From Methanoculleus sp. (lineage in GTDB: Archaea; Halobacteriota; Methanomicrobia; Methanomicrobiales; Methanoculleaceae), in contig NZ_JAJGBK010000023.1 in assembly GCF_020696975.1 (NCBI RefSeq), forward strand, positions 1-55,552: DNA of 55,552 nt, in the 5' to 3' direction. The translations under genes and the position numbers were made by a program. Positions 1-55,552 of the stretch are shown here, piece by piece. Numbering within the stretch: the stretch's first letter is position 1; each line of letters begins with the position of its first letter. Below the pieces are notes generated by a model. It saw only the letters and a list, made by a program, of their open reading frames with translations. It searched no databases and was not told the DNA's origin.

Positions 1-385
1 AGGAGGCCGAAGGCCGGGCGGGGTGGGGGTGACACAAGAAGTTTGGATCGTTGGGAGAGCAGTGCAAATCTGTGTGAGTTGAGACAGGGGAGGGGGCAAG
101 CCCCCCTCCCCGTCAGCCCCTCCCCCAATGGCGATAGCCACCACGGTCCAGTGTATCGGGGCCTCACCGCCAGAGATTCCAACAACTACAGTAGACACCA
201 AGCCACCTTCAGAACCTCAGAAGTCCCGGTGCTAGCCACTTGCGCCTTTCAGATGCGCATGCTAAAATGGGACACACCAAATTGAGCGTCGCCCACGCCG
301 CCGCCGTCCGAGCACCGTCAGAAGCACCCCACCCCCCCGCCGATGGAGAACATTTTGTATCGCCGCAACCAACACTAAACGTACT
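1..385. other. Left-edge non-coding stretch with a GC-rich hairpin
   Basis: No convincing gene is visible: the short open frames here are low complexity and lack ribosome binding sites. The clear structure is a perfect 10-bp inverted repeat (GGGGAGGGGG at 87-96 against CCCCCTCCCC at 102-111) with a 5-nt loop, followed by another C-rich run. It could terminate or cap a transcript that began left of the window, or belong to a structured RNA. I do not see RNase P or SRP RNA core motifs. No strong TATA box precedes the gene at 386. Confidence 0.5.
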
Positions 386-877
386 ATGGAGAGCGGAACG
401 GTTGTGGGAAACCGTGTCTTTATCGCGGATAACGCAACAGTCATCGGAGACGTGATCCTCGCCGATGACGTGAGCGTATGGTTCGGCGCCGTCGTTCGGG
501 CCGACAGGGACCGGATCACGGTAGGCGCCGGCTCAAACATCCAGGACAACGCCGTCGTCCACACCACGATCGGATTCCCGGTCACGATCGGGACCGACGT
601 CTCGGTCGGCCACGGGGCCATCCTGCACGGCTGCGCCATCCGCGACCGTGTGCTCGTCGGGATGGGCGCCGTCGTCCTGAACGGCGCGGTGGTGGGGGAA
701 GGCTCCATCATCGGCGCCGGCGCCGTGGTGACGGAAGGTAAAGAGATACCGCCAAACTCGCTGGTCCTCGGCGTGCCCGGGAAAGCGATCCGGGAGACGA
801 CACCCGAGCAGCAGGAAGGTATTATTCGCAACGCGCGCGAATACGCCAGACTTGCAGGGAGGTATCGCCATGACTGA
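386..877 (+). CDS. Gamma-class carbonic anhydrase family protein (left-handed beta-helix)
   Basis: 163 aa with hexapeptide repeats throughout roughly residues 10-130, typical of the gamma carbonic anhydrase/YrdA family. These are trimeric zinc or iron enzymes that interconvert CO2 and bicarbonate. Three candidate metal ligands are visible, His59, His76 and His81; the last two are five apart, as in archaetypal Cam. The long acidic loop of Cam is absent, so this is the CamH-like short form, and activity is inferred rather than shown. It is cytoplasmic with no signal peptide. Its last codons overlap the start of the next gene (ATGA type), so the two are translationally coupled. The ATG at 386 gives the complete beta-helix. 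CO2 supply to methanogenesis is a reasonable but unproven role. Confidence 0.85.
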   Translation: MESGTVVGNRVFIADNATVIGDVILADDVSVWFGAVVRADRDRITVGAGSNIQDNAVVHTTIGFPVTIGTDVSVGHGAILHGCAIRDRVLVGMGAVVLNGAVVGEGSIIGAGAVVTEGKEIPPNSLVLGVPGKAIRETTPEQQEGIIRNAREYARLAGRYRHD

Positions 878-2144
878 CGTCGTCGTCATCGGCGCCGGGG
901 TTGCCGGCATCCAGGCGGCGCTCGACCTTGCGGACCACAACATCCACGTCCACCTCATCGAGCGCGAACCGACCATCGGCGGGCACATGGCCCAGCTCGA
1001 CAAGACGTTCCCCACCAACGACTGCTCGATGTGCATCCTCTCCCCGAAGATGGTGGAGGTGGCCCGGCACAGAAACGTCACCATCCACACCTGCTCCGAG
1101 GTCGAGTCGGTCGAGGGAGAGGTCGGGAACTTCCGGGTCAGGGTCAGGAAGCACCCCCGCTACATCATCGAGGAGGAGTGCAACGGGTGTGGGGACTGCA
1201 CCCGGATCTGCCCGGTCGAGGTCTACAACCGGTTCGACGCCGGGATCGGGGTCCGGAAAGCCATCTACAAGCCCCATGCCCAGGCGGTCCCGGACATCGT
1301 CGTCAAGGACCGGGAGCACTGTATCGAGTGCGGCCTCTGCTACGACGTCTGCGGCAAAGAAGCAATCCTCCACGAGGACGAAGAGCGCCTGATCGAGATA
1401 GAGGCGGCAAGCATCGTCGTCACGACCGGATATGCGACGTTTGACGCCCGGAATAAGACGCAGCTGCGCTACCTCGTCATCCCCGACGTCATCACGAGCC
1501 TTGAGTTCGAGCGGATGATCAACGCGAGCGGCCCGACGGGCGGCAAACTCAAAAGGCTCTCGAACGGCAAACCGCCCCGGAGCATAGCGTTCGTCCAGTG
1601 CGTCGGCTCCCGCGACGCCTCTATCGGCCGCCCCTACTGTTCCGGCGTCTGCTGCATGTACGCGATGAAGAACGCCATGCTCATCCGGGAGAAGAACCCT
1701 GGCGTCGATGTCACGGTCTTCTATAACGACGTCCGGGCCTACGGCAAGGGCTACGAGGAGTATTACGAGCGGGCGAGGAGCCTCGGGATCCGGTTCGTCC
1801 GCGGGTTCCCCGGCGAGGTGCTCGAGGAGGACGATCATCTTATGATGACCGCGGAGAACACCGAGACCGGCGAGGTGGAGACGTTCCACCCGGACCTGGT
1901 GGTGCTCTCCATCGGGCTTGAGCCCGCGGGAGGAGCAGAGGAGATCGGCCGGATGCTCGGCATCCCGAGAGACGAGTCCGGGTTCTTCGGGGCTGCCGAT
2001 CTGAAACTCGGCCCCGTCCTCACGGTGAAGCCCGGGATCTACGTGGCAGGAACCGCCACCGCGCCGAAGGATATCCCCGACTCGGTCGCCATGGGCGAGG
2101 CGGCCGCAATGCGGGCGTATCTTGACGCAATCAGGGCAGGATAA
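870..2144 (+). CDS. HdrA-like FAD/iron-sulfur oxidoreductase (short form)
   Basis: 424 aa. An N-terminal FAD-binding motif (VVVIGAGVAGIQAA) is followed by the HdrA-type Cys52/Cys55 segment (DCSMCILSPK), two [4Fe-4S] ferredoxin motifs (Cys104/107/110/114 and Cys151/154/157/161), and the HdrA signature with QCVGSRD and YCSGVCCMYAMK near residues 245-270. This is the thioredoxin-reductase-like core of heterodisulfide reductase subunit A, which passes electrons to HdrBC, bifurcating in some complexes. Methanogen HdrA is about 650 aa; this protein lacks the C-terminal ferredoxin part and has no adjacent hdrB or hdrC. The ATG at 870 is chosen because GGGAGGT lies just upstream; a longer frame from TTG at 852 would contain that ribosome binding site. 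It sits between the carbonic anhydrase and mtnA in one operon. The partner and electron donor are unknown. Confidence 0.85.
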   Translation: MTDVVVIGAGVAGIQAALDLADHNIHVHLIEREPTIGGHMAQLDKTFPTNDCSMCILSPKMVEVARHRNVTIHTCSEVESVEGEVGNFRVRVRKHPRYIIEEECNGCGDCTRICPVEVYNRFDAGIGVRKAIYKPHAQAVPDIVVKDREHCIECGLCYDVCGKEAILHEDEERLIEIEAASIVVTTGYATFDARNKTQLRYLVIPDVITSLEFERMINASGPTGGKLKRLSNGKPPRSIAFVQCVGSRDASIGRPYCSGVCCMYAMKNAMLIREKNPGVDVTVFYNDVRAYGKGYEEYYERARSLGIRFVRGFPGEVLEEDDHLMMTAENTETGEVETFHPDLVVLSIGLEPAGGAEEIGRMLGIPRDESGFFGAADLKLGPVLTVKPGIYVAGTATAPKDIPDSVAMGEAAAMRAYLDAIRAG

Positions 2145-2146
2145 GC

Positions 2147-3208
2147 ATGCCGGAGACGAAAGAGCCCTACACTATCGCGTGGGATGCCGAGAGCGAGTGC
2201 ATCGTCTATATCGACCAGACCCTCCTCCCGGGAAGATACGAGATGATGCGGTGCACCACCATCGACGACCTCGCCCGGGCGATCCGGCGGCTTGAGATCC
2301 GGGGGGCCCCGGCGCTCGGGATCGCCGGCGCGATGGGCGTGGCGCTCGCGGCCGTCCGGAGCACCGAAGAGGATCTCGGCCGGTTTCTCGACGATGTCCG
2401 GCGGGCCGCGGACCACCTGCGGAGCACCCGCCCGACCGCGGTCAACCTCGCATGGGGGATCGACCGCGTGACGCGGAAGGTCGCAATGGCCGCATCGGTC
2501 GCGGAGGCAAAGGCCATCGCCGTAGCCGAGGCGAACGCCGTCGCAAAAGAGGACGAACTGACCTGCCGGAAGCTCGGCGGATTCGGCGAAGACCTCTTCC
2601 CCGACGAGTGTACGGTGCTCACCCACTGCAACGCGGGAGCGCTTGCCTGCCGGTGCTGGGGGACGGCCCTCGGCGTGATCCGCTCGGCGGTCGCGGCCGG
2701 CAAGAACGTCCGGGTGTTCTCCTGCGAGACCCGGCCGCTGAACCAGGGCTCACGGCTCACCTGCTGGGAGCTTGCCCGAGACGGGATCGACGTGACCCTC
2801 ATTCCCGACTCTTCGGCGGCATACCTGATGCGGAAGGGGAAGATCGATCTCGTCATCGTCGGCGCGGACCGGATCACAAAGGACGCGGTCTTTAACAAGA
2901 TCGGAACCTACATGCATGCAGTTGCCGCCCGTCACCATAAGATCCCGTTCTACGTCGCGGCGCCGGTCTCGACGTTCGACCTTTCCCGCAGGGAGACGGA
3001 TATCATCGTCGAGGAGCGGGACCGTTCCGAACTCGCCTACTGCGGCGACCGACAGCTCGTTCCCGACGACGTCAAGGTGCTCAACTACGCCTTCGACGCC
3101 ACCCCGCTCGATCTTATCGACGGCATCATCACCGAGATCGGGGTACTCCGGCCGCCGTATGCCGAGTCCTTCCGGCTTGTCGGGAAGGGAGAGGAAACCA
3201 GACCATGA
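2147..3208 (+). CDS. mtnA: S-methyl-5-thioribose-1-phosphate isomerase (MtnA)
   Basis: 353 aa, the usual length for MtnA of the eIF2B alpha/beta/delta-like aldose-ketose isomerase family. It converts 5-methylthioribose 1-phosphate to the ribulose 1-phosphate in salvage of methylthioadenosine; archaeal homologues may act on related 5-deoxy or ribose 1,5-bisphosphate substrates. RGAPALGIAGA near residue 52, the catalytic Cys in CNAGALA (near 160) and the catalytic Asp in GADRI (near 243) are all present. It starts 2 nt after the HdrA-like stop and overlaps the DUF116 gene by 4 nt, so it is in the same operon. The sequence gives no functional link between a salvage isomerase and an Hdr-like protein. 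Confidence 0.88.
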   Translation: MPETKEPYTIAWDAESECIVYIDQTLLPGRYEMMRCTTIDDLARAIRRLEIRGAPALGIAGAMGVALAAVRSTEEDLGRFLDDVRRAADHLRSTRPTAVNLAWGIDRVTRKVAMAASVAEAKAIAVAEANAVAKEDELTCRKLGGFGEDLFPDECTVLTHCNAGALACRCWGTALGVIRSAVAAGKNVRVFSCETRPLNQGSRLTCWELARDGIDVTLIPDSSAAYLMRKGKIDLVIVGADRITKDAVFNKIGTYMHAVAARHHKIPFYVAAPVSTFDLSRRETDIIVEERDRSELAYCGDRQLVPDDVKVLNYAFDATPLDLIDGIITEIGVLRPPYAESFRLVGKGEETRP

Positions 3209-3909
3209 TGTTCTTTGAGTCCGGGATCTGGATCCAGTTGATGACCATCATCGGCGAGATTACGTTCTTTCTCATCCTCGGCATGCTGCTTTTGGCGGTG
3301 GCCCTTGCCATCATCGTCACCGCCTCGATAACCAGGGGGAAGTTCTACCTTCCGCGGATCCTGATACCCGGCCTGGTCCTCCTCGAAGGGCTCGTCAAGG
3401 CGTTCTGCAAACTCCTCGGGCTGGATGATCGGGATCTTGTCACGTTCTTCATAACCCTCCGCAACACCATGAACACAAAGGCGTTCTCGGAGACTCCTGT
3501 GCGGCAGCGGGCGGTCTTCCTGCCCCAGTGCCTGCGGTCGGCCCAGTGTCCGGCAAACCTGACGCCGGAAGGCCTCAAGTGCCGGAACTGCGGCCGCTGT
3601 GCGGTCGGGGAGAACGCGGCCTGGCTGGAGCATATCGGCTACCGCGTCTTCATCGTCCCGGGCTCGACGTTCATAAAGCGGATGGTCAAGAAGTACCGAC
3701 CGCGGGCGATCATCGGCGTCGGCTGCCTCATGGAGGTAAAAGACGGGATCGATATGTGCGATAGAATCGGGATCACCCCCATGGGCGTCGTGAACGTAAA
3801 AGACGGGTGCGTGGAGACGGTGGCGGACTGGATTGCGGTGAGGGACGTCGCCCTGCTCGGCGTCGAACACCCTTCAGGTGCCGTAGACCTTCACGGCCCT
3901 GCCGAATAG
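3205..3909 (+). CDS. DUF116 family membrane-anchored cysteine-rich protein
   Basis: 234 aa. One long hydrophobic segment lies at about residues 8-40 and a weaker one at about 52-68, followed by a cytosolic domain rich in Cys: LPQCLRS, a CxxC-type cluster in KCRNCGRC, and GVGCLMEV. This matches DUF116, a family of unknown function in archaea and some bacteria. The cysteine spacing suggests iron-sulfur or zinc binding (inference). ATGA coupling to mtnA shows it is the last gene of the carbonic anhydrase-HdrA-mtnA operon. Its last 36 bp overlap the 3' end of the convergent bactofilin-like gene. A redox role beside the HdrA-like protein is only a guess. Confidence 0.8.
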   Translation: MMFFESGIWIQLMTIIGEITFFLILGMLLLAVALAIIVTASITRGKFYLPRILIPGLVLLEGLVKAFCKLLGLDDRDLVTFFITLRNTMNTKAFSETPVRQRAVFLPQCLRSAQCPANLTPEGLKCRNCGRCAVGENAAWLEHIGYRVFIVPGSTFIKRMVKKYRPRAIIGVGCLMEVKDGIDMCDRIGITPMGVVNVKDGCVETVADWIAVRDVALLGVEHPSGAVDLHGPAE

Positions 3910-4284
3910 GCGTTCGCTCGTGACCTTGCCATAGACGAAGATCGTCTCGCCGCTGTTGACGTCCCCGACGCGGACTCCCGGCCGGAGGGTGATGTTTCCC
4001 CCCGCCCGGATTGAGTGGAGATGCGCGTTGTCGCAGATGGTGGCCGTTTTCTGGACACAGAGCGGCCCTTTGACCTTGACATCGTGGCCGACGACGATGC
4101 TCTCTGCTTCGATAGAGCCCCCGACTGTTGAGCCCGGCCCGAGTTCAAAGCAGCCGGCAACCACCACGTTGCCCCAGATGTGCGTCTCCGCAGGAACGAT
4201 GAAATTCCCGTCTATCTTCACGTTTCCGTCAAAAAAGGAACCTTTTGGTGCTATGTATGTGTCCCCGCGCCGGTAAACTTTCAT
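3874..4284 (-). CDS. Polymer-forming cytoskeletal (bactofilin-like) protein
   Basis: 136 aa of repeated short beta-strand units with Gly turns and Ile/Val at every sixth or so position, as in bactofilin (formerly DUF583), which forms a right-handed beta-helix that polymerises into filaments. There is no membrane segment or signal peptide. Archaeal copies are small and their role is not established; scaffolding or envelope organisation is the family expectation. It is transcribed alone from a TATA-like element (around 4322-4336, minus) and overlaps DUF116 tail to tail by 36 bp. The start at 4284 gives MKVYRRGDTY, a typical short N-terminal lead-in. Confidence 0.8.
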   Translation of the reverse strand: MKVYRRGDTYIAPKGSFFDGNVKIDGNFIVPAETHIWGNVVVAGCFELGPGSTVGGSIEAESIVVGHDVKVKGPLCVQKTATICDNAHLHSIRAGGNITLRPGVRVGDVNSGETIFVYGKVTSERLFGRAVKVYGT

Positions 4285-4321
4285 GAAGATCTTCCGGATA
4301 ACTACTCGGTCCGTAACCAGA

Positions 4322-4336
4322 TAAAATTATAGTAGG
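4322..4336 (-). promoter_or_regulatory. TATA-like promoter of the bactofilin-like gene
   Basis: Read on the minus strand, an AT-rich ACTATAATTTTATC element lies about 40-50 nt before the ATG at 4284, a suitable distance for an archaeal box A with a short leader. Assigned by pattern only. Confidence 0.5.
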
Positions 4337-4396
4337 ATTTCTCGAAGCCTTAAGACCGTACGGGGTTTTTACCGGGCGGCCCAGAATTTTCTCCCT

Positions 4397-4427
4397 GGAG
4401 AACCCGGACGCCGGCGAGGGGTTCTCC
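4397..4427 (-). terminator. Perfect 9-bp hairpin after the UbiA gene
   Basis: GGAGAACCC at 4397-4405 and GGGTTCTCC at 4419-4427 form a perfect 9-bp stem with a 13-nt loop, beginning 4 nt after the UbiA stop. Only short T-runs follow on the minus strand, so it may terminate transcription or simply stabilise the 3' end. Confidence 0.5.
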
Positions 4428-4430
4428 GGA

Positions 4431-5270
4431 CTACACCACCGCGGCAACCGCAAAGACCGCGAGCGCGGCGAACATCCCGACCCGGAGGATCGATGTCGCC
4501 CGGGATTCCCGGACACATGCCGGCGTCGTGCATCGTGCCCCCCTGACGGCCCCAAAGAGGATGATGATATCCACAACCGCGATGGCGGCAAGGTAGAAGA
4601 GGCCCCACCAGTCCCCGAAGGGGAGAAGGCTTGCCGCCACGGCGGCGAGGCCGCAGGCGAGCGCGAGCACCCCCGTCCACCGGACGCCGATGATCATGGG
4701 AAGGGTGCGTGCGCCTCCGGCGGCGTCCCCGTCCACGTCTTCGGCGTCTTTGAGAACCTCCCGCGCAATGGTCGCAAGGAATGTGATCGCCGCAAGCGAG
4801 AGGTTCTGGATGAGCCCCTCGATCCCCGCAAACGCTCCGCCGAAGAGAAAGACGCTCGCCGTCAGGTAGGCGACCGCGAGGTTGCCGATGCCCGGGGTCC
4901 GCTTCAGCCAGAGGGCATACGCGACCAGGATCACGACGTTCACGAGGGCGATCGCAAGGCAGAGCGTTGTCGTCAGGGCGGCGGAAAGCAGTCCGCCGAT
5001 GAAGAGCACCGCCGTGTAGGCTTTTGCGCCGGCAAGACTGATCAGTCCCGCCGGTATGGGCCGGCCGGGCCGGTTGATCCGGTCGATATCGACGTCGTAG
5101 ACGTCGTTGATCACGTTCCCCGCGGCGGTGATGAGCGTGACAGCCACGGCGAGCAGGAGCGACGGCGGCGTGAGGGTCCCGGTGGCGACGAGGTAGCCGA
5201 TGAGCGCGGTAAGCCCGGCAACGACGGCGTTATGCGGACGGGTGATCCTGATAAAAGCGGCGGCGCTCAT
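4431..5270 (-). CDS. UbiA-family prenyltransferase, probable DGGGP synthase
   Basis: 279 aa, integral membrane, about eight or nine transmembrane segments. The first Asp-rich motif NDVYDVDIDRINRPGRPIPAG (around residues 54-74) and a second, DAEDVDGDAAGGARTLP, are both intact and bind Mg-diphosphate. Length and motifs fit geranylgeranylglycerol-phosphate geranylgeranyltransferase, which adds the second C20 chain in archaeal ether lipid synthesis; other UbiA substrates cannot be excluded. The start at 5270 (MSAAAFIRITRPHNAV) is preferred because a longer frame would read into the tRNA-Arg gene, and because a TATA box (about 5299-5306) sits about 30 nt upstream, giving a nearly leaderless mRNA. 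Confidence 0.85.
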   Translation of the reverse strand: MSAAAFIRITRPHNAVVAGLTALIGYLVATGTLTPPSLLLAVAVTLITAAGNVINDVYDVDIDRINRPGRPIPAGLISLAGAKAYTAVLFIGGLLSAALTTTLCLAIALVNVVILVAYALWLKRTPGIGNLAVAYLTASVFLFGGAFAGIEGLIQNLSLAAITFLATIAREVLKDAEDVDGDAAGGARTLPMIIGVRWTGVLALACGLAAVAASLLPFGDWWGLFYLAAIAVVDIIILFGAVRGARCTTPACVRESRATSILRVGMFAALAVFAVAAVV

Positions 5271-5298
5271 TCTTGGAGAGTTAGGTTTTCTGCCTATC

Positions 5299-5307
5299 GA
5301 TAAATAA
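5299..5307 (-). promoter_or_regulatory. TATA box of the UbiA prenyltransferase gene
   Basis: On the minus strand GGTTATTTATCGA lies about 32 nt before the ATG at 5270, which predicts a transcript with a leader of only a few nucleotides and supports that start. Confidence 0.55.
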
Positions 5308-5342
5308 CCAGAGGTTCTCTGAGCAAGAACCCGGAAAAAGGA

Positions 5343-5417
5343 CGGGCTTGGGGGGATTTGAACCCCCGGCATTCAGCTTAGGAGGCTGACGCCATGTCCT
5401 GGCTAGGCCACAAGCCC
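5343..5417 (-). tRNA. tRNA-Arg(CCT)
   Basis: Minus strand. The acceptor stem GGGCTTG/CAAGCCC is perfect, the T arm is GGGGG-TTCAAAT-CCCCC, and the anticodon stem TCAGC/GCTGA encloses the loop CTCCTAA, giving anticodon CCT, which reads AGG. The 3' CCA is not encoded. No intron is seen. Confidence 0.95.
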
Positions 5418-5449
5418 ATACACCGGAGTATTAGTATTATTCATCAGAA

Positions 5450-5459
5450 GGTATAAGGG
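5450..5459. promoter_or_regulatory. Shared divergent TATA element (tRNA-Arg / trm1)
   Basis: GGTATAAGGG lies about 33 nt before the trm1 ATG on the + strand; its complement CCCTTATACC lies about 35 nt before the 5' end of tRNA-Arg on the minus strand. One AT-rich element could serve both directions. Confidence 0.5.
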
Positions 5460-5486
5460 TATCGAGCATCCACCTTTCCGGAAGCA

Positions 5487-6602
5487 ATGGATATCGTTGA
5501 GGTTACGGAGGGAAGAACCCGGTTTTTCGTGCCGAGGCAGGATCCTCACCTTCAGTTCCCGCCGGGGAGCGGCCCGGTCTTTTATAACTCGCGCATGGAA
5601 CTGAACCGGGACGCCACGATCCTCCTCCTCTCTGCGTTAAAACCCGGGAGTTACCTTGACGCCATGGGGGCGTCCGGTGTCCGGGGGCTCCGGGTGGCGC
5701 ATGAGGTCGGCATACCGGTGACGATCAACGACTGGAACCCGAGAGCGGTCGATCTGATCCAGGAGAACGTAACGGCGCTGGCGATTGCCGCCGAAGTCAC
5801 TCGCGGAGACGCGAACGCCCTGATGAGCGCTCGGAAGTTCGACGCCGTCGACCTCGACCCCTTCGGGACACCGGCGCCGTTCGTCGACGCAGCGGCCCGG
5901 AGCGCAGGGAGGTACCTCTTTGTGACCGCGACCGACACCGCGCCTCTCTGCGGGGCGCACCTGAAAGCCGGGATGCGCCGCTACTTCTCTCGTCCCCGGA
6001 ACACCGAGTACCATGCCGAGGTGGGCCTCCGGACGCTTCTCGGGTTTGTTGTGCGCGAGGTGATCAAGTACGACCGCGGGGTGGAACCCCTCTTCTGTTA
6101 CGCGCACGAGCACTTCCACCGGCTGCACCTCCGCCTCAGGGACGGGGCAGCGGCGGCCGACCGGACCCTCGCGCGGATCGGCTACGTGATGCAGTGTCCC
6201 CACTGCCTCTACCGCTCGGAGAGAACGGGGATGCTCCCTGAGGCGGAGAAGTGCCCGCTCTGTGGCGTGGACCTCGTCCCGGTCGGCCCCCTCTGGACCG
6301 GGAGGATCAACGATAATCCAACGCTCGTTGCGATGGAAGAGGCGCTCCCCGGAGTCACGGCCAGGACCGGGACGCGGATCGCCCGGCTGCTTGCAACCTG
6401 CGGGCAGGAATTGGAGACCTCGAGCCACTACGACTACCACGTCATAGCAAAATCGCTCCGGGTCTCGCCCGGCAGCATCGGGACGGTCATCGAACGTCTT
6501 GTGGCCCTCGGCTACCAGGCAAGCCGCGCACACTACTCCGGTACCGCTATAAAGACCGATGCGCCGCTTCCTGTCCTTGAAAAAGCGATCAGCGGCGGGT
6601 GA
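5487..6602 (+). CDS. trm1: tRNA (guanine26-N2)-dimethyltransferase Trm1
   Basis: 371 aa, normal for archaeal Trm1, which uses S-adenosylmethionine to make N2,N2-dimethylguanosine at position 26 of tRNA. The N-terminal EGRTRFFVP segment, FYNSRMELNRD, the AdoMet site (LDAMGASGVRGLR, around residues 58-70), the catalytic DLDPFGTPAPF and the C-terminal zinc motif CPHC...CPLC (near 235-258) are all present. It diverges from tRNA-Arg and ends in a 14-bp tail-to-tail overlap with the DRG gene. The ATG at 5487 follows a GGAAG sequence. Cytoplasmic, housekeeping. Confidence 0.95.
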   Translation: MDIVEVTEGRTRFFVPRQDPHLQFPPGSGPVFYNSRMELNRDATILLLSALKPGSYLDAMGASGVRGLRVAHEVGIPVTINDWNPRAVDLIQENVTALAIAAEVTRGDANALMSARKFDAVDLDPFGTPAPFVDAAARSAGRYLFVTATDTAPLCGAHLKAGMRRYFSRPRNTEYHAEVGLRTLLGFVVREVIKYDRGVEPLFCYAHEHFHRLHLRLRDGAAAADRTLARIGYVMQCPHCLYRSERTGMLPEAEKCPLCGVDLVPVGPLWTGRINDNPTLVAMEEALPGVTARTGTRIARLLATCGQELETSSHYDYHVIAKSLRVSPGSIGTVIERLVALGYQASRAHYSGTAIKTDAPLPVLEKAISGG

Positions 6603-7704
6603 CGACGGTGAGGACGTCCCCGTCCGCGAGCTGGTGGTTGAGGCCGACACGTTGCGCGTCGTGCTTGGCCGAGTCACCCCAGACTTTTGCGTACCGGAAC
6701 TTGTCGGCGAAGTCCCGGTGAAGCCGGTCGCAGACATCCTTGACGGTCGCCGGGCTCCGGATGATCATCGGCTCGTCCATATCCGCGGGGCCGCCGACCG
6801 GCTTTAAGTAGACCCGCATGAAGCCAAGGTTATCGAATATGGCGTCTTTTAAGTCATCGATGCGGTAGCCGCTGTGCGCCGATACCATGATGGGCTCTTC
6901 GCCGAACCGCTCGGTCAGTTCTTCCTCGATCACCGCCCGGGTCTTCTCGTCCACCAGGTCGACCTTGTTGACCGCGATGAACGCAGGGACGTAGACCCGG
7001 TTGCCGATCATCGCGTCGATGAAGTCGTCCTGCGTGACGCCGTTGCGGATCAGGACGTCTGCGTTGACGATCTTGTTCTCTGCGAGGATTGCGCGGATAT
7101 CCTCGAGATCGAGGTCGACGGCGCCGACGGTGTTCAGCCTGATACCGCCGTTTCCGGCCTTCTTGATGGTGATATCGGGTTTTGGTCGGTTGATCCGGAT
7201 CCCGGCATCATGGAGCTCGCGGAGGAGGACGTCCACATGCTTCTCATTGAAGACGTCGACGAGAACCAGGATAAGGTCGGCGCTCCGGACGACGGCGATA
7301 ACCTCTTTCCCGCGGCCTTTGCCCATGGCGGCCCCGGCGATCAGGCCGGGGATATCCAGGATCTGGATCTTTGCGCCCCGGTGCTCCATCGAACCCGGGA
7401 TGACGGAGACGGTTGTGAATGCATAGGCCGCCGTCTCCGAGAGGTCGTTGCCGGTGAGCCTGTTGAGCAGCGTACTCTTTCCGACGGACGGGAAACCGAC
7501 CAGGACAACAGTGGCGTCTCCCGATTTCTTCACGGAGTAGCCCTCGCCTCCGCCGGAGGAGGCCATGGCCCGGGCTACTGCTTCATCACGAATTTTTGCA
7601 ATTTTCGCCTTGAGGCGGCCGATATGCTTGGAGGTCGCCTTGTTGTACGGGGTATTCTTGAGTTCGTCCTCAAGTTCCCGTATCTGCTCTTCGACACTGC
7701 TCAT
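6589..7704 (-). CDS. DRG/Rbg-type Obg-family GTPase with TGS domain
   Basis: 371 aa. A basic helical N-terminus (residues 1-55) precedes a G domain with P loop GFPSVGKST (near 70), DIPG (near 118) and NKVD (near 250), then a C-terminal TGS domain (about 290-371). This matches the archaeal/eukaryotic developmentally regulated GTP-binding protein family, which associates with ribosomes and is thought to assist stalled translation. Full length. It has its own TATA-like element (about 7732-7742, minus) and overlaps trm1 at the 3' end by 14 bp. The exact role in archaea is not established. Confidence 0.93.
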   Translation of the reverse strand: MSSVEEQIRELEDELKNTPYNKATSKHIGRLKAKIAKIRDEAVARAMASSGGGEGYSVKKSGDATVVLVGFPSVGKSTLLNRLTGNDLSETAAYAFTTVSVIPGSMEHRGAKIQILDIPGLIAGAAMGKGRGKEVIAVVRSADLILVLVDVFNEKHVDVLLRELHDAGIRINRPKPDITIKKAGNGGIRLNTVGAVDLDLEDIRAILAENKIVNADVLIRNGVTQDDFIDAMIGNRVYVPAFIAVNKVDLVDEKTRAVIEEELTERFGEEPIMVSAHSGYRIDDLKDAIFDNLGFMRVYLKPVGGPADMDEPMIIRSPATVKDVCDRLHRDFADKFRYAKVWGDSAKHDAQRVGLNHQLADGDVLTVVTRR

Positions 7705-7845
7705 TACTGCCGGTACACGTATGCGGGGAAGCTACTTATTGGTGTCTGTGGTGAAAATCACGGATTGGCAGGGAAATCCAGGCCCGGATACGGCTCAGAT
7801 TGCCCGGTTGCGTGCAGGGTCGTGGAGGGGCAGGTATGCGACAGG

Positions 7846-7854
7846 TTTAAGTAC
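7846..7854 (+). promoter_or_regulatory. TATA-like promoter of tRNA-Glu
   Basis: TTTAAGTAC about 40-45 nt before the tRNA gene resembles box A, with a purine-rich sequence just upstream. It would give a short 5' leader to be trimmed by RNase P. Confidence 0.5.
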
Positions 7855-7892
7855 AAATAGATCAAACAATGTAGAGCACGTTGGTGCAATGC

Positions 7893-7967
7893 GCTGCTAT
7901 AGTGTAGACCGGCCAATCATGTAGGACTCTCACTCCTACGACTGGGGTTCGAATCCCCATAGCAGCA
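7893..7967 (+). tRNA. tRNA-Glu(CTC)
   Basis: The acceptor stem GCTGCTA/TAGCAGC, discriminator A, T arm GGGG-TTCGAAT-CCCC and anticodon stem TAGGA/TCCTA around loop CTCTCAC give anticodon CTC for GAG codons. CCA is not encoded. Confidence 0.95.
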
Positions 7968-8003
7968 TTCTGTTCTTCAATCACAACCCATCGAGATGCT
8001 TCC

Positions 8004-9212
8004 ATGAATCAACCCCCCAACCGAGACAGGAGATCCCAGAAATATCTCGGCAGTAAAGGCCTCATTCTCCTGATTGCCCTTCTCTCCGCCTTTGTCCCGC
8101 TCTCAACCGATCTCTACCTCCCTGCCCTGCCCGGTATGGGGGACTACTTCGGCGTCTCTGCGAACCTGACAAACCTCACCCTGATCCTCTTCTTCCTCTT
8201 CTTCAGCCTCGGGCTGCTCTTCTGGGGACCGCTCTCCGATAAATACGGTCGCCGGCCCGTTCTCCTCGCAGGGCTCGCCCTGTATATAGCGGCAAGCGCC
8301 GGGTGCGCCCTGTCATGGGAGATCTGGCACCTGATCGCCTTTCGCGTCCTCCAGGCCGTCGGCGGCAGCGCCGCCTCTGCGGTCGCGACCGCGATGGTCA
8401 AGGATGTCTACGACGGGAGGCGGCGGGAGTCGGTGCTCGCGCTCGTCCAATCGATGGTCGTCATCTCGCCCGCCGTCGCCCCGGTTCTCGGGGCGTTCAT
8501 GCTCCCCTACACGTCATGGCGGGGGCTCTTTGTCGCGCTCGCCCTCATCGGGACCGTCTCGATGGCGGGCGGCCTCCTCCTCGAGGAGACCATACCCTCG
8601 CGGTATACCGGGACAATGAAGCAGTCCGTCCGCCGGCTCGGGACCGTGCTCAGGAATCCAGGATTTACGTCACTGCTCATCGTCTTCTCGCTCGTGAGCA
8701 CCGCGTCCTTAGCGTTCGTCTCCGCTTCGCCGTACATCTACCAGGAAGGGTTCGGGCTCTCGGAGCAGTGGTACAGCCTCTACTTCGCCCTCAATGCCGC
8801 GGCCCTGATAGCCGGCCCGTTCCTCTATCTCTGGCTCTCCCGGCACTTTAGCCGCCGGATGATCGTCGGGTCCGGTTTTGCCGTCATGATCGCCAGCGGG
8901 GCGCTCGTCTGCCTCTTCGGGAGCCTGGGACCACTACTTTTCGCCCTTGCCCTCTTCCCGGCCTCCCTGATGGGGAGCGCTGTGCGCCCTCCCGGTGCGT
9001 TCCTGATGCTCGACCAGCAGAAGGAGGACACCGGGTCTGCATCCGCCCTGATCAACTGCTCAAGCCTCGTCTTCGGCAGCGCCGGGATGATCCTCATCTA
9101 CCTCGGCGGGGAGAGCCTTGTTCTCGGCCTCGGCGCGATCAATGTGGCGGTCGGGGTTGTCTGCCTCGCAGGGTGGACGGTTATCGGGAGACGGGGGCTG
9201 ACGAAGATCTGA
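8004..9212 (+). CDS. MFS drug-resistance transporter (Bcr/CflA type)
   Basis: 402 aa with about 12 predicted transmembrane segments. The N-terminal LLSAFVPLSTDLYLPALPGM and the loop motif GPLSDKYGRRPVLL after the second segment are typical of the DHA1 Bcr/CflA group of proton-coupled multidrug exporters. The substrate cannot be told from sequence. It is monocistronic, 36 nt after tRNA-Glu, and convergent with the helicase gene. The ATG at 8004 is followed by a short polar N-terminus (NQPPNRDRRSQK) before the first membrane helix, as expected. Confidence 0.88.
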   Translation: MNQPPNRDRRSQKYLGSKGLILLIALLSAFVPLSTDLYLPALPGMGDYFGVSANLTNLTLILFFLFFSLGLLFWGPLSDKYGRRPVLLAGLALYIAASAGCALSWEIWHLIAFRVLQAVGGSAASAVATAMVKDVYDGRRRESVLALVQSMVVISPAVAPVLGAFMLPYTSWRGLFVALALIGTVSMAGGLLLEETIPSRYTGTMKQSVRRLGTVLRNPGFTSLLIVFSLVSTASLAFVSASPYIYQEGFGLSEQWYSLYFALNAAALIAGPFLYLWLSRHFSRRMIVGSGFAVMIASGALVCLFGSLGPLLFALALFPASLMGSAVRPPGAFLMLDQQKEDTGSASALINCSSLVFGSAGMILIYLGGESLVLGLGAINVAVGVVCLAGWTVIGRRGLTKI

Positions 9213-9264
9213 AGGCAGGGCTGCCCTCGCATCTCCGGAGCGCAGCCGATAATTTATGATCGTC

Positions 9265-11904
9265 TCACTTCCCCTTCATCGCGCGAAGCGCCTCCCGGGC
9301 CGCCCTCCGCACCTCCGGCTCCCGGTCTTTCAAGGCCCGCATCAGCGCGAGGCGGGCACGGGGGTCGCCGATCCGCCCAAGCGCCCGGGCAGCCCTTGCA
9401 CGGACGCCGTAACGCCTATCCGCGAGGCGCGGGATGAGCGGGGCGACCGCCGCCGGATCCCCGATCGCCTCCATCGCCCCGATTGCACGAAGGACGACCT
9501 CGTCGTTTCGCGAGCCGAGCAGCGGTATCAGCAACGGAAGGGCCGGCGGCCCGATCTCAACGAGCCGGCGGCGGGCGGCCGCTTCCTCCTTCTGGTTCGC
9601 CGCCCGTTCGAGCGCCCTGACCTGCTTTGCTATCGCATCCGGCCGGTCGTCCTCCGGGACGGGGGGCGTCGGCAATTCCGTCCGGACCCGGCTCCCGGGA
9701 ATCTCCGCGGCAGGAATCGCCCCGACGCCGCTCAGAAGCAGCCCGCAAAGCGTCCGGGGGTCACGACCGGCGAGGACAAGGAGCCAGCGCATGCCGGAAG
9801 GGGGCGGGCAGCCTTCATCGGTGCGCCACGCCATCCTCACCATCGCCTCCCACACCTCGTCGGTGATGTCTCCCGAACACGATGCGAGCGACGCGGCGAG
9901 GTCACGCCGGAGGCGCTCCGGGATCGCTTCGAGGATCGCATCGATGCGGACGGTCCCGAAGTCGTCCGCCACGACGTATCGCCGGGCCCGGATGTAGTCG
10001 CGGACGGCCGCCTCGCTCCTCTGCCGGAACCCGGCAAGCCCGTCATCCTCGTCAGGCGTCTGCAGGACCGGGATGTCGAGAAGGAGGGCGGTCTCCTGGA
10101 TCCAGGCGAGATCGCTCTGGTAGGCGAACGCGTCCTCGGCCTCGACATACGCCTGCGGCAGGGCGACGAAGTGGTGAAAGACCGGCTCCTTCCCCGGCCG
10201 CTTCCGGAGGATCCGGCCCATGCGCTGCACGAGTTGCAGCCGGGTCTTTGAGGACGCGACGTTGATCCCGATCTCCGCGTCGGGGACGTCTATCCCCTCA
10301 TCAAGCATCTTCGGCGCGATCAGGACGCCGTAACGCGCCGACCGGAACCGGTTGAGGGAACGCTGCACTTCGGAGCGGGGCATCTCCGAGTGGACGCGGT
10401 AGGCCTCCACCGTGTCGCAAAGAGCGTTGTAGATGGCGTTGCAGGTCGCGATGTCCATCGAGAAGATGATGCACTTCTTCGTCGCCCCTAACTGCCGGGC
10501 AAGCTCGATCGCCCGGGCCGTCTTCGGGGCCGACCGGTGGATGATCATCCGCCGCCGGTAGACGAGGCCGATCAGCCCATACCACGCCTCCGGCACATCG
10601 GCTGTCCGGTAGCGGAGGTGGCGCATCAGGCCGACGAACTCCGCGATGCTCGAGAATCGGTCGAACCGGGAGCCGGAGAGTCGTCGGATGATATCCCGGT
10701 GCCGACCGTTGATGACGGCAAGTTCGCGGACGATCGCGTCAGAGATCTCGCGGAACTCCTCGTTCTCCCGCACGTCGAGGTATGTCGTGTGGAGGTGGAG
10801 GGAGAACGACGGGACGACCGCGTCCTCGCGGGCATCCTTCAGGGTGTATGTATAGACCGTCGGGCCCAGCGCCCGGTCGAGCGGCTGGCGGCGCTCCTCG
10901 CCCTCGACCGTCGCCGAGAGCCCCATCTTCCACTTCGCGGGGACGGCAAGGGCTTTACGAAACTGCAACCCCGCTCCGTGATGCACCTCGTCGACGATCA
11001 GGAGGTCGGCCCGGTAGCGGTCCGGAGAGCGGTAGACCTTCTGGAGCGTCTCGAATCGGAGGACGAACCGGCCGCGGTACTCAAGCGGCACCGTATAATC
11101 GGCGCCGGGGTTGCCGGAGAGGCCGAGTTTCTCCGTTGCCTCCCGCCGCCACTGGTTCAGCAGGGCACGGGAATGGGCGAGCACCAGCACCTCCAGCCGC
11201 CCGTGCACCTCATAAAGCCTCAAAGCGGCGGCAAGCCCGATGAGGGTCTTCCCGCTCGCCGTCGCCATCTCGAGGATCCCCCTCCCCCCGGCAGAGAGCC
11301 AGGCCTCGAGTGCCCGGCGCTGGTGCGGCCAGAGAGGATAGAGGAGGGCGGGGCGGGCGGCAAGGTCTATAAGTGCGTCGGCCTCCTCCAGCCGTGCAAA
11401 GAACTGGTCGGCTCTGCCCGTACCCGCAAGCCGGGCAAGGAGTTCCATCGCAAAGAGGCCGCTCCCGACCGCAAAGAGCGTCGAGACCTCGTCGATCATA
11501 TCCGGCGCCAACCCGATCTCGAGGCAGATCTTCTTTAAGATCGCGACCTTCTGGCTCTCCGCGAACGGGTGGAGTGTGCGGTAGCAGAGGTGGCGGAACC
11601 GGGAGAACTCCTCCGCCGCCTCGTCGGGAAGGCCGGCATCTTCCAGCCCGCCAAAGAGGAGGAAGGCGGTCTCTGCAACGTAACGCTCCAGGCGTTCATA
11701 GTGATCGTCGTTTGGGTCCAGCCGGAGAACAAACCGCCCGTCCTTCCGGAGAGTGTTCTCGTAGTAGTTCAGGAGCTCCTCGTCAGCCACCCCGAGCGCA
11801 GCGGCTGGTGGAAGCGGGTCGAGGACGCTTCTTTTGAAGGAGTCGAAGGTGAACCGGTCGGGGTTTGTGAGGTAGTCAATCTCGTGTGGCAGGAACCGTC
11901 GCAT
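9265..11904 (-). CDS. XPB/SSL2-like superfamily 2 helicase with C-terminal HEAT repeats
   Basis: 879 aa from the preferred start. Residues 1-185 are unrecognised and mainly helical. A helicase core follows, with Q-like PHQRRALEAW, Walker A ATASGKT (near 215-220), DEVHH (near 305), LSAT (near 332) and motif VI QRMGRILRK (near 585). The last 120 residues hold PBS-lyase/HEAT repeats (GPPALPLLIPLLGS, RAIGAMEAIGDPAAVAPLI, RAARALGRIGDPRA). The ATPase and translocase role is clear, but the substrate is not. The HEAT tail suggests a protein or nucleic-acid docking surface. A start at 11904 has GGAG 8 nt upstream; a start six codons earlier (11922) has none. No nuclease motif is visible. It stands alone, convergent with the MFS gene. 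A DNA repair or defence role is possible but not shown. Confidence 0.8.
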   Translation of the reverse strand: MRRFLPHEIDYLTNPDRFTFDSFKRSVLDPLPPAAALGVADEELLNYYENTLRKDGRFVLRLDPNDDHYERLERYVAETAFLLFGGLEDAGLPDEAAEEFSRFRHLCYRTLHPFAESQKVAILKKICLEIGLAPDMIDEVSTLFAVGSGLFAMELLARLAGTGRADQFFARLEEADALIDLAARPALLYPLWPHQRRALEAWLSAGGRGILEMATASGKTLIGLAAALRLYEVHGRLEVLVLAHSRALLNQWRREATEKLGLSGNPGADYTVPLEYRGRFVLRFETLQKVYRSPDRYRADLLIVDEVHHGAGLQFRKALAVPAKWKMGLSATVEGEERRQPLDRALGPTVYTYTLKDAREDAVVPSFSLHLHTTYLDVRENEEFREISDAIVRELAVINGRHRDIIRRLSGSRFDRFSSIAEFVGLMRHLRYRTADVPEAWYGLIGLVYRRRMIIHRSAPKTARAIELARQLGATKKCIIFSMDIATCNAIYNALCDTVEAYRVHSEMPRSEVQRSLNRFRSARYGVLIAPKMLDEGIDVPDAEIGINVASSKTRLQLVQRMGRILRKRPGKEPVFHHFVALPQAYVEAEDAFAYQSDLAWIQETALLLDIPVLQTPDEDDGLAGFRQRSEAAVRDYIRARRYVVADDFGTVRIDAILEAIPERLRRDLAASLASCSGDITDEVWEAMVRMAWRTDEGCPPPSGMRWLLVLAGRDPRTLCGLLLSGVGAIPAAEIPGSRVRTELPTPPVPEDDRPDAIAKQVRALERAANQKEEAAARRRLVEIGPPALPLLIPLLGSRNDEVVLRAIGAMEAIGDPAAVAPLIPRLADRRYGVRARAARALGRIGDPRARLALMRALKDREPEVRRAAREALRAMKGK

Positions 11905-12508
11905 GGCTGGGTCTCCGTGCATTCACTGTGGCCTCGCGCCGGCGCGGCGCCGGACCCGACAGAGCCCGGAGGAAGAGACGCAACAGAGGAAGAGGTGCTC
12001 CGGGAGACGGCTGCCACAGTATTCGGGAGGCTTCCGTCCCGGAACGCTCCCCGGAGAGCGGGCACGGCGGGCCATCTCCGGCATGGATGCTCATTCTGAG
12101 TCTGCTCCAGGCGGGTTAAACATTATCCTCGCACTCCGGGACCCGCCTCGTTCAAGCCAAAACGGCGCCTGCAGCACCCGTTCCGGCCGGCGATCTCTGG
12201 CGAAGGTCCAGGGCACGCACCCCTGGCGCGGCCTCCAGCATGTTACTGTAAATAGTCCCTTTGCTTTGCAATTCAGATGATTAGAGGGATATTCATCAGG
12301 ATTCAAAAAGGGTCCGGGTCCCCGAGGTGAATTTGTCATGTTGAATCATTACAAAACCTATAAAGCAGATATGAGACCACGCTGTACAGTTCATCCGACC
12401 TATTGGTTTGGCTTTCCGGGAGACGGTTCATCTGTCAGGGAACATGAACTGCAGGATCATAGAGACACTTGAGTAGAGATACTCATAACTTGACTTGAGG
12501 CGACAACC
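11905..12508. other. Divergent intergenic region upstream of the acyl-CoA synthetase
   Basis: No gene is supported. The + strand carries CCTATAAAG at about 12357-12365, a good TATA box predicting a leader of about 120 nt before the ATG at 12509. The segment around 12195-12240 is GC-rich and can fold (CCAGGG/CCCTGG), but no known riboswitch is recognised. Confidence 0.4.
12357..12365 (+). promoter_or_regulatory. TATA box of the ADP-forming acyl-CoA synthetase gene
   Basis: ACAAAACCTATAAAGC places an A-rich BRE-like stretch before the box. Transcription would start near 12388, leaving an unusually long 5' UTR for this window. Confidence 0.5.
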
Positions 12509-14551
12509 ATGGCAAAAAGAATGCTGAGCGAGTTCGAATCGTACGACCTCCTGAAACAATACGGTGTGCCGGTGCCGGAGCATGCAATCGTCAAGACCGC
12601 CGCCGAAGCAGGCAAAGCGGCAGAGAAGATTGGCTTTCCGGTCGTCATGAAGATCCACTCGCCCCAGATCGTCCACAAAAGCGATGCGGGCGGGGTTATC
12701 GTCAGTATCTCCTCAAAACAGGCCGCTGAGGAGGCGTTCAACAGGATAGTCGGGAATGCAAAGGCGTATAACCCTGAGGCCGAGATCAAGGGCGTCATCG
12801 TCGAGCAGCAGGCGGCACCCGGGCTTGAGTTGATCATCGGCGGGAAGACCGACCCGGCGTTCGGGAAGGTGTTCACCTTCGGTATGGGAGGCACCCTTGT
12901 TGAGTTGATGAAGGACGTCACCCTGCGGATCCTGCCCATCACCGAGGAGGAGATCCGGCGGATGATCAGGGAGATCCACGGCTACCCCATGATCCAGGGC
13001 TATCGTGGGTCAAAGCCCCGGGACGAAGAGACCCTCGTTCAGGTCATGTGGGCGATCAACCGCTTCTTTGCCGAGAACACCCACGTCGTGGAGTTCGACA
13101 TCAACCCGGTCAGGCTGTACGAGTCCGGGGCCTGCATCGTCGACGCCCGGATCTTCGTCGACGACGAAGCCGTCGAGAAGGTAGCAAAAGAACGGCCCTT
13201 CGTCCCGATCGAGTACTTCACCCCCCGGTCCATAGCAGTCATCGGCGCCTCGTCGGAGCCGAAGAAGATGGGCTACGCCGTGATGCACAACCTCCTCCAC
13301 TTCCCCGGGCAGCTCTACCCCGTGAATAATAAGCGCCCGGAGGTGCAGGGGCTTAAAGCGTATCCCTCCATCCTCGATATCCCGAACCCCGTCGACATGG
13401 CGGTCATCACCGTCCCGGCAAAGCACGTCCCGAGCGTCATCGAGGAGTGCGGACAGAAGGGGGTCTCCATGGCGGTCATCATCACCGCCGGATTCAAGGA
13501 GATGGGTGAGGGCGGCAAGGCGCTCGAAGACCGGGTCCTTGAGATCGCAAAGGGCTACGGCACGCGGATCGTGGGCCCGAACTGCCTCGGGCTGATCATC
13601 CCCCCGAAGGGCATCGATACCACTTACGTCCACGAGTCGCCGAAACCCGGCAACATCGCCTTCATCTCCCAGAGCGGCGCCATCGTCAACACCGTGGTCG
13701 ACTGGAGCATCAAGCAGGACATCGGCTTCTCCGCCGTCGTCAGCGTCGGCAACCAGGCGGACCTCAACTTCATCGACTTTCTCAGGTTCGTGGAGCGTGA
13801 CCCCAAGACCAAGGGCATCATCCTCTACATCGAAGAGATCCAGGACGGCAAGACCTTCATGAAGGTGGCAAGCGAGGTCGCAAAGACCAAACCCATCGTG
13901 GCGATCAAGTCCGGTTCCTCCGAGAAAGGCCAGGCCGCGGCATCGTCCCACACGGGCTCGCTCTCGGGGTCGTACGACGTCTACATGGAAGCCTTCCGTC
14001 AGTCCGGCGTCATCCCCGTTCACACCCTGACAGGCACGTTCCAGGTCGCCGAGATGCTCTCGCTCCCGAAGGGCTACCCCCGTGGCAAACGGGCGGTCGT
14101 GATCACGAACGCCGGCGGGTTTGCCGTCCTCTCCTCCGACTACGCCGAGCGCTACGGCATCGACCTGATCAACCTCCCGCCCAAGGTCTTGAAGGAGTTA
14201 AACGACCTCCTGCCTGAGTTCTGGAACAAGAACAACCCGATCGACCTCCTCGGCGACGCCAACGAGAAGAGGTTCGAGCAGACGTTCAGCGTGCTCGCCA
14301 AGCACCAGGACTGCTGGGACATCGCGTTCGTCGTCGGGTTCCCGAACCTCGTCATCGGCTCCGAGCAGCTTGCAAACCAGATCATCCGATTCTCTGAAAA
14401 GACCGAGAACATGATCGTCACGACGCTGCTCGGCGGCGGGTCCATGGACCGGGGGCGCAAGGTTCTCAAGGAGAACGGCATCCCGCTCTTTGACGAGCTT
14501 GACTTCACCTTCCGGGTTATGGGAAGGATCCTCTGGCAGAGGTTCCGGTAA
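12509..14551 (+). CDS. Acetate/acyl-CoA ligase (ADP-forming), fused beta-alpha subunits
   Basis: 680 aa. An N-terminal ATP-grasp domain (about 1-225: GFPVVMKIHSPQIVHKSDAGGV, EFDINPVRL) is followed by a CoA-binding Rossmann domain (PRSIAVIGASSEPKKMG) and the succinyl-CoA-synthetase-like ligase part with SSHTGSLSGS, whose His481 is the expected phosphohistidine. The enzyme interconverts acyl-CoA, ADP and phosphate with the acid, CoA and ATP. In a hydrogen-using methanogen it could assimilate acetate or other organic acids, or salvage ATP. The order beta-alpha in one chain is the reverse of many fused archaeal homologues. All key residues are intact. The substrate (acetate, branched-chain or aryl acids) is unresolved. 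A T5 run follows the stop at about 14573. Confidence 0.9.
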   Translation: MAKRMLSEFESYDLLKQYGVPVPEHAIVKTAAEAGKAAEKIGFPVVMKIHSPQIVHKSDAGGVIVSISSKQAAEEAFNRIVGNAKAYNPEAEIKGVIVEQQAAPGLELIIGGKTDPAFGKVFTFGMGGTLVELMKDVTLRILPITEEEIRRMIREIHGYPMIQGYRGSKPRDEETLVQVMWAINRFFAENTHVVEFDINPVRLYESGACIVDARIFVDDEAVEKVAKERPFVPIEYFTPRSIAVIGASSEPKKMGYAVMHNLLHFPGQLYPVNNKRPEVQGLKAYPSILDIPNPVDMAVITVPAKHVPSVIEECGQKGVSMAVIITAGFKEMGEGGKALEDRVLEIAKGYGTRIVGPNCLGLIIPPKGIDTTYVHESPKPGNIAFISQSGAIVNTVVDWSIKQDIGFSAVVSVGNQADLNFIDFLRFVERDPKTKGIILYIEEIQDGKTFMKVASEVAKTKPIVAIKSGSSEKGQAAASSHTGSLSGSYDVYMEAFRQSGVIPVHTLTGTFQVAEMLSLPKGYPRGKRAVVITNAGGFAVLSSDYAERYGIDLINLPPKVLKELNDLLPEFWNKNNPIDLLGDANEKRFEQTFSVLAKHQDCWDIAFVVGFPNLVIGSEQLANQIIRFSEKTENMIVTTLLGGGSMDRGRKVLKENGIPLFDELDFTFRVMGRILWQRFR

Positions 14552-14596
14552 GATCTCTTCCCGGACAAACACTATTTTTGCACCAGCACGGCTCGG

Positions 14597-16159
14597 TCAG
14601 TCCGGCTGTCCGGTTCCGTCCACCTGTATCCGCCTCCCGTCCCGCCGCCAGACCACCAGAAACGACGAGAGAACGGCCAGCGTGTAGCAGGCCCAGAAGA
14701 GCGGGATTGCAGTCCCGGATTCCAGCCCCCCGGATATGAACCGCATGATGCCGATAACTATCGATACCAGAACCGCTGAGATCACGACGAGGATCGGCGC
14801 TATCCTGACGCGAGACCGGCCGGCCGGCCCCGACAACGCTTTTGGCGTCACGACGAACGGCAACTGTTTTCCGGAGACGGCATACCAGATCGCCCGGGCG
14901 TATACAAAGGCAAGCGTATTGAAGATCGCCTGCGAGAGTGCGAGATCGCGCAGAGAGTACTGCCGCTCGCGGATGCTGATGATAACCTGGATGCCGATCA
15001 CCACGGCAAGCACCACGGCAAAGATCGGGGGGAGCCATACCGGCAGGATCGGTATACCGAAGATCAGCGTGGCGACGGGAAGGAGGAAGAGGGCCACGTT
15101 CACCCCGCCGAGCAGGTAGATCGAGACGACCACGGCGAACTCAAGCCAGTGCACCGCGGTCATGCTCCGTGGGCGCATAACGAGGTTCCGGAGGATGGTC
15201 CCGAGGAGCTGGGTGTTTCCGTATGCCCAGCGGAGTTGCTGCGTAAAGTAGGCCGCAAGGTTCGGCGGCGCGATGCCCTCCGCGTACACGGCATCGAGAA
15301 AGATCCCCCGGCACCCCTTGAGGTGGAAGGTAAAAGAGGTCGCTATGTCTTCAGCGATGCACGTCTCATCCATCCCGCCGATAGCAACAAGATGGCTCAC
15401 CCGGAAGATGCAGTTTGAGCCGGTCAGCATGGCAGTATGGTTGACGGAGAGCCCCCTGCAGACGTGCTTGTTGTAGATGTGCTGCTGGTAGGAGAACGTG
15501 ACACTTATCGGGTCATTTGGCTCCGACCGGAAGAACTGAGGCGTCTGGATGAAGGAGGCGTCGGGGTTGGCCTCCAGGACCGGGATGAGGTCGGTGAGGA
15601 TCGCCGGCTTTACCTTCTGATCGGCGTCGAGCACCAGGAGATACGTCGTGTTGCTGTCGAGGAGTGAGAGGCCATGGTTGATGGCCCCGGCCTTAAAGCC
15701 CCTCCGGTGCTCGCGGTGAACATAGTGGAGGCCGTATCGATGGCTGATCTCCTCCATCGAGATGCGTTTACGCGCATCGGTGGAGTCATCGAGGAGGAAG
15801 ATGCAGACGTCCGGGTAGGTGATGGCCGTGCATGCCCGGATACAGGACTCGACCACCTGAGGCTCCTCGTTGTAGACCGGGATGAAGACCGCGACCCGGC
15901 AGGAGGACAATGCAGTCGTTCGTAGCGGTGTTATGGGGCGTTCAACGTAGGCATAGAGCGACCGCAGGAGGTGGTCGGCGTAGCTCATGAACTGTATCAC
16001 CCCGAAAAATGTGACACCGACGAGGAGAAGAGAGAGTACTCTCGCAAAGAAGCTCCATCCGGCTCCGACGAATATGACGTAGAGATCATGGAAGAGGGCG
16101 AGCGTGATCAGCATCATGAGCGTGGCGGTAAAGAGCGAAATACGAGCTGCCGTCTTCAT
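14597..16159 (-). CDS. Cellulose-synthase-like family 2 glycosyltransferase
   Basis: About 520 aa. Two N-terminal membrane helices (10-60) precede a cytoplasmic GT2 domain with D124-D125, D178xD180, E270-D271 and QxxRW at 307-311, the full processive GT-A catalytic set, then about five C-terminal membrane helices. It therefore probably polymerises and extrudes a beta-linked polysaccharide. No PilZ domain or accessory bcs gene is adjacent, so the polymer and its control are unknown. The start at 16159 has GGTGA about 7 nt upstream; a start four codons earlier is possible. Its promoter is probably the perfect box A TTTAAATA (minus) at 16297-16304. It converges with the acyl-CoA synthetase. Confidence 0.88.
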   Translation of the reverse strand: MKTAARISLFTATLMMLITLALFHDLYVIFVGAGWSFFARVLSLLLVGVTFFGVIQFMSYADHLLRSLYAYVERPITPLRTTALSSCRVAVFIPVYNEEPQVVESCIRACTAITYPDVCIFLLDDSTDARKRISMEEISHRYGLHYVHREHRRGFKAGAINHGLSLLDSNTTYLLVLDADQKVKPAILTDLIPVLEANPDASFIQTPQFFRSEPNDPISVTFSYQQHIYNKHVCRGLSVNHTAMLTGSNCIFRVSHLVAIGGMDETCIAEDIATSFTFHLKGCRGIFLDAVYAEGIAPPNLAAYFTQQLRWAYGNTQLLGTILRNLVMRPRSMTAVHWLEFAVVVSIYLLGGVNVALFLLPVATLIFGIPILPVWLPPIFAVVLAVVIGIQVIISIRERQYSLRDLALSQAIFNTLAFVYARAIWYAVSGKQLPFVVTPKALSGPAGRSRVRIAPILVVISAVLVSIVIGIMRFISGGLESGTAIPLFWACYTLAVLSSFLVVWRRDGRRIQVDGTGQPD

Positions 16160-16549
16160 ATGGTTCACCATTATCCGGAGACTGTATCGTGCAGGCGCCT
16201 CTCGGTTGTCCGGTCACCAGCAAGCCCGGGACCCAAAGCCGGGTACCGTGCGGTAGAGAACGCGAGGCGGTTCAGATACCATCCATCCTATCAGCGTATT
16301 TAAACATTGCGCAAGGGTTGCACGATCGCTCCCGCCATCCGTGAATCGGGGAGGGGAGGTTCGAACCGCTGTTACGGGTAAAAGGGGAGAACGGCATCCG
16401 GTCCGTTTGGGGCGCTGTCTTCCACCCGAACATCCCGTTTCCGCCACCCCGGCTGCAGACGGGAGAGCGGAGAGCATGGAGGAGGGATCCGTCGCGGGAC
16501 CGATCCTCTCTACCGGCACCATGAAATACATCCACTTCCTGAAGGAGGA
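16160..16549. other. Divergent intergenic region glycosyltransferase / superoxide dismutase
   Basis: No gene is supported. A perfect archaeal box A (TTTAAATA read on the minus strand, 16297-16304, preceded by AATG) probably drives the glycosyltransferase with a leader of about 110 nt. A promoter for superoxide dismutase is not obvious. Confidence 0.45.
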
Positions 16550-16558
16550 ATGATGCCT

Positions 16559-17191
16559 ATGACTGGACAGAAGATGGAATCTGCATCGCAAAAGAAGTAT
16601 GAACTGCCGCCCCTGCCATACGCACCCGACGCCCTTGAACCGCATATCTCAAGGGAACAACTCTCCCTGCACCATGATAAGCATCACCAGGCCTACGTGA
16701 CCGGGGCGAACGCCGACCTTGAGAAACTGGAGAAAGCACGGCAGGAAGGCACTGAAGTCGATATGAAAGCGCTGCTCAAAGACCTCTCGTTCAACATCGG
16801 CGGCCATATCCTGCATACCCGCTTCTGGCCGAGCATGGCCCCTGCCGGAAAGGGGGGCGGCGGGACCCCTGGCGGGGCCCTTGCCGACCGTATCGACCGG
16901 GAGTGGGGCTCCTTTGACCGGTTCAAGGCTGAGTTTACAAAAGCGGCCGCGAGCGCCGAAGGGTCGGGCTGGGCGGCACTGGCATACTGCACGATGACCG
17001 ACCGCCCCATGATCATGCAGATCGAGAAGCACAACACCAACGTCTACCCGACGTTTCAGATCCTGATGGTGCTCGACGTCTGGGAACATGCCTACTACAT
17101 CGACTACAGGAACAACAGGGGCCAATTCATCGACGCGTTCTGGAACGTCGTGAACTGGGATGCGGTGAATAAAAGGTTTGAGAACCTCTGA
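16559..17191 (+). CDS. Superoxide dismutase, Fe/Mn type
   Basis: 210 aa from the chosen start. The family signatures are complete: [22 protein letters not shown] and [15 protein letters not shown] supply three His and one Asp metal ligands. It disproportionates superoxide in the cytoplasm, giving oxygen tolerance to an anaerobe. Metal choice cannot be fixed by eye; methanogen homologues are usually iron enzymes. GGAGG at 16544-16548 precedes three in-frame ATGs (16550, 16553, 16559); 16559 has 10-nt spacing and 16553 only 4, so the exact start is uncertain by three residues. It is monocistronic, followed by a T5 run near 17200. Confidence 0.93.
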
Positions 17192-17542
17192 ACCTTTCAT
17201 TTTTGGCTTTGTTGAACCACTCTGTTACCTCAGGGCAACGCTGTTTTACCTGCATTACCCACCCACGGCTTTCCGCCGGACAGGAGTCCTAGCACCGAAG
17301 GTGCGCCGGCAGGAGTCTGGGTGAGGACACCCACCCGAACCGGAAGAGGGTTTCACGAGATCGCTCCATCTTCTTCAGCCTCTCCGGCCCCAAACAGCAG
17401 GCGCCGCCTCTTCCGATGTCTTCCGGGGTCGTCCCGGCAACCGCCGGGGACGTCTGCTCCTGCGGCCTTCTCACCGGTGAGGGCAGGGTAACTCGATCAA
17501 AACTATTAAATCATCCCCACAGGATCATAACCCGACGGCGCT
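17192..17542. other. Intergenic region with short repeats and a promoter
   Basis: No gene is supported. A near-duplicate, CGCCGGACAGGAGTC at 17274 and CGCCGGCAGGAGTC at 17304, flanks a small hairpin (GCACC-GAA-GGTGC, 17292-17304). Around 17430-17452 GTCCCGGC/GCCGGGGAC can pair with one bulge. A TATA-like ACTATTAAAT at about 17502-17511 lies upstream of the next reading frames. Confidence 0.45.
17502..17511 (+). promoter_or_regulatory. TATA-like promoter of the HdrCB-like gene and its leader ORF
   Basis: ATCAAAACTATTAAATC combines an A-rich BRE-like stretch with box A. The expected transcription start, near 17530, lies about 13 nt before the ATG of the small ORF and about 155 nt before the HdrCB-like gene. 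Confidence 0.5.
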
Positions 17543-17695
17543 ATGAGCACGGGGGGAACAATGAATCGATACTGGAAGCAACGCGGACCAACCATCAGGC
17601 CTGCATGCCATCAGGGAGAGGGGCTGACAACCGGCCCCGGGATGCGCACAGCAGAGAGCGGAGAGGCAGTCTCCAGGACCAGGCATGCTCAGTAA
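17543..17695 (+). CDS. Possible 50-aa leader ORF overlapping the HdrCB-like start
   Basis: A 50-codon frame starts at the first ATG after the promoter (MSTGGTMNRYWKQRG) and ends 11 nt inside the next gene, in a different frame. A second ATG at 17561 is preceded by GGGGGGAAC. The product is basic, has no recognisable domain and one Cys. The placement suits a translationally coupled leader peptide or small protein, but coding cannot be proven and the sequence may simply be a long 5' UTR. Confidence 0.3.
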   Translation: MSTGGTMNRYWKQRGPTIRPACHQGEGLTTGPGMRTAESGEAVSRTRHAQ

Positions 17696-19130
17696 AGCCC
17701 TCCCGGGACCGGACCGGAAGATGGTCCAGGATGCCATCACACAGGGAGCCGTCCGCTGCCTGCTTGATAGAGGGGACCCGCGACTTCAGAACTACCTGCT
17801 CTGCAACGCGTGCGGCTCCTGCACTCCTTACTGTCCCGCGCAGATCAACGATCCCGGGTCGAACGGGGACAGCGGGTATCTTGCCCGGAAGGTGACCGCG
17901 GCCCTCCAGGCAGGACGGCACCCGGAGATCAACCTTGCCGACTGCGTCCAGTGCTATTCCTGCGAGACGGTCTGCCCGCGGTCCGTCAGCATCGGCGGGA
18001 TCATCAACGCTGTCTACGAGATGGAACACGTACACCCGGTCTTCCGGCGGATGCTCCTTGACCGCGGAGGGCTCCCCCCTCACGCCTTTCTCCCGCTCTA
18101 CGCGAGCAAGGGCAGACTTAGAAACTTCGTCACGAAGACCGTCCGCCACCCATACCGGGCAGACGAGCGAGCCGTCGACGAGGCCAGGAGGCTGCTGCTC
18201 CACCCGGTCGCAGCATCGGCGTTCTCCCTGCCCGGGCACCCGACACAAAAACAACCCCTCGCCCCTCCCGACCGGGTCTTTCACCTCAGGTCCTGCTGCG
18301 CCTTCAACTACCCCGGGGCGGACCTCTCGCAACGGAAGATCCTGAACGCACTGGGAGTCGAGTATGTGACCTCGCGGTCGCAGACCTGCTGCGGGGGTGC
18401 CCCGCATTACATGGGCGGCGCCGGATTCGCAGACCGGCTGCTCCTCACCACCCGGAATCTCAGCGTCATCCAGGATGTGTGCGGATCGGACGATATCGCC
18501 GTCACCGGGATCTGCCCGACCTGCAGCGACTCATACTCGACCGCGCTGGAACTCCTCGCGACGAGCGCCAACAGGACAGTGGCAAGCGAGGCTCTGGACC
18601 AGGTCGGGCGGGAGGTCTGCAGCCCGGAAGCGTTCTCGGTGGCGAACATCCTCGACCTCTACCCTCTCTACCTTGACGAGCTCCAGAAACTCATCGAGAC
18701 GCGGCTATCAGGGCTGCACGTGGGGGTGCATGTCAGCTGCCACTACCGGAAGATGAACGGCACCCCTGCCGTCCCGCCGCAACTGCAGAGCCTCGTGGCC
18801 GTCACCGGTGCGCGGGTCGTCAGGAGCAGGATGGAGCACTACTGTTGCGGCGGGGTCAAGAACCTCTTTGACCGGCACCTGAACGGTCATCCCCACGAGA
18901 TCTCGCGGCTGAACCAGCTTGTCCATCAGGACTTCACGGACCAGCACCTCGACGTGATGATCGTGGACTGCCCGGGGTGCGAACTCGTATACGACCACCT
19001 GGGAGTCCCGGTGCTTCATATCAGCGAGTTCCTCGCGCTCGCAATGGGTGTCGATCCGCGCGAAGCGGTCTACGTTCAGGGTCACCTGACGTCGCTCTCA
19101 CCGGCGCTCGGCCGTATCGGGATCCTCTAG
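17685..19130 (+). CDS. HdrC-HdrB fusion-like iron-sulfur protein (HdrD type)
   Basis: 481 aa. The N-terminal HdrC-like part carries two [4Fe-4S] motifs, CNACGSCTPYC (near residues 43-53) and CVQCYSCETVC (near 87-97). The C-terminal HdrB-like part has two full CCG domains: Cys near 203, CCGG near 235, CPTC near 277; and Cys near 352, CCGG near 387, CPGC near 428. In HdrB these Cys bind two noncubane [4Fe-4S] clusters that cleave the CoM-S-S-CoB heterodisulfide, so the protein looks catalytically competent on that or another disulfide. HdrD of Methanosarcina has the same fusion but needs membrane HdrE, which is not here. There is no transmembrane segment. It follows superoxide dismutase and precedes a histidine kinase. 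The unlinked HdrA-like protein at 870 is one candidate partner. Confidence 0.85.
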   Translation: MLSKALPGPDRKMVQDAITQGAVRCLLDRGDPRLQNYLLCNACGSCTPYCPAQINDPGSNGDSGYLARKVTAALQAGRHPEINLADCVQCYSCETVCPRSVSIGGIINAVYEMEHVHPVFRRMLLDRGGLPPHAFLPLYASKGRLRNFVTKTVRHPYRADERAVDEARRLLLHPVAASAFSLPGHPTQKQPLAPPDRVFHLRSCCAFNYPGADLSQRKILNALGVEYVTSRSQTCCGGAPHYMGGAGFADRLLLTTRNLSVIQDVCGSDDIAVTGICPTCSDSYSTALELLATSANRTVASEALDQVGREVCSPEAFSVANILDLYPLYLDELQKLIETRLSGLHVGVHVSCHYRKMNGTPAVPPQLQSLVAVTGARVVRSRMEHYCCGGVKNLFDRHLNGHPHEISRLNQLVHQDFTDQHLDVMIVDCPGCELVYDHLGVPVLHISEFLALAMGVDPREAVYVQGHLTSLSPALGRIGIL

Positions 19131-19444
19131 AGGAGAGAGTGGAAGTTGGAGGAATGGGCACGACCTGCCGCATCGTCCGGTTGAGAACCGGGTTGCTCCC
19201 CCGGTGCTCCCTTCCCCGGGAAGAAGAGAGAGGGGCCGGGCCCGGGGAGCCGCATGCGGGAGGACCGGGAGCAAAAAGCAGAGTGCGGTCTTTGAATGGA
19301 TCGCCAGAGTATTTGCACGGTCCGGGAACCTGCAGGTCATCCTGCTTCAGACGGATGGTAACCACAAATCTCTTATCAATCCAAATATGAATTTGTTCTT
19401 ATAATTATCATAGGATAATAATCTCAAGGGGGTAAGACATTCGT
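19131..19444. other. Intergenic region before the sensor kinase
   Basis: No gene is supported. The left part is GC-rich. The right end is AT-rich with TTCTTATAATTATC at about 19396-19408, a TATA box placing transcription start near 19428. AAGGGGGT at 19425-19432 is the ribosome binding site. Confidence 0.5.
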
Positions 19445-21841
19445 ATGAGCATAGTGGATTCGAGATCCACCCAAGCAGAGCAGACGTTTCAGCTCCTTGA
19501 CGAACCCGGGGTGGGTATCCTCGTGCTCGATCAGGATATGCAGATTACCTGGGTGAATGCCTATGCCATGGCCATTCTCGCGGCCGGCGAGGAGGAGATC
19601 CTGGGACTCGATGCCGGCCAGGTTCTCAACACCCACCTGGTCCCGTTCCTGCAGGGGGAAGATGGTGCCAGAAGACTCCTTGCCGCGGTGCGTGATGGGG
19701 ACGAGACACCCGGTCTCGATCTCCTGGTGCAAAACTCCCGGGGAGAAGAGCAACGCTACGTCTACTCCAGCCAGAAGATGGAAGATGAACCGTTTTCAGG
19801 GATGTGGGTCCTCAGGATACGGAACGTCGCCGGCAGGAAGACGGGGGGCAGAGTATCACCGCTTCCCCGGATTCGTGAAGAGAGGGAGCGAGTGCGGGGG
19901 ATCCGGACCCTGCACAAAATTTCCCGGCTGATTGATGCCGACCGGACCTCGCCGGGAGATCTCTTCCTCGACGTCGCCCGGGCCCTTCCGTCCGGATTTA
20001 GCCGCCCCGAACAGATGGGCGTCCGTATCGTGCACGACGATGCGGTCTACACGCATCGATACCAGGAGACACCCTGGAAGATTGCAGCAGATATCCGGGT
20101 GGACCGGCAGAGAGTTGGGAGTGTGGAGGTCGCCTGCCTGCTGGATTCCCCGCCGAGGTCGGGGAACGTCTTCTCCGTCGATGAGCAGTACCTCCTTCAG
20201 GTTACGGCTGATATGCTCGGCCGGGCGATCCGGAGAAGGAGCGAGGAGGACGAGGTCAGAGAAAACCAGGAACGCTACCGTTCATTCGTTCAGGACTTCC
20301 GGGGCATCGCCTACCGGGGGACGGTAGACCTCGAACCCATCTTCTTCCACGGTGCAGTGGAGGCGATCACTGGGTACACCGCGGACGAGCTCCTTGCCGG
20401 AACGATAACCTGGGATGCGATCGTCCACCCGGACGACCGTCCCCGCCTCCAGGAGAGCGTCGGACGGTTGCAGGCAATCCCGGGCTTCTCGACCGACCGG
20501 GCATACCGGATCGTGCGAAAGGACGGCACGATCCGATGGATCCGGGACTTTGTCCAGAACATCTGCGGCGAGGACGGCACACCCGCTCTCATCCAGGGGA
20601 CCATCCACGACATCACCGAACGAAAACAGATGAACGAAGGGCTGCTCTCCTCAAACAGGCAACTCCAGATCCTCAACCGGATCATGGGAGTATCCGCGTC
20701 GTCCCTCTCACTCGACGAACTGCTTGAGACATCGCTCTCAACGGCACTGGACGCGCTCGGTTTCGATCTGGGGCTGACCTACCTCTTAAACCCCGAACGG
20801 ACACTGGCACTCACCCGTTACCACCACGCGGTCCCGAAGAAGTATCTCACCCGCAACAGGACGATAAAGGTCCATCACTGGCCCTGGAACTTTGTCTTTG
20901 TTGCCGGACAGCCGCGTTACCTTGAACTGAACAGTAAGCCGGGCACAGTCGAAGAGGAGATCCTGGCGTCGCTCGGGGTCTCCACCCTTGCCTGCATCCC
21001 GATCCTTGCGGAGTCGGTCGTGGTCGGGGCGCTCTTCCTCGGGAGCAGGAAGATGGAGGGGCTCTGTGACGAGGAGCGTCACCTGCTTGAAGCGATCGGG
21101 AAGGAGATCGGCTCAGGTGTCCTGCGAAGCATGCTCCACAAACGGCTGGAGGAGGCGCATCGCGAGACGAACCTCTACCTGGACATCATGACCCACGACA
21201 TCAAGAACGCGGAGAACGTCGCGAGCCTCTACTGCGACCTTCTGCTTGAGGGGCTGGAAGGAGACGCCGCGGAGTATGCAAAAAAGATCCGGGGGAGCGT
21301 CAGGAAGAGCACCGGCATTCTCCAGAACGTCTCGACGATCCGCCGCATCCACCAGGAGCCGGCCGACCTTGCACCGGTTCATCTCAGCCACGTGATCAGG
21401 GCCGGACTCGGCCGAATTCCGGAAGCGGGCGTCTCTTACGAGGATACTTCGGCGGAGGTCTGGGCGGACGACCTGCTCCCTGAGATCTTCTTAAACCTTG
21501 TCGGCAACGCCGTAAAGTTTGGCGGACCGGAGGTTCATGTCACGATCAGGGTGGAGGACTCTCCCGAAGAGGACCATACCGTGATGGTGAGCGTGGAGGA
21601 TACCGGGCCCGGGATTCCTGACGAGATGAAGGAGGGGCTCTTTGACCGGTTCCGGCAGAACGGGAGCCAGGGTTACGGGGAAGGGCTCGGCCTCTTCATC
21701 GTCGGGATGCTCGTTAAGCGCTACGGGGGCAGGATCTGGGTCGAGGACCGTGTAGAAGGCCGGCCGGACCTCGGGACGTCGTTCCGGTTCACGCTCCGCG
21801 AAGTTGTCCACACCGGGCCCGACGACGAGGATATGGAGTGA
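19445..21841 (+). CDS. Soluble PAS/GAF sensor histidine kinase
   Basis: 798 aa with no membrane segment. The order is a PAS domain (about 12-130), a GAF-like region (about 155-270), a second PAS with PAC (about 280-398, ending in HDITERKQ), a GAF domain (about 410-565), a dimerisation helix with H-box DIMTHDIKN (phospho-acceptor His584), and an HATPase with N-box NLVGNAVKF (near 685), DTGPGIP (near 718) and GYGEGLGLFIV (near 742). It senses a cytoplasmic signal and autophosphorylates. Such multi-sensor kinases are abundant in Methanomicrobiales, and the signal cannot be deduced. No response regulator lies next to it, so it is an orphan whose partner is elsewhere. The start has AAGGGGGT about 12 nt upstream. 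Confidence 0.92.
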   Translation: MSIVDSRSTQAEQTFQLLDEPGVGILVLDQDMQITWVNAYAMAILAAGEEEILGLDAGQVLNTHLVPFLQGEDGARRLLAAVRDGDETPGLDLLVQNSRGEEQRYVYSSQKMEDEPFSGMWVLRIRNVAGRKTGGRVSPLPRIREERERVRGIRTLHKISRLIDADRTSPGDLFLDVARALPSGFSRPEQMGVRIVHDDAVYTHRYQETPWKIAADIRVDRQRVGSVEVACLLDSPPRSGNVFSVDEQYLLQVTADMLGRAIRRRSEEDEVRENQERYRSFVQDFRGIAYRGTVDLEPIFFHGAVEAITGYTADELLAGTITWDAIVHPDDRPRLQESVGRLQAIPGFSTDRAYRIVRKDGTIRWIRDFVQNICGEDGTPALIQGTIHDITERKQMNEGLLSSNRQLQILNRIMGVSASSLSLDELLETSLSTALDALGFDLGLTYLLNPERTLALTRYHHAVPKKYLTRNRTIKVHHWPWNFVFVAGQPRYLELNSKPGTVEEEILASLGVSTLACIPILAESVVVGALFLGSRKMEGLCDEERHLLEAIGKEIGSGVLRSMLHKRLEEAHRETNLYLDIMTHDIKNAENVASLYCDLLLEGLEGDAAEYAKKIRGSVRKSTGILQNVSTIRRIHQEPADLAPVHLSHVIRAGLGRIPEAGVSYEDTSAEVWADDLLPEIFLNLVGNAVKFGGPEVHVTIRVEDSPEEDHTVMVSVEDTGPGIPDEMKEGLFDRFRQNGSQGYGEGLGLFIVGMLVKRYGGRIWVEDRVEGRPDLGTSFRFTLREVVHTGPDDEDME

Positions 21842-21860
21842 AGGGGCTCATGTGGCCCCT

Positions 21861-23279
21861 TCACGCCGCTGCAGCCTGCCGGACTATCAGCCCTGCCGAG
21901 TACCGGCGTGCCCAGGCGTATCCGAGGATTGCGCCGATGGCGTTTCCTGCAGCGACTCCCCACCAGACGCCCGCGAGGCCGAACCCGAGTTCGATCGCAA
22001 AGACCCAGGCAAGCAGGGTCGAGAGAACGACGTTCTGCATGACGGTGATCGTGAGCGAGCGGGCCCCGAGTCCCGTCCCCTGGAAGAACGATGCGGAGAA
22101 GAGGCCGAACCCGACCATCGGATAGACGAGGCTCATGACCCGGAGGAAGACCGTCAACTCCGGGATGATGGCGGCGGTATCGCCCGGTGCCGCAAAGAGT
22201 GCGGCAATCTGGGGGGCAAAGGCAAACATGGCCGCGGCAAGCCCGATACCGATCCCGGTCCCGAGCCTGACGGCGTAGAGGAGGGTGGACTCCATCCGGG
22301 CATACGCCCGCGCCCCGTAGGCGGCGCCGGTGATCGCGACCACCGCCGTCGCGATGGCGAGGATCGGGGTTAAGCCGATGCTCACGAGCCGCCACCCGGT
22401 CGAGTAGACGGCAACGCCGTCGGTGCTCGATATCAGGACGATGATCCCGTTCAGGACCAGGGCCATCAGGGCGAGCGAGAACTGCTCGGCGGCAGCCGGC
22501 AGGCCGACCTGCAGGATCTCCCGCGCGATGGCGGTGTCGGGGACAAACTCACGGAGGTGAAGAGAGACATAGGTGTCCCTCTTCACAAAGAGCCAGTAGA
22601 CCATCGGAATAGCGGATATAACCTCCGCAAAGATGGTTGCCCAGGCTGCTCCGGCGATTCCCATATGGAGCGTGTAGATCAGGATCGGGTCGAGGATGAC
22701 GTTTGCTACCGCTCCCAGCGCCATTGCATACATCGTCCGCTTTGCGTCGCCCTCTCCGTGCATGAGCGCGTAGGCTACCTCGCCGAAGAGGAGGGCGAAC
22801 GTCCCGAGAAAGAGGACCCTTGCGTACCCGGTGGCGAGGCCGACGGCGTCGCCCGCCCCCATGAGGACGAAGATATCGTCGGCAAAGAGGGAGAGCGGGA
22901 TGGTGACGGCGACGGCAAGGACGGTCATCAGGAGGATGGTGTGCATCGCAACACTGCTTGCCCCGTCCCGGTCGCGGGCACCGATCATCCTGGCAAGCGC
23001 CGCTTCCCCCCCGGTGCCGAGGCCGCTCGCTAACCCGATCGTGATAATGAAGAGCGGGAATGAGAACCCGACGGCGGCAAGAGCGTCTGCACCGAGGCCC
23101 GCGACCCAGAACGCGTCGACGGCGTTGTAGAGGGTCATGAGGGTCATCGCGATCATCATCGGCAGGGAGAGCCGGAGGATCGCGGTCTTCGGATCGGCGA
23201 AGAGTATCTTTGTTCCTTCTGTATCGTTCTGATTACTACTTGAGGGTGTATCGTCTTCTTCTGAATCGCTGGTTGGCAT
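21861..23279 (-). CDS. MATE-family multidrug/Na+ antiporter
   Basis: 472 aa with about 12 membrane helices in two halves. A polar, acidic N-terminus (residues 1-30, rich in Asp, Glu, Ser) leads into RLSLPMMIAMTLMTLYNAVDAFWVAGLG, typical of the archaeal DinF-like MATE branch. It exports cationic compounds using Na+ or H+ gradients; the substrate is unknown. It converges with the histidine kinase gene, 19 nt between stops. A TATA-like element (about 23485-23500, minus) is the best promoter candidate, giving a leader of about 200 nt, so the promoter is uncertain. Confidence 0.88.
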   Translation of the reverse strand: MPTSDSEEDDTPSSSNQNDTEGTKILFADPKTAILRLSLPMMIAMTLMTLYNAVDAFWVAGLGADALAAVGFSFPLFIITIGLASGLGTGGEAALARMIGARDRDGASSVAMHTILLMTVLAVAVTIPLSLFADDIFVLMGAGDAVGLATGYARVLFLGTFALLFGEVAYALMHGEGDAKRTMYAMALGAVANVILDPILIYTLHMGIAGAAWATIFAEVISAIPMVYWLFVKRDTYVSLHLREFVPDTAIAREILQVGLPAAAEQFSLALMALVLNGIIVLISSTDGVAVYSTGWRLVSIGLTPILAIATAVVAITGAAYGARAYARMESTLLYAVRLGTGIGIGLAAAMFAFAPQIAALFAAPGDTAAIIPELTVFLRVMSLVYPMVGFGLFSASFFQGTGLGARSLTITVMQNVVLSTLLAWVFAIELGFGLAGVWWGVAAGNAIGAILGYAWARRYSAGLIVRQAAAA

Positions 23280-23667
23280 ACATATCGCCTGCTGGCGTGC
23301 CCGCGCCGCAGCTTCCCGAGGGAATCGGGGTGCGTATCAATGGCGGGCGGGACGTCGTGCCTTTCCCTGGATGCTGATTGTCGAATACGTCCGCGACATG
23401 CACCTGTACTGAAAACGGCCATCTAAAGGCAGTTTGAGTTATCGCATTTCCGGACGCCATAAGACAATACAAGACAGATATGAGCGTGGATTGGTAGATA
23501 TACTTTCCTCCTGCCATGCCAATCCAGGGCAGACCGGAGGTCTTCTTAACGACTCCCGTCCCTTCGATCTTCGTGCGGCGACGGTCCGCAGGGCCAAAGC
23601 ACGAACAGCCCTGCCTTAAGACTCCTCCAAAAAAAGCAGAAGGTTCCGGCAAACCCGGAATGCGAGG
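23280..23667. other. Intergenic region with a terminator
   Basis: No gene is supported. It holds the terminator of the ATP-cone gene (23629-23660, minus) and an AT-rich stretch near 23485-23500 that may be the MATE promoter. Confidence 0.5.
23629..23660 (-). terminator. Hairpin plus T7 terminator after the ATP-cone gene
   Basis: Read on the minus strand, TTCCGG-GTTTG-CCGGAA forms a perfect 6-bp stem followed after 8 nt by seven T residues. It lies 8 nt after the ATP-cone stop and is the clearest hairpin terminator in the window. Confidence 0.75.
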
Positions 23668-23976
23668 TTAGCGGGCGGGCGGCCCTGCGACGGCTGTTGC
23701 CCCCCGTTTCTTCACAGCTCGATCGTACGTGAGCCAGTTCTCCTCCCATTCCGGGTTTCGGTCGCGGAGCTGCTCAAGCACCCGGCGCCGGATCTCGCTC
23801 GAGGGCATCCCATCGTAGGCGACCCGCTCTACGGCCTCCCCGATCGCCCTGGCCTCCTCCGGCGGCGCGCCTGATTTGAGTGCGCTCACAACCACTTTCT
23901 CCCGTACGAACGGCTCTCTCCTGCCGTCAACCTTGACGATATCGACCAGTCCAATCACCTCCGGGTGCTGTGGCAT
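23668..23976 (-). CDS. Stand-alone ATP-cone domain protein
   Basis: 102 aa. The whole protein is one ATP-cone: VDIVKVDGRREPFVREKVVV at the N-terminus, then helices with YDGMPSSEIRRRVLEQL and a C-terminal tyrosine-containing YDRAVKK. ATP-cones bind ATP/dATP and normally regulate ribonucleotide reductase or, in NrdR, its transcription. Here there is no zinc ribbon, no reductase and no DNA-binding domain. It lies 33 nt downstream of the geranylgeranyl reductase on the same strand and is probably cotranscribed. The function is unknown; it may act as a nucleotide sensor in trans. Confidence 0.8.
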   Translation of the reverse strand: MPQHPEVIGLVDIVKVDGRREPFVREKVVVSALKSGAPPEEARAIGEAVERVAYDGMPSSEIRRRVLEQLRDRNPEWEENWLTYDRAVKKRGATAVAGPPAR

Positions 23977-24009
23977 CGGGCTCGCCCGGAGATAATAAGG
24001 GTTCCGGTC

Positions 24010-25095
24010 CTACCTGGTTATCCCGAGACCGCCGAAGACGATCATGTCCCGGATGCCGCGGCCGCCGAGCAGGTGCATCGCCCGTTCGATCAGGAAGTCT
24101 GATCTGAGAACCCGGTCGGCCATCCTCTTTGTTCTCGCGGCGGTGAGGAGTTCCCCGCCCACCATCGAGCGCCAATTCCGCTCGTAGGCGTCGAGGGGTT
24201 CGCCGTCGAGCAGGTGGCGTGCCACGGCAAGCCCGGCGAGCCTCCCGCAGATCATCGCGGTCGCTATCCCCCCGCCGTTGGAGGCGACGACATGGCCCGC
24301 GGCGTCGCCGACGGCGATGACGTTCTCGCGGACGGTCTTCGGAATCGGTCCGGAGACGGGGACGAACCCGGCCTGGACATCCCGGGCGGCAAAGCCGTTT
24401 CGCGCAAGGAACGCCCGGAGAAGGACGGGAACCGGTGCTGCCGGCCTCTGCACCCCGAGCCCGACGTTCGCGCATCCCCGCTTCGGGAAGACCCATGCGT
24501 ATCCACCCGGGGCAACGCTGCTCCCGAAGATGAGCCGCAGACGGTCGCCGAACTCCCCGTCGACCCGGCAGGTGATAGCGGGGGCGAGCACGGCGTTCCG
24601 CTCCATCCCGGCGGAGCGGGCGGTCGGGGAGAGCGGGCCGTCTGCGGCGACAACAACACGGGCCTCGACCTCACCCCGATTGGTACTGACCCGGCGGCCT
24701 TCACGGCCGAGGAACTTAGTATCCAGCGAGAGGACGGTCCCCGCACGGACGGCCGCGTCCGCCAGGTGCCGGTCGAACGCGTCCCGGTTGACGGTGCAGC
24801 CGGGAAGATCGAACTCGTACTCCCGGCCCTTCGGGGAGACGGCGACGGCACCCCGGATTCTCCTCTGAACGAGTTCCGGGCCGATGGGAAGGAGCTCGTC
24901 GAGTCCCCGGGCGCCGGGGAGCGCTTCTGCGAGGATCTCGGGGGATGCGTTGAACTCCCCGCAGCAGACAGGAAGGCCGATCTCCTTTCTTTTATCAATC
25001 ATGAGGACGTCGAGCCCCGCCTCCGCCGCGTAGCGTGCGGTGGTGCTGCCGGCGGGGCCTGCACCGACGACGATCACGTCACATCGAGAGAGCAT
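24010..25095 (-). CDS. Geranylgeranyl reductase family flavoprotein
   Basis: 361 aa. N-terminal FAD motif CDVIVVGAGPAGSTTARYAAE (residues 5-25), the family segment PVCCGEF (near 43), ADGPLSPTARSAG (near 150) and the second flavin motif VGDAAGHVVASNGGGI (near 270). It reduces the isoprenoid double bonds of archaeal ether lipids or of polyprenyl substrates. Archaea often have several paralogues, so the substrate (digeranylgeranylglycerophospholipid, or another prenyl chain) is not certain. The start is supported by a TATA box 26 nt upstream of a near-leaderless transcript start. The ATP-cone gene follows on the same strand. Confidence 0.88.
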   Translation of the reverse strand: MLSRCDVIVVGAGPAGSTTARYAAEAGLDVLMIDKRKEIGLPVCCGEFNASPEILAEALPGARGLDELLPIGPELVQRRIRGAVAVSPKGREYEFDLPGCTVNRDAFDRHLADAAVRAGTVLSLDTKFLGREGRRVSTNRGEVEARVVVAADGPLSPTARSAGMERNAVLAPAITCRVDGEFGDRLRLIFGSSVAPGGYAWVFPKRGCANVGLGVQRPAAPVPVLLRAFLARNGFAARDVQAGFVPVSGPIPKTVRENVIAVGDAAGHVVASNGGGIATAMICGRLAGLAVARHLLDGEPLDAYERNWRSMVGGELLTAARTKRMADRVLRSDFLIERAMHLLGGRGIRDMIVFGGLGITR

Positions 25096-25120
25096 CAGCG
25101 GCCTGATGGGGGGAACAGAG

Positions 25121-25128
25121 TATAAAAG
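25121..25128 (-). promoter_or_regulatory. TATA box of the geranylgeranyl reductase gene
   Basis: CTTTTATACT on the minus strand lies about 27-33 nt before the ATG at 25095, so the mRNA should be nearly leaderless. It separates this gene from the upstream DUF3006 operon. Confidence 0.65.
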
Positions 25129-25143
25129 AGTGGGTGACGGGGG

Positions 25144-25389
25144 TTACTCCCCACCCCGCGCCCGCAACCGCTCGATCCTCTCGGCCACACGCCGCCGTGC
25201 CGCCTCGGTCGCCGCAACATCCCGGCGAATCGCGACCTCCAGGATATCGCCCTCCCGGGCATCGGGGGGGAGGAGGGAACGGGGAAGCGTGAAACGGACC
25301 GACTCGTCCTCGCGAAGGAGGAGGACGGCGAGCCCCTCCTCAATCCGGTCGAGGCTCGCCTGGAAGGCCGACTCGTCCTGCACGATCAC
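25144..25389 (-). CDS. DUF3006 domain protein
   Basis: 81 aa. The pattern IVQDESAFQASLDRIEEGLAVLLL...FTLPRSLLPPDAREGDILEV is typical of DUF3006, a small beta-strand domain of unknown function that in bacteria is often encoded beside ComEC-like metallo-beta-lactamase proteins. It overlaps the upstream MBL gene by 4 nt, so the pair is translationally coupled. There is no signal peptide or membrane helix, so it stays in the cytoplasm while its partner is exported. A highly charged C-terminal helix follows the domain. Confidence 0.8.
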   Translation of the reverse strand: MIVQDESAFQASLDRIEEGLAVLLLREDESVRFTLPRSLLPPDAREGDILEVAIRRDVAATEAARRRVAERIERLRARGGE

Positions 25390-26630
25390 CCCTCCAGGGT
25401 GCTGACGACCGTACCGTTTGGATTGGTGAGCGTGGCGGTATCGCCGTCGTTGTTCCAGACCCCCGTCTGCCGGCCCCAGTAGAGGTCAGTCGCGGTGTCG
25501 TTCCCTGCACCCGAGTAAACGGTGACGTCGGCGCCCGGGTCAAGGGTGAAGACCGGGAAGGTGTAGGTGTTCCGCGCCCCTTCGTCGGTGACCGTCCAGC
25601 CGGTGAGGTTGACCGCCGCGGGGTCGGCGTTCATGACGGTGACGGTTTCGTTCTGGAGATCGAGATCGGCGATGTATACCCCGGAGAGGGGAACGGCCGT
25701 GGTCGGGAGAGGTGTCGGTGTCGTCGTCCGGGCTATCATGGTTGCCGCCGGGGCTCCACCGGCCGTAACGGCAAGCGCCTTGCCGTCGGTGGCGATGACG
25801 ACGGTCCCATCAAGGTCGGTCCGGTAGATCCTCGACCCTATGGCCTCAAGACGGCCGAGCGCCTCCTCGTGGGGGTGGCCGTAGTCATTCCCCTCCCCGA
25901 CCGGGATGACGCTGATCGCCGGGTTGACCGCGGCCAGGAACCCGGCCGATGATGCATACCGGCTCGCATGGTGGCCGACCTTCAGGACGTCGGCATCAAG
26001 GTTGATCCCGGCCTCCATCATGCTCTCCTCCGCAGGCTCCCCGGCATCGCCAGTGAGGAGGTAGGAGACCTCACCGTAGGTGACTTTCAGGACGACGGAG
26101 TCCTCGTTCGTCTCGCCGAGCGGCCGGGAGGCCGGGTTTAAGACCTGTATCTCAAGGTCGGGATGGAGGGCAATCGTCTGCCCGCGCTCCGCGACGGCAT
26201 ACGGTATTCCCTGCTCCTCAACAAGGGCAAGCAGGTTCTCGTAGGTCGCCGTAGCATGCGGCTGCCCGGCATCGATGAACCGGCCGACCGGGTAGGTGGA
26301 GAGGACGTCGCCAAGGCCGCCGATGTGGTCCGAGTGCGGGTGGGTTGCCACAACGACGTCAAGAGACTCAATCTGCTTCTCATCGAGGTACGCGATGACG
26401 CGCTCTCCCATACCGCGCTCACCAGCGTCAATGAGCATGGTTTTATCGCGGAACTCCAGGAGGATCGAGTCGCCCTGCCCGACGTCGATGATGTGAACGG
26501 CAAGGTCGCCGGAGAGCCCGAAGACGATCTCCGGTTGCTCCCCGGGAACGGAGCAGCCGGCAGTAAGGAAACAGGCAATGGCGCACGCACAGAGTGCGAT
26601 GCAGAGCAGGTATCTGGGTATGAACGACAT
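25386..26630 (-). CDS. Secreted ComEC-like metallo-beta-lactamase lipoprotein with lamin-tail domain
   Basis: 414 aa. Residues 1-25 form a lipoprotein signal with lipobox LTAGC. An MBL domain (about 40-275) matches the ComEC/Rec2 C-terminal domain: DVGQGDSILLEF, the metal motif THPHSDHIGG and LLTGDAGEPAEE. A Thr/Pro-rich linker (near 290-310) leads to a C-terminal lamin-tail (LTD) beta-sandwich (about 315-414, NLTGWTVTDEGARNTYTFP). ComEC MBL domains are thought to degrade one DNA strand during uptake; a free extracellular form suggests a surface hydrolase acting on nucleic acid or another phosphoester. There is no ComEC channel here. It is driven by TATA element 26658-26668 and coupled to DUF3006. 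Confidence 0.88.
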   Translation of the reverse strand: MSFIPRYLLCIALCACAIACFLTAGCSVPGEQPEIVFGLSGDLAVHIIDVGQGDSILLEFRDKTMLIDAGERGMGERVIAYLDEKQIESLDVVVATHPHSDHIGGLGDVLSTYPVGRFIDAGQPHATATYENLLALVEEQGIPYAVAERGQTIALHPDLEIQVLNPASRPLGETNEDSVVLKVTYGEVSYLLTGDAGEPAEESMMEAGINLDADVLKVGHHASRYASSAGFLAAVNPAISVIPVGEGNDYGHPHEEALGRLEAIGSRIYRTDLDGTVVIATDGKALAVTAGGAPAATMIARTTTPTPLPTTAVPLSGVYIADLDLQNETVTVMNADPAAVNLTGWTVTDEGARNTYTFPVFTLDPGADVTVYSGAGNDTATDLYWGRQTGVWNNDGDTATLTNPNGTVVSTLEG

Positions 26631-26657
26631 ACTGCCTCAACAGATATCGACCTACCG

Positions 26658-26668
26658 CCTATAAGTGC
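26658..26668 (-). promoter_or_regulatory. TATA box of the MBL-DUF3006 operon
   Basis: GCACTTATAGG on the minus strand lies about 30 nt before the ATG at 26630, predicting a leader of under 10 nt. Confidence 0.55.
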
Positions 26669-26842
26669 GCTCGGGTTTGGGCGGAAAGGCGCTCAAAAGG
26701 CAGATCTACCGGAGCAAATGGGTGAATCCCGGAGATGCCGCCGATAACCAGGAGAGGGTTTGAGAAGCTCTGAATATGAGAAACGCATGCCTGGAGGAAT
26801 AGAAAGGGTGATATCGTTGACCCGACCCCTTATTGTAAGAGT

Positions 26843-27670
26843 ATGAACGAGACGCCCCCTCTGGAGATCTACAACAAGTTTCACGACGACGTTCAGGCGA
26901 TCTTCCGGTCGAGACTGTTGACGCAGGTACTGCTTGCCCTCGGGGACGGGACAAAACCCCTCTCGGCCCTTCGTGACGTCACGGGGAGTTCGTCACAGGC
27001 GCTCATCCCGAAGATCCGGCACCTCGAGGCACTGCATTATGTCGAGTCAGTACGAGGCGACTATGTGCTCACCCCTATCGGCAGGCTCGTCGAATCAGAG
27101 ATTGAGCGAGTGGTAACGCTTATGGGGGTGTTCCAGCGCCACCGGGGGTTCTGGGTCGAGCACGAGATCGAGGGCATACCACCCGAGTTTCTGTGCGCGA
27201 TAGATCGCCTGTATCGTGCAGAGGTGATAAGAAACATCGAAGAGGATGTTTTTGCAGTGTATGCATCATTTCAGGCAATAATCAGGAAAGCATCCTGGGT
27301 ACACGGTGTGACATCGATTATGAGCCCCATTCTTGCAGATGCGATTAAAGAGGCTGTTATGGAGGGCAAACCCGGAGAACTCGTCGTCTCCCAGGAACTC
27401 GCTCAAAAACTCGCCACCGAACCGTATAGTACCATGCTGGAATCCCTGAGCGGGTATGCAAACTTCAAGATATACGTCTCCCCCTCGCCGGTTCGCCTGG
27501 GGATGACGGTGACCGATGGATATCTTTCATTGGGCCTGTACAGACGCGACACGGGCAAGTACGACGCCGTTACGGATCTCATCGGCACCGATGCGGCGGC
27601 GGTCACCTGGGGTGAGAGGCTCTTCCTGCATTACAAAGCTGACTCCATATTGCTGGAGATGCCCCGGTAA
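26843..27670 (+). CDS. Winged-helix regulator with FilR1-type domain
   Basis: 275 aa. An N-terminal winged helix (about residues 20-85; LSALRDVTGSSSQALIPKIRHLEALHYVESV is the recognition part) is joined to a C-terminal domain ending in LIGTDAAAVTWGERLFLHYKADS, the hallmark of the FilR1 (formerly DUF1724) family of methanogen regulators. FilR1 is tied in Methanosaeta (Methanothrix) to control of methanogenesis genes; most relatives are uncharacterised. It is probably a DNA-binding dimer with a ligand-sensing C-terminal domain. It diverges from the MBL operon and precedes the UbiA-like gene, whose upstream region holds a dyad element. Whether it binds that element is inference. Confidence 0.85.
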   Translation: MNETPPLEIYNKFHDDVQAIFRSRLLTQVLLALGDGTKPLSALRDVTGSSSQALIPKIRHLEALHYVESVRGDYVLTPIGRLVESEIERVVTLMGVFQRHRGFWVEHEIEGIPPEFLCAIDRLYRAEVIRNIEEDVFAVYASFQAIIRKASWVHGVTSIMSPILADAIKEAVMEGKPGELVVSQELAQKLATEPYSTMLESLSGYANFKIYVSPSPVRLGMTVTDGYLSLGLYRRDTGKYDAVTDLIGTDAAAVTWGERLFLHYKADSILLEMPR

Positions 27671-27732
27671 TCCTTTTAGCTCCTAAAGCAGCATAACACT
27701 CATTTCACGATCGGTCGGGAGACTGAACATTT

Positions 27733-27767
27733 CCACGATCCAGGCGGCCCTATTTTAAGGATCGTGG
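27733..27767. repeat. Perfect 9-bp inverted repeat around a TATA-like core
   Basis: CCACGATCC (27733-27741) and GGATCGTGG (27759-27767) are perfect inverted copies with a 17-nt spacer that contains CCCTATTTTAAGG, itself TATA-like. It could be an operator around a promoter, or a hairpin at the end of the regulator mRNA 63 nt earlier. Confidence 0.6.
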
Positions 27768-27775
27768 GCCAAGGG

Positions 27776-27793
27776 GCCCCCGACGTCGGGGGC
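27776..27793. repeat. Perfect 18-bp palindrome
   Basis: GCCCCCGACGTCGGGGGC is fully self-complementary with no loop. It follows the 9-bp inverted repeat directly. The lack of a loop favours a protein-binding site; with breathing of the centre it could also form a strong hairpin. Confidence 0.65.
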
Positions 27794-27893
27794 AGTTGAC
27801 ACAATCGTCGCTATAGACCGGAGAGTAACGCGTATGCCAGGCCATACCTCACCAATCCTGCGGAACACTGCGTTTGAACGCCGGGATGCATCA

Positions 27894-27923
27894 GAGTGAT
27901 GAATTTTCATCGACGTAATAAAT
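27894..27923 (+). promoter_or_regulatory. Operator-like element, copy A (upstream of the UbiA-like gene)
   Basis: GAGTGATGAATTTTCATCGA opens a 30-nt element that matches copy B (28951-28980) at 23 of 30 positions. It contains the dyad GATGAA-TT-TTCATC. The adjoining TAATAAATATTC (27917-27928) is a TATA box about 25-30 nt before the ATG at 27951, so the mRNA should be leaderless and a bound regulator would sit just upstream of the box. Confidence 0.6.
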
Positions 27924-27950
27924 ATTCGCCGACCTCCAGAAAACCAATTC

Positions 27951-28862
27951 ATGTTCGGATTTGTCAATCGGGCCTACCTGTTTCAACCGGTCTACCAGAT
28001 CGCCGCCCATCTCATCGTTTACAGCTCCCTGTATACTGCTGCCATGATGGCGGCGATGGTGTACATCTCATGCCTGTTGCAGGGGCTCCCTTTCGACCTG
28101 GTTGCCACGGCAATACTGATGCTCGTCGTGTTTGCCGTCTACAACCTCAACCGCAAGACCGACGAGGACGAGGACGCCATAAATCACACAGAACGGTATA
28201 CATTCACGAAGAAATACGAATTTATCCTCTTCCGTTCTGCAATTTGTGCCTTCGTCGTTGCCTTCTGCCTCTCCACCCTTCAGGGGTTCGGCAGCCTTCT
28301 CATCACGACGATCCCCTTGGTCGCCGGGATCGTCTACAGCGTGCCGCTCTTCCCCGCCCGGTTTGGGTTTCGGCGACTGAAAGAGGTGCCTTTCATGAAA
28401 AGCCTGATCGTGGCGTTCTCCTGGACCATCCCCGCGACTATCCTCCCGATCTGCCACGCCGGCCTTCCTCCAGATCCCGCCACCGGCATCGTCGGTGTCT
28501 TCTTCCTTTTACAGACTTTCACGAATACAGTGGTTTACGATATGCGCGACCTTGAGGGGGATGCAGCGTCCGGGGTCAGGACGATCCCGACGATCCTCGG
28601 TTCTCGAAGGACGCTCCTTCTCCTTACAGGGATGAACATAAGCATCGGAGTCGCGCTAGTGCTCGCTGCCGGGCTCCTATTGGATTTCTGTGCAGCACTG
28701 CTGCTGGTTGCAGGCACTGTCTACACCCTGGGATACCTTCTGTTCTTCCAGCGGTTCGGGACAGAGAAACTCCTCTTCGAACTGTTTACTGACGGGGAGT
28801 TCATCCTGCTGGCCGTTGTTCTCTGCCTGCTCACCCTCACAATGCCGTATCTTGCGCTATAA
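27951..28862 (+). CDS. UbiA-family prenyltransferase-like membrane protein
   Basis: 303 aa with about eight or nine membrane helices. The first Asp motif appears as NRKTDEDED (near residues 66-74) and the second as DMRDLEGDAASGVRTIPTI (near 199-217), so both metal-diphosphate sites look usable. It differs clearly from the lipid enzyme at 4431. The substrate is unknown; candidates are a quinone-like, carotenoid, haem or lipid prenyl acceptor. The ATG at 27951 is nearly leaderless after the TATA at 27917. It follows the FilR1-type regulator and shares its upstream element with the small cysteine protein gene. Confidence 0.82.
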   Translation: MFGFVNRAYLFQPVYQIAAHLIVYSSLYTAAMMAAMVYISCLLQGLPFDLVATAILMLVVFAVYNLNRKTDEDEDAINHTERYTFTKKYEFILFRSAICAFVVAFCLSTLQGFGSLLITTIPLVAGIVYSVPLFPARFGFRRLKEVPFMKSLIVAFSWTIPATILPICHAGLPPDPATGIVGVFFLLQTFTNTVVYDMRDLEGDAASGVRTIPTILGSRRTLLLLTGMNISIGVALVLAAGLLLDFCAALLLVAGTVYTLGYLLFFQRFGTEKLLFELFTDGEFILLAVVLCLLTLTMPYLAL

Positions 28863-28950
28863 GCGTCGCTCTGCTGTCCCACCTTTATTTTCCGGGTTCC
28901 CGACGGCAATGCTGCTTCAAGTCACCCTCTAACTCCCCGGGGTTTAATCG

Positions 28951-28980
28951 GAGTGATAAACATTCACCGGCGCAACAAAT
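28951..28980 (+). promoter_or_regulatory. Operator-like element, copy B (upstream of the small cysteine protein)
   Basis: GAGTGATAAACATTCACCGG opens the second copy; the half-sites GTGA and TCAC form a dyad at the same place as in copy A. If the inner ATAAACATT is the TATA box, transcription would begin near 28985, favouring the ATG at 29015 over the one at 28979. Confidence 0.55.
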
Positions 28981-29014
28981 GTCTGTCAGCCCAAGAGCAT
29001 CTTATAGTACGGCA

Positions 29015-29284
29015 ATGAGTATACCAAATGATATCGATCCGCTGAAGAGTAAGACCGGCACCCAATATTACGGATCGCTGGATCCGGAGATGCCAGGTAA
29101 GGATGGTGGTTGCGTGTACGATCCCGCATCCGAAGAGTTAACGCAACAAAAAGGGGAGATACCGCGACGATTCGAATGCGCTTCATGCATGTATTACGAC
29201 CCCGGGCGGGTCTACTGCACCTACATCCATACACCCATACCGATCCTGTTTGTCTGTCCAAAAGACCTCGATAACCGCAGGTAG
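29015..29284 (+). CDS. Small cysteine-rich hypothetical protein
   Basis: 89 aa from this start, or 101 from the in-frame ATG at 28979. No named family is recognised. The C-terminal half has four Cys in CASCMYYDPGRVYC and, after TYIHTPIPILFV, CP, like a small zinc or iron-sulfur knuckle; an additional Cys lies in GGCVYDP. The middle (PEMPGKDGGCVYDPASEEL) is acidic and hydrophilic. It is soluble, with no signal peptide. Its upstream element matches the one before the UbiA-like gene, which suggests common control. Neither start has a good ribosome binding site; 29015 is chosen because 28979 overlaps the repeated element. Confidence 0.6.
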   Translation: MSIPNDIDPLKSKTGTQYYGSLDPEMPGKDGGCVYDPASEELTQQKGEIPRRFECASCMYYDPGRVYCTYIHTPIPILFVCPKDLDNRR

Positions 29285-29564
29285 TCCTGCAGCCAACCTT
29301 TTTTCAGGCGGCATCTCCAGCCATCTTGCCTCTCCCGCCGGCGACTGTACGATATCGTATACAGCGGCCGGAATGAGCGGATCGTAGACGGGGGACCATA
29401 CCGACATATGCCCGGGGCCGGCACCGATATAAACGACGCTCCCGGAACTGTTTCCAGAACGCCGCCAATCCGGCGTCGCCAGCCCTCAACCGCCACGTCG
29501 GGCTGGAGAACATCCGACCCCCAAGACTTTAGTATCACTCCTGCCATGGCGTAGCCTGATTGGC

Positions 29565-30461
29565 ATGCCAGGTGCAGACTACATCTACCCCAACGTCACA
29601 GAAATAGCCCGGCGGGGCGGGCTCCTTGAACGCTGGCACCTCGCCGAAACGTTCGGTTGCACATTCGTCGAGATTCCCGCCGACTTTATCAAGAACAGAA
29701 CGGAGGTGGAACGGACCGGGCAGGAGATCGGGTCCATGCTCAACCGGTCGTCCGTCGAGCACCTCTACGAGCAGGATACGGGCCTCCCGGGATCCCTTGC
29801 GTATGTCCTGCATACCGAACCGGCCATCCCCCGGAAAGACCAGCACGGCCGGGGGGTGAGGGCGGAACTGCGGTGGCGCGACCAGGACTGGGTGATTGCC
29901 TTCGGGGACATGCTCCTTGAGATCGAGGATTACCTGGGTGTCCCACCGGACATCGTGGAGATTCACCCCGGCGACCGGAAGAACACCCCCTCAGATATCG
30001 TCTCGGCGATGCATACTCTGATCACCGCTCACTGGAACGCCTTCGGCGTGGAACCGCTGGTGCTGGTCGAGAACCACAGTGACCAGAGCATCTCCACAGC
30101 CGGCCAGATGCGGAAACTCTGGACGACGCTCAAGGAGGCCGACCCGGAGATCGCCGACCTCGCCGGGATTGCGCTCGACCCCTGGCACCTCTACGCCGCC
30201 GGGAAGGATGAGTTCCCGGGATCGCTCGGCGCGATCCCACGGGAGGCCCTGCGGGCCTTCCACATCCACAACGACCTTTTACCGCCGTCAGCGACCGATC
30301 CGATACCCTGGCCGGAGGTATTCTCGGTCATTCGGGAGGCTCCGGAGAGGCCCTGCATCAAACCTGCGGTCTACCAGAAGAACAGGGTTGCCGAGGCGAT
30401 CGCCTTCTGCAACGAGATGCTCGCCGCGCCGCAGGTGGAGTATGCAGGACGGCCGGCGTGA
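29565..30461 (+). CDS. TIM-barrel metalloprotein (xylose isomerase/AP endonuclease-like)
   Basis: 298 aa. Metal-binding motifs follow the order of the xylose-isomerase-like TIM barrel superfamily: VEIHPGD (Glu132, His134), LVENHSD (Glu169, His171), LDPWHLY (Asp205, His208) and FHIHND (His233, His235, Asp237). Members include sugar isomerases, epimerases and endonuclease IV. Length and motif spacing fit the isomerase/epimerase branch better than the repair enzyme, but no exact family is recognised. It is cytoplasmic. It is preceded by a 280-nt gap with no clear promoter and followed after 67 nt by the thioredoxin-NHL gene. Confidence 0.75.
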   Translation: MPGADYIYPNVTEIARRGGLLERWHLAETFGCTFVEIPADFIKNRTEVERTGQEIGSMLNRSSVEHLYEQDTGLPGSLAYVLHTEPAIPRKDQHGRGVRAELRWRDQDWVIAFGDMLLEIEDYLGVPPDIVEIHPGDRKNTPSDIVSAMHTLITAHWNAFGVEPLVLVENHSDQSISTAGQMRKLWTTLKEADPEIADLAGIALDPWHLYAAGKDEFPGSLGAIPREALRAFHIHNDLLPPSATDPIPWPEVFSVIREAPERPCIKPAVYQKNRVAEAIAFCNEMLAAPQVEYAGRPA

Positions 30462-30528
30462 ATATCCCCTGGTATCCAGACGGGATCCTCACCAACATTC
30501 ATAATCCTGAACCGCCAGAGGATGCCGC

Positions 30529-31992
30529 ATGAAACCGATGGCTGCACCTGATTTCCCCCCGGGTCTCGAATGGCTCAACATCGACCGTCCCCTCTCCATC
30601 CGGGACCTGGCCGGCAGGATAGTGCTGCTCTCGTTTGCAACGTTCGCCTGCTCAAACTGCATGCAGCTGGCACCGGATATCCGACGTCTCCAGGAGGAGC
30701 ACCCGGAGATGGTGGTCATCGAGGTCCACTCGCCCGGGTTCGAACCCGGTGCCGTCGCTGAAAATATCCGGGAGGCTGTCCGCCGTACCGGGGCGGATCA
30801 CCCCGTCGCCATCGACCGCGATCGCCTCCTCTGGCAGGCCTTCGGCGTCCGGGACTGGCCGACGTTTGTCCTCATCGACCCGGGAGGAGACGTGGTCGGA
30901 AAGACCGCCGGGGAGGGGCTCTACGGACGTCTCAACCCGAAGATTAAGCGGATCGCGCAGGAGTTCGAGCAGCGCGGTCAGCTGGAGAGGAAGCCGCTAC
31001 AGTCAGGGACCGTCCCTGAGACGGCGGGGGGAGGGACCCTCTTTCGTCCCGGCAAGATCACGGCAGACAATACGGGTATGCGGCTCTTCATCAGCGATTC
31101 CGGCCATCACCGGATCATCGTCGCCAGCGGAGACGGGAAGATCCTGGAGACGATCGGCTCGGGGACTGCCGGCAGCACCGACGGGCCGTTCGATGAGGCT
31201 GCATTCTACCTGCCGGAAGGACTCGTCTTTGACGAAGAAGCTGGCATCCTCTACGTTGCGGATACCGGGAACCATACGATCCGGCAGGTCTCCTGGCCTG
31301 AGAGGAGGGTCACGACGATCGCCGGGACCGGACTTCTCGCGCCCTCGCCCGGCAAAGGCGGGACAGGCATAAAGACCGTGCTGAACGCGCCCCGGGACCT
31401 CACGCTGATGGGCGGCTTCCTCTACGTTGTGATGGCCGGCGCGAACCAGGTCTGGCGGATGGATCTTGCCACCCACGTCATAGAACCCTACGCCGGGTCC
31501 GGCCGGGAGGGACTGGCCGATGGCCCGCGCGATAAGGCAGCCTTCGCCGGCCCCTCCGGGATCGTCACTGATGGTGAGGCGCTCTTTGTGGCCGACAGCG
31601 GGGCTTCGGCCGTCCGCCGGATAAAGCGGGGAATGGTCGAGACGTTCGTCGGGCACTCCCCGGAAGATTTCGGCGATCTCGATACCATCGCCCGGATGGC
31701 GCGCATCCACCACCCGATGGGCATAGCCTACCACCAGGGGCTGATCTACCTGGCCGATACCTCCAACCACAAGATCAAGGAGTTCGACCCGGCCACCGGC
31801 TGGGTTCTCACCAGGGTCGGGAGCGGCAGCCGCGGTTACCGGGACGGGTTATCGGGGGACGCAAGACTGAATGAACCGGACGGCCTGGTCAACTTCAGGG
31901 GGCTCTGGTACATCGCCGATACCGGCAACCACATCATCAGAGTCTATGACCCGGTCCGCCACGTGGTCTCGACGCTCGCGCTCTGGAGGTGA
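30529..31992 (+). CDS. Thioredoxin-fold protein with NHL beta-propeller (NHLRC2-like)
   Basis: 487 aa. Residues 1-150 form a thioredoxin/TlpA-like domain with redox motif Cys41-Ser-Asn-Cys44 and the cis-Pro loop DWPTFVL (near 109). About 170-487 is a six-bladed NHL propeller with recurring YVADTGNHTIRQV, FVADSGASAVRRI, YLADTSNHKIKEF and YIADTGNHIIRVY units. The architecture matches NHLRC2 of animals and some bacterial proteins. The absence of a signal peptide suggests a cytoplasmic protein. It may reduce or exchange a disulfide on a target held by the propeller; the target is unknown. Confidence 0.85.
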   Translation: MKPMAAPDFPPGLEWLNIDRPLSIRDLAGRIVLLSFATFACSNCMQLAPDIRRLQEEHPEMVVIEVHSPGFEPGAVAENIREAVRRTGADHPVAIDRDRLLWQAFGVRDWPTFVLIDPGGDVVGKTAGEGLYGRLNPKIKRIAQEFEQRGQLERKPLQSGTVPETAGGGTLFRPGKITADNTGMRLFISDSGHHRIIVASGDGKILETIGSGTAGSTDGPFDEAAFYLPEGLVFDEEAGILYVADTGNHTIRQVSWPERRVTTIAGTGLLAPSPGKGGTGIKTVLNAPRDLTLMGGFLYVVMAGANQVWRMDLATHVIEPYAGSGREGLADGPRDKAAFAGPSGIVTDGEALFVADSGASAVRRIKRGMVETFVGHSPEDFGDLDTIARMARIHHPMGIAYHQGLIYLADTSNHKIKEFDPATGWVLTRVGSGSRGYRDGLSGDARLNEPDGLVNFRGLWYIADTGNHIIRVYDPVRHVVSTLALWR

Positions 31993-32019
31993 GCGGGCAT
32001 GAGCGTCCGGGGCCGGAGA

Positions 32020-32034
32020 CCTATACTTTATGTA
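32020..32034 (+). promoter_or_regulatory. TATA-like promoter of the fasciclin lipoprotein gene
   Basis: CCTATACTTTATGTAG lies about 50-60 nt before the ATG at 32080, with CGGGGGGT as ribosome binding site 3-10 nt before it. The promoter assignment is by pattern only. Confidence 0.5.
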
Positions 32035-32079
32035 GGCGTAAAGCGAGAGAGGGGTTGAAGGGCCGTTCTCGGGGGGTCT

Positions 32080-32736
32080 ATGCGAGCAAATGTAACACAT
32101 CTCATGATCGCTCTGATCATCGGAGCGGCGGTTCTCATCTGTGGCTGCACGGTTCCATCGGGGAACGAGACCACGAACCAGACAAACGGCACGCCTGCCC
32201 GGGCGGCGGCCAGCACGAACCTGACGATCGAGCAGGTGCTGGTGCAGGACGGCAACTTCTCAACACTTCTTCTCGCAATCGATACTGCAGGACTTGAAGG
32301 GGCATACTCAGGTCCGGGCCCATACACGGTCTTTGCACCCACGGATGATGTGTTTCGCCGGGTGCCGAGTGCCGTAATGGAAGGACTCTTCAATGACCCG
32401 AAGGGCAGCCTTGCCGAGGTTCTGCTCTACCACATGGCCCCGGGCAGTTACACGGCGTCTGATATCGCCACGATTGAGACCATTGAAACCGTGCAGGGCA
32501 GCCCGATCGCTGTGGATACGGCAGGTGACAGGGTATGGGTGAACGGCGCAGAGATAGTCAGAACCGAGATCCCGGCAACGAACGGCATCATTCACGTCAT
32601 TGATGCCGTGATGGTACCCCCGGGCGTCATCCTGACGGCAACGGACGTGACCCCGGTGGAGACCAGCAGCGTGACGAATACAACGGGTACAACAAAGATA
32701 ACCGGCCGATACCTGCCGGTAGATGCGATTCAATAG
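32080..32736 (+). CDS. Fasciclin (FAS1) domain surface lipoprotein
   Basis: 218 aa. Residues 1-22 are a signal peptide with lipobox LICGC, followed by a Thr/Asn-rich spacer with several N-glycosylation sequons (about 25-45). One FAS1 domain (about 48-185) shows FSTLLLAIDTAGL, YTVFAPTDDVFRRVP, LLYHMAPGSYTASDI and NGIIHVIDAVMVPP. FAS1 domains mediate adhesion or polymer binding at the cell surface. A short Thr-rich tail follows. It converges with the 5S rRNA gene and has no obvious operon partner. Confidence 0.9.
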   Translation: MRANVTHLMIALIIGAAVLICGCTVPSGNETTNQTNGTPARAAASTNLTIEQVLVQDGNFSTLLLAIDTAGLEGAYSGPGPYTVFAPTDDVFRRVPSAVMEGLFNDPKGSLAEVLLYHMAPGSYTASDIATIETIETVQGSPIAVDTAGDRVWVNGAEIVRTEIPATNGIIHVIDAVMVPPGVILTATDVTPVETSSVTNTTGTTKITGRYLPVDAIQ

Positions 32737-32891
32737 TGAGAGATGAGCAGAAGGCGCCGGGGCTCGCGGGTCTGAATATAATGAAAGCAATAATAATCCA
32801 CGTTCCCGAGGAGAGTCTACATCAAAGCAGGAACTGGAGAACAATGTAAGCACAATAACGTAAGATAAGAACAGTCTTCCAATGGAAGGAC

Positions 32892-33018
32892 GGTAATAGC
32901 AGCGAATTGCGCTTCCCGAGGGCTCTCGCACCTCAGTACCACACAGCACGTGAGAGGGCTTAACTGCTGGGTTCGAGATGGGTCCAGGTGTTTCCCCTCT
33001 GCTCTGGCCGCTATTACC
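32892..33018 (-). rRNA. rrf: 5S ribosomal RNA
   Basis: Minus strand, last gene of the rRNA operon. The ends pair (GGTAATAGC at the 5' side, GCTATTACC at the 3' side) and CCCATCTCGAACCCAGCAGTTAAGC is the conserved 5S core around loops B and C. Ends are judged by pairing. A hairpin (TCCTTCC-ATT-GGAAGA) and a T-rich stretch follow at 32855-32890 as probable terminator. Confidence 0.93.
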
Positions 33019-33030
33019 AGTGATTTAACA

Positions 33031-33070
33031 GGTGCGTACTCCGGATTTCGTCTGAGTTCAGCGGACGGCA
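33031..33070 (-). other. 23S rRNA processing stem, 3' strand
   Basis: Positions 33031-33044 pair with 36005-36018 and positions 33054-33069 pair with 35979-35995, forming a long helix around the 23S gene interrupted by a small internal loop, the expected bulge-helix-bulge substrate of the splicing endonuclease. Confidence 0.7.
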
Positions 33071-33071
33071 T

Positions 33072-35977
<2,906 letters not shown>

Positions 35978-35978
35978 C

Positions 35979-36018
35979 GCCGTTCCGCTGAACTCATTTA
36001 ACGTCCAGAGTACGCACC
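35979..36018 (-). other. 23S rRNA processing stem, 5' strand
   Basis: Complement of 33031-33070; see that entry for the pairing. Together they enclose the 23S gene. Confidence 0.7.
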
Positions 36019-36118
36019 TGTACACGGCCTCGTCAGGTCAGTGACCTTCAGCCCTTCCCCGATGACTCGCGTCGTCGGGTGCATGGAAGGCAGGAAGGGC
36101 GACGCCCTTTCTGCCGAG

Positions 36119-36191
36119 TGGACTCAGGGGGATTTGAACCCCCGGCCTCCGCCTCGCAAAGGCGGCGCTCTTCCAACTGAGCTATGAGCCC
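36119..36191 (-). tRNA. tRNA-Ala(TGC) in the rRNA spacer
   Basis: Minus strand, between 16S and 23S. Acceptor GGGCTCA/TGAGTCC (one G-U), D stem GCTC/GAGC, anticodon stem CCGCC/GGCGG with loop TTTGCGA giving TGC, T arm GGGGG-TTCAAAT-CCCCC, discriminator A. A tRNA-Ala in this spacer is usual for euryarchaea. Confidence 0.95.
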
Positions 36192-36198
36192 CGGATTC

Positions 36199-36251
36199 CG
36201 GGTTGACATCGGCAATTTTGCAGTTTGTCCAGCAACCGCTTTTTCCCAAGT
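36199..36251 (-). other. 16S rRNA processing stem, 3' strand
   Basis: TTTGTCCAGCAACCGCT (36224-36240) and TCCCAAGT (36244-36251) pair with 37766-37782 and 37751-37758 on the other side of 16S, and CGGGTTG at 36199 pairs with 37813-37819. This encloses the 16S gene as a precursor helix. Confidence 0.65.
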
Positions 36252-36261
36252 GAATTTCATT

Positions 36262-37728
<1,467 letters not shown>

Positions 37729-38562
37729 TTGGAAGTAATGCACACTACTAAACTTGGGAGGAATTAGCGGTTACTGAACAAATTTCCGCATTGCCAATGC
37801 CAACGTCAGAACCAACCCGCGTCACAGCGCGGTCGTGTTGATTCTCCATCAAACAGGAAGACAATGATTATTTTGTGTATCCACACATTGCTTCCTGCAT
37901 CGGATTCGAGGCGAGAACCTCGAACCTTCATGTCCTTTGGATGCAGGGAATCAGGCCGAGACCGGCCCCCTGCGCAGGAAATAATGTTTGTTCTTCATTG
38001 CATATAAACATTATGTTCCTGCTTCAGGTGTTTCGCCGGGAGTTCAACACATTCCCGGCGAAACACGTCGCGTGAGAACATATGTTGAACTTCGGACCAT
38101 ATAAACATTGTCAACCCGCATCAGGACCAAGCCGAAACTTGGACCCTCACAGCAGTTGAGGGGGCACAGACCAGACCGCCCCGAGGGGGCTGCACGGCCT
38201 GAGGCCCGGACAACACAGCCTTACTATATTGCCCCCAATGCTATATAAACATTTCCCCGCCCCGTCGGATCCGAGCACCCGGCTCGAACCCCCATAAGTG
38301 CCGAGAGCGAAGCGAATTCTGCACACAAATACAGAATTCACGACGAGAATTGCTCCCGATCTGACCATATGATGTTGACCTCACGGGTATTTATACATTT
38401 ACCCTGCCGGAGGACAGAAAGCCGGCATACGACCGTAAACCAGCCCATACCCACCATCCCGAGAGACAGGCATATAAACCGAGCGCGGACATACTGCCGC
38501 GCGCGCGGAGAGGCACAGCCCCACATGGGGTGGGAACCCCGTAAAACAGCAATCAGCCGCGC
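37729..38562 (-). promoter_or_regulatory. rRNA operon promoter and leader region with tandem TATA boxes
   Basis: No protein gene. Read on the minus strand, four box-A elements appear: TGTTTATATG at 38001-38010 and 38098-38107, TGTTTATATAG at 38241-38251 (with GGGGAAA upstream as BRE) and GGTTTATATG at 38471-38480. The third contains the perfect TTTATATA consensus. Spacings are about 97, 144 and 229 nt, so several promoters probably fire into the same operon. A further AT-rich palindrome, GGGTA-TTTATACATT-TACCC, lies near 38389. The 5' strand of the 16S processing stem is at 37751-37819. Two hairpins lie in the leader (37905-37924 and 38028-38066). Confidence 0.75.
38028..38066 (-). repeat. 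Perfect 14-bp leader hairpin
   Basis: GTGTTTCGCCGGGA (38028-38041) and TCCCGGCGAAACAC (38053-38066) pair exactly with an 11-nt loop. It sits between two TATA boxes, in the transcribed leader of the upstream rRNA promoters. Confidence 0.7.
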
Positions 38563-39333
38563 TCACTCTTCGCCCGCGGGGAGCGCCCCCTCGCAGGCAT
38601 TCGGATCCGCACTCCGGGAGAGGATCCGGTCGCCGACGTAGATCTCGCCGAAGAACTCGTCCTGCCAGAGGGCAAGTTTCCCCTCCAGCATAAGAAACAG
38701 GAGCGGGATGTAGACCTCGCGCCGGGACTGCCCCATAGCCTTCGAGAGGGCGTCGAGCGTCAGGACACCCCCCTCGCGCGCGGCCTCCTGGAACCCTCTC
38801 ATCACGATCGAGACCGCTTTCTGGTATCCCTCGTCGTGCGCCACTGCCACAACATCCTCTGCGCTGAGGTCAAGGTCCGGTTCCCGGACCACGGGCGTCC
38901 GCCGCCGCTGCCTCCGCCGCTGCTCCTTCTCCGCCGTCTTCAACTGCTTGATGAGTTCGTAGAGCGTAACCGGTGGACGTTCGCGCAGGTTCTTTCGCCC
39001 CAGGCGACGCTGGATCTCCCGCTCCAGGCGGCCAATCGGCTCGATATCACCATCCGACTCGAAACCGAAGTCGAGATCCACGAGATCATCGTCTTCCTCA
39101 TCAGGAGCAAACTCCTCATCCTCGTCGTCCCGGCCCTCGAGGTGTTCCGACTTCAGGCGCAGCAGGCAGGCTGCATAAAAGAGCGTCCTCCCCGAGACCC
39201 GCAGATCCAGTTCTTTTCGCCGGTCGAGTTCAGCGAGGAACCGGTCCGTCACATCCACGATATCGATGTTCCAGGGATCGATCTCACCCCGCTCGGCCAT
39301 GCCGACCAGGATCTCAACAGGCTCCTCATCCAT
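38563..39333 (-). CDS. scpA: Segregation and condensation protein ScpA
   Basis: 256 aa. EEPVEILVGMAERGEIDPWNIDIVDVTDRFL at the N-terminus, LRVSGRTLFYAACLLRLKSE near 50, an acidic middle (EGRDDEDEEF, EEDDD) and a winged-helix C-terminal part (LDALSKAMGQSRREVYIPLLFLMLEGKLALWQDEFFGEI) define ScpA, the kleisin that closes the SMC ring. The ATG at 39333 overlaps the smc stop by 8 nt (ATGGATGA), tightly coupling their translation. A start four codons earlier is possible. ScpB is not in the window. The rRNA promoters lie directly downstream on the same strand. Confidence 0.9.
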   Translation of the reverse strand: MDEEPVEILVGMAERGEIDPWNIDIVDVTDRFLAELDRRKELDLRVSGRTLFYAACLLRLKSEHLEGRDDEDEEFAPDEEDDDLVDLDFGFESDGDIEPIGRLEREIQRRLGRKNLRERPPVTLYELIKQLKTAEKEQRRRQRRRTPVVREPDLDLSAEDVVAVAHDEGYQKAVSIVMRGFQEAAREGGVLTLDALSKAMGQSRREVYIPLLFLMLEGKLALWQDEFFGEIYVGDRILSRSADPNACEGALPAGEE

Positions 39334-42300
39334 TGTTCTGCACACCGGTCACGTACGTGCTCTTGTCCGGGCGGATCGTCACACCCACAATCCGGTCGGC
39401 GCGCTCGATCATCGGTTTTCGGAGCGAGACGATGATCGACTGCGCATTCCCGGTCAGATCGCTGATCATGGCGGCGATCCTGCCGACGTTACTCCCATCC
39501 AGGAACATATCCACCTCATCCAGCGCATAAAACGGCGCGGGCATGTACTGCTGGATAGAGAAGATGAACGCAAGCGTGGTGAGCGACTTCTCGCCGCCGG
39601 AGAGTGCGGAAAGGAGGTGAACCTTCTTGCCGCGCGGCTGGACCGCAAACGTCATGCCGCCCGAGAATGGGTCCTCCTCATTGTCAAGAACCAGTCTCCC
39701 GCTCCCATCGGTCAGCCGCGCGAAGATCTCCCGGAAGTTCGTATCGATAGCATTGAATGCGGTCATGAAGGCCTCGTACTTCATCTGCTCGTACTTCTCG
39801 ATCCGCTCAAGAAGCATCGTCCGCTCCCGCGAGAGCACCTCCTTCTTCGTGGTCCGCTCCTCGACGCGCGCCGCGACCCGGTCGCACTCCTCGATCGCAA
39901 GCATGTTCACCGCGCCGATCTTCTTTAACGCCTGTTCGGCCCCCGCGATCCCGGAATCGATCGCGTTGAGGTCCAGATCCGTCTCCACATCGCCGGCCTG
40001 CTCCCGGAGCGCCTCGAGTTCCGCCAAGAGCGATCGTTCCCGCTCCGCAAGAGCGTCAATCTGCATCCGGATGCGCTCCATCGCACCCGAGCGTTCGAGA
40101 GCCTGCCGATCGAGCGTCCGTATCTCATCGAGGATACGGTCGCGTTCGCCGCGGAGATCGGCGAGTTCGTCAGAGAACTCCTTCTGGCGCGCCTCGAGCT
40201 GGACGATCAGGCGACGCTGGTTCTCGATCTGCTCCCCGGCTGCCGTGATATCGGCATCGATCTCCTGGTTCTTTGCTTCGAGGCGGCTGCGCTCCGCGGC
40301 AAGTTCCTCCATGCGGTTTGCAAAGTGCTGCCGCTCGCGCTTGGCGTCGGTGATATCTGCGTCCTTGTTCCGGAGCCGTCGCTCGAGATCCTCAACAGAC
40401 TTCCGATACCCTTCATACTGCTCGGTGAGAGCGGGAATCTCGGTATCGTCAAGTTTCTTCTTGAGATCGTCAACCTCCGCTGAGAGCCGCGCGATCTCAC
40501 CGGTAGTCCGCTCGAGATCCACCTCAAGCCGCGCGAGCTCCTCACCGCCGGTCTTCGCGGCATCAAGCATCTCCTGCAGGGTCGCTTCCAGGGTCTGGCG
40601 TTCCCCGGTGAGGACTTCGGTGCGCTTCTGGAACTCTTCCACAAGCATGCGGTAACGCGCAACCTGCTCATCGATCCCGCTTCGTTCCGCCCGTCTGGCC
40701 TCGGCAACCGCCGCAAACCGGCGTATGGACGCATCGATCTCCCCCGCCTCCGCCTCGAGGCCGGCAAGCGTCGCGCGGACCCGCATGATCTCGTCGTCGA
40801 CCGCCACCCCGAACCCCCGGACCTTCCGGGTCTGGGAACCGCCGGTCATGGCGCCGCTCCTCTCGACGAAGTCCCCGTCGAGCGTGACCATCTTGTACCG
40901 GCCCATCAGCCGGCGCGCCCGCTCAAGGGTATCCACCACCACCGTCGCGCCGAAGACGACCCGGAATGCGCGGTCAAACACCGGGTCGAACTCGAGCAAG
41001 TCGACCGCGTAGCCGACGATGCCCGGGTCCGCCTCCAGCGGCGAGAGGATCGGCGGCCGGAGTTTGTTGAGCGGCAGGAAGGTGACCCGCCCGAGACGGT
41101 TCTCTTTTAAGTAGCGGATCGCATCGGACGCCACCGCATCGGTATCGACAACCACCCAGCGGAGCCGGCCCATCGCCGCCACATCGAGCGCGGTCGCGTA
41201 CTCCGGCGGCGCCCGGCCGAGCTGCGCAACGGTGCCGTGGACACCCTCCATCCCGAGGACGACGTCCATCGCCCTCCCGCCGGCATCGCCCTGCGCCTGC
41301 TGCTGCGCCTCAAAACGCATCAGGCTCTGCTCGTTCTCCCGGATCTCCTTCTTTAGCCGCTCAAGCGTCGACCGTCGCGCAAAGAGCGCACTCTCGGCCT
41401 CGGAGAGGTCGCGCTCGATCTGGCGTTTCTGTGCCTCGCAGTCGGCCATGCAGGAAGAGTAGTCCGCGACCTGCGCCTGTTTGTTCGCCAGTTCCTCCTC
41501 GATCTGCCGGACCCGCACCTCCAGGCGCTCACGCTCCGACGTCCGCATCCGGCTCTTCTCGATGAAGATGTCCTGCTCGCGAAGGATCTTCGCCCGGAGT
41601 TCCTTCTGGCTCTCAAGGTCCTGCAACCTGCCGAAGAGCTGGTCCTTTACCCCCTCAACCTCTTTACTCTCGCCTGCTATCCGCTCCTCGACCGCCCGCA
41701 TCTGTTCGCGCTGCGTCGTAAGCTCCATGGCGAGATTCGCCCGGTCGATCGAGAGGTTGCGGATCTGCCCGGCGCACTCCTCGACCTTTGCCTCGGCGCG
41801 CCTGCTGTCCATGTAGACCCGCTGGGCTGTCTCAAGGTTCTCTTCCCGGCCGGCTTTCAGGCGCTCGATGGTCTTTTCGGCGAGTTTGATACCGCCCCGC
41901 GCCTCCTCGAGCCGCCCGACGAGTTCAAGGTACTCAGGCCCGCTCTTGTGGTTTATCTCTTCATCGACGGCGCGCTGGCGTTCGCGCGCCTCCTCGAGGC
42001 TTGCCCGGAGAGCCTCCGCCTCCCCGGCGGTGCGCTCGAGCGCAGCCTGCTGGTCGCGCGCGAGATCGTGGAGGGTACCGATCTCCCCTTCCTTCTGCCG
42101 GACGAGCGCCGCTCCCCGGCACCGCGTAAGGTGCTCGAGTTCCTCCTGCCATCGCCGGTACTCCATAGCCTGCTCGCGCTCATGCTGGAGCGCATCCAGC
42201 CTCGCTACCAGTTCGGCAAGAAGGATCCCCTCACGCTCGATCCGTTCCCGGACCACCTCAAGTTCAGAGAGCGCCTGGTCACGCTTGTGATCAAACTCGG

Positions 42301-42769
42301 CGACGCCCGCTATCTCATCGATGATCTTGCGGCGCTCTCCATCGCTCATCTCCATGATACGGGTGATATCACCCTGCATCACGACATTGTAGCCCTCCGG
42401 CTTGATCCCGAGTTTCGCCAGGAGTTCGATGACATCAGCCTGCTTGCAGAGACGGTCGTTTAAGTAGTTGTAACTGTAGTAGCCCGTCGGCGTCCGCTTG
42501 ATCCGGCGGCGGATCGTCGTGCCGTCCGAGAACGTGATCGTCACCTCGGCGGTGTTCTTCCCCGAGTTGACGTTGATGAGATCGGTCAGCTTCTCGGCCC
42601 GCAGCCCTCGCGCACCCGAGAGGGCCAGGACAAAGAGGATGCTGTCGATGATGTTGCTCTTCCCGGAACCGTTCGGGCCTGAAACGACAGTGAATCCTTC
42701 AAAAAAAGGAATTTTCGTCTTCCTCGCGAAAGACTTGAAGTTGTCGATCTCAAGCTGCGTGATGTACAA
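39326..42769 (-). CDS. smc: Chromosome segregation ATPase SMC
   Basis: 1147 aa. N-terminal ATPase half with Walker A GPNGSGKSN (near 33-41), a long coiled coil (about 170-490), a flexible hinge (about 500-660, with GGSQTRKVRGFGV), the return coiled coil (about 670-1000), then signature LSGGEKSLTTLAF and Walker B FYALDEVDMFLDG near the C-terminus. SMC dimers with ScpA form the condensin that compacts and separates chromosomes. All ATPase motifs are intact. It is the middle gene of a three-gene operon: coiled-coil protein, smc, scpA. Confidence 0.97.
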   Translation of the reverse strand: MYITQLEIDNFKSFARKTKIPFFEGFTVVSGPNGSGKSNIIDSILFVLALSGARGLRAEKLTDLINVNSGKNTAEVTITFSDGTTIRRRIKRTPTGYYSYNYLNDRLCKQADVIELLAKLGIKPEGYNVVMQGDITRIMEMSDGERRKIIDEIAGVAEFDHKRDQALSELEVVRERIEREGILLAELVARLDALQHEREQAMEYRRWQEELEHLTRCRGAALVRQKEGEIGTLHDLARDQQAALERTAGEAEALRASLEEARERQRAVDEEINHKSGPEYLELVGRLEEARGGIKLAEKTIERLKAGREENLETAQRVYMDSRRAEAKVEECAGQIRNLSIDRANLAMELTTQREQMRAVEERIAGESKEVEGVKDQLFGRLQDLESQKELRAKILREQDIFIEKSRMRTSERERLEVRVRQIEEELANKQAQVADYSSCMADCEAQKRQIERDLSEAESALFARRSTLERLKKEIRENEQSLMRFEAQQQAQGDAGGRAMDVVLGMEGVHGTVAQLGRAPPEYATALDVAAMGRLRWVVVDTDAVASDAIRYLKENRLGRVTFLPLNKLRPPILSPLEADPGIVGYAVDLLEFDPVFDRAFRVVFGATVVVDTLERARRLMGRYKMVTLDGDFVERSGAMTGGSQTRKVRGFGVAVDDEIMRVRATLAGLEAEAGEIDASIRRFAAVAEARRAERSGIDEQVARYRMLVEEFQKRTEVLTGERQTLEATLQEMLDAAKTGGEELARLEVDLERTTGEIARLSAEVDDLKKKLDDTEIPALTEQYEGYRKSVEDLERRLRNKDADITDAKRERQHFANRMEELAAERSRLEAKNQEIDADITAAGEQIENQRRLIVQLEARQKEFSDELADLRGERDRILDEIRTLDRQALERSGAMERIRMQIDALAERERSLLAELEALREQAGDVETDLDLNAIDSGIAGAEQALKKIGAVNMLAIEECDRVAARVEERTTKKEVLSRERTMLLERIEKYEQMKYEAFMTAFNAIDTNFREIFARLTDGSGRLVLDNEEDPFSGGMTFAVQPRGKKVHLLSALSGGEKSLTTLAFIFSIQQYMPAPFYALDEVDMFLDGSNVGRIAAMISDLTGNAQSIIVSLRKPMIERADRIVGVTIRPDKSTYVTGVQNNG

Positions 42770-42786
42770 GGATCAGGCTCCCTTCT

Positions 42787-43428
42787 CTACCGATCAAGGT
42801 CGACCGTGTCATCCTCTTCGGCCTGGATGACATCGTCAATCTCACGCTTCTTCTGTTCCACAAAAACTGTCCGATCAGACGGCCTGCCGCCCTTCCTCCG
42901 ACCCTGCACCGGGACCGTTCCCGTTCGGGTGCTCGCGACGATATACTCAGAGGACCTCCTCGGCTCCGGTCTGAGCGTCCCATCGTTCTGCATGATCAGT
43001 TCCAGGTCCGCATCGTTCGGCGCGGCCCTCTCAGGCTGTTGCTTCTCCACCGGCCGCATGGGACTCCGGGGTTCGGCGGCACGGGCAGGCCGGGGCTCGG
43101 GACCGGCGCGGGGCTCCGCCCTGAGCGTGACCCCCGTCTTCCTCTCCTCTGCCGCTACAGGCACCTTCCTGCGTTCATCCGCATCCCGCGAGAGTTTCAT
43201 GGTCACAGATTTGAGATCCAGAACCTCCGCCATCAGGCCTTTCACCAGGGCTTCGAGGTCCCGGACTCTCCGGTCCAGTTCGTGCAGGCGCTCGTCTTCG
43301 GCATCCGGACACTCCTCCCTCACCTCCGGCACCGCCAGCTGATCATACTCCTTCATCGTCTCCATCTCCTTCTCGCGTTCCGCGAGTTCTCGCTCAAGGA
43401 ACCGTATCCTCGCATCTTTCTGCGCCAT
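42787..43428 (-). CDS. Coiled-coil hypothetical protein upstream of smc
   Basis: 213 aa. Residues 1-80 form an amphipathic helix/coiled coil (RIRFLERELAEREKEMETM; LHELDRRVRDLEALVKGLMAEVLDLK), 90-150 is a disordered Pro/Arg/Ala/Glu-rich linker, and the C-terminal quarter (RRKGGRPSDRTVFVEQKKREIDDVIQAEED) is charged. No named family is recognised. The ATG at 43428 has GAGG 6-9 nt upstream; a TTG start four codons earlier is less likely. It ends 17 nt before smc, so they are cotranscribed; it may be a partner or loader of the SMC complex (inference). Confidence 0.75.
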   Translation of the reverse strand: MAQKDARIRFLERELAEREKEMETMKEYDQLAVPEVREECPDAEDERLHELDRRVRDLEALVKGLMAEVLDLKSVTMKLSRDADERRKVPVAAEERKTGVTLRAEPRAGPEPRPARAAEPRSPMRPVEKQQPERAAPNDADLELIMQNDGTLRPEPRRSSEYIVASTRTGTVPVQGRRKGGRPSDRTVFVEQKKREIDDVIQAEEDDTVDLDR

Positions 43429-43449
43429 GATCTCCCTCAAATTAATCCT

Positions 43450-43492
43450 TGATAATATTTACGTAATAATATTACTATAGATCCTCGAAATG
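43450..43492 (-). promoter_or_regulatory. AT-rich promoter of the coiled-coil/smc/scpA operon
   Basis: An AT-rich run (TATAGTAATATTATTACGTA and following ATATTATC on the minus strand) lies 25-65 nt before the ATG at 43428. It contains more than one possible TATA box, so the exact site is uncertain. Confidence 0.45.
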
Positions 43493-43554
43493 AAGAAGTA
43501 TTACATTTTATCCGGGGAGCAACGGATGAAAAAGCAGCAGCCACCCGATAACCA

Positions 43555-43564
43555 GCCACTATAA
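43555..43564 (+). promoter_or_regulatory. TATA box of the glyA-folD-folP-cofE operon
   Basis: CCACTATAAACG about 55 nt before the glyA ATG is a good box A. Transcription would begin near 43586, leaving a leader of about 30 nt. It diverges from the smc operon promoter. Confidence 0.5.
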
Positions 43565-43616
43565 ACGAAATGTGCAAAAGAAAGAATATTACCTCACCAA
43601 AGCAACCTTTTTCTGC

Positions 43617-44888
43617 ATGTCTCATCTGGCAAACTTCGATCCAGAAATCGCAGGCCTCATCGAGAAAGAGCGCCTGCGTCAGATCAATGGATTGGAGCTG
43701 ATTGCATCAGAGAACGTCGTCAGCAAGGCGGTTCTCGAGGCGATGGGCTCTATCATGACCAATAAGTACGCCGAGGGGTATCCCAGCAAGCGTTACTACG
43801 GCGGCTGCGAGTTCCACGACGTCGTAGAGAACCTGGCGCGCGACCGGCTGTGCCAGCTCTTCGGCGCTGAGCACGCAAACGTCCAGCCGCACTCCGGGAG
43901 TCAGGCAAACCAGGCGGTCTACTTCGCCTACCTTGCCTACAAGGACAAGATCATGAGCCAGAGCCTCACCCAGGGCGGCCACCTCTCTCACGGCTCGCCG
44001 GTCAACATCACCGGGCGCTGGTACTCCATATTCCACTACGGTGTCGACCCCAAGACGGAGACGCTCGACTACGCGGCGATCGAGGAGATGGCACGGATTG
44101 TGAAGCCCCAGATGATCGTCTGCGGTGCGAGCGCCTACCCGCGCGAGATTGACTTCAAGGCGTTCCAGGAAGTCGCGGAGAGCGTCGGTGCACGGTGCAT
44201 GGCCGACATCGCCCATATCGCCGGACTCTGCGCGACCGGATACCACAACTCTCCGGTCGGGGTCGTCGACATCGTGACGACGACGACGCACAAGACCCTG
44301 CGGGGTCCCCGCGGCGGGGCCATCATGTGCAGCAAGGAGGATGCTGCCGCAATCGACAAGTCTATCTTCCCGGGCATGCAGGGTGGTCCGCTGATGCACA
44401 CCATCACAGCAAAGGCAGTCTGCTTCAAGGAGGCGCTGACCCCTGCATACAAGGACTACTGCAGGCAGGTCGTCAAGAACGCGCAGACGATGGCGGATGT
44501 CCTCGCAGAGGAAGGGCTCGACCTCGTCTCCGGCGGCACCGACAACCACTTAATCCTGCTCGACCTGACCGGGGTCTCCACAAACCACGAGCACCTCACA
44601 GGCCTTGCGGCCGAGGTCGCGCTCGGCGAGGCGGGCATCACCGTGAACAAGAACACCATCCCCCGCGAACAGCTCAGCCCCTTCGTGACGAGCGGCCTCA
44701 GAATCGGCACCCCGGCCGTCACCTCCCGCGGCATGAAAGAGGAAGAGATGAAGCAGATCGGCCACTGGATCGCCCGTGTCGTCAAGGATATCGCGAGAGA
44801 TAAGACCTCAAAGAAGGCAATCACCGAAGTGAGGGAAGAGGTTATTGCCCTCGCGAGCAAGTATCCCCTCTACCCTGAAGTCGCATGA
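43617..44888 (+). CDS. glyA: Serine hydroxymethyltransferase GlyA
   Basis: 423 aa. The PLP-lysine motif [13 protein letters not shown] (near 220-232), [15 protein letters not shown] (near 43-57) and [12 protein letters not shown] are all standard. It converts serine and a tetrahydropterin to glycine and methylene-tetrahydropterin; archaeal enzymes use tetrahydrofolate or tetrahydromethanopterin. The ATG at 43617 ([11 protein letters not shown]) fits the usual N-terminus; a longer frame would cover the promoter region. It overlaps folD by 4 nt. The neighbouring folate-type genes favour a folate-dependent enzyme, but specificity cannot be read directly. Confidence 0.95.
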
Positions 44889-45739
44889 TACTTGATGGCA
44901 AAGCAGTCTCGGAAAAGAGGCTTGAGCTCCTTAAGGAGAGGATAGAAGAGTCCGGGCTCTACCCGCGCCTGGCAACCGTTATCGTCGGCGAAGACCCTGC
45001 ATCGCAGATGTACGTCCGGATGAAACACCGGGCGTGCGAACGGGTCGGCATCGGATCGGTCGGGATCGAGCTTCCTGCGGATGCCTCCACCGAGCGGGTG
45101 CTCGAGGCGGTTAACCGCCTCAACAATGACCCGGACATCAACGGGATCCTGGTCCAGCTGCCGCTCCCGTCCGGGGTGGACACCACCCGCGTCATCGAGG
45201 CGGTCGCCCCCGAGAAAGACGTGGACGGGTTCCACCCCTGCAGCCTCGGACGGCTGCTGGCCGGGAACCCGGTCTTTGCCCCCTGCACCCCGCAGGGGAT
45301 CATGACAATCCTCGAGGAGTATAAGATCCCGATTGCAGGAGAGCGGGTGGTGGTTGTCGGCCGGAGCATCGACGTAGGAAGGCCCATGGCCATCCTGCTC
45401 CTGAACGCCGACGCAACCGTCACCATCTGCCACTCAAAGACGAAGAACCTCGCGGACGAGATGAAGAACGCCGATATTCTCGTCAGCGCGGTCGGAAGAG
45501 CGAAGTTTGTCGGACCTGATATGGTGAAGAAAGGAGCGACGGTCATCGATGTCGGCATCAACTACGACGAGCAGGGCAAACTCTGCGGCGACGTCGACTT
45601 CGAGGCGGTGCGCGAACAAGCCGGAGCAATAACCCCGGTCCCCGGCGGCGTCGGTCCCATGACAATCGCGACGCTGATGGAGAATACCTTCAGGGCTGCC
45701 AAGCTGATGACATGCTGCAACGACACTGCACGGTTGTAA
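44885..45739 (+). CDS. folD: Methylene-tetrahydrofolate dehydrogenase/cyclohydrolase FolD
   Basis: 284 aa. Catalytic YVRMKHRAC (Tyr and Lys of YxxxK), [39 protein letters not shown] for the NADP-binding part, and [18 protein letters not shown] at the C-terminus. It interconverts methylene-, methenyl- and formyl-tetrahydrofolate. Hydrogenotrophic methanogens normally run the equivalent steps on methanopterin with F420 enzymes, so FolD indicates a biosynthetic folate branch. It is coupled to glyA (4-nt overlap) and overlaps folP by 28 nt. Confidence 0.95.
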
Positions 45740-46530
45740 ACCGCCTCCGGATCGGCGGCGACGCTCCGGTCCGCCTGATGGGCATCATCAACTGCAGCCC
45801 CGAGTCGTTCTACCGGGGCTCGTACACCCCGACAGGGAGGCTCTACGACCGTGCTCTTGCCATGCGGGACCAGGGCGCCGATATGATCGACCTCGGGGCG
45901 CGGAGTACAGCCCCGGGGTCTCCCCCCCTCACCCCCGCCGAGGAGGCGGCACGGGTGGACGCGGCGCTCTCGGAGCTTGACGGGACCGGCATCACCATCT
46001 CGGTGGACACGCGGCACCCGGAGGTGCTCGAGGTCTGCCTCCGCCACGACATCCATGCAATAAACGACATCTCCGGGCTTGCCGACGAGCGTTACGCACG
46101 GGCGGTCGCCGACTCCGGGCTGCCGGCATTTGTGATGGCGAGTTTCAGGGAACCCGGCGACGCCGTCGGGCTTGCCGCCACCCTCTCGGCGCTCGAGACG
46201 GTCGTGACCCGGTGCGCGCGTTACGGGATCGACGAGTATGTCCTCGACCCTGCGGTCGGGAGATGGGTCCCGGAAAGGAAGAACGAGGACGACTGGGAAC
46301 TCTGCCGGAACTTTGAGAGGTTCTCCGCCTTCGGCCGCCCGGTGCTCGCCGCGGTCTCGCGAAAGACGTTCATCGGGGACCTGCTCGAAAGGGTTCCCGA
46401 GGAGCGGCTCGCAGGCTCACTCGCGCTCACGGCGATGCTGGTCGAGCGGGGTGCGGCCATCGTGCGGAGCCACGATGTCGGCGAGACCGCCGACCTCCTG
46501 CAGGTTTATGCGAAGATGAGGAAAGTATGA
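45712..46530 (+). CDS. folP: Dihydropteroate synthase-like protein FolP
   Basis: 272 aa TIM barrel. The family motifs are recognisable but altered: [12 protein letters not shown] in place of the usual Nx[15 protein letters not shown] in place of GGESTRPG, then INDISG and the well-kept AVSRKTFIG. The usual enzyme joins hydroxymethyl-dihydropterin diphosphate to p-aminobenzoate. Archaeal homologues have also been proposed to serve tetrahydromethanopterin synthesis, with a ribosylated aminobenzoate acceptor. Placement between folD and cofE argues for pterin cofactor synthesis either way. The start at 45712 lies within folD; a later start would shorten the N-terminal strand. The product is uncertain, the family is not. 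Confidence 0.82.
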
Positions 46531-47333
46531 CGACACCATCATTCTCAGTGTACGGGCTTGCAACTCCCCTGATCCGTGCCGGCGACGACATCGCGGCGCA
46601 CCTTCTCTCGGCCGTGAAAGACCAGGAGTGCCGGGGCTTTGAGGCGGGGGATATCGTGGTCATTGCGGAGTCCGCTGTGGCCACCGCCGAAGGACAGGTC
46701 ACGCGGCTTGCTGATATCGAGCCGTCGGCAGAGGCGCTCCGGCTCGCCGAGAAGTACCGGATGGACCCTCGCGTTGCCGAGGTGGTGCTCCGGGAGAGCG
46801 ACCAGATCGTCGGAGGTATCCCGGGGTTCCTGCTCAGCATGAAGAACGGAACGCTCCTCCCGAACGCGGGGATCGACGCCTCGAACGCCCCGCCCGGTTC
46901 CGTCGTCCTCCTCCCCATCAACCCCGACGCATCCGCAGCACGGATCCGCGCCGCGATAACAGATCGGTCGAGGGCGGACGTCGCGGTTATCATCGTCGAT
47001 TCACGGACACACGCGATGCGCCTCGGGTGCAGCGGGGTTGCCATCGGGTGTTCGGGCATCCCGTCGGTGGTCGACGAGCGCGGAAAAAAGGATATCTTCG
47101 GCCGCGAACTCGAGGTCACGAAGCGGGCGGTGGCGGACTGCATCGCATCCGCCGCTGAACTCGTGATGGGGGAGGCAGGCGAGTGCGTCCCCGCAGCCGT
47201 GGTGCGGGGGATCGGGCTTCCCGTCGGCGACTACGCCGGGGTTGCCACCATCGACGCTTCAGAGTGTCTCTTTATGGGAGTCGCGCTGCACGCCGACCCG
47301 TCCCTTCTCGTCGATGACAAGAGAGAACCCTGA
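46527..47333 (+). CDS. cofE: Coenzyme F420-0:L-glutamate ligase CofE
   Basis: 268 aa, starting with an ATGA overlap on folP. FSVYGLATPLIRAGDDIAAHLL, IVVIAESAVATAEG, PNAGIDASN (near 113-121) and IIVDSRTHAMRLGCSGVAIGCSG are CofE signatures. The enzyme uses GTP and divalent metal to add L-glutamates to F420-0, finishing the deazaflavin cofactor central to methanogenesis. It is the last gene of the glyA operon. Its 3' 75 bp overlap the 3' end of cofC on the other strand. Confidence 0.93.
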   Translation: MTTPSFSVYGLATPLIRAGDDIAAHLLSAVKDQECRGFEAGDIVVIAESAVATAEGQVTRLADIEPSAEALRLAEKYRMDPRVAEVVLRESDQIVGGIPGFLLSMKNGTLLPNAGIDASNAPPGSVVLLPINPDASAARIRAAITDRSRADVAVIIVDSRTHAMRLGCSGVAIGCSGIPSVVDERGKKDIFGRELEVTKRAVADCIASAAELVMGEAGECVPAAVVRGIGLPVGDYAGVATIDASECLFMGVALHADPSLLVDDKREP

Positions 47334-47906
47334 GTTCTCCAGGTATTCCCTGCTCTTCCTCCCTTTTCCGTGGATGAGGATCTCGACCAGGTCTTCTTTC
47401 TCGTCGATATCGGTCGACATCCGAAACGAGTCGATCACCTCGACGGAGAAGCCGCACTCCTCTGCAACCCGCAGGTGGTCGATGAAACTTGCCCCGTAAA
47501 AGTCGGCGTGGAAGCATTTGGGCTTCTTTAAGAATATGACGTTCGTTCCGCCGCCACGTCCCGGGACAATAGCCATATCCTTCTCGGTGCGGATCAGCCG
47601 CTGGATGTCCCCGGCCGTCACCAGGGGGAGGTCGGCCATGATGATGAGCGCCGGGCAATGGAACTGTCCGAGCGCCCAGTTGATCGCTTCGTTCAATGAC
47701 TCTTTCCTGACGGCAATGAGTGCGTTCTCGTGCTTGAAGGGATGGGTGCAGAGCAGGGTGGCGCTGCACCCGGACTTCAGCACAGCGGTGATCACGTCTT
47801 CAAGCATCGCCCGGGCGAACGCCTCTCGTTCGTCCTGGCTAAGTATGCAGGAGAGGCGCGTTTTAGGGTTTACCGGCTTAAAGGGAATGAGTGCGTGAAA
47901 GTACAT
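47259..47906 (-). CDS. cofC: 2-phospho-L-lactate guanylyltransferase CofC
   Basis: 215 aa. HALIPFKPVNPKTRLS at the N-terminus is the nucleotide-binding loop, and IIMADLPLVTAGDIQRLI and IVPGRGGGTNVIFLK form the GT-A-like active site. It makes lactyl(2)diphospho-5'-guanosine for F420 side-chain assembly; some homologues use phosphoenolpyruvate. The protein is full length. It converges with cofE with an unusually long 75-bp tail overlap and diverges from cofG, so three F420 genes are clustered on both strands. Confidence 0.92.
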   Translation of the reverse strand: MYFHALIPFKPVNPKTRLSCILSQDEREAFARAMLEDVITAVLKSGCSATLLCTHPFKHENALIAVRKESLNEAINWALGQFHCPALIIMADLPLVTAGDIQRLIRTEKDMAIVPGRGGGTNVIFLKKPKCFHADFYGASFIDHLRVAEECGFSVEVIDSFRMSTDIDEKEDLVEILIHGKGRKSREYLENSGFSLVIDEKGRVGVQRDSHKETL

Positions 47907-47959
47907 TGTGAAACGGTTGTCGGGACGGTATCAAAAAGGCATCGTTACGGATGCTCCAC

Positions 47960-47985
47960 GCGACCCGCCCTAGCGACCCGCCCTA
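47960..47985. repeat. Perfect 13-bp tandem duplication
   Basis: GCGACCCGCCCTA occurs twice back to back (47960-47972, 47973-47985) in the 111-bp divergent space between cofC and cofG. It could be a recent slippage product or a two-site operator. Confidence 0.6.
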
Positions 47986-48017
47986 AAGTTCATGTTCGGG
48001 GGTGCCGACATATACCC

Positions 48018-49013
48018 ATGCACCGCCGCGTGATCACCTTTTCAAGGAACGTATTCCTCCCCTTAACGACAGCCTGCGCCAACCGTTGCGGCTACTGCTG
48101 TTTCCGGACCCCGGTGCGGGAGGGGTGCATTATGCCCCCCGATGAGGCGCTCCGGACCCTGGAAAGGGGTGCCGGCCTCAGCTGCACGGAAGCGCTCTTC
48201 ACGTTCGGGGAGCGGCCCGGCACGGTGCCCGGCTTTGCCGCGGAACTTGCGAGACTCGGCTACGCGGATATCCTCGACTACGTCTACGACCTCTCCCTTG
48301 CCGCCATCCGGCGGGGGCTCCTCCCGCACACCAACGCCGGCATCCTCTCCTACGAAGAACTCGACCGCCTCCGGCAGGTGAACGCGAGTATGGGACTGAT
48401 GCTTGAGACGACCGCCAACGTCCCCGCGCACCGGGACTCCCCCGGAAAAGACCCGGCGGTCCGGCTCGATATGATCGAGAACGCCGGAAAACTCTCGATA
48501 CCGTTCACGACCGGCATCCTGATCGGGATCGGCGAGACGATGGAGGACCGCGAGGAGTCGCTCAGGGCCATCAGTGATCTTCACCGCCGATACGGCCACA
48601 TCCAGGAGGTGATCATCCAGAACTTCTGCCCGAAGCCGGGGACGCCGATGGAGGACTCCCCGGTACCCGGGACGGACGAATTCCGTGCGACGATATCCCT
48701 TGCCCGGGAGATCCTCCCGGCCGATGTGGCGGTCCAGATACCCCCGAACCTCGCGGACGCGCACGATCTGGTACGGTACGGCGTGGACGACCTCGGCGGG
48801 GTCTCCCCGCTCACAATCGATTACGTCAACCCCGAGCACCCCTGGCCGCAGATCGAGGAACTCAAACGGGTGGCCGGGGACGCCGACCTCCGGGAGCGGC
48901 TCTGCATTTACCCGCAGTATATCGAGAAGGGATGGTATTCCTCCCTGCTCGAACCCCTGATCCGGCGCCTCGCAGAGAGGATTGCGGCACCAGACCGGCG
49001 TCGGGGTGCATAA
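48018..49013 (+). CDS. cofG: FO synthase subunit 1, CofG (radical SAM)
   Basis: 331 aa. The radical-SAM cysteine motif C20-ANR-C24-GY-C27 lies in FLPLTTACANRCGYCCFR; EALFTFGERPG and LEQ-like LMLETTANVP, QEVIIQNFCPKPGTPM and ITIDYVNPEHPWP are typical of CofG. With CofH it builds the 7,8-didemethyl-8-hydroxy-5-deazariboflavin ring of F420. cofH is not adjacent. The ATG at 48018 (MHRRVITFSRN) is chosen over a frame running back through cofC. It diverges from cofC. Confidence 0.94.
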   Translation: MHRRVITFSRNVFLPLTTACANRCGYCCFRTPVREGCIMPPDEALRTLERGAGLSCTEALFTFGERPGTVPGFAAELARLGYADILDYVYDLSLAAIRRGLLPHTNAGILSYEELDRLRQVNASMGLMLETTANVPAHRDSPGKDPAVRLDMIENAGKLSIPFTTGILIGIGETMEDREESLRAISDLHRRYGHIQEVIIQNFCPKPGTPMEDSPVPGTDEFRATISLAREILPADVAVQIPPNLADAHDLVRYGVDDLGGVSPLTIDYVNPEHPWPQIEELKRVAGDADLRERLCIYPQYIEKGWYSSLLEPLIRRLAERIAAPDRRRGA

Positions 49014-49055
49014 CCTCATCATTTATCCCGACAACACATATCAGGAGATTTCGCC

Positions 49056-49781
49056 ATGAAACAGGTTGACCTCCTCTACACAGGGAAAGCTAAGTCCGTC
49101 TACCGTACCGAAGACCCCGAAGTGTACATCATGAAGTTCCGGGATGACATCACGGCGTTCGACGGCGGGAAGAAAGATACCCTGGGCGGCAAGGGGAGAT
49201 ATAACGCTGAGGTCTCTTCCTTCTTCTTCAGGTACCTGGAGGAGAACGGGATCCGCACCCATTATCTCGCAAGCATCGAGCCCGGCACCATCGCGGTGCG
49301 GGGGCTTACGATGATCCCGCTTGAAGTGATCGTCAGGAATGTCGCGGCCGGCTCCATCGTCCGCAATTATCCGTTCGAAGAAGGGAAACCGCTCGACCCG
49401 CCGGTGATCGTCATCGACTTCAAGAGCGACGCCCATCACGACCCGATGCTCAACGACGACCTGATCTATGCTCTCGGCCTTGCAACGCCCGAGGAACTCG
49501 ACCAGATCAAGGCCATGGCGCTCGCGATAAACGATCTGCTCCGGGAATACCTCGACGCGCGCGGCATCACCCTGGTCGACTTCAAACTCGAGTTCGGCCG
49601 CGACGATGGAGAGATCCTTGTCGGGGATGAGATCAGCATGGACTCGATGCGTCTCTGGGACAAGGAGACCGGAGCGTCTCTCGATAAGGATGTCTACCGT
49701 TTCAACAAGGGAGACGTCATGGAGACCTACGCCGGCGTCGCGAAACGAATCCTCTCCCCGTCCCGGAGTGAATCCGGATGA
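49056..49781 (+). CDS. purC: SAICAR synthetase PurC
   Basis: 241 aa. YTGKAKSVY, DDITAFDGGKKDTLGGKG, PLEVIVRNVAAGSIVRNYPF and DFKLEFGRDDGEILVGDEISMDSMRLWD are complete PurC motifs for ATP-dependent joining of aspartate to CAIR in purine synthesis. AGGAGA lies 7-12 nt before the ATG. It overlaps purS by 4 nt and is the first gene of purC-purS-purQ. Confidence 0.96.
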   Translation: MKQVDLLYTGKAKSVYRTEDPEVYIMKFRDDITAFDGGKKDTLGGKGRYNAEVSSFFFRYLEENGIRTHYLASIEPGTIAVRGLTMIPLEVIVRNVAAGSIVRNYPFEEGKPLDPPVIVIDFKSDAHHDPMLNDDLIYALGLATPEELDQIKAMALAINDLLREYLDARGITLVDFKLEFGRDDGEILVGDEISMDSMRLWDKETGASLDKDVYRFNKGDVMETYAGVAKRILSPSRSESG

Positions 49782-50020
49782 AACACGACGTAACCATCAC
49801 CATCGCCCTCAAAGAGGGGATGCTCGACCCCGAGGCGCGTGCCATCCAGCACGCCCTCGCAAACCTGGGGTTCCCGACCGAGGCTCTGAGCACGGCGCGG
49901 CTCTTCCGGATCACGCTTGATGCGGCGGATGCGACGGCGGCGCGGGAGGTGGCCGGGCAGATGTGCGAACGGCTTCTCGCAAACCCGGTCATCCACCGCT
50001 ACACGATTGAGGTCGAGTAG
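49778..50020 (+). CDS. purS: FGAM synthase subunit PurS
   Basis: 80 aa, normal for PurS, the small structural subunit that bridges PurL and PurQ. TITIALKEGMLDPEARAIQHALANLGF at the N-terminus is diagnostic, with VIHRYTIEVE at the end. It overlaps purC and is 4 nt before purQ. The third subunit gene, purL, is not in the window. Confidence 0.94.
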   Translation: MKHDVTITIALKEGMLDPEARAIQHALANLGFPTEALSTARLFRITLDAADATAAREVAGQMCERLLANPVIHRYTIEVE

Positions 50021-50024
50021 GGCC

Positions 50025-50738
50025 ATGAGATTTGCTGTGGTGCAGTTCGGGGGCAGCAACTGCGACCGGGACACCTATCACGTTCTCGCGGACGTCTGCG
50101 GGGTCGATACGGACCTTGTCTGGTACAAGAACGGGCTCTCTCGCTCTTACGATGCCGTGGTCCTCCCCGGCGGGTTCTCGTACGGGGACTACCTCCGGGC
50201 GGGAGCCATCGCCGCCCGGACACCGGTCATGACCGAGATCGTCAGGCACGCGAACGAGGGCGGGCTCGTCCTCGGGATCTGCAATGGCGCCCAGATCGGT
50301 TCTGAGGCCGGATTGATCCCGGGCACCTTCACGCTGAATGCTTACCCGAAGTTCATATCACAGCACGTCTACCTCCGCGTGGAGAGCACCGCGTCCCCGT
50401 TCACCGCGCTCTACCGGGAGGGCGAGGTCATCCGGGTGCCGATCGCCCACAAGGAAGGCCGGTACGTCGCAACCGACGACGTGGTCGCGCGGCTGAACCG
50501 TGAGGGAAGGGTCGCGTTCCGGTTCTGCGATGAGCACGGCAACCTGACCGCTGAGAGCAACCCGAACGGGTCGGCGGAAAACATCGCCGGCGTCCTCTCG
50601 GAGGGTAGAAACGTCCTCGCGATGATGCCGCATCCTGAGCGGGCGAGTGAGCCCGTGCTCGGATCGGACGACGGGGTCAAAATCTTTAACTCGATGATCG
50701 CCTATATTGAAGAGTACGGGCGCCGGAGAGCGATATAA
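50025..50738 (+). CDS. purQ: FGAM synthase glutaminase subunit PurQ
   Basis: 237 aa. Class I glutamine amidotransferase: VVQFGGSNCDRD at the N-terminus, VLPGGFSYGDYLRAGA (near 45-60), nucleophile Cys in LGICNGAQIG (near 88) and catalytic His-Glu in MMPHPERASEP (near 208). It supplies ammonia to PurL. The ATG at 50025 is preferred because the longer frame overlaps purS almost fully. Confidence 0.96.
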   Translation: MRFAVVQFGGSNCDRDTYHVLADVCGVDTDLVWYKNGLSRSYDAVVLPGGFSYGDYLRAGAIAARTPVMTEIVRHANEGGLVLGICNGAQIGSEAGLIPGTFTLNAYPKFISQHVYLRVESTASPFTALYREGEVIRVPIAHKEGRYVATDDVVARLNREGRVAFRFCDEHGNLTAESNPNGSAENIAGVLSEGRNVLAMMPHPERASEPVLGSDDGVKIFNSMIAYIEEYGRRRAI

Positions 50739-50751
50739 GGGGAAATTTATC

Positions 50752-51033
50752 ATGACTGAAGAAGGGATCAAAGAGGCACGGGCCAGGGTAAAGGTGTACG
50801 CGAAAGAGAAAGGCTACGTGCTGAATGTCGACGAAAAGCAGCTCTCGGCCGTCCTTCGCGGGCTCGCCCGGAACCAGGAGCGGTATGGGGCGGCATACTG
50901 TCCCTGCCGGCTCCGGAGCGGGGACCCGGAGAAGGACCGGATCATCATCTGCCCCTGCATCTACCACGAGAAAGAGATCGAAGAGCAGGGAGCCTGCCAC
51001 TGCAGGCTGTTCTTCAAGAAGAAGTCTGAATAA
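50752..51033 (+). CDS. Ferredoxin:thioredoxin reductase catalytic subunit-like protein
   Basis: 93 aa. Six Cys in the FTR-beta pattern, C50-P-C52, C67-P-C69 and C82-H-C84, hold a [4Fe-4S] cluster beside a redox-active disulfide. The fold and length match the catalytic chain of plant and cyanobacterial FTR, which reduces thioredoxin with ferredoxin electrons. No variable (alpha) chain is nearby; archaeal homologues lack it generally. The ATG at 50752 follows AAGGGGAAA. The T6 run at 51037-51042 probably ends the transcript. It may be cotranscribed with the pur genes. Confidence 0.88.
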   Translation: MTEEGIKEARARVKVYAKEKGYVLNVDEKQLSAVLRGLARNQERYGAAYCPCRLRSGDPEKDRIIICPCIYHEKEIEEQGACHCRLFFKKKSE

Positions 51034-51036
51034 CTC

Positions 51037-51042
51037 TTTTTT
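51037..51042 (+). terminator. T6 terminator after the FTR-like gene
   Basis: Six T residues begin 4 nt after the stop codon. Archaeal RNA polymerase terminates on such U-runs without needing a hairpin, and no hairpin is seen. Confidence 0.5.
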
Positions 51043-51139
51043 GCGCCCTCGCTGCCTCCGGAAAGAGCGGAATGGCGTATCCTCCGGGCGGGGTTCGGAG
51101 GAAGAACAGGGGCCCGGATGATCTCCGCAACGTCATGCA

Positions 51140-52789
51140 TCACCGCCGGAACGTTCGCCCATGCCGCAGAGCGCTGTAGACCGCGTAGAACCCGATGATT
51201 ACCGCGACGATGTAGCCCAGCGTGGCGAGGAACGAGATGTAGCCCGGAATCGGGAGCTCGTCCATCCGGAGTATCAGCGACGAACCCACGACGACCGCGG
51301 CGACCACCAGCGCGATGATGACCTTGTCGCTCGTCCGGTCGATGACGTTGACGATCTCGTTGAGGTCACGGTTCTCGAGCTCGATCGTGACGGTGCCCTC
51401 CGAGAGGGTCTTTAAGGTCTCGTTCACGTTTGCCGGGATGGCAAGCAGCCCCTCTGCCGCGCCCGCAAGAGACCGGACAACACTCCCCAGGTTATCCGGG
51501 GAGAACCGCTGCTGCGCGGCGATCTCCATCAAGTACGGCCGGATCTTCTGGTCGAAGTTGAACGCAGGATCGAGCCGGATGCCGATGTCCATCACCATGA
51601 CGATCACCTTCATCATGAGCATCAGGGTCGGCGGCACCCGGATGTGGTAGCGGCGAAGGGTGTCGGTCAGGCCCCGGATTGCGACCGCAAAGTTCACCCG
51701 CTCAAGTTTCATCTCCCTATAATCCAGCAGGACCACGTAAAGGTCGTCTTTTACAGCATCAAGATTCGCCGGACTGATCCGCACATCGAGCCTCCCGAGC
51801 GCCGAGATCACGCCGGCGACGTCAGTTCGGGTCATAGCGAGGAGGAGGTCGACAAAGACACGCCGCCGCTCCGGGCGGAGGACCCCGACGATACCGTAGT
51901 CGAGGAAGGCGATCTCGCCCTGATTCGTCACCAGGAGGTTGCCCGGGTGGGGGTCGCCGTGAAAGAACCCGTCGACGAAGATCTGCTGGATGTAGGCGTG
52001 AAACCCGATGTCGGCAACCTCTTCCGGGAAGAGGCCGAGAGCCCGGATGGCCTCCACGTCGTCGATCCGCACCCCCTCGACATAGTCCATGGCAAGCAGG
52101 CAGCGACCGGAGATCTGCCAGTAGATGCGAGGGATCTTCACGCACGGGACGTCCTTGAGGTTCCGCTTGAGGCGCTCCGCGTTCATCCCGTCCTGGGTAA
52201 AATCTAGTTCGCGCCGGATCTGGGCCGAGAACTCGTTGACCATCCCCTGCAGGTTGTAGACCCGGAGATCAGGGAAGATCGACTCCGCCCGCACCACGAG
52301 CGACTGCAGGATGACAAGGTCGGTCTCGATCAGGTCGACGATCCCCGGGCGCTGCACCTTGAGAGCGACGACATGGCCGTCTTTCGTCACCGCCCGGTGC
52401 ACCTGCGAGAGGGAGGCCGCCGCGACCGGCTCCTCCTCGATGATATCGAAACACTCCTCAAGGTTCGGGCAGTATTCCTTGATCACCGGCCGGATGTTTG
52501 CGAACGGGATTGGGGCAACCCGGTCCTGAAGCCTCTGCAGTTCCTCGATGAGAGCGGGCGGGAGGAGCTCGCGGCGGGTGCTCATGATCTGGCCGAACTT
52601 GATGTAGGTCGGCCCCAGTTCCTCGATGGCGAGCCGGATACGGACGTACACCGACCGTTTCTCTTCAGGGGTCTTTCGAAACGCCCGCAGTCGCTCACCC
52701 CCGGGAATCATCTCCTCGACGAGGATCCCAAAACCGTACTTGACCAGCACATCCGCTATCTGCCGGTAGCGCTGGAGCCGGGTGACCAT
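51140..52789 (-). CDS. ABC1/AarF/UbiB family atypical kinase
   Basis: 549 aa. KFGQIMSTRRELLPPALIEELQRLQD at the N-terminus, the Ala-rich AAASLSQVHRA loop, VALKVQRPGI with the invariant Lys, DFTQDGMNAER, VEGVRID and the catalytic HGDPHPGNLLV with the metal motif FLDYGIVG are the UbiB set. Two C-terminal membrane helices (about 490-545) anchor it. In bacteria and mitochondria such ATPases support quinone synthesis and lipid export; in a methanogen without ubiquinone the substrate is probably an isoprenoid lipid (inference). It stands alone, ending after an MFS gene on the same strand. Confidence 0.92.
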   Translation of the reverse strand: MVTRLQRYRQIADVLVKYGFGILVEEMIPGGERLRAFRKTPEEKRSVYVRIRLAIEELGPTYIKFGQIMSTRRELLPPALIEELQRLQDRVAPIPFANIRPVIKEYCPNLEECFDIIEEEPVAAASLSQVHRAVTKDGHVVALKVQRPGIVDLIETDLVILQSLVVRAESIFPDLRVYNLQGMVNEFSAQIRRELDFTQDGMNAERLKRNLKDVPCVKIPRIYWQISGRCLLAMDYVEGVRIDDVEAIRALGLFPEEVADIGFHAYIQQIFVDGFFHGDPHPGNLLVTNQGEIAFLDYGIVGVLRPERRRVFVDLLLAMTRTDVAGVISALGRLDVRISPANLDAVKDDLYVVLLDYREMKLERVNFAVAIRGLTDTLRRYHIRVPPTLMLMMKVIVMVMDIGIRLDPAFNFDQKIRPYLMEIAAQQRFSPDNLGSVVRSLAGAAEGLLAIPANVNETLKTLSEGTVTIELENRDLNEIVNVIDRTSDKVIIALVVAAVVVGSSLILRMDELPIPGYISFLATLGYIVAVIIGFYAVYSALRHGRTFRR

Positions 52790-52832
52790 CGGGGATGAAT
52801 CTGCACTCCCGGTACTTAAGGGATGGGGCGGG

Positions 52833-54002
52833 TCATCCCCGGGAGGGGAGCCGGCCCCGGAGAAGGGACTTCCAGGGGTAGGGGACGGCGAGGAAGAGCG
52901 GAATGGCGAGGGCGATCGCGAGCGGGATCGTCATGAGCCCGAGCGTCAGTGTGGTCATATCGGCGATCCACCCGGTGGCTGCAACCCCCATCCCGCCCAC
53001 GCCGACCGCGAGCCCGAGCATCAGGCCGGAGACGAGCCCGACGTTCCCGGGGGCTATCTCATGGGCCATGGCGACGGTGACGGCAAACGTCGACCAGAGG
53101 ATGAACCCGAAGACCATCAGTGCAGCGATCGAGACGATGCCCCCGGTGGTGAGGAATACGGCAAACGGCGGTATAGCGGCGACAAGCCCGATGATCGTGA
53201 ACTCTTTGCGACCGTAGCGGTCGGAGAGGGTGCCGCCGACAACCTGCCCCACGACCCCGAACATGAGCATGCCCGAGACCAGGAGGTTCGCGGTCACGAG
53301 GTCGATGCCCCGCAGGGTGAGAACGGTCGGAAGATAGGCGACCGACCCGAAGATCGCCCATGCCCGGAGGCCCGAGGCCGCGACCAGGAGGACGATTGCC
53401 CGGTACGAGGGTCTGGCGGCAGGGACAGGGGTCTCGGGGACGGCATCCCGGTCGGGGGCGGGGAGGATACGTCTGAGCACCGCGGCGATCGCGATCCCGG
53501 GGACGGCCAGGATGACGAGGCCCGGAAGGCCCATCAGCCCGACGGCGACGCCCGCGCAGATGGGGCCGATGGCGTAGCCCAGGTTGCCGCCGATGACAAA
53601 GTAGGAGGTGATCCTTCCCCGGCTCGCGTCCCGGGTGAGGCGGCTGACGGTCCCGAGCGCGCTCGGATGGAAGAAGGCGTGCCCCAGCGCCGCGACGGCG
53701 ACGGACGCGAGAACGAGGTAGTAGTTGTTGAGCAGGCCGACGATGGATATGAAGAAGGCGCTTATGGCGACGCTCGTCCCGATGTGGACGGCAAACCCCC
53801 GGGTATCGAAGACCCAGCCGACGAGCGGCTGCACGAACGACGACGTGAGGTTGTAGACCGTGACGATCAGCCCGGCCAGGAAGAACGAGTAGCCCTGCTC
53901 CGCGATGAGGAGCGGCAGGATTGCAGGAAGAACGGGTGAGTAAAGGTCGGTGACCAGGTGGGCGGCCGAGAGCCCCCAGACCGGTTTTGTATCAGCAGTC
54001 AC
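52833..54002 (-). CDS. MFS transporter
   Basis: 389 aa with 12 predicted membrane helices. FDTRGFAVHIGT after the second helix stands in for the usual motif A, and GGTLSDRYGRKEFTIIGLVAA in the second half is a well-kept one. AALGHAFFHPSALGTVSRLTRD resembles fosmidomycin-resistance/YfnC-like exporters. The substrate is unknown. It is 4 nt downstream of the methyltransferase gene on the same strand, so it is cotranscribed with dph2 and that gene. Confidence 0.85.
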   Translation of the reverse strand: MTADTKPVWGLSAAHLVTDLYSPVLPAILPLLIAEQGYSFFLAGLIVTVYNLTSSFVQPLVGWVFDTRGFAVHIGTSVAISAFFISIVGLLNNYYLVLASVAVAALGHAFFHPSALGTVSRLTRDASRGRITSYFVIGGNLGYAIGPICAGVAVGLMGLPGLVILAVPGIAIAAVLRRILPAPDRDAVPETPVPAARPSYRAIVLLVAASGLRAWAIFGSVAYLPTVLTLRGIDLVTANLLVSGMLMFGVVGQVVGGTLSDRYGRKEFTIIGLVAAIPPFAVFLTTGGIVSIAALMVFGFILWSTFAVTVAMAHEIAPGNVGLVSGLMLGLAVGVGGMGVAATGWIADMTTLTLGLMTIPLAIALAIPLFLAVPYPWKSLLRGRLPSRG

Positions 54003-54006
54003 GGTG

Positions 54007-54618
54007 TCAGATCCGCCTTAAGTGTATAACCTCTACCGTAATATCCACCCGGTCTTTGCGGTGATGGGCAAACGTCCGCCGCATGGGAAACGCGCACCGT
54101 ATCACCTCCTCGATCGCCGCACGGCCCTCGGTATAGGCGGCGACGAACGGGGCCGAGCCCTCATTGAAGATGCCGTAGACCTCACTCGCGAGTTCGAGCG
54201 CCCGGTCGATGAACGGCCGGTCGGCGTGCGCTTTCTGTGCCCCGAACGGCGGGTTCATCACGACGGTGTCGCAGGCGAGGCCTGCCCGGTCGAGATCGGG
54301 ATCCCTGACATCGGCGACGATGAACTCGACGGAGACGCCGAATGCATCCGCGTTCCGCCGGGCAACGGCTATTGCGGCCGGGTCGACGTCGATCCCGGTC
54401 ACGGCGGATGCGCCGAGGAGAGCGGCGCCGCAGGCGAGGATCCCCGTCCCGCACCCGAGGTCGCAGACCCGGCGCCCCTCGATCGCCCCCTGCATGGCGG
54501 CATGGTGGAGGAGGCGGGCCGCCACCGGCGCGGGGGTCTGGTACTGTTCGAGCCGGGCGGTCGGCCGCTCGAAACCCTCCAGGCTCTCAAGCCGCATCTC
54601 AAGGTGCCGGAGATTCAT
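54007..54618 (-). CDS. METTL5-like RNA methyltransferase
   Basis: 203 aa. The N-terminal LEMRLESLEGFERPTARLEQYQTPAPVAARLL, the AdoMet loop CDLGCGTGILACGAALLGA (near 50-68) and the catalytic NPPFGAQKAHADRPFI (near 127-142) match the METTL5/archaeal adenine-N6 methyltransferase group, which in eukaryotes modifies 18S rRNA. Target here is probably rRNA, but proteins of this family were long annotated only as methyltransferases. It overlaps dph2 by 4 nt. Confidence 0.88.
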   Translation of the reverse strand: MNLRHLEMRLESLEGFERPTARLEQYQTPAPVAARLLHHAAMQGAIEGRRVCDLGCGTGILACGAALLGASAVTGIDVDPAAIAVARRNADAFGVSVEFIVADVRDPDLDRAGLACDTVVMNPPFGAQKAHADRPFIDRALELASEVYGIFNEGSAPFVAAYTEGRAAIEEVIRCAFPMRRTFAHHRKDRVDITVEVIHLRRI

Positions 54619-55552
54619 GGTGCAAGGTACTCGTCTATGGTATAATCGTCCCAGGTCCGGGCACCGCAGAGGATCTCGAACTCCGGCGGCGTCAGCACCG
54701 CGACCGGGAAGCGGATCTGGTCGTCGTAGGCAAGCCGGGGGCAGGCGGTGTTCACGTAAGCCCCGAATCCGAGGTCGAGCATCTCGGCAGGCGAGACCTC
54801 GCGCATCGCGACGAGCACGGCCCGCTCAGAGAGGGAGACGAGCCTTCGCGCGAGGTCCATCCGACGCTGCCCGCTCTTGGTGCTGACGATGATGCCGAAA
54901 CTCGCGGCATCCCGGGCCTTCTCCATCACCGCAGCGCGACGGCGGACCAGGCGGTCGGCGTCCACCTCCTGCACCTCGCCCGTGAAGGGGTCGAGCGCGA
55001 CCACCCTTGAACGGGTCGCGAGCTGGATACCGATCGGATGGAAGACCCCGGTTCCCACAAAGAGGATCTCGTCAGCCCCCGTCGCCCGTGCGGCGGCGAA
55101 GTTGCAGCCGAGCACCTGCCCCGGGATCGGCGTCCGGCTGTCCCCGGGTGCTATGACCGCCTCGATGCCGTGGTCGCGGAGGAACGCCGCCATCGCGTCG
55201 ACCAGGTGGACATGCTGGACGGTCGTGACGAGCCCGATGCGGCGGGAGTGGAGCGCCGGCAGGACCCTTTCGAGCACCCCGGGATCGAAGTCGAACCGGA
55301 CAGGCTCGTAGATGACATCCGGGCGCTCCTCGACCGGCGCGTGGCCGAAGTGGACAAGGATGTCGGCGTACGCGAGGGCGTCAAGCGCAAGGTCGCAGCC
55401 CCCGTAGCAGGGGTCGCCGCTGACGATCACATCAAATCCCTCACGGCGGAGGGCGGCGGCCGTCCCCGGCGCCTGCCGGGCAAGCCCGGCCGGGAACTGG
55501 AGGGCGACGGACCGCGCTCCTCGTTCGCGGAGCCTCTCGATAAGATCAGAAA
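54615..55552 (-). CDS. dph2: Diphthamide biosynthesis protein Dph2 (5' end outside window)
   Basis: About 312 codons are present; the gene continues beyond the right edge. Reading from the edge, SDLIERLRERGARSVALQFP and DVIVSGDPCYGGCDLA open the known N-terminal domain, so only the first few residues are missing. The three cluster cysteines occur in GGCDL, LGCNFA and NTACPRLAYDD. This is the archaeal homodimeric radical enzyme that transfers 3-amino-3-carboxypropyl to a His of elongation factor 2. An apparent GTG start at 55430 is internal, because the homology continues upstream of it. It leads an operon with the METTL5-like gene and the MFS transporter. Confidence 0.93.
   Translation of the reverse strand, partial: SDLIERLRERGARSVALQFPAGLARQAPGTAAALRREGFDVIVSGDPCYGGCDLALDALAYADILVHFGHAPVEERPDVIYEPVRFDFDPGVLERVLPALHSRRIGLVTTVQHVHLVDAMAAFLRDHGIEAVIAPGDSRTPIPGQVLGCNFAAARATGADEILFVGTGVFHPIGIQLATRSRVVALDPFTGEVQEVDADRLVRRRAAVMEKARDAASFGIIVSTKSGQRRMDLARRLVSLSERAVLVAMREVSPAEMLDLGFGAYVNTACPRLAYDDQIRFPVAVLTPPEFEILCGARTWDDYTIDEYLAP

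Follow-up and report, generated by a model that had tools for sequence, protein, structure and literature searches.

Phased dyads before two genes as candidate operators of a FilR1-type regulator in Methanoculleus

Introduction

Regulators of the FilR1/Msr type are common in methanogens. The closest described systems to the one reported here are FilR1 of Methanosaeta (Methanothrix) harundinacea and the PF08350 regulators (Msr) of Methanosarcina acetivorans, which combine a FilR1_middle domain (DUF1724) with an N-terminal ArsR-like winged helix-turn-helix (wHTH). FilR1 binds its own promoter and methanogenesis promoters, and up-regulates them (PMC3991700). According to work cited in PMC11218639, mtaCB1 is activated by MsrA/B, and MsrD/E act positively on mtaCB2 and negatively on mtaCB3; MsrC and MsrX also carry an HTH and DUF1724 (PMC11784639). 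No motif, palindrome or consensus is stated for the FilR1 operator in PMC3991700, and the literature searched yielded no defined binding sequence for a regulator of the FilR1/Msr type. A second point of comparison is the TrmB family (TrmBL1/Tgr, with its TGM operator, and TrmBL2), whose short palindromes adjoin the BRE/TATA: TrmBL1 sites upstream of BRE/TATA activate, while downstream ones repress (PMC4158304, PMC4706686).

Here we analyse a 55,552-nt stretch from a Methanoculleus sp. (NZ_JAJGBK010000023.1, from the 2.29-Mb assembly GCF_020696975.1), referred to below as the window. It encodes a regulator that resembles FilR1 and the Msr proteins in its domains; however, the M. harundinacea FilR1 is part of a two-component system, with a receiver (REC) domain phosphorylated by FilI, whereas the window regulator has no receiver. 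Its proposed targets also differ, being a ubiA-type gene and a gene for a small cysteine protein instead of methanogenesis operons. It is similar to the TrmB family in its fold, which best matches TrmBL2, and in a short palindrome adjoining the probable BRE/TATA, but it has no TrmB Pfam match, and its candidate operator, GATGAATnTTCATC, occurs in arrays of 19-bp period, unlike TATCAC-N5-GTGATA. Comparison of sequences makes it likely that two dyads in the window are operators of this adjacent one-component regulator, which probably activates both promoters. A candidate operator for the FilR1/Msr type is thus available together with its proposed partner, a precise spacing rule and a small set of targets.

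Results and Discussion

The regulator and its candidate target genes

The three genes at the locus are the following:

26843..27670, + strand: FilR1-type regulator, 275 aa, with an N-terminal wHTH and a FilR1_middle domain
27951..28862, + strand: ubiA-type prenyltransferase (PF01040), 303 aa, candidate target gene 1
29015..29284, + strand: small cysteine protein, 89 aa, with the pattern C-x2-C-YYDP-x3-YC-x12-CP, candidate target gene 2

The regulator matched FilR1_middle (PF08350) with 99.1 bits, against a cut-off of 27, and HVO_A0261_N with 29 bits, below the cut-off for that family. Pfam gave no Response_reg (receiver) match in the 275 residues, and the protein is thus a one-component regulator. 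Its structure model (pLDDT 91) has helices at residues 24-33, 40-47 and 51-63 and wing strands at 67-70 and 73-76, that is, a winged helix-turn-helix, with the recognition helix at about residues 51-63 (SQALIPKIRHLEA). The best fold match of the model was the archaeal TrmBL2; this similarity is one of fold only, the TrmB DNA-binding domain (PF01978) giving no match at E<=0.001.

The ubiA product scored 63.1 bits against PF01040 (cut-off 34.2), and its best NCBIfam matches were all far below their cut-offs. The small cysteine protein had no match in Pfam, NCBIfam or PDB, and its structure model was too poor to use (pLDDT 47); C58, C68 and C81 are invariant among 13 aligned relatives. We placed its start at 29015 rather than at 28979, where an ATG touches the end of the second element copy, because conservation begins at 29015 and the stretch between 28979 and 29015 has stops in relatives.

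Two copies of a phased element

An earlier note on this DNA had reported two similar 30-mers, one before each candidate target gene. We recovered both: positions 27894-27923 (copy A) and 28951-28980 (copy B) are identical at 23 of 30 positions, and each has the inverted-repeat core described, GATGAATTTTCATC (27898-27911) and GATAAACATTCACC (28955-28968). The limit of 30 bp, though, proved too short, as in each copy there is a further half-site 19 bp upstream. The element is better described as an array with a 19-bp period, TTCATC-n5-GATGAATnTTCATC-n5-AATRAAT(nTTCAYC), whose parts in the window are:

27887..27892, + strand: array A, half-site on the left, TGCATC (consensus TTCATC), lying 19 bp before the central TTCATC
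27898..27911, no strand assigned: array A, central dyad GATGAATTTTCATC
27917..27930, + strand: array A, third unit AATAAATATTCGCC, dyad-like, 19 bp downstream, over a TATA-like stretch
28944..28949, + strand: array B, left half-site TTAATC (consensus TTCATC)
28955..28968, no strand assigned: array B, central dyad GATAAACATTCACC (consensus GATGAATNTTCATC)
28974..28980, + strand: array B, TATA-like AACAAAT (AATAAAT in most relatives), spaced 5 bp from the dyad as in A

The TATA-like stretch of array A, AATAAAT at 27917-27923 (+), lies within the third unit, 34 bp before the ubiA ATG. Array B has no right-hand half-site. The register is fixed: in each promoter, 5 bp separate the end of the central dyad from the TATA-like AAYAAAT downstream. 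This stretch is probably the TATA box and, if so taken, the central dyad abuts the BRE at both promoters.

Chance resemblance of the two copies was ruled out by simulation and by conservation (see below). When the 30-mer of A was scored along both strands of the window, its score was 30 at its own site and 23 at B, with no other place exceeding 18; in 200 windows simulated with a first-order Markov model the top score was 21, and none reached 23. Across the whole assembly the exact motif GATRAAYNTTCAYC was found in four places: A, B, C7:159996 and C28:89229, the last two of which read as internal to coding sequence.

Conservation within Methanoculleus

Promoter alignments bore out the proposal that the element would be conserved before orthologues of both genes. 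The ubiA promoters share a consensus of a TTCATC-like half-site, 5 bp, GATGAATnTTCATC, 5 bp and AATAAATnTTCAYC, and the small-gene promoters one of TTCATC, 5 bp, GATGAATnTTCATC, 5 bp and AATAAATGTC. The central dyad is conserved in 16 of the 17 Methanoculleus ubiA promoters examined, with a single degenerate copy; AATAAAT is found in 16/17, and a TTCAYC-like right half in nearly all. Its position is also kept: the dyad starts 53 bp from the ubiA ATG in 15 of the 17 (the other two being one at 52 bp and the degenerate one). Before the small gene the dyad is present in nearly all Methanoculleus genomes that have the gene and, with one exception, starts 58-61 bp from the ATG. Across about 17 Methanoculleus species, mean information per column is 1.57 and 1.49 bits in the two elements, versus 0.56 and 0.45 in their upstream flanks.

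Nor is there a background of many unrelated copies. Genome-wide counts come from pattern searches, and the genomes of relatives are drafts; within that scope, searches of the assembly and of 22 Methanoculleus genomes ruled out many copies, and the combined dyad and TATA pattern gave 17 exact matches in the 22 genomes, all before ubiA or the small gene.

The FilR1 orthologue and the small gene co-occur in the same Methanoculleus genomes, with one exception where the regulator runs off the contig end. Four genomes keep the regulator, the small gene and the element (degenerate in G007), yet no ubiA orthologue was found in them. Promoter alignment revealed no element before the regulator gene in Methanoculleus, and autoregulation in this genus was therefore rejected; in Methanosarcina, Methanoperedens and one Methanospirillum bin the element does precede the regulator gene. 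The best reading of these comparisons is that Methanoculleus would have a two-promoter regulon, with ubiA and the small cysteine-protein gene as its clear targets. This would put a UbiA enzyme that is still uncharacterised under the same control as a small cysteine protein, and, the genus being cultured and the target list short, the operator, the direction of control and the ligand are open to direct test.

One Methanoculleus genome, G031, lacks the regulator cassette between intact flanking genes and retains one near-consensus dyad, before an exported-protein gene, so the motif may also serve another factor, or this copy may be a relic. Four Methanoculleus genomes, G031 among them, have a near-consensus dyad with a divergent exported-protein gene on one side and lipoprotein genes on the other. 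We do not claim this pair as a third target, since the gene is present at high identity in only a few genomes and the dyad also occurs in the cassette-less G031.

The element and the regulator across genera

Counts at three mismatches alone were set aside in favour of a gap-variable search, because AT-rich genomes without the regulator give single matches; a reversed-pattern control underestimates the background, since both GATGAA and TTCATC occur often as codon pairs. The search covered 199 genomes of the order: of 34 exact matches to TTCATC-N{0,25}-dyad, 31 had a gap of 5, one had a gap of 24 (5+19) and two were off-register, both of these in genomes without a FilR1 orthologue. All 19 genomes with gap-5 matches have a FilR1 orthologue (called at E<=1e-55), versus 69/199 overall (Fisher p=3e-10, with no correction for phylogeny).

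A scan of named genomes provided 79 loci with a FilR1 orthologue, from Methanoculleus, Methanolinea, Methanoregula, Methanospirillum, Methanosarcina, Methanohalophilus, Methanoperedens and others. The element was found at gap 5 in 57 of them (156 matches, versus 0-27 at each other gap from 0 to 12), and a UbiA gene lies within a few kb of FilR1 in 52. At the other 22 loci, notably in Methanohalophilus, no element was found at three or fewer mismatches in the stretch scanned. The motif LRxxTGS(S/T)SQALIPKIRxLE, which contains the recognition helix, is near-invariant in array-bearing relatives, down to ~38-45% identity. FilR1 paralogues that neighbour other UbiA genes have a different sequence here, and no array at their loci. 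A second FilR1-like/UbiA-like pair, convergent, occurs in the same genome as the window (C19:73500-74977) and in other Methanoculleus genomes; this pair lacks the array, and its recognition helix differs.

Upstream of the Methanosarcina and Methanoperedens regulator genes the array is found at a distance of some 60-280 bp, and an exported protein is often encoded divergently there; two such proteins are peptidases. In three Methanoregulaceae-type genomes, arrays of two to several units precede a ubiA-FilR1 operon and also many genes with exported N-termini, including a C39-like peptidase and a DUF6345 protein (Pfam), at ~190-210 bp before the ATG. The two-gene regulon that had been suggested thus fits Methanoculleus but understates the whole, the element spanning relatives in Methanomicrobiales and Methanosarcinales and standing at further promoters in other genera. 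In three Methanolinea-like genomes we also observed an array before a response-regulator gene, two of them with an AIM24-family gene on its other side.

Proposed mechanism and alternatives

The earlier note had left the choice between the regulator at 26843 and another factor. The fixed spacing, the co-occurrence and the conservation of the recognition helix, all of them comparisons of sequence, favour the adjacent FilR1-type regulator as the one that would control both genes. Its dimer most likely binds GATGAATnTTCATC through the N-terminal wHTH, and units exactly 19 bp apart would let two or more dimers load side by side. With the dyad 5 bp before AAYAAAT, bound regulator would sit against the BRE/TATA and, judging from this position and from the analogy to FilR1 and TrmBL1, would probably activate ubiA and the small gene by helping TBP/TFB. 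The C-terminal PLD-like domain is presumed to sense a ligand.

The main rival to activation is that the same regulator, on the same operator, is mainly a repressor, its dimers blocking TBP/TFB at or over the TATA-like stretch until released by a ligand. Many archaeal regulators repress (PMC4158304), the third unit of array A covers the ubiA AATAAAT, and in Methanolinea and Methanoregula relatives a third unit (AATGAATGTGAATC) likewise lies over the TATA-like stretch; at ubiA, repression at high occupancy is possible for this reason. We nevertheless regard a mainly repressive role as less likely, given that the small-gene promoter lacks the right-hand half-site and has sites only upstream of its TATA-like stretch, that the Methanoregulaceae-type arrays lie ~190-210 bp before the ATG, and that the characterised FilR1 up-regulates the promoters it binds (PMC3991700).

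The identity of the bound factor could be questioned too: an unlinked regulator, co-inherited with the cassette, would explain why the Methanoculleus FilR1 promoter has no element and why G031 keeps a dyad at another promoter. This is improbable, as the FilR1-type regulator is the constant partner of the array across two orders while the neighbours change, the array preceding ubiA in some genomes, separating ubiA from the regulator in others, and elsewhere preceding the regulator next to exported peptidases, and the recognition helix is near-invariant. It is still harder to credit that the dyads are a conserved core-promoter sequence or RNA feature of two tandem promoters, for instance after a local duplication. 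The AAYAAAT and its spacing are indeed common to both promoters, but arrays elsewhere lie some 200 bp away from genes, oriented either way and in runs of greater length; RNA cannot fold into a hairpin whose loop is 2 nt, there is no Rfam match at the locus, and the neighbouring regulator gene's promoter has no element.

As for the adjacent regulator itself, a wider and more tentative suggestion, which we hold as possible though somewhat doubtful, is that the FilR1-type regulator and its 19-bp-phased array form a widely conserved, undescribed system of Methanomicrobia. It would jointly control a UbiA prenyltransferase, exported proteins and peptidases, switching membrane isoprenoid chemistry and the cell surface together, and several of its Methanoregulaceae-type target mRNAs would have an undescribed conserved leader.

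Additional observations

At eight Methanoregulaceae-type loci, a conserved leader of ~150 nt, GGGTTCnCCTCA...GAACCC...GGCCCGAAGGCATGAG, was found behind the arrays. It has no match in Rfam; a covariation run, on a poor alignment, gave three pairs and no covariation. In the window, a FAD-dependent protein, geranylgeranyl reductase-like by eye, is encoded at 24010-25095, three genes from the UbiA gene, a possible link to isoprenoid lipids. Finally, a different conserved short palindrome, CTTATTGTAAG, lies at 26829-26839, just before the FilR1 start codon; its arms seem to co-vary in relatives (CTCTTACTTGTAAGAG, CCTTAACTGTTAAGG), and it may be a leader hairpin or an operator located where transcription starts.
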